This document shows, one piece after another, positions 1 to 64,000 of a stretch of 64,000 nt of DNA. Position numbers and translations under genes: made by a program. Positions within the stretch are counted from its first letter, which is position 1. Each line of letters opens with the position of its first letter. Origin of the DNA: Chrysoperla carnea (Eukaryota; Arthropoda; Insecta; Neuroptera; Chrysopidae); NCBI RefSeq assembly GCF_905475395.1, contig NC_058341.1, forward strand, positions 69,447,501 to 69,511,500, written 5' to 3'. The notes beneath the pieces are model-generated. The model was not told the DNA's origin and made no database searches. It worked only from the letters and a program-made list of their open reading frames with translations.

Positions 1-63
1 GTCTGTCTGTCCGTCTGTGCACATGATAACTCAAAAACGATAAAAAAAACTTTAAACAAAAAA

Positions 64-624
64 AACCGACTTCAAAACGAAAAAAAAAAATTGAACTAAA
101 AAATAAAAAAATATCGATAATATAAAGTAGTTATAATTATTAATGTAGCAAACTATTCTGTCAAAGTTATATTTCCTTGGCTGCAACGGACTCCAAAAAT
201 AACAATAATTATAACTACATTATTTTATCGATATTTTTTTACTTTTTATAGCATTTTTATTTTTTACTTTTTGCAGTTGGTTTTGTTTTTGTTAAAAGTT
301 TTTTTATTTTTTTATTTTTAGTGAATCTGAAGTACACTAACTAATTTGTCACTAAAAAAAGAATCGTGGAAATTGGTAGGCGTTATCTTCAGTTATTTGT
401 CCATTTGTCGCGCACATACTTAACGCAAATTTAAAACTTATATGGTTTTCTCATAGTTACCATTGTCAGAACCGGACCAAATTGAATTGGCTCCACACGG
501 GAAGCAGAAGCTTTCAAATAGATAAAGAATCATTAAAATCGGTTTATCAAGTCAAAATAAATAAAAACATAAAAAAACAATACCTTCGAATTGAGATCAT
601 TCTCTTTTTTGTTTGAAGTCGGTT
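64..624 (+). mobile_element. MITE-like repeat family B, copy 1
   Basis: The element begins with 'aaccgacttcaaaac' and ends with 'gtttgaagtcggtt', which are inverted copies of each other. It contains an internal inverted repeat near the left end (around 110-235) and a block beginning 'gtgaatctgaagtacac'. Copies lie at about 52600-53205 and 53917-54677. Ends of this type are widespread in insect genomes as short non-autonomous repeats. It is nested in family A, since the interrupted family A sequence resumes at 625. Confidence 0.75.
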
Positions 625-956
625 AAAAAGATATACTTAGCTGAAATTTTTACAGCATGCTCAGGACGTAAAAAGTGAGGCTAAGTTCGTAAATGAGGAT
701 CAATTAATCAATTCAATTCATTAAGTCAATTGGATCTTGTGAGAGATAGAACAAATAAAAATTTTAAATGTAAAAAATGTTTCTTATAAATAATATAAAC
801 AACTTTTGTTTGAAACATTTTGAGGGCGCAAATTACGATTAAATTTTGGTGTTTTTCTAAAGAATTTTCCAAAACCAAATAAATTAAAATCAAGTAACTG
901 TGTTGGGTTTATAAACTCTTTTAATTTATTTAAAAAAAAAATAATGCAAGCACTGA

Positions 957-965
957 TATTCAACA
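957..965. repeat. 9-bp target site duplication, left
   Basis: TATTCAACA directly precedes the left terminus of the foldback element and is repeated exactly at 8901-8909. Nine bp is the usual duplication length for foldback (FB/NOF) and most Mutator-like elements. Confidence 0.92.
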
Positions 966-2560
966 ACCGTCGTGAAGTTGGCCCCCGCATTTTTTGTTCC
1001 AGAATATAAACCATATGGTTCGATTGTACTCGCATTAAGATGGATTGTTCCAGAATTTCACTCTTTTGTACCACCCCATTCTCGAGATATTCAATTATAT
1101 ATGCGCGGGGGCCAACTTCACGCTAGCCCCCGCATTTTTTGTACTGAAATTTTAATGCTACCTTTCGGAAGAACAATCAAAATAAAGGATTGTTCCAGAA
1201 TATAAAGGGAAAAAAATCAAAAATACGGGGTGGGGAGCCAAAAATATACCAACCCACTAATACAAGTTAACAAGTTACCAATTCAGTAGAATAACGCTAT
1301 AAACATAGATTTCTTACAAAAGACTATAAAATTGATATTATTGTTCATTTTGAGAAATGTATACTGAAAACGGCAGCCATGGGGAGGATATTTATAAGGG
1401 TGCAATTACATGATGATGGAAAATTATGTAAATGCTACTTCTTGAGACGTTAGTACTGAGCTACTGTATGTGCCAATTGATAGATATACGTTAAAAAAGG
1501 ATTTTTCCAGAATATTTAATCAATACAACTTCAAATGGGGCGTGAGGGAGCAAAAATTCACCCCCGATACAAGAGTAAACACATAACGCATTCGTTTGTA
1601 CTGGGCTATGAATGAAATTTTTAGAAAGAATACATATAGAATAACTTAGTTTTCCATTTTCACCATTTTTAAACTTCGAACGTAGCCACAGGGAGGTGAT
1701 ATATATTCGGGGGAGACCTAACCCTCGCTGTGCTGCTTTCTATGACGTTTGTACTGGGTTACTGTATACGCCAATCGATAGATATACATTAGTAGAGGAT
1801 TGTTCCAGAATATTAAATCAATTCAACTTCAAATGGGGCGTAGGGGAGGAAAATCAACCCCCGATACAAGAGTAAACACATAGCGCATTCGTTTGTACTG
1901 GTCTATGAATAGAATTTTTGGAAAGAATACATATAGAATAACTTATTTTTCCATTTTCACCCTTTTTAAACCAGGAACGTAGCCACAGGGAGGTTAGATA
2001 TATGCGGGGGAAACCTAACCCTCGCTGTGCTGCTTCCTGTGACGTTTGTACTGGGATACTGTATACGCCAGTCTATAGATATACATTAGTAGAGGATTGT
2101 TCCAGAATATTAAATCAATACAACTTCAAATGGGGCGTGGGGGAGGAAAATTTACCCCCGATACAAGAGTAAGCACATAGCGCATTCGTTTGTACTGGTT
2201 TATGAATAGAATTTTTGGAAAGACCACTTATAGAATAACTTAGTTTTCAATTTTCACTACTTTTAAACCAAGAACGTAGCCACAGGGAGGTGATATATAT
2301 TCGGGGGAAACCTAACCCTCGCTGTGCTACTTCCTGTGACATTTGTACTGGGATACTGTATACGGCAATTGACAGATATACTTTAGAATAGGATTTTTCA
2401 TGATATTAAATTAATCAAACTGCAAAGGTTGGGGACGTAAACGGTATTATATCCCACCGATACAACAATCAACAAATATCTTTCTCGTTTTTAGCTAATA
2501 TATTTGCAAAATGTTTTTACTGGGCTGTTATCAGAAGGTTGGGGGAATTTATGTGGAGGG
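966..2560 (+). repeat. Left inverted arm of foldback element with ~300-bp units
   Basis: Positions 966-1375 pair with 8490-8900. After that come repeat units starting near 1380, 1686, 1985 and 2278, each carrying 'gtagccacagggaggt' or a variant at its boundary, followed by 'cctaaccctcgctgtgct', 'ggattgttccagaatatt' and 'gatacaagagtaa'. The first three units pair with the right arm. The fourth (about 2278-2560) is diverged and has no partner, so the arms differ by one unit. Confidence 0.85.
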
Positions 2561-2728
2561 GACAAAGACAATGTGCCGATTGATATGTTGACGCCGAGTC
2601 CAAACAGCTTGTGATAGAATTTTACATATAGTTTATATATATGAGAGAAGTTTGTGTAAATGAAGTCTGTATATGTTGTACTAGAGGAAGGGGAGGAATA
2701 TTGTTTAGGTAAGTGTTGTGCAAATTAT

Positions 2729-5700
2729 TTACTTTCTAACAAAAATTAAAACGCACACCGTTGTTTTAATTCTATTTGGATTGACCGTTATTATTTCGGA
2801 CTTTAAGCCGTCGTGTAGCTGCCATTTACTTGAAGCACGAAGGCAGTATGCTACATAGTGCCCAATACTATTCTCCACCTTTGGAGGTAAATTTGTAATG
2901 GCAGCGACAAGCTTAAAATTGTCATTGAAAATATTTATCTCTACAGGCAAATCTGATAATTTTATTTGGCCAGACCAATCTGGATCATTGTGTTTCGGAA
3001 AGTTTGTAAATTCTACGTCAATTATTAAATGATTCCCAATAACAGTAGAAGTTTCCATATCCTCCTTACATGATTTGCATTGTTGATTTAAAGCGATTCG
3101 TAGAGATTTTTTTATATTTTCTTCGACACCAGCAAAACCAGTTTCATAAAAATATTGGGGAGTTAAGCATAATGCAACAACAGAAGATGAACGTGCGGAA
3201 TTACATTTTTTACATTTCCGGATATTTATGACACTGGGCTCATTTTTAAAGAGATATTCTGCCAGCTCTATTACGTTTCCAGAACAATCTAATACATTAT
3301 TTTTCAGGGAATTCCCACGCCATTTCAATAAGAGGTCGGCCCTTTGTTTATAAATAGAAGACTTAGGCCCTTGCATTACAAAATTTTTTACTAATTCAAA
3401 AAACTGAATGCCGCTTTTGTCAACGAATGTATTATATGAATTTATATCGACATAGGCGGCAGAAAATGCTTGGGCCAAAGTATCAAAAGGACAGGTATAT
3501 GTTACCTGTATTTTCATGCCATTTATTACTAAAGAAGGTAGAATACTCCCATTTCTTAATAACAATTTTTTTGAACTAATTGTTATTGGTTTGCCTTCAA
3601 TTGATGTCATTCCAGGACATTTTTGTAAATATTTATTCGTTTTGATTTTTTGCGCTGCTTTTCCCTTCCAATTTTCAACTTCGTTTAAATGATCAAGATC
3701 GGTCCCTAAATTATTATTACATATTTCAAGATTTTGACTGATATTTTCACTTTTATCAATGAAAATAGAATTGACATTTTGTGTTGGTTTAAATTTTAGT
3801 TGCTCCTTTGACAGTAAAAGAGTTGATTTAACCAATTTCACTGTACCTTCAATAGATCGTACGTGGTGAACAAAGAACTTGTCAGCTCGAATAGGTAAGT
3901 TCTCGTTCTTGAGAACAGAATTCTTCAAATCGTTGAAGTAACTTTCCACATACGATGACGATGCAGTTACAGTCGCCATATACTTCGAAGATAAAACTCC
4001 TGTCCACATTACGAAGTGTTTACATATTCTTAACAAATCTTGAGCAAAATTTGGTAAGTAATATGCATTAAGGCGACTTCCTTGGACACCACATTCTTGA
4101 AGTGCTTCTGCTTGAATTTTTTGTATCTCTGTCAATTTATTCTTAGTAGCATCTTTTACGAAAGCCTCCGCTAAAATTTCCTCTTCGTACTTATCAACAT
4201 CGTCTACAAAAGTATCCCCTTCAATTGTTTTAGTTGTTTTATTAACGAATTGTTCTATTTTATAGCTTTTAATTCTATTCATGAGAAAGACCTCCCGATT
4301 TTCACAAGGCGTTAAAAAATCCATATCCTTTACTCGACCGCTTCTTTTACTTTGTGAAACGACTAGAACGGAAAGCAAAATTTCCCTAAAATCTTCCAAA
4401 GTAGTACACTGCGACAGGATACCAACACAACGGACGTAGAAATCTTTCACTTTAAATTGTGTACTATGGAAACACTTCCAACGGCATACCAAATTAATAA
4501 GATGGGCTATATCAATGCGTAAAAATGTTCGGGGTAAATGCACATTGTCATCTTTTGCATCTTTTAAAATTTGCAAACACAGGTCAATATAGTTGGATAG
4601 CTCCATTCCATTAAATGCCAAAGAAACAGCATTCATCAAAGCCAGTGAAAAATCCGTGATAACTTCAAAAGGTATGGGGAGTCTTGTTCGTAGCCATTCG
4701 CGAAGCCAATATGCTATCATGTTTGCGTTATGTTTTTCCGATAGCATTTGTACAATTGGAACCACTGCACTTTTTGAGGAAACTACACATTGATATAAGA
4801 AAATACTGCCGGAATAGTCGTTCCCTTTGTGTACCTGTTGCACAAGTGATCCAGTTGCATCTATAGAAATGCTTATTCTCTCACGGTGGCTCATTTCTTT
4901 GTAAATTGTCGCTTGATTTATGGTCCAGTATATGAGGTGAAATTTATTTAAGCACAATTCCTTTATAATATCTGCAAATTCGACAGACTCATTAAGATTA
5001 TGAAATGATTCTACTAAATCGGTACATTTCCCTCCAATCAAAATCTCATCGCGAATCTCCTGTTTTGCTTTTCTTAATACTTCAAGACTATAAAGATTTG
5101 CGGGTTGTGGTTCGCCGTATAGCATGCAGCGGTTTGCGTTTTCACGTCTCCAATTTGCTGCTTGTGTGCTAGTTAATTCCTTTCCGATTTCGCGGCGGGA
5201 TTGCCCAGCCAGGCGACGTTTTTTAATATGCGCATGACCTCGGGTGTCAGAAGCCGTGACTTGTAAAATAATATTTTCATCTGTCTTTTTTGGCTTAAAT
5301 AATAAATGTGCACTTAAATTTGAATGGCATTCATGGCACAAGGCCGATATTTTTAAATAGGGACAACCTGGGCTTTCAGATATGATTCCTCGCTTAAAGA
5401 CAAACGCACATGGAATTCGTAATTGCTCCCATATTGCATTATAAATTATATCAGTCCACCCTTTTCTTAAAACAGAATATCCACGAGTGTGATCACGTTT
5501 ATCCTGGTAGTTTAAAGAGGAAGGTATTATTTTAGACCAAAGAGCCGCAGATATTGTAAGAATAGTATGCGAAAGAGGAAAGTTTTTGCTTTTGACATCT
5601 TTCTTTTCTATGATGGAATAAGATAAATCAGAACAAGCAACGGATTCTGTAGACGTATTATTTATATCACCAGTGTTTATTTCGGTTTCCTTCGGTTCAA

Positions 5701-5938
5701 TAATTTCTTCTTGACTGAAGAGTCCTTTAGCTTCGAAATACAAATTTTTCAACTTATATCGATTTCCATGAAACATTACCCATAAATGTTTTGGAGTAAT
5801 TTGATTACTAAGGCGTTTACTAATTTCTCTCCATATACCACTGGACGGAGGTATGAGTTTACCAATTTCATCATAAAGATTAAAATCAAGAGCCTCATCC
5901 AAAATTTCAGTCGGGAGTAGTTTCAAAGTTCTCGGCAT
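2729..5938 (-). CDS. Transposase fused to a ubiquitin-specific-protease-like domain
   Basis: The frame opens upstream at a TTG, so I take the first ATG (5938, context TTTAAAATG), giving 1069 residues without interruption, ending in TAA at 2729. Early in the protein is a Cys/His cluster (SPGCPYLK...ALCHECHSN). The central region has candidate DDE residues D360 (SISIDATGS), D429 (VITDFSLALMNA) and E665 (SSYVESYFNDLK), with RIDIAHLINLV between the last two. The second and third motifs resemble those of Mutator-like transposases. The C-terminal ~270 residues have the order found in C19 ubiquitin-specific proteases: C816 in TCPFDTLAQ, two CxxC pairs (C909/C912, C954/C957), H1027 in IGHYVAY, and D1043 in WQLHDGL, 16 residues after the histidine. 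Proteolytic activity and the DDE assignment are inferred. The gene is the only long one in the foldback element and presumably mobilises it. Confidence 0.8.
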   Translation of the reverse strand: MPRTLKLLPTEILDEALDFNLYDEIGKLIPPSSGIWREISKRLSNQITPKHLWVMFHGNRYKLKNLYFEAKGLFSQEEIIEPKETEINTGDINNTSTESVACSDLSYSIIEKKDVKSKNFPLSHTILTISAALWSKIIPSSLNYQDKRDHTRGYSVLRKGWTDIIYNAIWEQLRIPCAFVFKRGIISESPGCPYLKISALCHECHSNLSAHLLFKPKKTDENIILQVTASDTRGHAHIKKRRLAGQSRREIGKELTSTQAANWRRENANRCMLYGEPQPANLYSLEVLRKAKQEIRDEILIGGKCTDLVESFHNLNESVEFADIIKELCLNKFHLIYWTINQATIYKEMSHRERISISIDATGSLVQQVHKGNDYSGSIFLYQCVVSSKSAVVPIVQMLSEKHNANMIAYWLREWLRTRLPIPFEVITDFSLALMNAVSLAFNGMELSNYIDLCLQILKDAKDDNVHLPRTFLRIDIAHLINLVCRWKCFHSTQFKVKDFYVRCVGILSQCTTLEDFREILLSVLVVSQSKRSGRVKDMDFLTPCENREVFLMNRIKSYKIEQFVNKTTKTIEGDTFVDDVDKYEEEILAEAFVKDATKNKLTEIQKIQAEALQECGVQGSRLNAYYLPNFAQDLLRICKHFVMWTGVLSSKYMATVTASSSYVESYFNDLKNSVLKNENLPIRADKFFVHHVRSIEGTVKLVKSTLLLSKEQLKFKPTQNVNSIFIDKSENISQNLEICNNNLGTDLDHLNEVENWKGKAAQKIKTNKYLQKCPGMTSIEGKPITISSKKLLLRNGSILPSLVINGMKIQVTYTCPFDTLAQAFSAAYVDINSYNTFVDKSGIQFFELVKNFVMQGPKSSIYKQRADLLLKWRGNSLKNNVLDCSGNVIELAEYLFKNEPSVINIRKCKKCNSARSSSVVALCLTPQYFYETGFAGVEENIKKSLRIALNQQCKSCKEDMETSTVIGNHLIIDVEFTNFPKHNDPDWSGQIKLSDLPVEINIFNDNFKLVAAITNLPPKVENSIGHYVAYCLRASSKWQLHDGLKSEIITVNPNRIKTTVCVLIFVRK

Positions 5939-5959
5939 TTTAAATTTGTAATAAAACAA

Positions 5960-6540
5960 ATTTAAATTTAAAAAAAATCAAAAACAAGTTCAATTTAAAA
6001 AAAATAATAATTCCAAAAATAAATCGAAATAATTAAAAATAAACTCCGACACGAAAAAATAAGTGAACAAAAAAAAAAAGCACAAACAATAAAACAAAAT
6101 TATAAACCAAAAAAAAAAACTCAAAAATCGAAAAATACATACATTTATACATGTATATAATAAAAACAAAATTAATCAAAAATTAAAAAAAAATTATTTT
6201 ATTTTTCGGCGAATAAATCAAAACACCAAAAATATGAAGGAAAAATAAAGCTTATAAAAGCAAAAAATTGTAAAAATGATAATAAATGAAAAAAAGCAAA
6301 AAAATTGACACAATAAAAATCCACGATAGAATAATATTTTCGAAGTTATATTAAACGGAAAGATACCAATCTATATGTTGAATTATCCAAATAATATTCT
6401 TTGTATACCTAATAAGTCAAAGTACCATATGGAAAGCACTACGCGAATTAACTACAAGTTAATCATATTGTTTCAAATGACTACAACTGTAACTACTACA
6501 ACTGTAACTCACTCACTCATGTATTAGTAGAATAAAAATA
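5960..6540 (-). promoter_or_regulatory. AT-rich leader/promoter region of the transposase gene
   Basis: Some 580 bp of very A-rich sequence upstream of the ATG, with no open frame and no shared repeat that I can see. It must hold the promoter and 5' leader if the gene is transcribed from inside the element. No single TATA box can be picked out because TATAA-like words are frequent by composition. Confidence 0.35.
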
Positions 6541-6549
6541 GGCTTTATG

Positions 6550-7345
6550 TATGGATTAAAAGTTCGGGCAACGAAACTTTGGGGTTTTGCTTTTTACTTA
6601 AAAATAAGTATTTTTTGAAATTTTTTACTTTCTCGGAGTGGTGCAACAGGTCAAAAAAACAAAATGGCGTCAAAAATGGTATTTTTTTCAGAAATTTTAT
6701 CTTTTTTATTTTTTATTTTAAAGAGGAGATATCGGAGCATATCTAAATTTGGTAAGTTTGTAGTAATGGTTATAAACTACACCACATTTTTTTTGGGGGG
6801 GTTTTTGTTACCTCCCTCCCCAAGTTATACATATATATATATTATACATGTATATGATAAATGAGTTCATTTGACTGTAACTTGAAAAATATTTGACCGA
6901 TTTTAATGAAATTTATACCAAAACTAGGTTATAACACGTACAACTTTCAGTTAAAATTTTAACTAAATTCGCCGAATAATTCGGCCAAAATTTTAAATTT
7001 TATGATTTTTTTAAAATGGCTGCCATTTTATGCCATTTGGTCCTAGAGTGTTAATTTTTTTTTTAAATTGTAGCATTTTTTATTATCTTTCGATTTTATA
7101 AGAAGTTGCATGTCCGTAAAATGATTTCTTGACCCATATTTTTGCAAAAAACAGAAAATTTATCACTTTTTAGAAATGATCTTTTCAGAACGGCTGCCAT
7201 TTTAAGCCATTGGGTTCTAGAAAGTTAAATTTTTATTTAAATTGTAGGTTTTAGTATTAACTATCGATTTTATAATAAGTTGCATGCCCGTAAACTGGCT
7301 CCTTGATCCATGTTTTTGCAAAAAACGGGAAATTTATCATTTTTT
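6550..7345 (+). repeat. Dispersed repeat family F, copy 1 (inside foldback element)
   Basis: Begins 'ggattaaaagttcgggc' and contains 'aaaatggcgtcaaaaatgg', a TA-rich microsatellite and 'aatggctgccatttta'. The same features occur in the same order at 29130-29790. Here the last ~180 bp is tandemly duplicated (about 7010-7190 and 7190-7340); the other copy has it once. No coding potential. The foldback element appears to have picked it up, or it inserted there. Confidence 0.75.
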
Positions 7346-7439
7346 GGCAAAAAATGTACCTATTATTTTTTGTGCATAAAAAAATATTTAAAATAAATTG
7401 AAATATTTTTTTGTTTGTTTATTTTTCTTTTATTTTTGA

Positions 7440-7565
7440 CCTATGTTGCTTATTTTGAACTTGAGGTCAAGTTCGTAAATGAGCAACATAGGTCAATTGG
7501 GTTTTGGGTCCGAAGGACCCATCTTCTAACCCTTTAGAGATAGAGCAAAAGTTTAAATGTAAAAA
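7440..7565 (+). repeat. Family A fragment, copy 2 (inside foldback element)
   Basis: An internal piece of family A: 'gttcgtaaatgagcaacat', 'aggacccatctt', 'agagatagagcaaaagttt'. Only the middle of the repeat is present, just inside the right inverted arm. Confidence 0.75.
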
Positions 7566-7599
7566 ATGTTCCTTTCAAAAACTAAACACAAAAAGTGGT

Positions 7600-8900
7600 T
7601 TAAAAATAGTGAAAATGGAAAACTAAGTTATTCTATAAGTATTCTTTCCAAAAATTTCATTCATAGCCCAGTACAAACGAATGCGTTATGTGTTTACTCT
7701 TGTATCGGGGGTTAATTTTCCTCCCCTACGCCCCATTTGAAGTTGTATTGATTTAATATTCTGGAACAATCCTCTACTAATGTATATCTATCGATTGGCG
7801 TATACAGTATCCCAGTACAAACGTCACAGGAAGTAGCACAGCGAGGGTTAGGTTTCCCCCGCATATATCTAACCTCCCTGTGGCTACGTTCGTGGTTTAA
7901 AAATAGTGGAAATTGAAAACTAAGTTATTCTATAAGTTGGCTTTCTAAAAATTCCATTCATATACCAGTACAAACGAATGCGCTATGTGCTTACTCTTGT
8001 ATCGGGGGTTGATTTTCCTCCCCTACGCCCCATTTGAAGTTGAATTGATTTAATATTCTGGAACAATCCTCTACTAATGTATATCTATCGATTGGCGTAT
8101 ACAGTAACCCAGTACAAACGTCATAGAAAGCAGCACAGCGAGGGTTAGGTCTCCCCCGAATATATATCACCTCCCTGTGGCTACGTTCGAAGTTTAAAAA
8201 TGGTGAAAATGGAAAACTAAGTTATTCTATATGTATTCTTTCTAAAAATTTCATTCATAGCCCAGTACAAACGAATGCGTTATGTGTTTACTCTTGTATC
8301 GGGGGTGAATTTTTGCTCCCTCACGCCCCATTTGAAGTTGTATTGATTAAATATTCTGGAAAAATCCTTTTTTAACGTATATCTATCAATTGGCACATAC
8401 AGTAGCTCAGTACTAACGTCTCAAGAAGTAGCATTTACATAATTTTCCATCATCATGTAATTGCACCCTTATAAATATCCTCCCCATGGCTGCCGTTTTC
8501 AGTATACATTTCTCAAAATGAACAATAATATCAATTTTATAGTCTTTTGTAAGAAATCTATGTTTATAGCGTTATTCTACTGAATTGGTAACTTGTTAAC
8601 TTGTATTAGTGGGTTGGTATATTTTTGGCTCCCCACCCCGTATTTTTGATTTTTTTCCCTTTATATTCTGGAACAATCCTTTATTTTGATTGTTCTTCCG
8701 AAAGGTAGCATTAAAATTTCAGTACAAAAAATGCGGGGGCTAGCGTGAAGTTGGCCCCCGCGCATATATAATTGAATATCTCGAGAATGGGGTGGTACAA
8801 AAGAGTGAAATTCTGGAACAATCCATCTTAATGCGAGTACAATCGAACCATATGGTTTATATTCTGGAACAAAAAATGCGGGGGCCAACTTCACGACGGT
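7600..8900 (-). repeat. Right inverted arm of foldback element
   Basis: This is the reverse complement of about 966-2277. Unit boundaries carrying 'acctccctgtggctac' or a variant lie near 7872, 8170 and 8482. Variant bases match the corresponding left-arm unit (for example 'gtctccccc' against 'gggggagac'), so the arms have been homogenised or copied together rather than diverging independently. Confidence 0.85.
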
Positions 8901-8909
8901 TATTCAACA
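8901..8909. repeat. 9-bp target site duplication, right
   Basis: TATTCAACA, identical to 957-965. In uninterrupted family A copies the equivalent site reads 'taatcaaca', which identifies the pre-insertion target. Confidence 0.92.
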
Positions 8910-8975
8910 CTATCTATGTAGGGTGTATCAACAACTAACTCAGTCAATTGTTTGTTTTCATTTGTTTTCTTTTAG

Positions 8976-9615
8976 TTTTATTCTAAAGCTTAGTTCAACT
9001 TATAATCTTTTTCATTTTAATCATTTTTAAAAGAGCCCGTAACAAAATTTTAATCACACATATAAAAATCTTAAAAATAAAAATTCTTATTTTCAACATA
9101 CAGTGGAATTTGTAACTTAAATCACATACTTCTACACGAATCCTTGGAAAAATTAGTTAGCGTTCTAATAAACACTCGGATTGACACGGAATTTCAGGCA
9201 TTGCATTTTGGAATCTAAGTTGCTTTCATACCTTTTTCATAATCTGTTCCAGGACTTCTCTTCTTTGTACAGTTAATGATTTTCCAAATGAAAGAAAATG
9301 AAAAAGATCGCTAGCATTTTGCTAAAACCTCATGAAATGTGTTTCCTAGGTACCAAATATCATAAGTAAGGCATGAGTTAGTCACGGAAATGTTTCTATT
9401 TGTTATTAAACAATTATAGTCTACAGTACAGAGGGGGGTATGGTTTCGTGACTAACACTCTTACGAAACTTTGTGAGTGGCTCCATTTAAGTGTAACCCA
9501 CAACGTTTTCATTTACAAAAACTTTGGAAATTGGATTTCAATGTGGAAAACGGAAAAAATGTTAATAAAACGACCTATTGCGGCTAATAATAGCGGCCTA
9601 CAGAAATATTGGACG
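8976..9615. other. No gene recognised
   Basis: AT-rich sequence with short open frames only. A 72-codon plus-strand frame at 9400-9618 has no recognisable motif and I do not call it a gene. Confidence 0.5.
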
Positions 9616-9619
9616 TGAC

Positions 9620-11700
9620 TTCCACCCAAAACATGTCGGACAAGCGAGGGTATAAAATTTTATCAGCTGCTGCCTAATTTTTACAGAAATGCTCATAATG
9701 GCCTACATGAGAAGTTTGCTCAAACTTATTGCTTAAACATGTAAATTTAACGACTATGTTTTGAAAGTTGAGGTATTTTATGATAAAAAAATGTAGTGTT
9801 CTACAAATGTATTGAGCCGTTTGTCGTGAAAATTGTTTTTTTTATTCGTAACTAATTCGGTAATATAGATAGATAGATAGATAGTGCTTAGTCTCATAGG
9901 ATATCAACCGCACTACATGTATGTAGGTAGCCATTTGAATAATAAAATAGAATGTTAGACTTGGCGATTTATTTAAAACTAGCAGATACCCACCTGCTTT
10001 GCCGGGCAATTTCTACCTTAAAAACAAAGACTACCGCGTTATAGCCCTCACTTATCTTTTGTAAAAATTTTATGGATTTTAATTTTTTGGTTGGGAACTC
10101 TGCTTGAATGAAAATGAAATTTTGCATATGATACTCGCTGATAATGTAACTTTCATAGGTGAAATAATTTTTAAAATCGGTTAAGAAGTTAATTCAAAAA
10201 TGATCAATTTTCATACAAACTATCATCCCCTTTTCACCACCAAAATTACGGAATTTCATAGAACCTTTCATCCCTTATTTGACCCTCTAAAAGGATGAAT
10301 TTTCATGAAAGAAGTAAAATAAATTTTTGTCTCAAACCATGAGCTCTTATATCAAGGTTTACATTTATAACATCAAAAATGAACAAGTTTCATATAAACT
10401 TTCACCCCAAGTTTATGCCCTTGAATAATAAATTTTTTTTAAATAGTTATGCAGGAAATTTTTGTTTTGAATCATGCTCATATATCATTTTTAAAATTGT
10501 AACTTGAAAATTGACCAAATTTCATACAAACTTAATTTCAACACTCATTTTAACTCCTTAATGGGTAAATTTCCAAAAATCATTTCTTAGTGTATCCTAT
10601 TTACGTAGCAAAAGGAACGTTTCTACAAAATTATAAGTGAAAGAATTTTTAAAATCGGTTAAGTATTTTTTCAATTGATCTATTTTATTTAATGAATATC
10701 CAAAAAATTTCTAAAATCTTTCCTTAATGCTCATCTATCTAGAGTGGAAAAAAAAACCCACATGCAAATTTACATAGTCCTAGCCCCGAGACTTTTGGCT
10801 CTGTGTTCATATCCGTCAGTCTTTTATTATTTTTACTACACTGGACGACGTGCCGAGCAGATATAAACTGAAGTGATTGATTTTTTTTTCTGTTCATAAT
10901 TTATGAACAGAAATTGGATGGCAATTTTTAATCCATAAAATATGAATGGAGACATAGGGGTATTCATGAGATGAAAGAAAAAATTTATTAAATATTTTAT
11001 GAATTCGCAACTATTTGTGACTCTTCCATATCATATATTTTTTTAAGATAATTGATTTTGAAAGAATGATGTATTATATTCGTTTTCCTTTAGAAATCTT
11101 TAATACTAAAAATTTCAATCTTCAGTGGTTTTGCTCTCGACTTTTTCTGTGAGTTTACCTTAAGTATATAGTTAGATCTATATTTGTCTATAAAATTATT
11201 AACATGAGTTTTCCATATACAAAATTCGCATCTCTTTTTTCCCCCTTAGGGGGTGAATTTTGGAAAATCCTTTCTTATCGGATGCCTACGTCATACAAAA
11301 AACACACTCTCCAAATTTCAGGTCTCTACGATCAGCGGTTTTTTCTGTGCAATGATCCGTCAGTCATTCAGGTCAAAGAATTTTATAGATATAGATGTTA
11401 TTCAGTAAAATTATAATTAAATATTTTTCTTTAAACATATGCTCCATTTATATTATAGGCCACTACATTTTTTGAAAATAGCTCAAATTTCATGTGTTCT
11501 TCGTTGCCTACAAGTGTTCATAATAAAAATAGAGTCGTTAAATTGACATGCTTAAGCAATAGATTGGAGAAAACGGTTCATGAAATTTGTAGGCCAATAT
11601 GAGGATTTTATTTTACTGATATTCAATTAACATTTGTGCAAAAATTAGCCGGTTGTTTATAAATTTTTAGACCCACGTTTTTCCGACATGTTGAGAGTGA
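9620..11700. repeat. Inverted-repeat element C, split by a Helitron
   Basis: About 9620-9835 is matched in reverse complement by about 11455-11700; shared words include 'catgtcgga', 'cctaatttttac', 'attgcttaa.catgt.aatttaacgact' and 'aaaaaatgtagtg'. Identity is moderate with indels, so this is an old foldback-type element. A complete Helitron occupies the interior at 9979-11395. A GATA microsatellite lies at 9868-9885. Confidence 0.65.
9979..11395 (-). mobile_element. Non-autonomous Helitron H1
   Basis: On the minus strand the element begins TCTATATCTATAAAATTC at 11395, preceded by A, and ends ...ATCTGCTAG at 9979, followed by T, exactly the A^T insertion and TC...CTAG ends expected of Helitrons. 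The 3' end carries a GC-rich hairpin-capable stretch (GCCCGGCAAAGC region). No Rep or helicase reading frame is present. The 70-codon plus-strand frame inside it is fortuitous. Confidence 0.82.
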
Positions 11701-11736
11701 GGCTCACGCCAATTGGCCTAATATTTTTTAGGTATT

Positions 11737-12155
11737 GATAAAGAAAAGCGGTTTTCCAGATAAGAATGGTTAAAGTTTCAATTGAATTTCAAACACTGCG
11801 ATTATGCCTTTTGCTCTATCGATTTGAAATTTGAATATGTTATAGGTATTCTATCTGCCCTCGTTACTTTTATTTTTTGAAAATTCTGGTAATTTTCACA
11901 ATTTTCTTTGTTCACATCCATATATAGTGGAATACGAAAAAGTACAAGTGTAAACAATGAAAATTGTGAGAATTAACAGGATTTTCGAAAAATAAAAGTA
12001 ACCAGGGCAGATAGAATATGAGTACCTATAAAATAAAAGTACCTATAAATAAATTTCGAATCGATAGAGTGAAGGGTATAATCGTAGTGCTTGAAATTCA
12101 ATTGAAACTTTAACCATTCTTATCTGGAAAACCGCTTTTCTTTATAAATCAAATA
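11737..12155. mobile_element. Palindromic MITE
   Basis: The left arm from about 11737 ('gataaagaaaagcggttttc') is matched in reverse complement by the arm ending near 12155. The arms are about 180-190 bp with good identity and the central loop is at about 11925-11945. No coding capacity. I could not fix a target duplication. Confidence 0.75.
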
Positions 12156-12247
12156 AAGATTTCACGCCATTGAAAAATGTGTATAGAACCGTCTAAATAA
12201 ATAGGCAACTTGTATTAATTATTTATGTTATTGTAGTATATGACAAC

Positions 12248-12573
12248 TAGGGTCCGACCGAAGGTCGATTTTTGGCCGAAATCGAAGCCGATTAATCGGC
12301 TCTCGCCACAACCTTCGGCCGAAGCCGAAGCCGGAGGTTTAAAAACATGATTTTAAAACTTGATATTAAAGTTGATCTCTAGAAGTTGATCTAGAGATTA
12401 TGAACTCTAGAAGATGATCTAGAAGTCAATCTAAAGATGATTAAAAAAAATTACCTTGAAATTTATTTCAAAATAATAACATTTAGAATAGTTCGTTCAA
12501 TTCCGACGTTTACTAGGAACCTTCGGCCAAACTTTCGGAAAGTGACCGAAGCCGAAGCTTCGGTCGGACACTA
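12248..12573. mobile_element. hAT-type MITE with 8-bp duplication
   Basis: Ends are TAGGGTCCGACCGAAG... and ...CTTCGGTCGGACACTA, imperfect inverted copies. The element is flanked by ATGACAAC at 12240-12247 and 12574-12581. Eight-bp duplications and such short terminal repeats are typical of the hAT superfamily. The inner part has repeats of 'gatctagaag' and 'gccgaagccgaag'. It is 326 bp with no gene. Confidence 0.85.
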
Positions 12574-12581
12574 ATGACAAC

Positions 12582-12850
12582 ATATACTTCAATAATAATT
12601 GTTCTCTTCTTCTTTTTTTAAACCAACTTTTGACTATTCGAATCCAGGCAGCGACAGTCTGATCAATTATAATTAAAGGGGCGGTAAAATTGATAACACC
12701 GTCGTGCTTGGTTGAGAACTAATTAACCGACGGCATCCACATCACAAATTTAATTATATATACAGATGTAGTAGCAATATTTAAAGATTACAAATAATAA
12801 TGCGGGTCGCGTCTGCTATAGATGTATGTCTAAAAAACGGAGGTTAAACC
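12582..12850. other. No gene recognised
   Basis: Sequence between the hAT MITE and the TAA repeat at the LINE 3' end. Nothing identifiable. Confidence 0.5.
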
Positions 12851-12852
12851 TC

Positions 12853-15800
12853 ATTATTATTATTATTATTATTATGATTTAAAATTTGAAATTAACGAAT
12901 TCATGCCTGCCAAGGAGGGAGAGAGGATACAGAATTTACACCCCAGAGCCTCCCATCTCCTTGAGAGACATAAATCTTCACAAGGCAGCTACGTCTTTTG
13001 AAGAAAGTTCACTGACTTGTGGCCGTGTAGTCTGTACGTCCGTCAGTCAACGCGACGTCCGTTTGTCCGTCTGTTTTCCGAGTCGGGGGTACGTAAGTCT
13101 GTCTGATGTCCTGGTCAAGCAGGCTCCGTCCCTGCACCGCAGCGATGTGGAACCTACTAAAATAAAGAAAAACAAAATAGAGAAAAAGAAACTTCAAGGG
13201 CTGTTACTTGAAGACAGTCTGATGCGATCTCAATGTACGAAGGGTGCCTATAATGACAGCCTTCTGCATAGAAGAGATAAGGTGACGAAGATGAGACCTG
13301 CAGACCGGAATTTGAGATAGATTCGTCTCGAGAGTGGGACGAATTCTGCCTAGGCAACCGATAATGAGGACAACCATTTTGACTGAGTAGCCAGGGTGTA
13401 GTTGTCGTAGTTCTTGTAAGAGATCAAGATATTTAGTCCGTTTTTGCTCCTCCTTCGTGACTATGTTCGTTTCTGCAGGCGCAGAGAACTCGATGACGTA
13501 CATAGTCTTAGATGAGATATCCTGGAGCACTATATCAGGCTTAGTAGCAGAGAGCTGCCTGGTAGTTGGGAACGAGAAATTCCAGAAGATAATGCATTTC
13601 TCGTTCTTGACGACGGACTCGATCTCGCCTGGAGCATATGGTAGGACTGGCGTAGGGTCCACTTCATACTTGTGTCTCAAGAAGTAGTACAGCACGCGGA
13701 GGGCAGCGTTATGGCGATGTATGTAGGTGTTTGTGGCATAAAAAGGACATGCCGAGATGAGGTGCATCAGCGTCTCCGGCTGAGATTTGCACGCTCTGCA
13801 CATAGTGGTGGAGACTGATTTTTTATATACATACTTTTGGTGAGTTAGCGTCGCTATCACCGCGTCGCCATCTTGGGCAGCGATGATAAAGCCTTCTGTT
13901 TCGGACTTGAGTCCAGCTTATCGCAGAAAAGAGAACGTAAGATCAACGGAAAGACTACAGGTGTCAAGATGACGGTAGAACATTCCCTGATGGTCACGAT
14001 TCCGATGATCTTGGAAGAGGGAGCGTATTTCAGCTCGTTTCACAGCTGAACGAAGTCGAGATTTGGAGAGAAGGATCACGTTATCATCAAGATCATGATT
14101 AGACGGATCAAAAGCAAGGCCCAATTTAGACGCTGCATGTTGTGCTGCAGAGAACAAGAATGCTCCTTTACCCTGTAACTCATGATCGCGCACGAGTTCC
14201 ATAAGAGGGTCTGAACTATTTATGACCTGACAAGCTATTCCTAAAACTACCCTATCATGTAGACATTCAACGGATAGGAGACCTCTACCTCCTTGCTGGC
14301 GTGGGAGGTAATTACGCGGTACAGAAGCACGTGGGTGCAAACTACGATTGACGTTCATGAGTTTGCGAGTGCCTCTATCAAGTTCCTTAAGCTCCTCTAT
14401 TGTCCATTTGATGGAACCAAAAGAATAGAGAAGGATGGGTATTGCAAGCATATTAGTAGCACGGATCTTATGGATCCCAGACAATTCTGATTGCCAGATT
14501 TGTCGAAGACGGTGCCTTTACCTGCCGCGAAGAGCTTCCTTGACAGTAGACACACTTTGAATGTGGTTTTCACCGACACCCAAATATGTGTAGAGCTCTT
14601 CTTCATCGAGATGTTTCACGATGCTTCCATCTGTGAGCTGCACGTCTGCATCGTAATCAGGGACACGACCTCTCTTACAATGAATGACGGCACATTTATC
14701 AAGTCCGAATTCCATGCCAATAGCCTTCGTGTACTGATGGACAGCTTTGAGAGCTTGAGATAGACTGCTCTCAGAAGAAGCATAAAGTTTCAGGTCATCC
14801 ATATAGAATAGATGAGTTACCTGATGCTTTCTATCTGTCGGGGGACCACAACGGTAACCGGTTTCTTCTCGCAAGCGCAAGGAAAGGGGCATAAGGGAGA
14901 TGCAGAATAAAAGCGGGCTAAGGCTGTCGCCTTGATAGACACCACGCTTATACGTTACCAGATCTGTTGAGACAGTACGTTTACCACATCTAATGGTAAA
15001 CTTGGTCTTCCACAAAGGTAACAGCTCTTCGATGCATCTGATGATATCGGGGTGAATTTTCAAACATTTGAGCAGCACCAATATGAGTTGGTGAGAGGTA
15101 GTGTCAAATGCTTTCCTATAATCCACCCAGGCCATACTCAGGTCGCGTTGATACTGACGGGCGTCTTGACAGATACATCTGTCAACAAGAAGATTATCTT
15201 TGCAACCTGATATACCTCGTTTGGAGCCGAGTTGCTCGTATATCATCTGCCAAACCGATACTATGGTTGTGAGTATGCGTTCATTAAGAATGGAGGTGAA
15301 CGCTTTGTACACGGTATTGAGACATGTAATCGGGCGATAATTGCTCGGAACTGAAAGGTCTCCTTTCTTGGGAATCAAAACTGTTCGTCCTTCCGCGAAC
15401 CTCGTTGGAAAGGTCCCGTACCCAAGGATGTATGAAGTAAAGTGCCTAGCAAGATGCGCGTGTGTGGAAGTTAAACGTTTCCACCAGAAGTTGGACACAG
15501 CATCCATGCCAGGCGCCGAATGATTCTTCTTGCCTTTGAAAGCAAGGGATACTTCATCAGCGGTAACAGATGTTAGGACCGCTTGTTCTGCTAGGCGCGC
15601 GTTGCAGAACCTTTCGAACAGTTTGATTGGTCTTATATTTTTATCTACACTGGTCGACTTTTCATATAAATCACGCCAGTAGCCATCGATTTGCTCTATC
15701 GAAGGTGGATTTTCGACAAGAGAAGGGGGTTTTGCAAATAAACGGGAAGGATTCGATACAAAGATCTTGTTCTCTCGAATACACTTCTCGCGTTTAACTA

Positions 15801-17182
15801 GCTTTTTCCGAGCGAGAGCTAGTGCACGTATCTTTTCAATGTTTCGCTGCTTGATAGTGAGCAGGATACCCTTGTTTAGTGTGTGGTGTTGGTGCCTGAG
15901 TTCACGCGCGAAGGCTCGCACCTTTGGGGTGAAGGGTTTACCAGCTTTCTGGTACTCTAACACACACTCGATACGTGATACCGTCTGTCGAAGAGGCGTC
16001 AACTTGGAGTCAAGTTGCTCTATACGCTTGCATGTTTTCTCCTCGGCTGTCTCAGTAGACTTGGGGGCAGGAGAAAGAGCACACATTGCAGCATAGACTG
16101 AGCTATCGATTTCGAGTAGGCTACTTGTGTGATTCAGATGATCGTCGACGATCTGGTTGATTAAAGCAAGGTCTTGTGCTTTGGCAAACGTTTTGCGGTA
16201 CTTGGGACGTTTGCGTTTGGAAAGGTCATTATCGGTATTGAACAGGATATTTTGAAACCGTTCTTTAAGCTCTTCCAAACGAGTGTTTGGTGGCTCAGCA
16301 GGAAGGATCGGAGTTTGGGATAGTCCTGGGATATCTTCGGGTATCAGAGGCGTAGGTGGCGAAGCCTCTAACACAGGTGGTGGTGGGGTATTTTGACATA
16401 CCCGATCCTGTGTCTCAGTATCAGATCTCTCACTTTCTAATACTGGCTCATCCTGAGATATTCCATCCTGCGTCTCAGCGACTAATGTCTCACGTGTAGA
16501 ATGAACTACACCAATAGCAGCCGGCTCTATCTCATCACCTCGATTCACTTCCGCTTGCGTAGTCCTGCATCGTTTCTCAATTCCTGTTCGGGGTTTGTCA
16601 AATCCGGTTTTTTTGAGACGGGATACTTGATCGCGTAGATGTTGCGATTTCATATGGGAAAGTTCGGGATGCTTTTCGCACCAGAGGGTGTGCTTCCTGC
16701 CCATATAGCCACGTCTCGATGGTTCACTTGCTTCGTAGCAAGTGAGCAGGTCAGCCTTAAGTGCCTTCGTCCATTGAAAGCGCTGAAGACGACTGTTTTG
16801 TGTGCTCGCTCGACTTTCTTGAGAAGTGCCTTGAGATGGCCCTTCGTCGTCAGCGGCACGTCTAGTCTCCGGAACTAGCCTGGGATCCAAAGCCAAATTT
16901 GATTGCTCTCCCTCATATCCGTGAGAGCTACCCCCTATAGGTAAGGTAGAAGCGTCACCTGCAGGGGGGCGGGGTTCTGTAGGACTAGGTCGACTACTAC
17001 CCGCCTGAGGACCGAAAAATCTGCTTCTCAAATTTGACATTTTTGGATTTGACTCATTTAGCTCCGCTGAGTCAGCACGGACCCACCTCGTTAGCCCATC
17101 ACTTTGAGCGGAATTGATGGTTACCGGGTATGGCACGTGTCCCAGTGTTAGGCTCGGACGTGAGGTTAGGGATTGCCTGCCC
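12853..17182 (-). mobile_element. Dong/R4-type non-LTR retrotransposon inserted in (TAA)n
   Basis: On the minus strand the element starts GGGCAGGCAATCCC at 17182, directly after a (TAA)n tract, and ends ...TTTTAAATCA followed by seven TAA units at 12853-12873. It has ~140 bp of 5' leader, one long reading frame and ~330 bp of 3' untranslated sequence. The R4/Dong clade encodes a reverse transcriptase and a restriction-like endonuclease in one frame, as here, and to my knowledge Dong elements favour TAA repeats. Near full length, but the gene carries two stop codons. Confidence 0.85.
13204..17040 (-). pseudogene. R4/Dong-type retrotransposon polyprotein with two nonsense codons
   Basis: The first ATG is at 17040 (an upstream GTG only extends the open frame). 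The frame is continuous for 1278 codons to 13204 except for two in-frame TAA codons at 14518-14520 and 13918-13920; no frameshift is needed. Domains in order: a Ser/Pro-rich N terminus; a Myb/SANT-like DNA-binding region (about residues 87-134, RFQWTKALK...); a reverse transcriptase with 'NYRPITCLNT', 'QGDSLSPLLF' and the catalytic FYMDDLKLY (YMDD about 746-749); the segment 'SGIHKIRATNMLAIP'; 'GLKSETEGF'; a CCHC knuckle (CRACKSQPETLMHLISACP); and a restriction-like endonuclease with KPD (D about 1169) and E about 1184 in VIEFSAP. These are the classical parts of RLE-type LINE proteins. Both stops lie outside the catalytic cores but would remove the nuclease, so the copy should be inactive in target priming. 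Confidence 0.88.
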
Positions 17183-17183
17183 T

Positions 17184-17327
<144 letters not shown>

Positions 17328-17589
17328 AAGCTTTAATAAATAGTCATGCATGAGTGACTCCTAAAAAATTAATTTCTACTTTTTAGTACAATAAAAGCTT
17401 GTAAAAAGTAAGTTTAATAAAAATAATTGATTGAAGTTCGGAAATTCGGAAATAATTTATTGTTGAAGTTCGGAGTTCTTAATTCAAAACAAATTTTGTT
17501 TATGATATAATCTTTTGGTGCTCAGCTTTCCCAAATTTTTTATAAAATTTATTAACATGACATATAAGTAGTATACGCTAGTAAAGTAA
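17328..17589. other. No gene recognised
   Basis: AT-rich; nothing identifiable. Confidence 0.5.
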
Positions 17590-18600
17590 AACACCATCTC
17601 GTGTTTTATAAAATTGCAAGTCTGGATTATTACTGGGTGTGTTTTCACAATTAACAACACAGCACTATCGATTCGATAATTTTTTACTCATTTTATTGAA
17701 TGTTAAATCTTTTTTTAATTCCACTTGTCAAATGAAGTTTTGGCCGAGAGATGGTAGATATTTTTGGTAGGTGTTTGAAGCATTCTGAAAATTGGTTAGA
17801 TACGTTTACATAATATCTTAATGCAAAAATGCAGACCAACGGATAATAGCGGTATCTTTAAATATATGATCAATCATATAAAATTTTTTGTTGCCAAAAA
17901 TATCTTTGAGGCAACTTGTATTTTCTTTTTTTTTATGTAGGTAAAGAGGTAAACTTAAATATTGAAAATGAAGAAAATAAACAAGTCAGGCCATTTGTAA
18001 ACTTTCTGTAATTTTCTTGGTCACCTGATCACCTATTTTTAAGAATATTTATTTTTAATTGATTTTGATTCGGTTTTTTTAATAGATAGAGGGATTCAAG
18101 AGGAAAGTTTTTTATTTATAATATATGCATAATATTTTAGAGAAACACTGATACTTTTAGAGGTTAAACGGAATTGTGAACAAAAGAAGGATAAGTGTCG
18201 GCATATTTAAAATTTTCTCTGTATTTAAAATTGAAGTTGCACAGCTAGTACTTTATAAAAATTTCAAGTTGGCTAAAACAAGTACTTTTGTAAGCACCTT
18301 GCTGGATTAAAATCCCTCGCAAATGGCCTGGTTCGTTTATTTTCTTCATTTTTCAATATTTAAGTTTACTTTAAGAAAAATTACAAATTGCTTCAAAGAT
18401 ATTTTTGGAAATGAAAAATTTTATATGTTTGGCAATATAGAGGTTCTAAAGATACCGATTTTGATATTATGGGAGGGTTAACTGACGAATTTTTGGAATG
18501 CCTCAAACACCTACCCAAAAATGTCTACCAGCTCTCCAACTATTTCTGCTAGACCACCATTTAAAAAAAAATAAAACTCGAGATGGCGCAATGGTCATCC
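17590..18600. repeat. Foldback element D
   Basis: Core arms at about 17745-18000 and 18310-18545 are reverse complements with moderate identity (shared: 'taggtgtttga.gcattc', 'aatattgaaaaatgaagaaaataaac', 'ggcc'). Shorter matches ('ccatctcg.gttttat') carry the pairing out to about 17590 and 18600. No gene. Ends and duplications were not resolved. Confidence 0.6.
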
Positions 18601-18879
18601 GTCAAAAAACTTAACTTGTGTATATAGCTTGGAAAATGACCTCCATGTACAATGATCAAGTTATCAGGCCATAGGACACCTTTTTTAAATTTTACGACCA
18701 AAAGTTATTTCCATCAAAATTCCTGCTTATCGAGAAAATAAGGTTGCCATAAACCAAACTTTTGTTAGATTACAGAGTGTCCAGTTACTAACCAAAATCG
18801 AAAATGGCACAAACACTGCTAAAGAAAACGGTACTGTTATATTTTTTTTTTTTTAAATTTAAAGACGCCAACATTTTTG

Positions 18880-19248
18880 TCAACCGTTTGTACTGTACAG
18901 CAATAAGTAAACTGTACAGCAATATATCTCATACTTCAGAATAACACATGAGCTATAATTTATAAAGATATATTAAAAAATAAATAAATAAAATAAAATT
19001 TACTATTTTAAATTTTTACAGAAATCTTTAATTTATGGTTCAAAATGATTACAGATAGAGCAGATCTATATTTATCATTTTGAACCATAAATTAAAGTAT
19101 TCTGTAAAAATTTAAAATAGTAAATGTCAAACCATTCATTGCCAACTTCTCTGATAAACGCAATGAGTTATGACTATTTTACATTTAACAAAATTGAAAA
19201 CTGTGCACATCAAGAGAGATGGAGTGAAACGGGCGGGTATCAATCTAG
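18880..19248 (+). mobile_element. Helitron H2, 3' part
   Basis: The 3' end reads 'gaaacgggcgggtatcaatctag' with T following, and the block from about 18880 matches the complete Helitron at 50344-50870, including an internal palindrome (19000-19130 here, about 50535-50680 there). The 5' terminus could not be located, so the copy is 5'-truncated or too diverged. Confidence 0.65.
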
Positions 19249-19249
19249 T

Positions 19250-20240
19250 AGTTTATATATCACAAATGTAGGCTCCTTGTGAAATAAAATACCACAATTT
19301 CGGAAGACCTTGAAAAAAATAAATTTTTAAAAACTATAATCATATAGAATTTAAAAACTGAGAAAATAGATAAAATTATATGAAGATATAGAAAGATTCA
19401 ACCGTAAATACCATTTGAGAAATAAAAATTATTTATGTTCTAAATCGAGCGTCAGTAAAATGCTTAGAGTGCTGACGGGTTAAGTAAGATCTCTCTATTT
19501 TTCACCGTAACACTTAATAGAAGATTTTGATTGTCACACAGGTGTAATTATAATAAAACCAAGTAAAAAACTTACCGGCGCGATGGTGAAATATTTTGTA
19601 TAAAGTGATTATTTGTTCATGAATGTTACAATATTTTCCATCGATATTTTAACAATTTTAGGCTAAATATTGGTTTAAAAGATAAATTCTAGCTTATTGT
19701 TAGGTCATCAATTTTTATTTTTGCAATAAAAGTGATAAAAATGAATGCAATAATTATGATAATAGGTTACAATCTTTGCAACTTTGTAATTATATACTAC
19801 GTTGCGACTTGTGAAATTAAATCAAAGGCCCTATAAATGTAATCTTAAAACAAAATTTTAAAATAAGCGTTCTTTAATAATACGCTAGTCTAATTTTTAC
19901 ATTACAGATGTAAAAGTGCCCTTTTGATATATTATTTGGAACTCTTAGGGGGGTGTGAAACTGAAACTATAAATGTTCGGGATTTATAAATTTGCAGGTA
20001 GCTTCACGAGTGTTATTGTGAAACATTCTCGAAAAAAAAAAAAAAATTCTTGTAGATTTCAAAGATGTTCAAAAATTTCGATATTAAAAACAATAAAAAA
20101 ATTAAAGATTTAACGAAAAATTCTAATTTGATAAGACTTTTAGTTTTTCTTATGAAGGTGGACAAAGTGAAAAAGAGAAAACAACCCCCATAATTGTGCC
20201 CTCATATTTCTGTTTTTTTTTTTTTTTTTTTTTAGTTACT
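19250..20240. other. No gene; short dispersed repeat at about 19300-19490
   Basis: The stretch around 19370-19490 ('tttgagaaataaaaattatttatgtt', 'gagcgtcagtaaaatgct') matches 48690-48790, so it is a low-copy dispersed repeat. Elsewhere I see nothing beyond poly-A/T runs. Confidence 0.5.
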
Positions 20241-20245
20241 CAGGT

Positions 20246-21437
20246 TTTAAACACTTTGTAAAAAAAAGTCAACTCCTCAGGAGCGTACCTAGCCCCCTTT
20301 TTTGAGGGTGGTTGGGGGGTTTTAATCAGATTTTTACAAATAAAAAATAAAATTATGTATCAACTAAAAAATAGTTCAATGAAAAGTTCTAGCTGAAATA
20401 TTTGCAGTGCACATTTTCGTTTATTTTTCGACCTACTCGCTTCAAAATTTACCGAGATATGCCAATTTTAAAATTGAATTATTTTGCTCATTCGATCAAA
20501 TGAAAATGTATCCATCTTGTAAACTGTTAGAGATAGAAGAAAAGTTTAAATGTAATAATTTATTATAAAAAAATTAACAACTTTTATTGAAAGCATTCTT
20601 TCGTAAACATCACTGTTTACCCGTGCACTTTAGGAAAAAACTTTGGTGTCCATTTTCTCCAAAGCTATAAAAAAAAGTGTGTTGATGAAATTTTAGATTA
20701 ACTTTAACTAGGGATTTTGTGAACATTCTAGAAAAGCAAAAAAATTCCAGAAAATGCAAAACTATCGAAATTTCCGAAATTGGAAGTATTTCCTAGAATT
20801 TTTTGCTCATTCAATCAAATAAAAAAAAAACCATATTGTAAACCGTTGGAGATAGAACAAAAGTTTAAATATAAAAGTTCTTTCTTATAAAAAAATAAAC
20901 AAATTTTGTTTGAAATGTTTTTTTTCTAAACTTCCCTTTTTACCCGTGTAGGCGTCTCCAAAATACTTTTAGAAAATTTCTTTTCTGAAATTTTTTTTTG
21001 GTTTTATAGAATGATTCACAAAACTACTAGTTGAAGTTAACCTGAAAAAGTCAACAGACTTTTTTTTTTATAGTTTCAGTGAGTGATGTTTACTAAAGAA
21101 TGCTTCAAATAAAAATTGTTAATTTTTTTACAAAGAATGACTATTTCCTTTAAACTTTTCTTCTATCTCTAACGGTTTTCAAGAAAAATTTTACTTGATT
21201 GAATGAGCAAAAAAATTACATTTTAAAATTGGCATATCTCGATCAATTTTGGAGTTAAAAAATCAAAAAACGAAAAGGTGCACAAATACGTTAGCTAGAA
21301 CTTTTACTAAAACTTTTTTTTAGTTAATGCATAGTTTTTTTGTAATTTGTAAAAAACTTATTAAAACCCCCAACTACCCCCAAAAAAGGGGGGTTAGGTA
21401 CGCTGAGGGGTAAATTTTTTTTTACGAAGTGTTTACA
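20246..21437. repeat. Foldback element E, arms related to family A
   Basis: Left arm about 20246-20700 and right arm about 20950-21437 are reverse complements: 'aaacacttygtaaaaaa', 'agcgtacct', 'gatatgccaattttaaaattg', 'aaaagtttaaa'. Parts of the arms ('gttagagatagaa.aaaagtttaaatg', 'catcactgtttacccgtg') are recognisable family A sequence, as is 20830-20950. The loop contains a further partial copy. No gene. Confidence 0.75.
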
Positions 21438-21600
21438 CCGTAATAAACAATTGTAGAAAATTTCAAAGATGCATTAATTTTTTGTATTTAGATATTTAGT
21501 TTAATTGTACTACTATGCTTTGTTGAACTTCCGCATCATTTTTATTATGTAATACTTTTCGGTTTTGAATAATACTGTACTCAGGTACCTCCAAGATATA

Positions 21601-22685
21601 TCTAATATATAAAATTCACGTGTCACAGTTTTCGTTGCCATACTCCTCCGAAACGGCTTGACCGATTTTGATGAAATTTTGTGTGCATATTGGGTAGGCC
21701 TGAGAATCGGCCAACATCTATTTTTCATCCCCCTAAATGTTAGGGGTAGTCCACCCCTAAATTTTTTTTTTTATTTTTTAGACAAAATTTTTAATTTCTC
21801 TTTTTTTATGATACAACATACAAAAATACATACAATCCTCAATTTTCACCCTTCTACGATCAACCCTTATTTTTTAATAGCCATTTTAGTAATTTAATCA
21901 TTTTTCCTCTCCGGTCGAAAACTGATCAATCGTCATTTAATTAGTTATCCCCGCCAGATGTCTACAGGTGTCACTTCTGACCCAGTAAACAGCAAGGAGT
22001 AGGGATGAAAACGAATTTTGAACCCGCCCCGGCTGTGCAACGGTACGCGATTAGTCATTCAAAAATTAATGAAAAACGTGATCGAAGCCAGGATTTTAAA
22101 TGGCAAGTTCAGAGGTGAAAATATACTCATACCACGGATTCCTATTATACCTACAGATGTGCCAATTCAATTCAAACGTCTTCAGTTTCCGATTAGATTG
22201 GCATTTGCAATGACTATCAACAAATCCCAAGGTCAAACGATGTCTGTTTGTGGATTAGATTTGAGAACACCCTGTTTTTCACACGGACAATTATACGTGG
22301 CATGCTCTCGAGTGGGTAAACCATCCAGTTTGTTTGTGTTAGCTAAGGATGGACTAACAAAAAATATTGTTCACGCTATAGCATTAAGAGATTGATATTG
22401 TTTAATAGTGTTACTGTCGTAATTGTTTAATTATTAATGATATATAATTTTAAGGAATAAATTATAATACCTTAAAAATAATGTTTGCCTTTTGTTATTT
22501 TTATATTCCCTCATCGTTCACAGCGCTTCATGCTTATTTCACGCATATACCACATTCTTACATACATACAATATACACATTCTAACATACATACATACTT
22601 ACAATAAGTAAGCTATTTTTTGTCTACACTAGAAATTACTAGGAAATTATTTATATGGCAAAACAACGTTTGCCGGGTCAGCTAG
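21601..22685 (+). mobile_element. Helitron H3, internally deleted
   Basis: Starts TCTAATATATAAAATTC at 21601, preceded by A, and ends TTTGCCGGGTCAGCTAG at 22685, followed by T. The 5' part has the frequent insect Helitron words 'cgaaacggcttgaccgatttt' and 'gaaattttgtgtgcatatt'. An autonomous element is many kb long; this one is 1085 bp, with the Rep and most of the helicase deleted. A 5' relic of the same type lies at 32750-33190. Confidence 0.88.
22018..22395 (+). pseudogene. C-terminal fragment of Helitron Pif1-like helicase
   Basis: The open frame begins at a TTG, and homology begins with NPPRLCNGTRLV, so no native start is present. The ~125 residues contain 'RLQFPIRLAFAMTINKSQGQ' and 'FSHGQLYVACSRVG', matching the last helicase motifs (V and VI) of the Pif1-family helicase of Helitrons, and end at a normal stop after ALRD. 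The motifs that bind and hydrolyse ATP and the nuclease (Rep) are absent, so this cannot act alone. It reads through cleanly, which suggests a fairly young deletion derivative. Confidence 0.88.
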
Positions 22686-22854
22686 TAATATTATATGGAA
22701 TACAAAAAGGTTTAATTACATGTACTTAGGAAATTTTACATATAATATTGTGGTGGTACGTTTAAGGTTTAATATAATCATACTATGTCGATGAAATGAA
22801 TCTGTGGCGTAACTAACACAAAATACAAATAAAATATTTAGAAATTGAACTAAT

Positions 22855-23290
22855 AAGAGTAGAAACAAGTGAAAACAAACAATTGACTGAGTTAATTGTT
22901 GAAATACCATGTATATACAATGTTGATTACTCACATTACACATACATACATGTAACACACATATAACTGATATACCCCTATACTTCATACTATACAATTT
23001 TTGCACAATTTGCGCTCTCACAAGTAAACAGTGATGTTTACGAAAAAATGTTTCAAACACAAGTTGTTTATTTTTGATATCTCTTTTCGTTTTTAAGTAA
23101 TCGTGATGACATCGATTGTGGTGACGGATAGACAGACCACAGACAGACAGACAACCGGAAATGGACTAATTAGTTGATTTTATGAACACCTATACCAAAA
23201 GTTTGTTCATAGTATCAATATTTTTAAGCGTTACAAACTTGGGAGTAAACTTAGTATACCTTGATATATTTCATATACATGGTATAATAA
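22855..23290 (-). repeat. Dispersed repeat family A, copy 3
   Basis: Minus-strand copy. The right end has 'acaaccggaaatggactaatta', 'ataccaaaagtttgttcat' and 'agtataccttgatatatttc'; the left end has 'aacaattgactgagttaattg'. The middle ('aggaccc...' region) is deleted. Confidence 0.8.
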
Positions 23291-23433
23291 CCTGAGTGGC
23301 ATTCGGAAAGATCGGTTCGAGCATAACAATGTTTTCCAAATTCAGGCAAGGCGAATTTCAACCCTATTTTCCCCTAATTTCTAATAAGGATGTCCCTAAG
23401 AAAGTCAGTAGTACAGTCCAAATTGGACACATC

Positions 23434-23690
23434 TTTGAAATTCCAGCCCAACGCTGATAACAAAAGACTTACCGGAGTAAGGCCTGAGTAATTAAGTTAC
23501 GATTAAGAGCACCCGAGGGATAGTACAACTTAGGCGTATCTTTGGAACTCCAGCCTCTAGCCTTACGTTTATATCCAAAAATTAACTAGGTTAGGCATGC
23601 GTGATTCGGATGCTAGCTGGTGCACCCGAAGCTTACCTAGACGTATCTATAGAATTTCAGTCTCTAGTCTTATGTTGATAACTAAAATCG
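23434..23690. repeat. Degenerate ~107-bp tandem array
   Basis: Three successive blocks start near 23434, 23536 and 23644, with 'tatctttggaactccagcc', 'tatctatagaatttcagtc' and 'catctttgaaattccagcc' at the same phase, followed by 'ctagycttaygtt.ata' and 'gcacccgaagg'. The period is about 102-108 bp with high divergence. Confidence 0.6.
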
Positions 23691-23734
23691 ATGTATTACT
23701 GTTAGTTGTCAAATAAAACAAGAAAATGACTGAA

Positions 23735-24050
23735 TTTTCTTTGTACAATCTTAATGGTATACAATGGTGGGCCACTACGGACACACTTAAGCTATATAGT
23801 CCATTATGATAATTTATGTGTTTTACCACGTTTTTCGATGATAATTTCATTTATCAGCTCCTTAATTACTTTCAGAGGTTGAGTGCACTTACTTCATGAA
23901 TATACCATGCACTTACTCATCAGCCTATCACAACTATTAATTAAATAATTTTTGTTGTGACGGTGGGAATCGAATCCGCTACCCTAGGCATACCGCGAAC
24001 GGAATTTGTCACGCTTTAACCAACTGTGCTACCAGGGTTGACCACTGTTA
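23735..24050 (-). mobile_element. tRNA-derived SINE
   Basis: On the minus strand the head has a Pol III A box (TAGCACAGTTGG, around 24020-24035) and a B box (GGATTCGATTCCC, around 23965-23980), but the sequence does not fold as a proper tRNA. Its body leads to 'gcttaagtgtgtccgtagt', which recurs with small changes in the insertion at 54239-54390. So this is a SINE rather than a tRNA gene. Confidence 0.65.
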
Positions 24051-24139
24051 GAAAGTCAGGAAAAGGATGGTCTTATAACTTTGTGTGTAAGACTGGCCAT
24101 CTTTCTTTACTTACATGACGTAAGAAAACAAACTATTGC

Positions 24140-24200
24140 GTAATCAACGCTGTCTATACATAGTTTTTCCAATCAATTGTTAGTTTTCTCTTATTCTAAA
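24140..24200 (+). repeat. Family A terminal fragment, copy 4
   Basis: 'gtaatcaacgctgtctatac' followed by 'caattgttag' matches the right-hand end of family A. Confidence 0.6.
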
Positions 24201-25890
24201 TAAAATCTCTCAAAACACGCATATCTAAATGGACAATTTCTTTTCTGTTGTTATAAGTTTTTATTTTTAAGGCGTCGGTATAAGTTAATTTTTTCGTTTT
24301 TGATGTTGTTGCTATTGTTGTTCATGCCGTCACTGAATCAGTACATTTTTAATATTTTTCCCACTTAAACACTGAAAATAGTATGGCATTCCAAACAGAT
24401 TATTATTATTATGATTATTATTATTATTCTTATATGAAGTTAGTTTCAAAAGAAGATTATTATATTAAAATGGAGAGGGTAGGATAAAGTAGGGTAGAAA
24501 GGTAAGTAGTGTGTATAACATAAGAACGCAATGTAACTGTTAAAACATTCTATAAAAGTTTTTGAAAAAGTCATCACTTTAATAATAATACGAATTACAA
24601 TTCACTTGACATGTCTTGACTTCACTTACTGTGTTGTAAAATGTATGTGGAGAATTAATAGTCACTAAAAAGTACTTACAGTAGCCCCTTCCACCTCCAT
24701 CGTATGTGTAAGAGCTCCTTTTTGTTGCTTGTTACAGTACTTAAAACAATGGTAGTTTTTTAAACTTTACATGTTATAAATATCTAAACATATGAAAAAG
24801 TTTTTTTTATAATTGCTGTTAAACGTTTTTTTTTTTTTTTTTTTTTTTTTGTGGAAAAAGTTTGTGCAAAATTATAGAAGCATTAGTGTAAACTATTTTC
24901 ATCTTGCTACCAGATATGAATTATAAATCCATTTAAGTAAGAGTTTGTGAAATATTGAAAATGAAATTATTTTTTAATAATGGGTTTTCCATTAAGAATG
25001 GTAGAACTTTCAACTTAAATAAAACAATTTGTGAATGATATACGCTTAAAATTTTTTTTGTCTTAGTATTATATTATATTGTGTGGTACTTGTGTGATGA
25101 TACTAATTAAATGGAAATCGCATCGTTACATAACAAATTATTGTATTGACCTGATTGGTACCGAAACCTGAATGACTCACTGTCAGTTTATGAGAAAGTG
25201 GCGCTACACTAGCTTATTTTTTAAATGTGTACTACCCACAAGTATAAAACCAACTAGTTCATTTTCAACAAGTGCACTTGTGACTTGTGGCTTTATCGAA
25301 ACAAACTTTTTTGAAGGTGTCAGTCGGTGATGACCATCCTTTAATTAACCACTACCGAAACTGTCTGGAGATATTAATAATTGTATGTCCGGATTTAATA
25401 ATAATATTATAACGTTTATAATTTGTCTAATGTAGATAGTCTAATGTATAATTTTCATTAGTATTATTTAAAACATATAATGCCTTAATTGGTCTTTTTC
25501 TTCAGAAAATTCAAATAGACCCGTTAGACGACAGGAATTCAAAATATTTGTACCTCCCCGAGTGCTGCCATCTAGCGGATCTGTCAATCAAATTATTACG
25601 ATAATATAATGTTGTTACAATTATTGCAATTTTTGGAGTCTGTGTCAGCCAATTGGCTGACACCGATTCAAACTTCGTACACCCAGTATACATTAAAATC
25701 ATCGAATTACATTTTACGGAATCAATCCTAATTTCTTTGTAATTAGTAATGTATATTGATTTCCTAAATTGATTGATACTTCGAAAACTAAATGCATTGA
25801 TTTATCCGACTTTCTTAATATCAATCGATTATAGACAATGTATATTACACAGGTATATAAACTTTGTGCATAAAATTATTTTTATGAGCT
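24201..25890. other. No gene recognised
   Basis: Contains an ATT-rich microsatellite (about 24403-24435), a poly-T run (24825-24850) and, near 25595-25690, a relic of the internal hairpin of family B ('cgataatataatgttgttac', 'ggctgacaccga'). No convincing coding sequence. Confidence 0.5.
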
Positions 25891-25899
25891 GAGATATCG

Positions 25900-27304
25900 A
25901 CCCATGTCACCCTAGCCCCCCCACCATCGCAAACAAAATTGGCTCAACCCAAAAAATTTTGTGCTATTTATGTGCTAATTAGTTGCTCTATTCCCGATTT
26001 TGTTGCTCCAGCCGTTTAGCAGGAATCAACGATTAAATGTGGAGGGGCTAGGTTGACGTCACGCTAGCCCCCCCAAATCGTAATGACGGCTCAAATTCAA
26101 AAAGTGAATATATGAGAATTTTGTGCTATTTATGTGCTAATTAATTGCTCTATTCCCGATTTTGTTGCTCCAGCCGTTTAGCAGGAATCGACGATTGAAA
26201 TTGGGGGGGGGGGCTAGGTTGACGTCACGCTAGCCCCCCCAAATCGTAACGACAGCAAAAAACCAAAAAGTGAATATATGGGAATTAGTTGCTATTTATG
26301 TGCTTTAAGAAACCGGTAAAACATTTACGAAAATGTCTACCGTTTACAGTGAAACCTATACATGCTCTTCCCCTACTACCACAAAACAAATTCGTTCTAC
26401 CCAAAAAATTTAGTGCTATTTATGTGCTAATTAGTTGCTCTATTCCCGATTTTGTTGCTCCAACCGTTTAGCAGGAATTAACGATTAAAGTGGGGGGGGC
26501 TAGGTTGACGTCACGCTAGCCCCCCCCCAAATCGTAATGACGGCACAAATTCAAAAAGTGAATTAATGAGAATTTTGTGCTATTTATGTGCTAATTAGTT
26601 GCTCTATTCCCGATTTTGTTGCTCCAGCCGTTTAGCAGGAATCAACGATTGAAAGTGGGGGGGCTAGGTTGACGTCACGCTAGCCCCCCCAAATCGTAAT
26701 GACGGCACAAATTCAAAAAGTGAATACAGTGAAATCTATTAATTTAGATAGAATTATAGAACATAGAATTATGGGTAAATATTACCAGAAGAAATTAATA
26801 AATGATTTAAATTTTATTATCCGCAGATCAATAAAATATCAACTACAGATATTGAAATTCTTTCTATACAACTATCGATTATACGAATAACCTATGTAGA
26901 GTTTGTGTCGTTAGTTTTAAGGTATGTATAGGTTTCACTGTAAAAAGTAGTGCCATTGAGAAAATATTACAGTGGATACTCGGAGCAACGAAAAACCAAC
27001 AAAATTACAAAAATTTTGTATTGTATTTAACATGGTGAAGTTATGGTCGTATTCTGCTAAACGGCTTGAGCAACAAAATCAGAAATAGAGCAACAAATTA
27101 GCACATAAATAGCACAAAATTCTCATATATTTACTTTTTGAATTTGTGCCGTCATTACGATTTGGGGGGGCTAGCGTGGCGTCAACCTAGCTCCCCCCCA
27201 ATTTCAATCGTTCAAGAGCAACTAATTAGCATATAAATAGCACAAAATTTTTTGGGTTGAGCCAATTTGGTTTGCGATGGTGGGGGGGCTAGGGTGACAT
27301 GGGT
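25900..27304. mobile_element. Second foldback element (FB2) with 9-bp duplication
   Basis: Ends are ACCCATGTCACCCTAGCC... and ...GGCTAGGGTGACATGGGT, flanked by GAGATATCG at 25891-25899 and 27305-27313. The left side holds four or more copies of a ~156-bp unit made of 'gtgctatttatgtgctaatt', 'cccgattttgttgctcca', 'ccgtttagcaggaat' and the GC-rich palindrome 'ctaggttgacgtcacgctag' set between C and G runs. The right side (about 26990-27304) holds the same unit inverted. No gene. The size, 9-bp duplication and repeat-built arms match a non-autonomous foldback element. Confidence 0.85.
26727..26940. mobile_element. TA-flanked MITE nested in FB2
   Basis: Ends are CAGTGAAATCTAT... and ...ATAGGTTTCACTG, flanked by TA on both sides (26725-26726, 26941-26942). 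CAGT... termini with TA duplication are typical of pogo/Tc1-mariner MITEs. A partial end of the same kind ('cagtgaaacctatacat') occurs at 26349. Confidence 0.75.
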
Positions 27305-27313
27305 GAGATATCG

Positions 27314-27715
27314 CAACTGATAAGCCGAATAACTCATAAATGTGTCATTCTTTTGGGAAATGCAACTGTTGTAGAGAATCAAATAGATTTTATAATGAAT
27401 TACCATAAATTGACAGTATCTTTACTAACTAAAAAATATGACATATAAATTGAACATGCGAGTTTATAAAATATTGAAAATAGCAGTACCGCCTATTAAC
27501 TTTTTTTTTAAAAACGCTTTTATAAGCTTCATATGTATGTTTGTATGTTTGTATGTTATTATATATATAATAATTTATTAAGTTTATTTGATTATCCTGA
27601 TCAAGATTTTCACAATTAACGACTTCAATATCTGAAAATATATACATTTACTCCCCCACTATATTTATACTGAATTTTTTATGAATAAATAACTGTCTAA
27701 GAAACTAAAAACACA
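27314..27715. other. No gene recognised
   Basis: AT-rich with 'gtatgttt' repeats near 27535. No gene. Confidence 0.5.
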
Positions 27716-27719
27716 AAAT

Positions 27720-28035
27720 AAATAATAGTTCAAAAAACTAAAAAACATGCTTTTGTAACTAGCTGAACTAAAAGGTAGAATGTAATTTCTTTAAATTAAA
27801 AAAAAATCATTTTATCGTGCAAAAGCGTGGGGTGCTTTTTAAGGTATTTTATAATGACTTTACTCTTACCAATATCGGTATGTAAAATATTTGCAATAAT
27901 TGAAATTTGGCACCCCACACTTTTTTACGATAAAATGATTTCTTTTAAATTAAAGAAATTATTTTCTACTTTTTAGTTCAGCTAGTTACAAAAGCGTATT
28001 TTTTAGTTTTTTAAACTATTATTTCTTTTATTAAT
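27720..28035. mobile_element. Palindromic MITE
   Basis: About 27725-27840 and 27905-28035 are reverse complements ('aatagtt.aaaaaactaaaaaa', 'gtaactagctgaac', 'aatcattttatcgt', 'gtggggtg'). No gene. Confidence 0.75.
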
Positions 28036-28074
28036 AACAGACCCTTTTTATAAAATGTTTAACGTCACATGAAT

Positions 28075-28555
28075 CAATGCGATAGAATGTTTTACATAAC
28101 AAGCAAAAACAAACAATCGACAGAGATAATTGTTAAAATACCATGAAGTCACTCTTAGCTAGTCACAGGCGTGTATACATAACAGGAAAAAATGTTCCAA
28201 ACAAAAGTTGTTATTTTTTTATAGGGAACATTTTTTACCTTCAAACTTTTGTTCTATCTCAAACGATTTACAAAGATTTGACCCAAGCCCTTGATCTATG
28301 TTGCATTTAAGAACTCCACCTCACGTTTTAAGTTCTGGGCACGCTATAAAAATTTCTGCAACATATTTCATTTCTTTTTTAAATTATCATGATGACAGGC
28401 GGACATTCGAAAATTGACTAATTGGGTGATTTTTTGAACACCTATAGCAAAAATTTTTACTTTCATCAATATTTTCAAAATCGTTACAAACTTGGGGCTA
28501 AACTTAGTATACCTTGAAATATTTCATAAATACATGGTATAAAAATCGAGGCAAA
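28075..28555 (-). repeat. Dispersed repeat family A, copy 5
   Basis: Minus-strand copy, recognised by 'acaaacaatcgac', 'acaaaagttgtt', 'cttttgttctatctc', 'gatgacaggcggac' and 'acttagtataccttgaaat'. Confidence 0.75.
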
Positions 28556-28559
28556 ATTT

Positions 28560-29125
28560 ATTCGAAGTTGGAATATTTATTGTTTTTTAATATGACTGGA
28601 AAATTTACAGGTATTAATTTTTATAATATTACTTGATATTAAAATTTGATTTTCTTCAATAAAATCTACTGTCAATTACAATAGTTCTCGAACTCTCCTT
28701 TGAAGCAATAGAAAATTTTAATAGTGAAAACTATTGTTTTGGACAGAACAGCTAAATTACTGCAGAAATAACGCATATAGTAAATTCTAATATCTTTATA
28801 AGACATATAATATATGCAATTTAATTACATCGTCGGTAAATTCTAATGATAACATTAAATTGAGGATATACTCTTTCATTTACATTTATTAATTGTCGTA
28901 AAAACTTTATGAAAGGTCAGAACAATTCAATAAAAAGTTTTAATGTTACTAAAAATAATAATAAATTTTTTTTCTATCACAAATTTTTAATAAATAATAT
29001 TACAGATTGCTGAGAATTTTTGTCTGCATTAAATTACATGAGTTATTTGTTTTATTTAATCATCATTAATCATTTGTTTCACGTATTGAATCATCATACT
29101 GGAGTAAAACTAAGCAAAAAAAGGC
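28560..29125. other. No gene recognised
   Basis: AT-rich; nothing identifiable. Confidence 0.5.
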
Positions 29126-29129
29126 TGTT

Positions 29130-29393
29130 ATATGGATTAAAAGTTCGGGCCGCGAAACTTTTGGGTTTTTCTTTTCACATCAAAATAAGTATTTTTTGAA
29201 ATTTTTTTCTTTCTCGGAGTTTAACCAACAAAATGGCGTCAAAAATGGAATTTTTTTCAAAAATTTTATCATTTTTATTTTATATTCGCCAAAGTAGACA
29301 TCGGTGCATATCCAACTTAGGTAGGTTTGTAGTCAATGTTAAGAACTACTCCTCATATTTTTTTGGGGGGAGTTTTGTCCCTTCCCCTACCAG

Positions 29394-29467
<74 letters not shown>

Positions 29468-29790
29468 ACATACATATAGTAAAATAGTTCATTTGACTGT
29501 AACTAGAAAAATACTTGATTGATTTTAATGAAACTAATATCAATAGTAGGTTTTGTTACTTACAACTTTCCGTTAAAATTTTAGCGAAATCCGTTAAATA
29601 GTTCGGCAAAAATTTCTAATTTAGTGAATGGTTTAAAATGGCTGCCATTTTATGTCATTTTGTCCTACGAAGTGAAATTATTTTCTAAATTGTAGCATAA
29701 TAAGTAGCTTACCCGTAAAATGACTCCTTGATCCATATTTTTTCGAAAAACGGAAAATTTAACACTTTCTCGAAATAATTGTTTGGGGGG
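29130..29790 (+). repeat. Dispersed repeat family F, copy 2
   Basis: Same order of landmarks as 6550-7345, including 'cgaaactttygggtttt', 'aaaatggcgtcaaaaatgg' and 'aatggctgccattttatg'. Its TA tract (29395-29458) is greatly expanded, and the terminal ~180-bp segment is single copy. Confidence 0.75.
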
Positions 29791-30001
29791 TGTATGGAGT
29801 GGCTTTGGGGGGTATTTTTTGCTTTAGCTTCAGAAAACTATTTTTAAAAGAGGTCTATATGGTTTAAAGCAAAATTTTTAAGTTTTAACCCCGCGCTGTT
29901 AGGGGGAAGGGGTGTATGGAATAAATGTATCTTAAAAGATTTTAAAAAGAGGTCAAAATAGTTTAAAATGCCAAAGTAACCTAAAACTTTAGATGTTTTT
30001 A

Positions 30002-31680
30002 TTAATAATTGTCCTTTTTACAACATCCACACCTCCCCCTCCTGCTTTCATATTTTTTGCAAATTCTAAATTTAAATGACGTATGGTAAGCAAACGTGAG
30101 TAATGGAATTATCAGAGCTTGAACCATTTGGATTATTACCTTAAAAGGAAATTCATTGTATCCATACATTTGTTTTCGAATAGACAACCACACACCCCTA
30201 GCTTTAGCTATCATATTTTCATGGTGTGCCTTCCACTGCCCATTATAGTTGATATATGTTCCCAAATATTTACATACTTTCACATTCCCAATATTTTTCC
30301 CACTTATAGACCACTGCTCCTTCACACTGTGCTTAGAGCCTTTACTAATTATAAGCATTTTTGTTTTTTCTATATTTAAATTTAAATGCCATCTACTGCA
30401 ATACTCATTTACATTAGTCAAAGTTCTTCTCATTCCTCCTATACTTTGTGAAAGCAGAACCACGTCATCTGCATACATCAGTAGCTTCACCTCATGCATT
30501 CCAAAGCAAGCTCCTACAGAATTCAAAGAATTCAGATCGTTTATAAATAGAATGAAAAGAAGAACGGATAATTGGCATCCTTGACGAACACCTCTATCAT
30601 TACTAAAGGTCTCTGTTACTGCATTACCACATTTAATGCACCATGATGCATTAACGTAAATCGACTTAACTGCTTCAATTAAATCGTTTGGCATTCCCAT
30701 ATGATATAATTTTGCTCAAAGCATTTCCCGTTAATCAAGTCGAAAGCCTTGGGGTAAAATCAAGAAAATAACAATAGAGTTTACTCCGTTTCATACGGAT
30801 GCTTCTATCAATTAGGCCTTTAAGGACAATAATATTGTCTTGCACTCCATAGCCTTTCCTAAAACCAGCTTGATATTCGGATATAATGATGTTGTCCTCA
30901 ACCCATTTCGTGATTTTGTTCGGTAGCATTCCCGTGTAGACTTTACTTATGTTAGGTAAGAGAGACAGACCCCTATAATTATTAGCATCATTTTTGTTGC
31001 CCTTTCCTTTATAAAGGTTACATATGACACCTGTCGACCATGCTGAAGGAAAATATGCATTTTGCCCCATTTTCTGAAAGAGTCCCGTTTAAACACTTGC
31101 AAAGCTATGGTGAGTGCTAAGACATAAAATGAATTCATTCAGAATGCCATCATGTCCAGGTGCTTTTCCCTTTTTGACATTCATTAGAGACCACTGTATA
31201 TCCTCTGCACTCCATTCGATACCTGGAATTGTTGTTCTGTTGTTTGCATTTATATTATTTACAGACGTATCATCATGATTAAATAAATCTTTGTAATGCT
31301 TGATCCAATTTAATAAAGGTATTTGTTTGCTGTCATATATGTTTCGCGTTTTTATTTGTTGCCTTAGTTTTTGCGTGTATTTTGTCTCTAGAGCGTTTTT
31401 TATGTTTTCAATTTTCTTTTTTTTCCAAGCATTTTTTTATGACTACAAAGTAGTTTGTATTCCCGCTTGCTATTTAAAAAGAGTTGAATATTATTTATAG
31501 TTTTCATCTTTCTCATTTCCCTTAAGCTTTTTTTCATAAACTTTCTTTTAACTAGGCATTCACTATCGAACCATTCACTTTTGCCAATCTGGTTATGGCA
31601 CGCCATACTATGTTTTTTGGAATCGGATAATAGATATTCTATCCACAAATCAAACACTTTAACAACTGTAACAGCCGAAA
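30002..31680 (-). pseudogene. LINE reverse transcriptase relic 1
   Basis: Minus-strand pieces in order: a pre-RT region (about 31657-31400, WFDSECLVKRKF... REYKLLC), 'KGKAPGHDGI' (around 31150-31190), 'NNYRGLSLLPNISKVY...EYQAGFRKG' (31070-30735), then 'RGVRQGC...INDL' and the catalytic MYADDVVLL (about 30460-30480) within 30700-30002. At least two frameshifts separate them. The order is that of an endonuclease-reverse transcriptase LINE protein, but the upstream endonuclease is missing, consistent with 5' truncation on insertion. The clade (CR1-, Jockey- or RTE-like) cannot be fixed by eye. Confidence 0.85.
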
Positions 31681-31684
31681 TCTT

Positions 31685-32745
31685 TATAGTATAGATGAAT
31701 TATTATATGAATTATAATAAAAATTCGCTACTCAACAATGCATTGTGTTATATTCTTATAACGATTCAACAAATAACTCAGTCAATTGATGTTTTTTTTT
31801 TTTGTTTGTAAATTTGGTACAGTGTCACGTACTGAATGTAAATGCACAAAAGCCTTACAAATTTAGGGTGAAAGTGCCTCCAATTTAAGAAAAATCCCTT
31901 CGGCCTATATTTACCGTATACTTGAGATCCAAAATGGATACAACCAGAGAGATTATGTATATAGAGGGAGCATTCGAAGTAATTCATGTTCCAAAACTAG
32001 GAAGAGATACAAAGGAAGTTAAGGTAGAGTTATCTCTGTCGTACGTCTATAATCACCACCCAATGGAACAAAGCTGGCTTTTACAGAGGCTGCCTTTTTC
32101 TTAAATTGTCACAACTTTTCAACACAAAGGTATATGCATCGCATCGTATAGTATTACTATGTCTATGGTTACAACCTTTACTGTAGATAATTAAATTTCC
32201 TATCTTTTTTGTTAATGTTCTTTTTTTTCATTAAACAAATTTCAACGGGTAATGTTTGTGCAGGTAAAGAGGCAAATTATTTATTGTTAATTATGTCACT
32301 ATCATTAATATTCTTTATATATTTATTGAATTTTCATCATTACACTATGCATACCTCTTTTTTATTTACCTTGCATCCGGTAGTTACAACACTAAGCACG
32401 ATATAACTGCATTTAAAAAAAAAAAAATTAGAAAAAAAAGTTTAAAGTAATAATTTTAGGAAGTTTGTCTCCCGGTTTATGCTGTGTCTCATATTCAGTC
32501 ATTAATTTATTCTTTGTGTATCTTTTAATATAGCCTGCTCTAAAAATCTCATTAACGTGATCGTTAATGTTCTCAATAAGGTAAGTAATTATTCCATTTT
32601 ATTCCGATAATCGGTTTTGTTAAGTTTTTTGTTCTATATTATTTAATTATTATTATATTAGACTGATAGCTCGTAACAGAAAAATATAATAAATTTTTTA
32701 CAGCCTGCCGATGATAGAGGACATATAAACACAAGAAACGGAAAT
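31685..32745. other. No assigned gene; small unassigned open frame at 31937-32104
   Basis: A plus-strand ATG at 31937 (in an open frame from 31922) gives 55 residues, MDTTREIMYIEGAFEVIHV..., ending RLPFS. Its amino-acid composition is less AT-driven than other short frames here, but I recognise no family. A family A end fragment ('aactcagtcaattgatg') lies near 31760-31790. The rest shows nothing. Confidence 0.35.
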
Positions 32746-32749
32746 AACA

Positions 32750-33190
32750 TCTTATATATGAAATTCTCGTGCCACGGTGTTTGTGGTTAAACTCCTCCGA
32801 AACGGCTTGACCGATTCTCATGAAATTTTGTGTGCATAATGGGTAGGTCTGAGAATCTATATTTCAACATCTATATTTTATCCCCCTAAATGTTAAGGGT
32901 AGTCCACCCATAAAATTTTTTTTTAATTTCTAGATAAATTTTTATTTTTTTATGATACTGCATTAGAAAATACATACAACCCTGAATTTTCAACCCTGTA
33001 CGATCAACCCCTATTTTTCCATCACTAATTTTTTTCTTAATAATTTCCTTTAATTAAGATTTTTTTCAAACCTTCCGCCTTCGCCGGTCGATAACCGATC
33101 AATTATCAATCTATCACTTATGGTTATTACCGTTGTAACTTCTCATACAGCGAACATCACGGAGTAGGGATGAGCACGAAGCCGGTCTCC
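32750..33190 (+). mobile_element. Helitron relic H4, 5' part
   Basis: Starts TCTTATATATGAAATTCTCG at 32750 after an A and matches 21601-22015 in order ('cgaaacggcttgaccgatt', 'gtagtccaccc', 'cgatcaaccc', 'ggagtagggatga'). Homology stops just before the helicase fragment; the 3' end is missing. Confidence 0.75.
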
Positions 33191-33194
33191 TGTC

Positions 33195-34070
33195 TTACTA
33201 ACTATACAGTTTTCGACCATTTTCTTTTGGTTTTATTCGTTACTTTAATAAACATTAATTTATTACCCTAAATAAAGCATACTTTTATTGTTTATAATGC
33301 TTTCGATTATAAGTACATCCCCGAATACTTATAAGTACAGCCTCTCGTGAAACACTATTAGGAACATCTTTTTTGAAACCCCAAATAACACGAAACAAAT
33401 GCGACCGTTACATTTTGCAAACTCAAAATTTTAATTATACTATTCGTATTCTTAGAAATAGTATCCATTGTCATTAAGCGAAGATAGTGAGGTAATTTGA
33501 TATTAAAATGCAACGATAAAGACAGAAAACTATTTATGTTTTCTTTTTTCACTGCCTATGTCAATTATTTTAAAGTTTTGTGGTAGTACCCTCCATTCAA
33601 CTATGAGTACCCTACGCCTAACAAGCTTGCTGACTTCCAGCACTCTGAGTATCTTGAAAACCTCGGAAGTTAGGAAACCTGAGATTCAAATTGTGGTAAA
33701 GAGCCTTTTCGTTCCTTTTGAATTATTCAGGAAGGTTACAGTTTGACAGTCAATAATAGGACACCCTGTATAGTTAGACTGGAAGCTTTAGTTTAGTATA
33801 AAATCTCTTTTGTATGATCATTATTTGAAATTTGAAATGTAATCACATAAAGCATTCTATAATGAGAATGTCATTACATTTGTTATTTATTAAGTTTATG
33901 TGTTGCATTGCATTAAACTACTTACATAGATTCTAATAGATAGATAGATAGGTAGATAAAGGTATATATATAGATTGTGTATTAACTAAGTTAATCATCT
34001 AGACAGTTACGGATTACAGTAGTTGTAAATGCAATATGATTGTCATTAAATACAAATTATTTATTGACAT
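33195..34070. other. No gene recognised
   Basis: Includes a GATA microsatellite near 33938-33955. The 62-64 codon frames here have no recognisable features. Confidence 0.5.
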
Positions 34071-34809
34071 ACTGTATACAGGTTGTTCACACTATACGAC
34101 ACGGAAGGTTATGGCTGAACGGCTTGATTTTAACAAAATTTTCTTTCAGAAATAGATGGAGGGTTACATCTACATTTTAGAATTATTTTCTTAGTATACA
34201 GGATGATCGGAAACGCGGAATATATCAAAGTTCTGTTTTGTAAATGGAACAATCTGTTGATTCTTTCATTTTCAGGTGCTGCGATCAAAATAAAGGTGTT
34301 TTCATTGAGATTTACCTCACTTTAACTTCACAGTTTTCGAAATAATCTGTATTTTCTGAAATTATAGTAGCAATTTTAACGTATAATTTCTCAAAGCTTA
34401 TATCAGTTTTTCAAATCAAAAACTTGGAGTCTACTAATCGAGTTAGTTTCTTGTCGTAACTGTGGATAATGGAATTACGTATACAGGTTTCTCAAAATTA
34501 TGACTAAACAATTGCATTTTTAAACGATGTTGTTGATAACATACATAGTTAGCTATTGGAAAGTTGATTGTATCAGATAGTTAATTTACATTTGCCGTAA
34601 ACATAGACCAAGTGTTGTAATTTTAATTTCAATTTTATTTGACATGTAATACAAATCAAATTTTCAATTCTTATAATGTGGGTAAGTAACAAAAAAAAAA
34701 AAGCTAAATAAAACGCTTATATGTATATAATAATAGTAACTGTAATGCCAATAAAAAACAGATACGAAACAAAACATAAATTCGGGTCAAAGTTTGAACA
34801 GAATGAAAA

Positions 34810-35055
34810 TTATTGTAATAAATAATTAAAATAATAAAAATTAGTTTGATTATTAGTGTATGACTGCAAGTTTTTTATTTGATCTCAAAATTTTTCGAAC
34901 TTGCGTTCATTCTCAAGACATTCAATTTTTTGATTCAATTGAATCTCTTGAGAATGAACGCAAGTTTAATTTTTGAGATAAAATAAAAAAACTTGTGGTC
35001 ATACGCTAATAATAAAATTATTTTTTATTATTTTAATTATTTATTGTAATAAAGT
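34810..35055. mobile_element. Palindromic MITE inside element G
   Basis: About 34820-34920 and 34945-35050 are reverse complements ('attagtgtatgacygcaagtttttta', 'cttgcgttcattctcaaga'). A short loop of ~25 bp is the only unpaired part. Confidence 0.8.
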
Positions 35056-35229
35056 ATGTACTACCAAAAACCTAATATAAATTCAATTAAGAACATAGAT
35101 TAATAGATTTTATAAAACTGACGGGTTAATAAAAATTCAAAGGTCGCAGGAGTTTGATTAAAGCATTTGCTTTCGTTTTAATAAAATGGAAGTTTAAATA
35201 TTTTACTACATGTTCGAGTGTAGTTTGAT

Positions 35230-36930
35230 CATGCACATTAAAAACTTCTCAGCTTTCTGAAGATTCAAATTATGCAAACTATGCTTACATTTTCCAGCGG
35301 TACCTGGACAGTCTTCTAGCAAGTGCTCGACCGATTCTATCCCCGGACACAGTTTACATAATCTTTCTCCATTTATTTTTTATTTTCCCATTTAAAGGAG
35401 TATAGTTTGAAACTAACAATCACTTTTCTATCATTTCTCCCACATTCGTTCAGATACATTCCTTCTTGCGTGTAATTATTGAGTTTGCTAAACATCGATA
35501 GGCTTTCTTTGCTGTAGATTTCACTAAGTGGCGATAGCATCGAATACACTTTTAATTTATTTTTGACGACTTATTTGCTGCTATCATTACTCAATTCGTA
35601 TTTCATGAGTTGCTCAGCAAACCAACCAGTGGTTTGCTGGGGCTATGCTAGCTGCATATATTTTTTGCAAGTATTTCCCACTCGAAAGCACCCTTATATC
35701 GTAATTTATGGCTCTCTGTAGGCAGATAATGTCTATGGACCTTGTTCCTAATTCACTAAATGTCGCAGCATTACTTGTTGAATTTGCAACACCCAAAATT
35801 TTTCTAGAAAAATTTGATCCTTGGGTATTAATTATTTTTAATTGCTATTTTGTGGCATCGCTAGTCCAAACTTCACATCCGTAGTTTAAGATTGGTGCAA
35901 CTAAGGTATTGAACAAATTAATTAAGACTTTTATTGGGTAGTTATCAAATTGATAAATATGCCTTCGAATGTACAACAGAACGATTTTAGCTTTCTCTTT
36001 CATACAATTAACATGTTCATTCCATTTACCATGATAAGTAAGGTAGATACCTAAATATTTAAATTTTTTTCATTTTCAATTTTTTGTTCTACGTAACACC
36101 ATGTTTCACTTGCTGAAAGTTTACAGCCGTTGCTTACGATTAGCATTTTCAGTTTATTGACATTCACATATAATTTCCATTTTTTTGAATATTCCTGTAG
36201 GCCTTGCAGTGTACGCCTCATTCCAGTGGTAGCCCTAGATAAAATAACCAAATCATCAGCGTAAAATAATATCCTCTGAAACTTGGAGATGTGGTATTTA
36301 TATATTGCATCCATTCATTTAGATCATTTATGTATAATAGCAAAACTGGCGTTAATAAGTGGGCAGCCTTGTCTTAGGCCTTGATATGTCTAAAGCTGTT
36401 TCGATGCAAACTTTCCATTCAACCGTATGCAGCAAGAGGTTTTCTTATACACTGATTGTATAACAGCATATCTTAAGGAAGTCCAATGTTTGGTAATTTA
36501 TTCCACAGCAAACCTCTATTAATACTGTCGAAGGCTTTCTCAAAGTCAATGAAGCAACAGTACATCTTGCATTTTTTAAGTTTTAATGCATTATCAATTA
36601 AGATTTTAAGTATCAAGAAGTTATCCATTGCTTCATATCCCTTACTGAAATCTGTTTGAAATTCATTAAGTATATTTTCATTATCGATCCATTGCTGAAC
36701 TCGGTCAAATAAAAGTTTAGTGTTAATTTTACTGATGTTGGGTGAGGGTATCATGCCCCTGATACAAAATCCCCTGGTTCAAGAGTATTCCCTTTTTCTT
36801 TGCAAATATAAGTTTTCACTGGCTAATTTGATGCATTCGTTTAATATACTATCAATACCGCCGACTTTACACCCATATCCGTGTCCACAAATTTTTTCCT
36901 TTAATATTGTATTTCAGTTAAACAAGTTAC
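35230..36930 (-). pseudogene. LINE reverse transcriptase relic 2
   Basis: Minus-strand pieces in order: 'PNISKINTKLLFDRVQQW...FSKGYEAMDNFLIL' and 'CCFIDFEKAFDSINR' (36754-36473); the catalytic FYADDLVILS (around 36245-36275); a thumb-like region down to about 35870; and a C-terminal knuckle with C-x2-C...EHLL-x2-CP (around 35285-35360). The frames are broken by stops and shifts. Similar in type to relic 1 but clearly a different copy or subfamily, and this one keeps the C-terminal zinc motif. The 5' part is absent. Confidence 0.85.
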
Positions 36931-37219
36931 TATCGTTTAAAATTGTAATTGTTTAGTCATAATTTTGGGAAACCTGTATACGTTATTCAATTATTCACCA
37001 GTTGCGACAACTAAATCGATTAGTAGACTCCAAGTTAAATTTGGTTTGAAAAACTGATATAAGCTTTAAGAAATTATAGGCTAAAATTGCTACTATAATT
37101 TCACAAAATGCCGAATATTTCAAAAACAATGAAGTTAAAGTGAGATAAGCCAAGCTTAAAATCAAGCGGCTTAGCCATATTCTTCCATGTCGTATATCGT
37201 AAACAACCCTGTATATAAC

Positions 37220-38900
37220 GGCTGGACCATTTTAATCTATTATGACTAATAGCTCGTTTTGTATCTTACCAATCAAAAAGTAATTTGAACAAGGGTTGTA
37301 GAGTTTGATGTGAGGTATCATGTTCTAACATCAGATTGAATCTAGTTCCCGGGGTTGCTTTTATAGTCAATATAAATCCTAAAATGTAAGAGATAGAATA
37401 ACACTTTAAATACAAAGTTGATCCTCCTTTTTATAAACAAATATTTTTATTTTTAAATTTAAAAAAAAAAGTCATTATATCATATTTAATCGAAAGAACG
37501 CTAGCTATAGAAAAAATTTTTAGGCAACAGTTATCAAGGACAATAAAAGTCCTTCGTCTCTGTTAATAACTTTTAAGCTCAGCTCAGGTTAATTTTCAAG
37601 ATAATTTGAAGATCAAAGGACCTTGAAACTAGAATTTCAAGTCAAAGTCATGGACACAGGCGAATGTCCTCTATTGCCTTTGGCAAGAAAATATGATCTA
37701 CTTTGTTTTGACTGAAGCAATGCTTATACTTACCTCTGCCCAAATAAAAGATCCAGACAAAACGGTAAAAAACCACAAAAAATCTAAATTTTGTCTTTTT
37801 TTTCCTGTTTGTTTCAACTGTTTTGGCGTGAAAACATTTTTCAATTTTCTTTAATTATTAATCCGATGGACACAATTTCAATCTGTTGATAGCTTGAAAA
37901 TAAGTTTAACACCATTTCTAAACCAGTACACTTCGGTACAGAATAGAATGAATTCGTTATATTTCGTTCGTCGTGTTTTTTTACTAGCTGCAAATATAAA
38001 AAAAATAAAATAAATATGTTTTCACAAAACTTAAACACACTGTACCTTTAATAAGGTTTTATATGCCAGATGAAGCTTTATGACAAAACATCAGGCACAT
38101 GAGTTTTTGACTTTCGTTTATTGGTGTATAATTCATCTCACTATAACTCAAATAATTAAATTATTATACTGTTATTGATGTAATTCTATCATTTTCTATT
38201 TAATACCGGAAATCTAGAACAAAATGTGTTCGATATGAGAGCCAGATATCTCTAAGGGCCAGATCAATGACTTGAGGATTAAGTCAATAAGCGTTTCGTT
38301 GTTACATGAACATGAGGCAACCACATTTCTAAAAAGATTAAAAACTGTATTAATTATTTATAAGTAGTTTTAACTATTGAGGTGATACATACCGAGAAAA
38401 AATAGGGTCATACAAAACTTTTTTCAAACAAAACGGTTTCGGAGGGGGGTAGAGTTGAAAAACCCTGAATGAAATTAAATCCTAAAAGGTTAAACTCAAG
38501 TGCGATTTTCTTGTTATAATATGTACTTTTATGGAAAAATAGTGGTAGATCCCACAGACTGGCAGAATGACGATATTTTAAGTAAAGATGGAAAAAGTCT
38601 CGACAACAGTACTTGACAAAAGTACTTTTGAAAGAAATAACAGTCAAAAATAGTTTTCACTAACTGATTTTTACTAAGTACTTGAACTATTTTAAGTTCA
38701 ATTAAAGCTAATAACCATTAAAAATTTTATAACGTAATTGCCTTTTTTCGTTATTTTATTGTCAATTTTTTAAGTACTTGGTACTATTTCTTTGTATAAG
38801 TTGCAATACAAAATCTTTGTAAAAAACCATTTCGCAATATTAAATAAATAAATAGTTTTATTTCCATTCCAAAGAATTTAATATACACTTGACTCTTGCG
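37220..38900. other. No gene recognised
   Basis: AT-rich. Several frames of 65-79 codons, none with recognisable motifs. Confidence 0.5.
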
Positions 38901-38914
38901 AGGCTACATACTAA

Positions 38915-39345
38915 AGAAGAACTCGGACATTACAATTCTGATAAAAACCACTCGACACAAAAACAACTCGATGCAAAAACAAATTCAGTCAAAACAATTC
39001 AATACAAACTTATTACAAAAACGACTCCCACGTGGATTAGTGAATGGACGCAATTACAGGGTTAACCAAAAAGTTACAAAATCATGCTAACTTGACTTCA
39101 TTAAATGATGTCCAACACGTGAATCAGTGAATAAACGCAAGGGACGAAATACCTGTAGATTCGTGTTAATTGCACCCTATTATGGTGGCATGGCGAACCC
39201 GTGGATCAATGAGTGAACGCAGTCGCAGGATTAACGCGAGTTGTTTTTGTATCGAGTTATTTTTGTACCGAGTTGTTTTGAACGGAGTTGTTTTGGCATG
39301 GAGTTGTTTTTATCAGGATTATTAAATACCGAGTTATTCATGACC
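38915..39345. repeat. Foldback element H with subterminal motif repeats
   Basis: The left end ('aactcggacattacaattctgataaaaac') is matched inverted at the right end ('gagttgtttttatcaggatt... gagttattcatg'). Inside the right end 'gagttgtttt' or a close variant occurs five times, with inverted counterparts ('aaaacaactcg') on the left. The interior has three diverged copies of an 'acgtggatyagtgaatgaacgca' block (about 39030, 39117 and 39200). No gene. Confidence 0.6.
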
Positions 39346-39577
39346 GTTCTCCTCTTGTGACTAAAACTAGTCTTGACCAGAAGCGTCAGTCAAAACCACA
39401 TTTGACCGCAAATTTACAGTCAAAAGCTTTACAGTCATAAGAGTTTTGACTGTGACAAATACACCTCAAAAACGTAAACATATAATTCGATTTGAAAATA
39501 GAAATTGCCTATCAGAAAATTTTGGTAATAATCCACTTTATTGATATAGTTTCAACATTAATGGATTTTTATGATGG

Positions 39578-40573
39578 TATATTAGGCCAGTCATATCAAA
39601 CCTTAAAATCGCTAGTTCTGATTTTTAATATGTTATTAGGACCACTACTAGTAGCGTATATCCAAGTTTGCAGCTTCGGAAGTCTTTTGTCAACTTCGCA
39701 GAACTCGAAATTTTTGCCCTTTATTTTATTTTATATATTCATCAAACTTTTCCAACCGATTTGGCCTGTTAACCTATTTTTTCTTGAAAAGTAGATTGTA
39801 AGCTATAATTTCGCTTGAAAATTACCCGGTTGTCCTATGAGCCAAGTTGGCAACCCAACCTTTTTTTCTAGAAAAGGTAGTGCAATTTTGCAACTGTTCT
39901 CATAGGGTTGCCATAGCCTATTGTTTTTACGAGTGTGATCGCTTTGTTACAAAGTTAAGACTGGTAACCGATAAAACAAGTAATTTTTCGATTCGTTTTC
40001 GGACTATTGTGGATGTACATGATTTATACTTTCTAACGATTATGAGAACTAAATAAAGCAAATTAGCAAAAAATATAGTTTTCCCTTTTTGGATATTTAA
40101 GATTTGTGAGTGAACTATATGGCCTAAAGACATTGTTCTTTCCTTAAATTAAAGCTAATTACATTTGCTACATCATCTTACCCTACGATTTTACCCATAA
40201 CATGAGTATTTTCGCCAATAGCAAAGCCGAAAATAGACCAAGTATTAAAATTTCATTTTCAAAAAAATTGCCAGTATTTGGGGAGCTGTTTCTCGGTAAC
40301 TTACAGAGCTGGTTCTGATTGCAAATTGTAGAAATTCTTCTATTTTATATATTTTCTAAAAAAACGCATAGTTACAGGCTTATACTGAGGAAATCAAAAA
40401 AAGGGCAAAAATTTGGAGGGTTTTTGAGTTCTGCGATGTTAGCACAGGTCTTTCGAAGCTGCAAACTTGGATATACATTACTGGTAGTGGCCTTAACAAC
40501 ATATTAAAAAATCAAAACTAGTCGTTTTCTTGCGATTTAACCATTTCAATATAAGATATGCCCTGCCTATATT
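39578..40573. repeat. Foldback element I
   Basis: Left arm about 39578-39790 and right arm about 40330-40573 are reverse complements ('gttttgattttttaatatgtt', 'gtatatccaagtttgcagcttcg', 'cgcagaactc', 'aatttttgccct'). The interior has a smaller hairpin near 39840-39915. No gene; the plus-strand frames of 60-100 codons are not convincing. Confidence 0.7.
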
Positions 40574-40574
40574 A

Positions 40575-41200
40575 CTATTGAAATTTAAAATATTAATATT
40601 TTTTTCAAATTTATAGGTAGTTCCAATAATATTTATGCCATACATAAACTTTATGGGTGTAAAAAACCAAACTAAATATATTTTATGATAGCTCAAAACA
40701 CTTTCTTAGCAAACAAGAAGAGTAATAACATCAATCATTATCTTTCTAATTCATCCATCCTTTCGCATAAAGAGCTTTACTTTAATATATTATTAGGGAT
40801 TGTATGTATATAGTTATGGGAAGAAGGTCGTAAAGGTCAAACCATTTTCTTATACGACATACCACTCCAATGTTCATAAAAAAGCTCAAATGAAAAAAAC
40901 TAAGTAAATCAAAGAGTAGCTGCCAATTAATGCTTCTAAAAATTAACCGAATTAAATACACCTATTGTTTCAAAAAAATTCACACTTACACTGTTTCTTT
41001 CCTTAGAGTTAGATGTCATTGTGGCATTAAAAATTAGGCACTCATATTAATTTAGTTTTAAAAATGCCCAACAAAGCACATCTAAGCGGAATTTTGCAGA
41101 GATTTTTCATGCAAACTTTATTCATTTCTCAATGACCGATTTTACCGGGTCTAACAGTTTTGTCTATCGCTAGAAATATCTTACATGTATCGAAATTACT
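40575..41200. other. No gene recognised
   Basis: AT-rich; nothing identifiable. Confidence 0.5.
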
Positions 41201-41202
41201 TA

Positions 41203-41775
41203 TTATACCATGAATATATGTAATATGCAAGGTATATTAAGTTTAGTCCCAAGTTTGTAACGCTTAAAAATATTGATGCTACGCACAAAATTTTGGTATA
41301 GGTGTTCATAGAATCACCTAATTAGTCCATTTCCGGTTGTCTTTCCGTTTGTCCGTCTGTCTGCCAACACGATAACTCAAAAACGAAAAAAGATATCAAG
41401 CTGAAATTTTTACAGCATACTCAAGACCGTAAAAATTGAGGTCGAGTTCGTAAATGAGCATCGTAGGTCAATTGAGTCTTGGGTCCGTAGGACCCATCTT
41501 GTAAACCTTAAGAGATAGAACAAAAATTTAAAGGTAAAAAATATTCCTAATAAGAAAATAAACAACTTTTGTTTGAAACATTTTTTCGTAAGCATCACTG
41601 TTTACCTGTGAGGGCGCAAATTGTATAGTATGTATTATATGAGAATATCAGTTATCTATGTGTGACATGTATGTATGTGTAATGTGATAGAGTAATCAAC
41701 ACTGTCTATACATGGTATTTTAACAATTAACTCAGTCAATTGTTTGTATTTGCTTGTTAATTATATTTTGTATAC
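41203..41775 (+). repeat. Dispersed repeat family A, copy 7 (most complete)
   Basis: The longest uninterrupted copy: 'ttataccatgaatatatg', 'agtttagtcccaagtttgta', 'cctaattagtccatttccgg', 'aactcaaaaacgaaaaaag', 'aggacccatcttgtaaa', 'acatcactgttt' variants, and 'aactcagtcaattgtttg'. It serves as the reference for the other copies. It has no terminal inverted repeats, gene or obvious duplication, so its class is unknown. Confidence 0.8.
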
Positions 41776-41845
41776 ATATAAAATATATCTTTCTAATTTG
41801 GTATAAAATATATTATGATTAAATAAATATTTTAAAAGATATTTT

Positions 41846-42556
41846 AGGTCTGTAAATAGGCAATGTAAAATTGGCTTTTTAGTTGCCAAAAAAACAATTT
41901 TGTGACTCAAAAAGATCGACAATCAATGGCGACAGATCTAGCTTAACGATAGCCTAGCCTGAAAAAAATCACTAAAGGTAAGATACTTTTGGTAAATATA
42001 AGTGAATTTGTTACTAATTTGATGCTTTTTTTGCTTTAAAAAAAACTGGTAACAAAATTAATACTGTCCACGCATGCTTAGCTCCCGATATTTCCGAGTA
42101 AAATTTTGTTAAATCCAGTCATCCAATCATCCCGTGGGCAGCAACTAATTTTTGTGTATTTTGTAACCGGTTTCAGGATAACTAACAATCGGCCAAAACT
42201 TTTCCGACTTTCGGTTTTTATTTTGTTACTGACTCTATGCTCCGTAACAAGTAAAAGTGTAAGCAGCAACAAATTTTAACAAAATCGAAAAAATTGGGAG
42301 TTAAGCTAGCGTGGGCAGTATTAATTTTGGCACAATTTTTTTTAAAGCAAAAAATTCACTTGCATTTATGTATCATACCTTTCTTGATTTTTTCAAGCTA
42401 CCTTAACGCTAAGCTAGGTCAGTCGCCGATTTTTCTCGATCGGTTCAACCAACAAAATCGTTTTTTTGGCAATTGGTTAGCAAATAATAAGCAACAAAGT
42501 ACGCGGTGTTTTTTTTTTCTTTTTGGCCATTTTTACATAGCCAGTTTAACAGACCT
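41846..42556. mobile_element. Foldback element J with 8-bp duplication
   Basis: Ends AGGTCTGTAAATAGGC... and ...GTTTAACAGACCT are inverted, flanked by GATATTTT at 41838-41845 and 42557-42564. The arms reach about 42115 and 42260, so almost the whole 711 bp is paired (shared: 'ttgccaaaaaaac', 'gcgac', 'cctagct', 'gttaagctagcgtgg' region). The 142-codon plus-strand frame across it is fortuitous. Confidence 0.75.
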
Positions 42557-42564
42557 GATATTTT

Positions 42565-42894
42565 TATCAATTTTCTTTGAATACTCAAATCAATCCTTGA
42601 TCGATGCTTTGATAAATTCTAACGCACCCGGGTCTCAATGGTTGGGCCCAAACAGTGGGATCGTGAACTTCAACTTTCTACATGGGACTGCTTACTTACC
42701 TTTTCTTATATGTTGGATATAATATTCTTATTTTTACTTTTGCATTATTAATTGGTCCATCAGGATTAACTGCAGTTCAATATAATATGAAAATATTATT
42801 ATTAATATAAAAAAGTATATTCAATTAGAATAAATTTTTATACAAGTATCGGAAAAGTCTTTCAGGTAGTTATTTTATAAATTGTCATGCTTTT
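42565..42894. other. No gene recognised
   Basis: AT-rich; nothing identifiable. Confidence 0.5.
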
Positions 42895-42896
42895 TA

Positions 42897-43409
42897 GGTT
42901 GGCTGATAAGTCCCCGGTCTGACACATAAATGGCGTCGCTAGTATTAAATGCATATTATTTTTATATAGTACCAACCTTCAAATGATTCGTGTCAAAATT
43001 TGACGTCTGTAAGTCAATTAGTTTGTGAGATAGAGCGTCTTTTGTGAAGCAACTTTTGTTATTGTGAAAAAAATGGAAAAAATGGAATTTCGTGTTTTGA
43101 TAAAATACTGTTTTCTGAAGGGAAAAAATACAGAGTCCGGAAACTCATTATCAAGCCAAGTTTTTGCTTCCACTGTATTTTTTCCCTTCAGAAAACAGTA
43201 TTTTATCAAAACACGAAATTCCATTTTTTCCATTTTTTTCACAATAACAAAAGTTGCTTCACAAAAGACGCTCTATCTCACAAACTAATTGACTTACAGA
43301 CGTCAAATTTTGACACGAATCATTTGAAGGTTGGTACTATATAAAAATAATATGCATTTAATACTAGCGACGCCATTTATGTGTCAGACCGGGGACTTAT
43401 CAGCCAACC
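42897..43409. mobile_element. Head-to-head mariner palindrome
   Basis: Both ends are a mariner terminal repeat, GGTTGGCTGATAAGTCCCCG inward, flanked by TA (42895-42896, 43410-43411). From both sides the sequence runs into the start of a mariner transposase gene: the plus-strand arm encodes KMEFRVLIKYCFLKGKNT, and the minus-strand arm encodes the same and continues VEAKTWLDNEFPDS before the frame crosses the junction. The arms are nearly identical over ~235 bp, and a spacer of about 41 bp belongs to the longer right arm. No transposase could be made. Built from two 5' ends, it can fold on itself over its whole length. Confidence 0.9.
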
Positions 43410-43411
43410 TA

Positions 43412-45060
43412 TTACGCTGAAAATACTTTTTGTTCTTGTTATCGTAGTTCTATTTCATCTCTCCCGTTGTCGCATGGCAAAATGATTATCCCAATATATT
43501 ACAGTAATCCTAGCCGAAATGATATATAGTTTCGAAATTTTGGGGGGAGGCCTGACTTTTTGGTAACGATTAGGATGATCAAAGATAAAAAATTTGAACA
43601 GGCGAGATGCTACTCTGGGGAAAGACCTTGGCCGAAAGGGTGAGTTTGTTTTTTTTTGCAATAACTGCTACACTATTAATTTTAGCGAAAAGAGTGCCGA
43701 GAGCATTTTTGTAGTGAATAACACAAAGAAGATCCTATGCGTTTTTTGCGTAAGTAACCTATGAAACAATCTACTGAAAAGTTGAGGCAAATAAATTTCC
43801 TTTTTTCGATTTAAATAGTCACAATGAAAGTTATAGACAGCATAACGGGCAATAATATTTGTCTAAATAATAGTTTACTATGTCTCATTGTTTAATATAT
43901 GAGTGTTGAAAGTGTAGTGTTAACTGGAAGCATGAAGGAAAGAAGAAAAAGAGGCCGCATAAGAAATAATTTTCTTAAGATAATTATAACTTTACAACAC
44001 TCTTAAAAACTGTTATCAGCTCGTACGCTTGGCATAAGAAGAGTGGAAAGCGGTTGTAGTCAACGTGCGTCTGTTCTCAGGCATGACACTATTATCATTA
44101 TATGACTCGTTGTTTTCGCGCCCGAGGCCCATAAAGTTGGGCACTCCCAAACAAAGCGCATACAGAATTATTTAAAAGTGTAAAAAGAGTAAAATACTCA
44201 TATATATGTTGCTATTATGGCATTTTTGCAATGTGAGAGATGTACTTGAATAAAATGTATATTCATGTTCATGAAACTAAATGTTTGAATAGAGAAAATA
44301 AGTATAGTAATTTTCAATTGTGAACATTTTCAAATTAATTGTATGTTATTATTGTAATAGGAAAGAGCATCCATACACAATATACATATATTCTTCTCCT
44401 TTTTATACTTTTGCTCATTCTATTGTAGTCTGATTATTTGTTTTAAATAATAATTATCTATAATTACATCAAACTTCACTTCACTACATTGTTGCTGCTA
44501 TATGTAATGGTGGTGGCTGTTGAAATTTTCACAAAAACAGTAATTATCGAACAAGAAACGAAGCTTGTAAATAATATTATAATATGAACTAATTATTATT
44601 GTTAGTTATTATTATTGTCGTTAAATGAGAAAATATACACAGAAAAATAATTAAAGAAACAAAATTTGTACACAAAATTTTACCTTAATTTAAAACAGCT
44701 GGATTTCTGTGAAAAGTCGAATTTGGACCCAAATATAGCTCATTTGAAAACTTGTTTTTTATAGTTTTAGAAATCATGGCTTATAAATTTTTATCACAAA
44801 AAGTAAGAAATGTTATCTCTAAATTTTATATCAAGTTTGAAAGCGTACCTAAATTTAAAAAAAAAATTGTTAAGAATACTCGGTAGCTTGTTTGTTTCTC
44901 TTGAAAAAAACCATAAAAAATTCATGAACGAGCTTTTTGGATCAAGATATTCGCTTTCTGAATATGTTAAAACAATTTCTGAAATATTGGTATGCTTCCC
45001 AGTAGAAAGGATAAAAAATATCATATGTTTTAATATTTATAATTATTAATAGTAATATTT
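43412..45060. other. No assigned gene; possible decayed frame at 44776-45049
   Basis: From the ATG at 44776 the frame reads MAYKFLSQKVRNVISKFY... to a stop; a shifted frame continues with 'EKNHKKFMNELFGSRYSLSEYVKTISEI'. This looks protein-like but I recognise no family. The rest shows nothing. Confidence 0.3.
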
Positions 45061-45340
45061 ATTATATTTGGAAAAATTACCCAGCGGGGGCTTCGCCCTC
45101 TGCACCCCCTATGACGTTAAAACTATATAAATGATAAGTGATAATAGTGACAATTATACAATTTTTCATTCGGTACCAAAACGGCTTGACCGATTTTGCT
45201 CAAAACCTAATCAGGTCTAAGTTACATAATTATGCGTTAAAGATACTGGCCCCACGTCAATATCATCATTTGTCCTCGAGGTATGCGAGACGAAAATTGA
45301 ACCCGAACATACATGTGCACACACGGACATCCTTTTAAAA
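45061..45340. repeat. Possible Helitron-related relic
   Basis: Contains 'cagcgggggcttcgccc' and 'accaaaacggcttgaccgatttt', words found in insect Helitron ends and bodies. No defined termini. Weak. Confidence 0.3.
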
Positions 45341-46170
45341 ACCATACTGTTCGACTCTAAAGTCCTTGAAACGTGGAGATATGTCTAAATTTTCAATTTG
45401 CAAAATCGGACCCATTACAATAACTACCCCACTGGGAAGTTAATAAAATTAAGGGATAACTTTTCTCACTTTTTAACCCTCCGCTCGAAGCGCCAAGATG
45501 TTTTAAAATTTTAATCTATGGATTTTGAAACTAGAAAAAGACCTGTTTTTAAATGAGCTATTTCTGATTCGGTGATTTATCGCAGAGATACATCTGTTTG
45601 ATATTTTAGTGAAATTTTTTCCATTTATTGTTTGGTTGTGTATATTTTATATATTTAATTAATATTCAATGTAATAGATATTTTTAGACAAAGTTTTCGA
45701 ATGTGTAAGATATAGTTCTTTTTCTTAAGACTGGAAATTGATTAGAAAAATAATGGAGAAGGAAAATGTATTTAAGAAATTTAGTTTGTTGGCACACTGG
45801 CTTGTTTAGTTAAGCCTCCCATCTCTCCCCCAAATTTACGAAATACATGCAATAAATTATATGGAAATCGAAAATAATGGAATGAAAAGCTTTTGTGGTT
45901 TTTTTCTGCTTAATAACTATTATTAATCAAAATTACAATTCCAAAGAATGAAATAGCTCGTCGTTATACTCCCAATATTTCTACGCAAAAAATATCGCCG
46001 CAAAGTAATTCATAATAGGCTTTGTCGTTTCTACTTACTTTTCTAATACAAATTGTCTACACGAAATTTAAATTCGGTTGCTTCAAAATTTTTCACTTCG
46101 ACATCAACAACTGGGGCATATACGCTATAGGTAAACTGTGCAATTTGTTCAAGTAAACGAATTTATATAT
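45341..46170. other. No gene recognised
   Basis: AT-rich; nothing identifiable. Confidence 0.5.
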
Positions 46171-46171
46171 A

Positions 46172-46516
46172 TATCTTAAATCTACTTTGATGTTTAAATT
46201 TGTATATAAAACTAGCAGATACCCGCCGGTTTGCTATTACACTTAAGTTATTTGAAGAAAAAAAAATCTGACAGCGGTGGGATTCGAACCCACACTCTTT
46301 CGAACTGGTGCCTAAAACCAGCGCCTTAGACCACTCGGCCACGCTGCCTGTATAAAAAAATGATTTGTTAAATAATAATTTGGACATCTTATGCCCAATA
46401 ATTTAATAGCAGTAAAAAGTGTTAATTCAGCCAGTATCAAGTAGAAGTTGTCCAGCAAACCGGCGGGTATCTGCTAGTTTTATGTACAAATTTAAACAAC
46501 AAAGTAGATTTAAGAT
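46172..46516. repeat. Inverted repeat with Helitron-like 3' ends around a tRNA
   Basis: About 46172-46232 and 46455-46516 are inverted copies containing 'actagcagatacccgccggt', a Helitron-type CTAG end like that of H1. The two CTAG ends lie at 46212-46215 and 46474-46477, both pointing outward. The tRNA-Leu gene and ~50 bp of its native upstream flank lie between them. Confidence 0.7.
46269..46348 (-). tRNA. tRNA-Leu(TAG), copy 1
   Basis: On the minus strand the sequence starts GGCAGCGTGGCCGAGTGG and ends CGCTGTC plus discriminator A. The acceptor stem pairs GGCAGCG with CGCTGTC (one G-T pair). The anticodon loop TTTAGGC gives anticodon TAG between the CTGGT/ACCAG stem halves. The B box is GGTTCGAATCC. 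Eighty nt with an extra arm fits class II leucine tRNA. A T-rich Pol III terminator follows. It differs from copy 2 by one base in the extra arm (GAGTGTG against GAGCGTG). Confidence 0.93.
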
Positions 46517-46534
46517 TAATATTAGTGCTATAAC

Positions 46535-46700
46535 GGCGTAATCTGTAAAGACAAAATAGCTTGTCGAGTTAATCTTAAGTGGAGAGATTTGCAAAAAAAG
46601 CGCTTCGCATAAATCGAAAAGATCCGGGCCCGATTCCAGATTATTTTCATTTCTTTTTAATCGAGATTAACTCGATATGTTATTTTGTCTCTATAGTATA
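46535..46700. mobile_element. Short TIR MITE
   Basis: 'agacaaaatagcttgtcgagtta' near 46550 is matched inverted by 'taactcgatatgttattttgtct' near 46670. The interior includes 'gatccgggcccgattcc'. No gene. Confidence 0.6.
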
Positions 46701-46734
46701 TATAGTGTGATCAAATAAAAAAAAAATGGCGTCA

Positions 46735-48060
46735 ATTTTTAGATAATTCTGAGTTCGGAGAAAAAAATTGAATTTAGTAAATCATTATGATACAAATTGA
46801 GGAAACTAAAATCTAACATTTTTTGATGGTCGGAAGGGGTCCAAAAAAAATGGTAAAGTGGCCTAATCCGGTCTTTCGCGTCAGACACCTTCGGATTGAG
46901 TTAAAAATAAAAAAGTGTTCAATAAGCTTACGCGCCGTAAAAAGGCGAAAAGAATGAGCTGCGAATGAACCCGATTGGTCCATCGATGTCCCCACAAATT
47001 GCAAAAAACCATCGATTTTGCTCGAAATTTCAAAACTTCATAGCTCTTGTTGTTTTAAAGATTCAAAGCTGAGATTTAAATGGATTGTAGCTTTTGTACC
47101 CATGAAGTATCACACACAATTTCAGCAAGATCGAATGTACACTTTTTGCAAACCGCAGCTGAATGCAAAAAACAGGACTTTTGTAAAATGGCCCTAAAAA
47201 AGTTGTGGTGCGGTAACGCGCTATTTTTTTTACGCGATCATATGCTTCAATAGTTAAAGTAATACATACTAAAGTGTCAACCTCTCATCTTAAGTAAAAG
47301 TTAATAAAATATTAATTTTAAATTACTATTATTTTAAATTATAACATTAAAAATAGGATGGGAGTAATGGGAGCAATTATTAAGACTATAATGTCACATA
47401 ACTTCTGTCTCTTAATAATTGCTCTCATTACTCCCATCCTATTTTTAATGTTATAATTTAAAATAATAGTAATTTAAAATTAATATTTTATTAACTTTTA
47501 CTTAAGATGAGAGGTTGACACTTTAGTAGGTATTACTTTAACTATTGAAGCATATGATCGCGTAAAAAAAATAGCGCGTTACCGCACCACAACTTTTTTA
47601 GGGCCATTTTACAAAAGTCCTGTTTTTTGCATTCAGCTGCGGTTTGCAAAAAGTATACATTCGATCTTGCTTAAATTGTGTGTGATACTTCATGGGTACA
47701 AAAGCTACAATCCATTTAAATCTCAGCTTTGAATCTTTAAAACAACAAGAGCTATGAAGTTTTGAAATTTCGAGCAAAATCGATGGTTTTTTGCAATTTG
47801 TGGGGACATCGATGGACCAATCGGGTTCATTCGCAGCTCATTCTTTTCGCCTTTTTACGGCGCGTAAGCTTATTGAACACTTTTTTATTTTTAACCCAAT
47901 CCGACGGTGTCTGACGCGAAAGACCGGATTAGGCCACTTTACCATTTTTTTTGGACCCCTTCCGACCATCAAAAAATGTTAGATTTTAGTTTCCTCAATT
48001 TGTATCATAATGATCTACTAAATTCAATTTTTTTCTCCGAACTCAGAATTAAATTATTCA
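46735..48060. repeat. 1.3 kb near-perfect palindrome K
   Basis: Arms of about 640 bp (about 46748-47385 and 47411-48047) are reverse complements with only a few mismatches, separated by a 25-bp spacer. The outermost ~15 bp are degenerate, with 'tgatcaaa' recognisable on both sides. Each arm gives the same 63-codon frame in opposite directions, a by-product of the palindrome. I recognise no gene in the arms. Confidence 0.9.
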
Positions 48061-49085
48061 AAAAGTTAATTTGATCATATCAATATGTCTGTATAGTATA
48101 TTGGCTGTATAGTATACCATTGAATCATAAAAGTTAATAATAAATTGAAAATCGACAATGATATTTAAAATTGTATTTAAAATAAAGTATACAAAAAAAA
48201 AAATATTTCCTAAGAAATGGCAATATTTTAGAATGATATCTATGCCAAACGTGAGACAGGAGCAAACATTCTACCTAACCCGACAACACTCGCGCCCCTC
48301 GTTATTAAATCTTCGTGTGAGAGTTACTCAAGCGTTCTGTACATGCTTCAAATATTTCGCCTGTTCAAAATTCTCTAACTTTAAAATCTTAACCTCTACA
48401 TAATTTTATATAAATTCATTTTAAGAAATTGCATCATATTTATATCACAAGATCTTTTTAATTTACTTAGAACGTCTTATATAAAAGTAACCAAAGTACA
48501 CGAATATGTCTTAAAATTTCCAACGTTAATATTTTTTTGCTAACACTTTTACTCATTATGATGAGAGAAAATCTCACAATTTCTGAAGGAACTGAAACAA
48601 ATTTATTTAACAAAACTGTAGATAGGTATGAAAAAATCTGATAGGTGGAAATATCTGAAAAATTCATAATTTGAAAATAAATAAAATTTTATGAGGATCA
48701 AAAAAGTTGAACAACAAATACCGTTTGAAAAATAAAAGTTATTTATGTTTTAAAGCGAGCGTGAGCAAAATGCTCATTACGCGAGTGATGGCTGGTTAAT
48801 TTAAGGTTGCGTAGACCCCAAACCATGTTGTTTTGTAAAAAGAAAAGTTTATTAAAACATGGGTTATTTTGAGCTTAATTTTTCTATTTTAAACAATTTT
48901 TTAGTGTTATATTCAATTAAATTTGTTTTTTTACATACACTTAACTTTTTCATTTAAATTTGCATTTAAATTTTTGATATTAGAATAATACATATATGTA
49001 ATACTCGTACTGCAACTGTCTACATAGTACGTTATTCAAAACTAACATTTTCGACTTACAATTAAACAAGAAGTTACACTTCTAT
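48061..49085. other. No gene; short dispersed repeat at about 48690-48790
   Basis: The piece 'tttgaaaaataaaagttatttatgtt...gagcgtgagcaaaatgctc' matches 19370-19490. Nothing else identifiable. Confidence 0.5.
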
Positions 49086-49142
49086 TAAAGTATTGGGCAT
49101 AAGATGTCAAAACTATTATTTAACAAATCATTTTTTTATACA

Positions 49143-49222
49143 GGCAGCGTGGCCGAGTGGTCTAAGGCGCTGGTTTTAGGCACCAGTTCGAAAGAGCGTG
49201 GGTTCGAATCCCACCGCTGTCA
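49143..49222 (+). tRNA. tRNA-Leu(TAG), copy 2
   Basis: Same cloverleaf as copy 1: acceptor GGCAGCG/CGCTGTC, anticodon TAG in the TTTAGGC loop, B box GGTTCGAATCC, discriminator A. A run of six T at 49226-49231 is a good Pol III terminator. The upstream ~55 bp ('tattgggcataagatgtc', 'tatttaacaaatcattttt') is shared with copy 1, so the two arose by duplication with flank, now in inverted orientation 2.8 kb apart. Confidence 0.95.
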
Positions 49223-49504
49223 AAATTTTTTACAAATAAAATAAGTGTAATCCACCGTTGTAAAATCAAAAGATTTATTTTTAAATGAGTAATGACTGAG
49301 CTGTTTCTTTAACTGAAAATGATAACAAAATTCAATTGAATACATTTTTTTCAGTGAAGTTGGCGTTACTTGCCATCACAACGCCTTGAGCTGGGAACCT
49401 TAACTTTATCGAATATTTCAGAAACTTATACATTTTTTAACATTTTAAGTTGTCAGCTTGAAATTATTCTGCCAATTAAGTCTTGAGAGTCTTATTCTAT
49501 TTTC
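49223..49504. other. No gene recognised
   Basis: AT-rich; nothing identifiable beyond the tRNA terminator. Confidence 0.4.
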
Positions 49505-50010
49505 AACAAGTGAGAACAAACAATTGACATATTTAATTGTTGAAATACCATGTATAGAGAGTTTTGAATGTCATATTAATTAGATGAGTTTAAAAAACCG
49601 ACACAAATATGGACCCCAAATTTATGTTTTAATTAGCGCCCGAACGTGATGTTAACAAAAAAAAATGTTGAAAACAAAAGTTGTCTATTTTTGTATAAGG
49701 AACATTTTTACATTTAATCTTTTGTTCTATCTCTAACGGTTTACAAGATGGGTCCTACGTTGCTCTTATATGTTGGTCATATACGAAATAAAACGTCCTG
49801 AAAACGCTTTAAAAATTTCAGCTTGATATCTCTTTTCATTTGGGAGTAATCGCGTCGTTAGACGGATAGACGGACGGACAACCGGAAATTGACTAACTAG
49901 GTAATTTTATGAATACCTACATTAAAACTTTATTCGTATCATCAATATTTCTAAGCGTTAAAAATTTGAGACTAAAATTGGTATACGTTTATATATATTA
50001 AATACATACG
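49505..50010 (-). repeat. Dispersed repeat family A, copy 8
   Basis: Minus-strand copy with 'acaaacaattgacat', 'gttctatctctaacggtttac', 'aagatgggtcctac', 'gcttgatatctcttttc' and 'gacggacggacaaccgg'. Confidence 0.8.
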
Positions 50011-50343
50011 AGGTTTACAATACTCTCAGTGGAAGGTTTTTCGCTTATTATGAGAAAATTAAACCAATCAACCAATTTTAATTTTTTGGTATTCGTTTCC
50101 TTACGTTCAACTTTAAGCATCGCTTTGACTTTAAACAACCGTCATTTATTATTTCTGCGAAATATGACCTTTTTTAGTGTACTTCATGCTATGGTGGGCT
50201 TGAGCTTTTGACTTCTTGGCATACATTTTTAAGTCGAATTTAAGGTAGCGGAAATTGTTCAATTCTCTTGGAATATAGGTGGTACTCTTTTTTAATTTGT
50301 ACTCCCATCTTAAACGAATATTTGTAATAAGGTACATTATAAA
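50011..50343. other. No gene recognised
   Basis: Frames of about 60 codons on both strands; nothing recognisable. Confidence 0.45.
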
Positions 50344-50870
50344 TCCCTATATATTATAAATGTGCAAGTGAGAATGTTTGTTTCTTTTTTTTTTTTTTTG
50401 TTACACTTTTACGAAAAAACTAGCGAATGGTTTTTAATGAAGTTGTAGAGCAATATAGCCCATACATCATAATAACACATGAGCATTAATTTATAAAAAT
50501 ATATTTTTTTTAAAATATTTAAAAAAATTATATTTAATCTGACATTTGCTACTTTAAATTTTTACAGAAATCTTTAATCTATGGTTCAAAATAATAATCC
50601 TAGATGGAGCAAGGATGAGAAATGATTATCATAAATTATAGATTTTTGTAAAAATTTAAAATAGTAAATATCAAACAGTTCATGGCCATCTTTTCTGGTA
50701 TAATCAATCAATTATGACTATTCTACAATTAAAAAAATTGAAAACTGTGCATATCTTTTAGCTGCGTATCTCTTGAAGTGTTATGAAAAGGGGATAAGTG
50801 AGATCAAGAGAGATGGTGGCTATAAAGCGATGGTTTTTAAGCCCAGTGAAGTGGGCGGGTATAATGCTAG
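50344..50870 (+). mobile_element. Non-autonomous Helitron H5
   Basis: Starts TCCCTATATATTATAAATG at 50344 after an A and ends 'gtgggcgggtataatgctag' at 50870 before a T. An internal palindrome (about 50535-50680) is shared with H2. No gene. Confidence 0.82.
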
Positions 50871-51109
50871 TTAAGTTACTTAATTATAAATTAACTTTTT
50901 CAATTTATCGTATAGCTATGTACCGTTAACGCGATGAACTTTCGTTAGTTATATTTCATTTTGAAATTTCTTAAATGGTCACCATTTTTTTAATATTTGC
51001 AGGAATTTTTATTTTAACGAAGCTCCTCATAACCAGGCAATCATCCATAAACAATAAAATAAATTGTTTTAAAATTCAGATAGTAAATAGTATAATAAAA
51101 TATTTTCGT

Positions 51110-51375
51110 AATGTGTACAGGGTTTTTCACGTAAAACGATGATTTAATGACACTTTCTTTCTGGGATAGATAATATGCATTTTAAAATTATTTTCCTTAT
51201 GTACAGAATGTATGGAAAAGTATTAAAGTTGTATTTTTTTAAATGGAACACTCTGTATATTTTCAGATTTATTTATTTTCAGGTTTTACGATTAAAATAA
51301 AAGTGATGTTCATTAGGTTTACCTCACTTTAACTTCACATTTTTCGAAATATTTCGAAATAGATTTAAAGGCAGC
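51110..51375 (+). repeat. Solo arm of element G family
   Basis: 'gtacagggtttttcacgtaaaacg', 'attttcaggttttacgattaaaataaa' and 'tttacctcactttaacttcaca' match the left arm of element G in order. No partner arm is seen nearby. Confidence 0.65.
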
Positions 51376-51860
51376 ATCCAACAACGTGCTGTTACTGTTT
51401 CAATTAACGATTTGAATTTTGTTAAAAAAAGAAATAAAAAAGAATTATTCATTATATTTCTATTTCTACAAAATATCTGCTACAATAGTGATATTCACAA
51501 ATTTATTTTACGTATTTCACTAACCTTCAGACGTATGATTCTATTTGGTTTTGCTGGATTTCCTTTACTATAACCTATTACCTGTTACGAGTTTTATATC
51601 AGTTTATATATTTTTAACACGCTTATAACGAATTTTAACTTCAAAAAGACAAAATTTGTTTTCCGGGAAAATCTGTTGAAAATTCTTGTTATCTTTTGAT
51701 CAATGTTGACTATTTTATTTAACTAAGGAGATTTCAAAGCAAAACACTAATTTAATTTTAATCAATTTCGATACAAAATGTACCCTTTATGTTTATTTTA
51801 ACTGTGACTTGAGTGTAGAATTTATGTATATCGGGTTTTTCGAATTTTCGTGTTTTTGTC
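51376..51860. other. No gene recognised
   Basis: AT-rich; nothing identifiable. Confidence 0.5.
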
Positions 51861-51863
51861 TTA

Positions 51864-53857
51864 GTACAGTCGACAGATTCAAAAAAGTGTGGTTAGTTGA
51901 AAAAAGATCGGAAGTTTAAGATGTTGTTCATGGGTAGATAATTAACACTTGCTCAAGTGTTGAACCTTGAGGACTTTTCGACCTTTCTGCTGTTTTTCCT
52001 CTAATTTCTATAATTTTTTCGTCCTACGGCAAAAGCATCTCAACAAATTTATGTATAACGTAAATTTTCTGTTTGCATATCAATTCGTTAGCGAGATATA
52101 ATGGCGCCTCAAAAAAATTCATTTTTCAAAATTTGCAAAAAAAATACAAAATTACCTTTTTTCTTCTGTTATATACGAAGTATGATGAAACTTTGTTGTA
52201 ATTCGAGTAAACCAATTTGAGTAAGGTTTAGAACACATTTTATCAATAGTGCTGATCCAATATATGAGTAAACTATTGGTCTTCCAAGCCATATACGTTG
52301 TACGCTCTGGCCACGCAACGTAATGTACTTGACCAAAGACGAAACTTATTTGTAACGATTAATTAAAGAAACCTTTTATTCGAAAAATGTTGTAAAATCG
52401 TCTTCTCACGTGTTAGGTATTGCAACACTAATTTTAAAATGTACAAATAGACCACGGTTAAGCGTTTTTCAGTAGATAACTGGCGAATAAGTAAACGGAA
52501 AATGTCTTCCATTGGATTACAGTTGCAAACCTCGTCTTCCAAGAGCTTCAAGCCTTCCCAGGTGTTAGGCATTGCAATAAAAAAAAACTTTTAATAATTC
52601 AAAATGAAAACTTTTCCAAAACAAATTAATATGCACTAAAACATAAAAAATAACGATAATATAATGTAGTTAAAATTATTTTTATTTTTGGAGTCGGTGT
52701 CTGCCAAGGAAACAACTCTGACAGTTTGCTACATTAGCTAGGCTGACACCATCTCCAAAAATAACAATAATTTTAATTACATTACCTATATTGCCGTCTT
52801 TTTTTTTTACTTTTTAGTGCATATTAATTTGTTTTGGAAAAGTTTTTCTTTTGACGTAATTTTGTTAAAAGTTTCTTTTTTTTTTTTTAATTTTGTAATT
52901 TTTAGTGAATCTGAAGTACACTAACTAATTTATCACTAAAAAAAAGAATCATTGAAATCGGTTAGGGTGATATTGAGTTATTAGTCCTCTTTTGTCGTGC
53001 ATACTTAATGCAAATTTAAGTCTTTTATGGTTATCTCATGGATGCCGTTGTCAGAAATGCACCAAAATAAATGGGACTACACGGGGTGTACCAACTTTTA
53101 ATCATCCAAATCGGTTCACCCAGTCGAAAGTTCTGAGGTAAGAAACATAAAACTAAAAAATACATCCGAATTGAGAACATCCTCCTTTTTTGTTTGTAGT
53201 CGGTTAAAAATAATTTAAAATTTACAAATTGCCCAAAATTGAGCTTTTGTCACTAGATAGTTGGCGCAATAAGTAAACGAAAAATCATCGTCTTCCATTA
53301 AATTGCAGCTGCAAACATCATCTTCCCAGAGAAGCGTTGTAGCTCTTGGAAGACGATGGTCTTCACTTTCATTTAATGGGAGACGATAATTTCCTGCTTA
53401 CATATTACGCCAACTATCTACTGACAATAGCTCAATCTTGAACAATTTGTACATTTTAAAATAATTTTTTCAATGTCTAACACATGGCAAGACGCATTTT
53501 ACAACATATTTCGAATAGAAAACTTATATTTTCTCATTTTTTGACTTTAATTAATCGATAAAAATAAGTTTCGTCTTTCATCAAATTGGGCATTTAAAAT
53601 TTCTTGCAATCCTGCAACGCGTACGGCCTGAAAGATCAATAGCTTCCTCATATTGTATTGGATCAGTACTATCGATAAAATGTGTTCTCAACCTTGCTAA
53701 AATAATAGAATAAATACTGTCATCAGTTCTCCTACCATAAGGTAGAACCCTGCATTTTTAGCGAATTCTGAAAAATGATCTTTTTTTTGAAGCGCCATAT
53801 CTCAGTTTCATTATTTTCCGACCTTTTTCTATCTGAAACTACCACTGTTGACTGTAC
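51864..53857. mobile_element. TA-flanked foldback element L
   Basis: Ends GTACAGTCGACAG... and ...CTGTTGACTGTAC, flanked by TA (51862-51863, 53858-53859). Arms about 51864-52560 and 53215-53857 share 'aaaaaggtcggaa', 'ggcgcytcaaaaaaa', 'ttattcgaaaaatgttgtaaaa' and 'gataactggcg.aataagtaaacg'. A family B MITE sits at the loop. Terminal sequence and TA duplication suggest a Tc1/mariner-type parent, but no transposase remains. Confidence 0.7.
52600..53205 (+). mobile_element. MITE-like repeat family B, copy 2
   Basis: Matches copy 1 in order: inner hairpin ('cgataatataatgtagtta', 'ggagtcggtgtctgccaa'), 'gtgaatctgaagtacactaac', 'gttgtcagaaa' and the right end 'tttgtagtcggtt'. The left terminus is degraded. 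Inserted in foldback element L. Confidence 0.75.
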
Positions 53858-53916
53858 TATCCGTCAAAATAAAGCTATTGATAATACAATACGTGATAAA
53901 AACTTTTAAAAAAGAA

Positions 53917-54677
53917 AACTGACTTCAAAACAAAAAATATTCCAAAATAAATTAATATGCCCTTAAAAGTAAAAAATAACGATAATATTATGTAGTTACA
54001 ATTGTTGTTATTTTTGAAGTCGGTATAAGCCAAGAAAACAACTTTGACAGAGTAATTTGTTGCATTCGCTGATACCGACTCTAAAATAACATAAATTGTA
54101 ACTACATTATATTATCGTTATTTTTTACTCAAGTGCATATTAATTTGTTTTGGAATAGTGTTTTTTTTTAAGTCGGTTTTCTTTTTGTTACAAGTTTTTT
54201 TATTTTTTTATTATTAATGAATCTGAAGTACACTAACTAGGTTAGGTTAGGTTAGGTTTTATTGACTGTATACGACGGACACACTTAGGCTATAGAGCCC
54301 ATTAGTACTACACTAAATAACTTCACATATGTCACATATTTTAACAAAATGCATAATACAGCCCACAGAAATGCTCATATTAATTTGAAGAATAACCTGT
54401 CCTTAAAAAAGAATAATCGAAATCGGTTCTCGTGATATTGAGTTATTCGCCCACTTGTCGCGCACATGCTTAATGCAAATTTAGGACTTATATAGTTTTC
54501 TCATGGGTGCCATTGTCAGAAATAGACCGAATGTGACCACCATTGAAATGGGACCACACGGGAAGCACCAGCTTTCAAACAGCATACACATATAAAAAAA
54601 AAAAAACAACAGTAACAAACATATAACAAAAATAGAGTCGAATTGAGAACCTCCTCCTTTTTTGTTTGCAGTCGGTT
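53917..54677 (+). mobile_element. MITE-like repeat family B, copy 3
   Basis: Left end 'aactgacttcaaaac', right end 'gtttgcagtcggtt', with the same internal blocks as copies 1 and 2. A SINE fragment interrupts it at about 54239-54390. Confidence 0.8.
54239..54390 (-). mobile_element. SINE 3' fragment with (AACCT)n tail
   Basis: On the minus strand, 'gcctaagtgtgtccgtcgt' (shared with the SINE at 23735-24050) runs into a tail of four CCTAA units. It splits family B copy 3. The tail equals the insect telomere motif TTAGG read on the other strand, but its position at a SINE end marks it as a tail, not a telomere. Confidence 0.6.
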
Positions 54678-54790
54678 AAAAAATAGGCATACAGTTTAGA
54701 AATGACAAAAGGGTTAATAATAAACACACAAAATAAATTTCTATTTATTTTTATTTATTCTAATTAATTTTATTAAAATAATTTACGTAT

Positions 54791-54812
54791 TTTATTATTA
54801 ACACTTTTTATT
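54791..54812 (-). terminator. Candidate polyadenylation signals of the Kir channel gene
   Basis: On the minus strand AATAAA occurs at 54812-54807, overlapping the stop codon, and again at 54796-54791. Confidence 0.5.
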
Positions 54813-55102
54813 AACAGTTGGTTTCATTATAATTATTTGTTGCGTTATTATTTAAAATATTAATTTTTAAAGTATTAATAAAATTATTTAAATATTTTGC
54901 ACTACATAATGGTGTGTTAATTGGCAACGTACGATGAAATTTTCTGTGATCAATAATGAACGCCTGTTTACGATTATCGTATTCAGTACATTGTATTAAA
55001 CGATGTCCCCATAATATTTCATTTGATAAATATGATGTACGCATTTGTGATGTTTGTGATGTTGATTCAGAGCAACCAGTTAATACTACTATTATTTCAA
55101 AT
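54811..55102 (-). CDS. Inward-rectifier K+ channel (Kir/Irk), last coding exon
   Basis: On the minus strand the acceptor 'tgttatag' at 55103 opens an exon reading FEIIVVLTGCSESTSQTS, then RTSYLSNEILWGHR, then FHRTLPINTPLCSAK, and ends in TAA at 54811. This is the distal cytoplasmic domain of Kir channels, where family members read FEIVV...G...(S/T)YL..EILWGHRF and (N/T)TPLCSA. The tail after CSAK is short and Asn-rich. The exon starts in phase with the previous one: AG plus A restores an Arg codon. Kir channels are tetramers in the plasma membrane that pass K+ inward and are gated by PIP2. Insects have several paralogues, and I cannot say which this is. Confidence 0.93.
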
Positions 55103-55979
55103 CTATAACAGGAATTTAAAAAAATTTATAGGCTTATAATTCTTCTTCATAATTCTTTGATCGATAATCTTTGAGTTTATTAAAAAGGACCACGGAATTT
55201 TAACATTAAGATGACAGCGTATCGAGTAAAAACAAGTAACACATATTTTTTAGACTCAGCTGATTTTTTTATAGAATGAAAAGACAAAAGATGTAGCTTT
55301 GCACACCACAACGTGCAAAGTTCGGATTCTCGGATAGCTATATACAAGAATAGAGTAGTTATTTTAAACGTCTGTAGGTGCGGAGGAAAATTCACAAGTT
55401 AAATGGTTCTGATTAAGCACAAAACGTAATAAACTGTCAGTAATTAGTAGTAATTAAGAAAACAGTTTGAGCATTGTTTGAGATTACATTAGTTAAAAGT
55501 TTAGGTACATGTTTATAGTTTTCTATTATTAAAAAGGAAAAATGGTACAAATTCGAAATAAGTTCTTATAATTATAATTGCATATGACCTACAATGGTGG
55601 CCAAATACAGAGCTCACCCGGGACGCCTCTCTGGATAGGACCGGCCTTGTCTATCAGCAGACCCAATCCAACCATATACAAAGGAACTATGGAATAAACA
55701 TAAGGGTGAAACAGTGTCCCCAGTATCTTATATATATATGGTTTTTCACCGTTAAGATATGACCCTTCTTACCACAACGTACCCGGCTGAGTTTCGATCA
55801 TGACAATGACTAAAATGATAAAGTTAGGATTTATTAGCGTCTATTCTAAATTTCTTCACTTTAATCGAAAATCCAAAGAGATATCGCTTGCCCTCCCGAA
55901 TTTATGTATGCGAAGATGAATTATACATTGGCATAATCAATTTAATAATAATGACCCGGTCAATTTAAACATTCGAAAA

Positions 55980-57285
55980 TACAAAAATTCGCGCCCGACG
56001 TAATTTTGGTAGGATTTTTCAAAACACCATCATAATTGAAATCTAATAAGTCCTCATCGATCCGATACCTGGAAAATAATTTACGCGGGGTAAATTGGCA
56101 CATAAACGGGTTTTTTTGCGTTTTTCAGCAAAACGGAAAGTTTTTTCATAAAATTAGCTCAGGCAAAGATTGTGGATCAAATAATTAAATATAAAAAATG
56201 TCCCAATACTTTTTTCCCTAGGAGCCACCGTTTCTCAGACATTACGATTCAAAAATTTGAAAGGATAATCGTCATACGCACACGCTTCCACGCCACCTCA
56301 TGGTCACAGATTTCTGCTCTTTAAGTTATTTCGAAAATTCATCAGCTCTTTCAGTCCTGCATTGATAAGTGTCTTCATACCACGTTCAACAGTAACAATT
56401 TCACTCTCAGTTAAAATTTTAGCACATAAACAATATTCTAACAAAAACGCGTTAATATCACTTGTGGGAGGTTTTTTTTAACTAAACGGTTTTTTTAGCT
56501 AAACCCACTATCTCAAGTGTACTAAGCGCGTTTTTTTTAACGTGATTTCCCCAGGAACCCAGGTGAAATTGTTACCGTTGAACGTGGTATGAAGACATTA
56601 ATCAATGCAAGTACTGAAAGAACTGATGAAATTTCAAAATATCTTAAAGGGCAGAATTTTGTGACCATACATGTGGAGTACCGTAAAAATTATACTCGTA
56701 AGTGTTCTATTGCTGCAGCTATTAAACGACAACATGAAGTCCTCCTCGTACTAGAGCACGTGTAAGTGTATCAGCTTTTTTTTTGTAAAAAAACTATGCT
56801 TATTTTGCGGCAAGGAATTGAATTAAGAGTATAAGAAAAGAAGGGCTACTTAGGTTAAACTCGGTCATCAAAAAGATGAAACTGCGAATCTGGTAATAGA
56901 AGAAATATTCACTTACATTGAAAATAGCGATGACTGTCAGTTCACGCTAAGTGCACTACCAGGAAGGTTTTGTGGAAACGTGAACATATTATGACCATTA
57001 CAACTCTTTCAACTTTTTGAATCGTAATATCTACGAAACGGTGGCTCATAGAAAAAAAAATATGGTGACATTTTTCATATTTAGTTTTCTCATCTACAAT
57101 TTTTGTCTGCGTTAATTTTATATTAAAACTTACCGTTTTGCTGAAAAACGCAAAAAACCTTTTTTTTACCATTGACCCCGCGTAATTTTTTTTCCACAAA
57201 TCGGATCGATGAGGACTTTTTAGATATCATTTATAATGGTGTTTTGAATAATTCTACCAAAATTCAACCGGGTGCTAATTTTTTG
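55980..57285. repeat. 1.3 kb palindromic element M inside the Kir intron
   Basis: About 55980-56310 pairs with 56940-57285 ('ttttggtagga/tccaaaacaccat' type blocks, 'gaggactt', 'gcgtttttcagcaaaacgg', 'gagccaccgtttc'), and 56330-56450 pairs with 56570-56680 ('gtcttcataccacgttcaac'). The centre lies near 56460-56560. The right half retains a decayed coding region. Confidence 0.75.
56556..56985 (+). pseudogene. Decayed transposon-type zinc-binding protein fragment
   Basis: The plus-strand frame from 56556 (NPGEIVTVERGMKTLINAS...) runs through 'HVEYRKNYTRKCSIAAAIKRQ' to a stop at 56763. Other frames then supply 'PPRTRARVS' (around 56740-56770), 'CLFCGKEL' (around 56797-56820) and 'ANLVIEEIFTYIENSDDCQ' (around 56885-56940), separated by frameshifts. 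The order resembles the N-terminal part of a group of poorly characterised zinc-containing proteins that recur in arthropod genomes and are probably transposon-borne. This attribution comes from memory of the pattern and is uncertain. The first part also reads inverted in the left half of the palindrome. Confidence 0.5.
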
Positions 57286-57373
57286 TTTTTTCACTCATAT
57301 ATTTGGTTTATTTTGACCGGATTATAATACTAATAATAATAATAATGAGAATAATAATATATTAGTAGGAAAC

Positions 57374-57630
57374 CTTTTTGTTAATAAATCCTTTGCTGAC
57401 ATATCATATAAAGGACTATTTTCATCAATTATATGTACAATTGTTAATGGCCAGATCAATAAACCATGCGACTCAATTTTCATATCAATCATATAATTTT
57501 TTAATAATTCATTTTCTTGTGTTTTATGTGTACGGATAAAATATGCTTGAATCTTCGTACCAATAATATGTGAGTGATTTATATCCCATACACGAAACAT
57601 AAAACATAATTTTCCATCACGTTGGGAAAT
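57374..57630 (-). CDS. Inward-rectifier K+ channel (Kir/Irk), penultimate exon
   Basis: On the minus strand the acceptor 'tatgttttag' at 57631 is followed by ISQRDGKLCFMFRV, SHIIGTKIQAYFIRT, GLLIWPLTIVHIIDENSPL and YDMSAKDLLTK, ending at the donor GT at 57373. Kir relatives read CQRDGKLCLMFRVGD.R.SHI.GT and (P/L)LIWP.TI.H.ID..SPLY..S..DL. The exon covers the start of the cytoplasmic domain, including the region near the membrane that binds PIP2. Odd here is Trp in FRVWD where Gly is the rule. The membrane-spanning and pore exons (the TIGYG filter) should lie upstream; I did not find them between 57640 and 64000. Confidence 0.93.
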
Positions 57631-60600
57631 CTAAAACATAAAAATTAAACAATTTAGAAAATAAAAAATCACCATTTGCGTAGACCGGATTAATAAAGGT
57701 AAGTTTTTGAATACAGAAAAATGATGTTTTAAATTGTTGCTCCAGTGTCGAAGTTATTCGTTCAGTTTTGGTTTTCGTATTTCGAGGATGTTAATTTTCA
57801 TAAACATCCTCGAAGTTGTTCATATATTACCATTAAATTTGTTTTTCCATTCGGTGATAATATAATCAACTCTTTTCGAGAAATTAGAAATTTGAAGTGG
57901 CTTAGCCAGATTTGCAGTCAGTGCAGTGCGTATAGGAAATTTAGGAGAAACTTTTTTATAAGTTTTTTGTATATTCGACAATCCTGTTAAGGAATAGAGT
58001 CTTCCTGCCGATTTTAATTGGAACGTTTTTACAGGTCACTTTATAGACATATTACAGATGTAATGTTTCGCCATTTATATGGTTGTTAATTATATGCTAT
58101 TTATAGTGATTACGTACGAATAAATAATTTAGGTTGGCTATATTTGGATGTATTATTTTTGGTTTGTTTTAGCAAATAAAGCAAAACTTTTTTGTAAATA
58201 TCAAATAAAATACCTTTGGATAAATATTTGCTGTGTAGCTGAATGTAATTTAGTAAATAATATTTTATTTGAATTTCTACAATTCGTACGAATACATAGA
58301 ATTTCTTCAGGTAGAACAAAAACAAAAAAGGAACGGGAAATAAAGAAACCGAGGGCAGAAAAATTTAGATGACTAAACTGGGAATTTCGACAACAATACA
58401 CGAGACGAATGAGAGTTTTTTCAATTCATTATACAAAGATAACAAGTATAAATTTACAAAAAAAAAAAAAACATTTATTCAAAATTACAAATATCAACAA
58501 CACAGGAGATCAATCGTTTTTAAATAACGAAAGGAATCAGCTATTTTTAAAAAACAAAAGCACGCTTAAAATACAATAATACAAAATTTCTACAAAATAA
58601 ATTAATATATTAGTACATTCTATAATTTATAATTTTTTTATTCAATGAAAAGGATAAGTTGAGTGACCTGATAAATAATTCATTTTTTTACAACCGCAGC
58701 GCTGAGATCATAAAAATACTTTCGGATAACTCAAACAGAAATTTGAACTCATCGTAGTACATAAAAAGATGTTATGGTTGGTGGTAAGCCATGTTTTAAA
58801 ATATACAAAGCGACTTATTCAATTTTAAAACATGCTGATGGTATATTATATAGCAATGAAATTTTTTTCAAGATAACATCCTTTTTGTAGTCAAGAATGT
58901 CTCGCCTACAAAATTACATTAAAAATGGTAACTGCCTATATTAAGTTGAAATTATTTTACAGTTAATTTGTAAAAAAACTAATTCTAAATATAAAGCGCA
59001 AAAGAGCCTTGAATCAACAGTTTCGGCGTTGTGTTGATAAACTAAGAATCCTAGGTAAACTCATACAGAATAATTTGAATAGAAAATTTTCGTAAAATAA
59101 CTTGGTTGACTATTGGATATAGGTCCGCGACAGAGCGTAGTTTTTTTCTTTTTAGAAAAGCTGAAAATTTCATAGATTTATTTAAGCATTACGACCTCAA
59201 CCGTGAATTATTCTGGTAGAATCTTTGGCCTTTAGAGACTGTCAAAGAGGGTCCGCCTGTCTGTAGTTTGAACAAATTTCAGAAAGGTGAGACCCGGTTT
59301 TAACTTAAATATTACAAAATATACTCTTTGTGAGGTTGTTTGCAATAGAAGTGGGGGCGGGGTTTAGAAAGTCCGTAACGTAAAATATGTCTGCCTCATC
59401 AGGAAACAGATTTCAGAGTGGTTGAACATCTGCTCACTTGAAGCATTATGTATAAAAATCACAAAAACCCACCCTTCTATCTAGGGTAAGAAAAACCAAA
59501 TCTTGACTTTTATCGGTTTTATGTGTTTGTTTGAGAAAATCAAGGAGGATGAAATCATTTTCAACTTATTTTCGAAAGAAAGATTGTCATCTTATTTAGG
59601 GTAAAACAGGTGTAAAAATAGGCTATAAAACAAATGTTTTTCTAGGACTCATTTCAGAAGGATTTGAAATGTTTACGGTGACATTTTGTATATATTGTGT
59701 ATGTCCACTTTCCTCAAGGGCAAAACAGGAGAAAAACAACGCCTTCTACGTATTTCACATAAATCAATGGGCTGTTAAAAAGCACCCCCAGGCGGTTCAT
59801 ATTAATGAACCAATATCGATATCGAACCATATATCGATGGTGAGAGGAAAATATTGAAACAATTATTGATATAAGATATCAAAGACACTAAAACGATCAA
59901 TTTGTCTTACACGGCTAATATTACTGAGTCGATATCGATATTATCGATATATCTTTTTATATATATGGGAAACCTTTTTAAGACTTAAAACTTGAGACTG
60001 TATTGACTGTTTCTGTGGAAGAGGAGGGGTATACAAAAATTGGAGCAATCGATATTCTGATAACATCCGAAGTATAAATCTGCTTGTAAAAGATTTTCTG
60101 TACAAGTACAATTGAAAAATGTGGTACACACATTTGGCAAAATCAAATACCTCTGGCTCCGGGTATATTAAGTGCGCAGTCTTAAGAATATTATTTGTTG
60201 TTGTTTTGTGAAAATAATATAATAAAAAAATGAGATAATTTGATTATAAAATAAAGAGACTAACTAACTATAACTTAAACCAATTAAATTACTTTATAGT
60301 CTTGTGAAAGCCCCTTCCATATCATAAAATGACACCTACTACTTTAAATGACTAATATTGGTAATTTAAATGATTATTTTTCAATTTTTTCCTCAACCAT
60401 ATCTTTTAAATTAGGTCTCAGATCGAAAATTGGTAAATAACTTTTTCCTTCGGTTTTATGAGCTTATTCAGGAAATCAAACGTTCTGCAGTAGTTTATAG
60501 AACACTCTGTATATAAAATAATTAATAATTTAGATTTGGACACCCTATACGAGACTAAGGACACCCTATAGGGTGTCCAAAAATTACTGAAGCAAACAGA

Positions 60601-60780
60601 AACTAAAAATCTTTTTCAGAACTCCTATGCGGTACTTTGATCTTACGGTTAATGTCTCGTTAATTATATTTTTTAATTTTAAAAAGTTCTTGACTGATAT
60701 TATCAATATTAAATTTATCACATAGTTCCTCTTTGGTATTATGGTATTATTTTTTGGACCACCATTGGCCCTTGCTAATA
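57631..60780. other. Probable upstream intron or flank of Kir gene; no exon seen
   Basis: No pore or membrane exon found. A hairpin at about 58755-58905 ('agatgttat', 'atgttttaaaat' and their inverted partners) may be a small MITE. A cluster of GATATCGATA-like words lies at 59810-59955. Otherwise nothing recognisable. Confidence 0.45.
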
Positions 60781-60789
60781 CTTATTGTA

Positions 60790-61525
60790 GTAAATGAAGC
60801 ATCTGAGGTTGCAATTCTGAAGTACAATATGCTTCTTTATAAAACCCAGCTCAAAATTTTCTTATGAGTGTATAGAACAAAATCATAATATTATTATTAT
60901 TATTTTTTTTTTTTTGGTATCCTAATATTGTATTATCAGTTCCTAAAGGAACCATAAATAGGTCTGATGAATAGATACCATGAACCGTAACTACCCACTG
61001 AAAGTCACCTAATCGAGTTTATAGTATGTAAACTATTTACGTAAATCTAAATCTTAAATTTAGAACACTTTGTCTATTTAGTCTATTTACTCTTTCACCA
61101 TTGTCTAAGAGACTGATTATTTCAACATTTTGGTGCCTTTCAAGGCGAGTCAAGTAACTTTCACTGAACAAAATCATATTGAGTAGCAATAGTGCTATCG
61201 CCATGCGCACACGTGAGTGTCTCTAAAAGTTCCATCAATCTAATTTTACTGAAACATCACGGAATTTGAGAAAACAAAGAGTATTTTTTGTCTTTTGATA
61301 CGCCTTTCAATCACTTGTATCTCAAAAACTGTGAGGTTTAGGAAAAAAGTTCAAGAGACATTATAGTTCAAAATATAAGGTCCAAAGGTTGTTTTCTCAA
61401 ATTTTTCAGCAGCTTGATTGATCTACACACTCATTCGAAAATTTTGAGCTGGGTAAAAAATCATATTCCATTTCAAAATTGTAACATTTTGGTCTAAATC
61501 TGGCATCATTTCTTATGTTGTAGAT
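60790..61525. repeat. Degenerate inverted-repeat element N
   Basis: 'acccagctcaaaattttcttatgagtgt' at 60845-60880 is matched inverted at 61425-61455, and the pairing continues weakly outward to about 60790 and 61525. An ATT run lies near 60890-60915. No gene. Confidence 0.5.
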
Positions 61526-62210
61526 ATGAGATTTTAATCGTAAAGACAGCAGAAAGACTTGTGAAATAGTTAAATAACATAAAAGCTTGCTAAAAATAAT
61601 TTTTATAAGAAGAAAATAATCTTTTTTTTAATAATAATATCTCAAAAGGTAATAAATTTATTTAAAACTGAACTAAAGAGAAGTATTTACTCATTTTCAT
61701 ACACTTTAATTTTAATTATTGTTAAATGTTTATTAAAAGTGTTTATTATTTAATAAAGTTTATATTATTAATATCAAGTAGTAATAATATAAAATAACAT
61801 ATACAACACAAGTCGTAGTACATATAAACCATACATAGAAGGTACATTATACATAGTCATAGACATACACTACTTTGTGTTTTAAATCAATTTTAATACT
61901 TTATAATTATTAATATTACGTTTACAGTTTGTTTTTTAAAACATTTAAATGCATTTCTGTAATCATTGTCATGTCCCTAACAGAATGAGATTAGCAGCAC
62001 ATAACGGACCTTATGCCTTAATTAGGTCTCAATTAGTTGCTTTAGGTTTTAATATAAAATTTAATAATCTTTTTATACCATGTCTCTATCTATACATATA
62101 AAAATGAAAACCTATTTCTCCTGGCCACGCTATAACTTGAGAACTGATGGAACAATTTTGCTAATTCTTTTTTGGTTTTACTCCAATCATCTTTCACCTC
62201 TGAATCTAGT
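61526..62210. other. No gene; possible Helitron 5' end near 62085
   Basis: 'tctctatctatacatataaaaatg' resembles a Helitron 5' end, but the preceding base is not A and no 3' end was found. Nothing else identifiable. Confidence 0.35.
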
Positions 62211-62214
62211 GGGT

Positions 62215-62770
62215 TTCACTTTGGAATCTAACGGAGTAAATGAATTTGTGTACAAACCTTTATTTTGATGGTACAAATATTGTCTCAAAAATCACATATG
62301 GTCACGCGTTCGTAGATTTCAAGGTCAAATGTCGCGAAAATCATTTTTTGTGCATATCTCGTCTCTTTTACCTTCAAGCGTAGTAACATTTATTGTAAAA
62401 GTTGTATAGGATACAATGTTCTACAAATTTTGGCTGAAACTTTTTTTAATACTTAAGTAATTATTTTATAACTTATATTTATAAATATTGACCCAGTCCT
62501 TAATTTCAAAAGCGGTTCAACGCACAAAATAATTTTCAGTAAAATTTGTAGAAAATTTTAACCTTTACAACTTTTATAATAAATGTTAATGCGATTGAAG
62601 GCAAAAGAAATGAGATATTCACAAAAAACTGATTTTCGCGACCTTTGACTTTGAATATCTAAGGAGACGCACACGTGACCATTTGTGACTTTTGTGACAA
62701 CATTTATACTGTCAAAATAAACATGTACACATATTCAGCTTATTCCGTTAGATTTTGAGGTTAACCACTT
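62215..62770. repeat. Foldback element O
   Basis: About 62215-62430 and 62535-62770 are reverse complements ('aatctaacggart', 'catatggtcacg.g', 'aaggtcaaa.gtcgcgaaaatca', 'tctcgtctcttttaccttcaa'). No gene. Confidence 0.7.
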
Positions 62771-63174
62771 TTTTTGACTAAGATGATCGAGTTATTTGTT
62801 AATTATTGTCAGAAAAAGGTTCTTATGAAAGAAAAAATTCGAAAGTTGAGCGGAACATTCGAAAATTTAAGACAAAATATTAAATTCAATAAATGGTGCA
62901 AGCGCTTATAAATAATGCATTATATTATCTTACTGTACACTTATGTATTTCTTTGCGCTCCCACCATATTTATCTATAATTATGAACAAATATTTGAATA
63001 GTATTGCGGTAGTATTTATTATTATCCATGCATTGTGTATTGGTTTTCATTTTAGCCAAATGAAAAGCAGCGAGCTAAGCATAGTATAGCTATTATTGAA
63101 TTGGAACTGCAGGTTAATAAAGATCAATAATCGCTGATCAATAGTTATATATTAAATAAATTGTAAGTGAAACA
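62771..63174. other. No gene recognised
   Basis: AT-rich; nothing identifiable. Confidence 0.5.
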
Positions 63175-63500
63175 AAGTTCATTTAGTATATAGTACGAAC
63201 AAAATTTTGGTATAGGAGTTTATAAAATTCATTTCTGGTTGTTCACCCGTCTGTCCGTCGCTTGCGTGTGAACACGATAAGTCAAAAACGAAAAGACATA
63301 TCAAGCTGAAATTTTTTTATAGCTTGCTTAGGACGTAAAAAATGAGGTCGAGGTCGTAAATAAACAACATAAGTCAATTGCTTGACCATCTTATAAACCA
63401 CTCGAGAGAGCCAAAGTTTAAATGTAAAAAATATTCGTACAAAAAAATTACTTTTATAATTTTTGTTTGAAACATTTTTTCGTATATATATTTATTCGTG
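63175..63500 (+). repeat. Dispersed repeat family A, copy 9
   Basis: 'aacaaaattttggtatagg', 'gtctgtccgtcgcttgcg', 'aaaaacgaaaagacatatcaag' and 'gtttgaaacattttttcgt' in family A order. The right end is missing. Confidence 0.75.
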
Positions 63501-64000
63501 GTTAGGTTTATTAGGTTAGAGCATTAAATAGTGTGTATACACGTATCAATACATAGTAAAAAACAAAGTCCCTTAACGCTATTTATACCTGTCATGTCGG
63601 TATGTATGCTAAGATCTTTAAAACTACCCAACGGAATTTGATGCGGTTTTTTCTAATAGGGATTATAGTTGAAAGTTGAAAGTAACGGAATGGAAATTAT
63701 ACAAAATCCTCGTTCAATTAATTTTATCAGAGCATATTTAATACGATGCGTAAATTTGAAAATAATAAAAATTTGCAGCACTGACTTTTTGTCCGAAAAA
63801 TGAATGAAAATTGTCATTTTTGTCACAGCATTGTAAATTGAATTGTGATTTTGAACCAAAAGACCTTTTTCACCTTATTTTTTCTCTTTTTTAAATGAAA
63901 GAAAATGTCTTGATAAATGGGCTAATTTTTTCCCCCGATTTTTTTGGAGCCATATGACCGATAAAACAGACACTGAAAATCATTAAAATTCAAATTGGCG
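63501..64000. other. No gene recognised
   Basis: AT-rich; nothing identifiable. Confidence 0.5.

Follow-up and report, generated by a model that had tools for sequence, protein, structure and literature searches.

A recently mobile foldback transposon of Chrysoperla carnea with a MULE-like transposase and a predicted USP-fold C-terminal domain

Introduction

The window analysed here is a stretch of 64,000 nucleotides of the Chrysoperla carnea genome (contig 5, 69447501-69511500), and near its start lies a transposon with one long protein. The original prediction, made from the letters alone, saw in this protein a DDE-type transposase followed by a Cys box, two CxxC pairs and His and Asp blocks in the order found in ubiquitin-specific proteases (USPs). 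Does this transposase really end in a USP-like module, and what would a mobile element gain from it?

General features of the element

The features of the element are given in Table 1. The alignment of its inverted arms is 1312 nt long, with 98% identity, and includes the 297-bp tandem units. Long inverted repeats of tandem units, with a unit number that varies between copies, are what define foldback elements, and the foldback structure proposed in the original prediction is confirmed; a 9-bp target duplication flanks the element. The ORF is uninterrupted from its ATG, as had been claimed, and encodes the only long protein of the element.

Table 1. Positions in the window of the element and of the domains and residues of its protein
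Feature	Position	Strand	Remarks
Left target site duplication	957..965	.	TATTCAACA, 9 bp; identical to right
Foldback element	966..8900		7935 bp; flanked at both ends by TATTCAACA
Left terminal inverted repeat	966..2270	+	termini ACCGTCGTGAAGTTGG...; about 98% identity with right
297-bp tandem subrepeats	1553..2443	+	three copies, 100/92/80% to first; in and beyond left arm
ORF, 1069 aa	2729..5938	-	ATG at 5938; N-terminal region, DDE-type transposase, C-terminal predicted USP-fold domain
Predicted USP-fold domain, residues about 790-1069	2732..3571	-	profile matches, hhalign, predicted fold
Predicted catalytic Asp1043	2810..2812	-	just past predicted strand 270-273 of model; Asn in family D
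Predicted catalytic His1027	2858..2860	-	starts predicted strand 258-264
Second CxxC, C954/C957, predicted zinc site	3068..3079	-	family E has Ser for C957
First CxxC, C909/C912, predicted zinc site	3203..3214	-	
Predicted catalytic Cys816	3491..3493	-	first residue of predicted helix 47-62
DDE catalytic region	3944..4861	-	invariant residues, six-family alignment
E665	3944-3946	-	invariant in 6/6 families
DxxH, D476/H479 (residues 476-479)			invariant in 6/6 families
D429	4652-4654	-	invariant in 6/6 families
D360	4859-4861	-	invariant in 6/6 families
Alpha/beta domain, residues 130-301	5036..5551	-	invariant C177, C201, C204; structure model and invariant columns
Right terminal inverted repeat	7596..8900	-	297-bp subrepeats on inner side
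Right target site duplication	8901..8909	.	TATTCAACA, 9 bp; identical to left

The genome (559,487,470 bases in 337 contigs) was searched with the window protein, with counts that are lower bounds. There are at least 58 matches, and at least 17 of them, the window copy included, are full length, about 100% identical and stop-free. Seven of eight copies compared with the window have 2-3 differences per 3210-nt ORF, and common to these seven are I and L where the window has S75 and S123; the eighth, L020, additionally has a length change, which the ungapped comparison could not follow. For ten other copies, pieces of 201 bases were inspected for element ends. A left-type end stands at the predicted place in three of the ten and repeat units or other sequence in the rest, consistent with a number of units that varies between copies; most copies have repeat units at the place of an expected end, and one copy is about 594 bp longer. 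A second end, further out, was located in two of the three copies with a left-type end. The copy on contig 2 has the 9-bp duplication CTGCATAAA and the one on contig 1 has none, in a by-eye reading; a target duplication of about 9 bp, as expected for MULEs, is present in two of the three copies with both ends read. With its many near-identical copies, inverted repeats and target duplication, the element is an intact, recently mobile foldback transposon.

The window holds other repeats. Non-LTR retrotransposon-like frames with the reverse transcriptase YMDD block lie at 13204-17136 on the minus strand (872 aa, plus pieces of 188 and 218 aa), and look R2/R4-like by eye only. Another reverse transcriptase fragment, with a YADD block, was seen by eye at 30002-30700 (minus strand). 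A small inverted repeat at 62-624, with arms at 74-141/204-271 and shorter inverted ends at 64-88/600-624, is perhaps another small element adjoining the foldback element.

Related families in the same genome

Eight families were identified in this genome: that of the window (A), B (L009), C (L010 and L018), D (L011 and L016), E (L012 and L017, with at least 12 open copies), G (L014), H (L046, at C5:65682500-65688200) and I (L047 and L048). A separate family F, represented by L013, was dropped, being a fragment close to B; L013 is kept out of the family counts and used for the selection test only. Also omitted from the counts are L015, a broken D copy, and L019, which is degenerate and matched only at residues 111-432. 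The DDE region and the Cys block are present in all eight families, and among the candidates scored in two protein searches of this genome, partial rows set aside, there was no family without the C-terminal module.

The arms differ in length between and within families, some of them clipped by the ends of the fetched stretches: 1999 bp in L011 (family D), 1776 bp in L018 and just 116 bp in L010 (family C), about 460 bp in L017 and none in the fetched stretch of L012 (family E), and 251 bp in family B. None were found inside the fetched stretch of L013. The arms of family G (L014:5588-7669 and 2-2088; 2088 bp, 99.5%) extend over the last part of the coding sequence and thereby place its His-bearing exon inside the inverted duplication. 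An apparent loss of the His in this family was an artefact of reading into an intron (6301-6590; a donor after 6303 likewise keeps the frame), and the downstream exon has GHY..WIKYDD. Family G also has a SCAND3-type zinc finger (PF23663, E 6.9e-10) between the DDE and protease parts, and families H and I have, by eye, a comparable Cys-rich stretch. Family H consists of several open stretches with the blocks intact; it may be a host gene that arose from this transposase. Many matches to family G cover only residues 173-409 or so, at 88-95% identity (e.g. C3:37186055-37186726, C1:48151257-48151898 and C3:416723-417364); they may stem from a piece of the transposase gene that was deleted or was amplified by itself.

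The transposase region

A structure model of residues 130-712 (mean pLDDT 58.8, pTM 0.36) is good in its N-terminal part and poor in the catalytic core. Model residues 1-172, counted from residue 130, form a block with pLDDT 73-88 up to 170, whereas the DDE core has pLDDT <50 at 194-350. Residues 130-301, with their three invariant cysteines, are a probable zinc-dependent DNA-binding domain.

MULE transposases have (C/D)xxH between the second D and the E of the DDE triad. The window-family transposase has this pattern, with D360, D429, D476xxH479 and E665 in 6/6 aligned families; the three DDE residues are those singled out in the original prediction. The Pfam MULE domain matches one of the six proteins weakly (E 0.035, 15 bits against a cut-off of 27.6), and the profile of the DDE region, of the same kind as that used for the C-terminal module, finds no sequence match in the PDB. 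Given the weak Pfam match and the poor model of the core, we regard the placement of the transposase among the MULEs as likely. A genome search with PF10551 gave 14 rows, and by coordinates none overlaps these families; 12 of the 14 are on contig 1, with a cluster at C1:138.2-139.8 Mb that is of another kind.

Between the DDE and USP parts lies a poorly conserved linker whose length varies across families. Such a linker would suit a protease that processes itself and releases the transposase from the fusion. USPs, however, normally cut behind ubiquitin-like tags, and no ubiquitin-like stretch or common cleavage motif was noticed by eye in the alignment, which makes self-processing very improbable.

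The C-terminal domain is predicted to have a USP fold

All the Cys, His and Asp residues that the original prediction had named in the C-terminal module (C816, C909/C912, C954/C957, H1027 and D1043) are where it had placed them. Searched singly, the window protein gave no USP match in Pfam, and its C-terminal part no USP match by phmmer against the PDB. A profile of the module from six families (family G by its first exon only) did: at E <= 5 it matched 34 PDB sequences, namely YfdQ and 33 USPs, with USPL1 accounting for two of the USPs. Only one of the six proteins, that of family E, comes exactly to the Pfam UCH cut-off of 23.9 bits, the window protein being below it. By hhalign, the module was aligned with a host USP found by PF00443 (L044) at both CxxC pairs and at the GHY..W..D block (P 2.4e-4, probability 43.7%), against P 0.42 for the DDE region used as control.

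Structure prediction gave a USP-like, papain-like fold, as the original prediction had anticipated, in modelling based on six sequences; a mean pLDDT of 40.9 marked one of the five models as poor. Among the Foldseek rows listed, TM-scores were moderate (0.34-0.51 by query), with rmsd of 6.9-16.6 A. Taken together, the C-terminal domain is predicted to be a USP fold with a Cys-His-Asp triad, a triad read from residue order and not from geometry. The single-sequence searches, being negative, would fit a chance resemblance of motifs, but the profile matches, hhalign, invariant residues, predicted fold and structure comparison leave that reading a negligible probability.

The fold cannot decide between the ubiquitin (C19) and SUMO (C98) classes of substrate, since USPL1 tied with the USPs in the structure comparison. 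The module might thus be a SUMO-directed, USPL1/C98-like protease, akin to the Ulp1 of other transposons, a sub-reading that overlaps the explanation we prefer. We hold it to be rather doubtful: the profile match to USPL1 is far weaker (E 0.31-0.51) than that to USP36/USP8 (E 1.6e-4).

Conservation of the predicted catalytic and zinc residues

Free substitution of the Cys, His and Asp had been set beforehand as one of two outcomes that would refute the prediction, and across eight families of one genome these residues are not freely substituted. Seventeen of the 300 positions of the six-family alignment are invariant, and five of them are among the seven residues named beforehand (hypergeometric P = 6e-6, a value that ignores that Cys and His are conserved oftener than other residues). 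The domain has 14 Cys/His, and all five invariant ones are among those named. The Cys and His are kept in all eight families, with Asp or Asn in the third place. The order of the residues holds in the six aligned families (in G once its exons are joined) and was read piecewise in H and I; the His block is in a downstream exon in G and H, and in family I was read in L048 only (L047 has no recognised His block).

Two CxxC zinc pairs are common in C19 proteases but not universal. The window protein has both between its Cys and His; the second is broken in family E by loss of a zinc cysteine, and in family G it is spaced CxxxC. The canonical USP Cys box has Asn at Cys-5 and Cys+3, and USPL1 differs from it. 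Here, Cys-5 is Q, F, K, F, N and M in the six families (by eye), while Cys+3 is Asp in 6/6. The module therefore lacks the canonical C19 Cys box, and for this reason we call it USP-fold; the unusual box is also compatible with a different tag, SUMO for example, or with a platform that is inactive.

Inactive USP domains do serve as platforms, as in Pan2, and the module might likewise be a USP fold without catalysis that binds ubiquitin or other proteins for docking or dimerisation. In a dead domain one would expect the catalytic residues to be lost, yet Cys, His and Asp/Asn stand in 8/8 families, and we consider the platform unlikely. Three pairs were compared for selection. Within the domain itself, only B versus L013 offered enough changes (pN 0.020, pS 0.069, Fisher P 0.0019). 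Constraint in the family D pair is weak (pN 0.011, pS 0.019) and was measured over more than the domain, and the family E pair has too few changes. The retention of Cys, His and Asp or Asn in eight families, together with the constraint between B and L013, argues for a module whose function depends on catalysis.

Possible role of the module

Our preferred reading, which we hold to be quite probable, is that 966-8900 is an intact, recently mobile foldback transposon in which a MULE-like DDE transposase is joined to a USP-fold isopeptidase acting in cis on ubiquitin or a ubiquitin-like tag. The module would be enzymatically active and would strip the tag wherever the transposase is located. One of the two likeliest targets would be the transposase itself, which could then escape proteasomal removal or be released from the cleaved DNA; the other would be chromatin or repair proteins at the sites that the element leaves and enters. 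We infer that the most economical role would be cis deubiquitination, whether of the transposase, of chromatin or of repair factors. A part for the ubiquitin pathway in transposition has been proposed, as passages of PMC2836005 relate.

As the module is common to eight diverged families, the fusion would be older than their divergence and retained since, and it probably aids transposition generally instead of being a recent capture. More tentatively, an entire clade of foldback transposons in animals might have a transposase that itself deubiquitinates or deSUMOylates, as ancient general machinery that edits silencing or repair marks in cis; its DNA-binding and DDE parts would direct the protease to those chromatin and repair proteins that surround the cut. 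This wider proposal is possible but doubtful.

Chrysoperla carnea is reared commercially, and the intact, near-identical copies make this a testable element in an insect.

Comparison with known systems

FB-NOF and Phantom are Foldback or Mutator-foldback elements with composite inverted repeats, and the NOF protein is similar in size to the window protein. A USP-fold module may also account for the C-terminal regions of further foldback proteins. Tm1 (PMC3169594) and Tetris (PMC4079207), as far as passages of these papers describe them, are alike in their long composite inverted repeats of tandem units and 8-10 bp duplications. The words "protease" and "ubiquitin" occur zero times in the main text on Tm1 (PMC3169594), as do "ubiquitin", "protease" and "peptidase" in the main text of two MULE surveys (PMC6446971 and PMC13359780). 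Among the open-licence papers listed in the literature searches, we met no USP-bearing animal transposon. Viral contigs, phage records and prokaryote genome contigs, non-insect collections that are silent on spread in animals, yielded no relatives.

Kaonashi are Ulp1-bearing Mutator-like elements of plants; Ulp1 belongs to another protease family than USP and has no USP-type zinc finger. Ulp1-bearing Mutator-like elements of plants, hydra and lancelet, cited in passages of PMC2836005, resemble ours in combining a MULE-type element with a ubiquitin-like protease. Ginger1 DNA transposons, in the same passages (PMC2836005), similarly have a transposase that ends in a protease of the ubiquitin/SUMO pathway, but the protease is OTU or Ulp1 and not USP, the transposase is Gypsy-integrase-like and the TIRs tabulated there are 44-270 bp. 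The sole transposase and C19 fusion met in the passages of PMC2836005 is XP_001314237.1 of Trichomonas vaginalis (transposase_11 plus Peptidase C19), which is set apart, by description and not by sequence, as a protein of the transposase_11 type from a protist. With USP/C19 and USPL1/C98 proteases, the window module shares the predicted fold, the Cys-His-Asp order, the paired CxxC and the GHY..W..D block, and it differs in being fused to a transposase, in the Asp at Cys+3 and in an Asn at Cys-5 that is not conserved. Unrelated transposons carry OTU or Ulp1, and the predicted USP fold in a recently mobile animal element would be a further protease fold among them.
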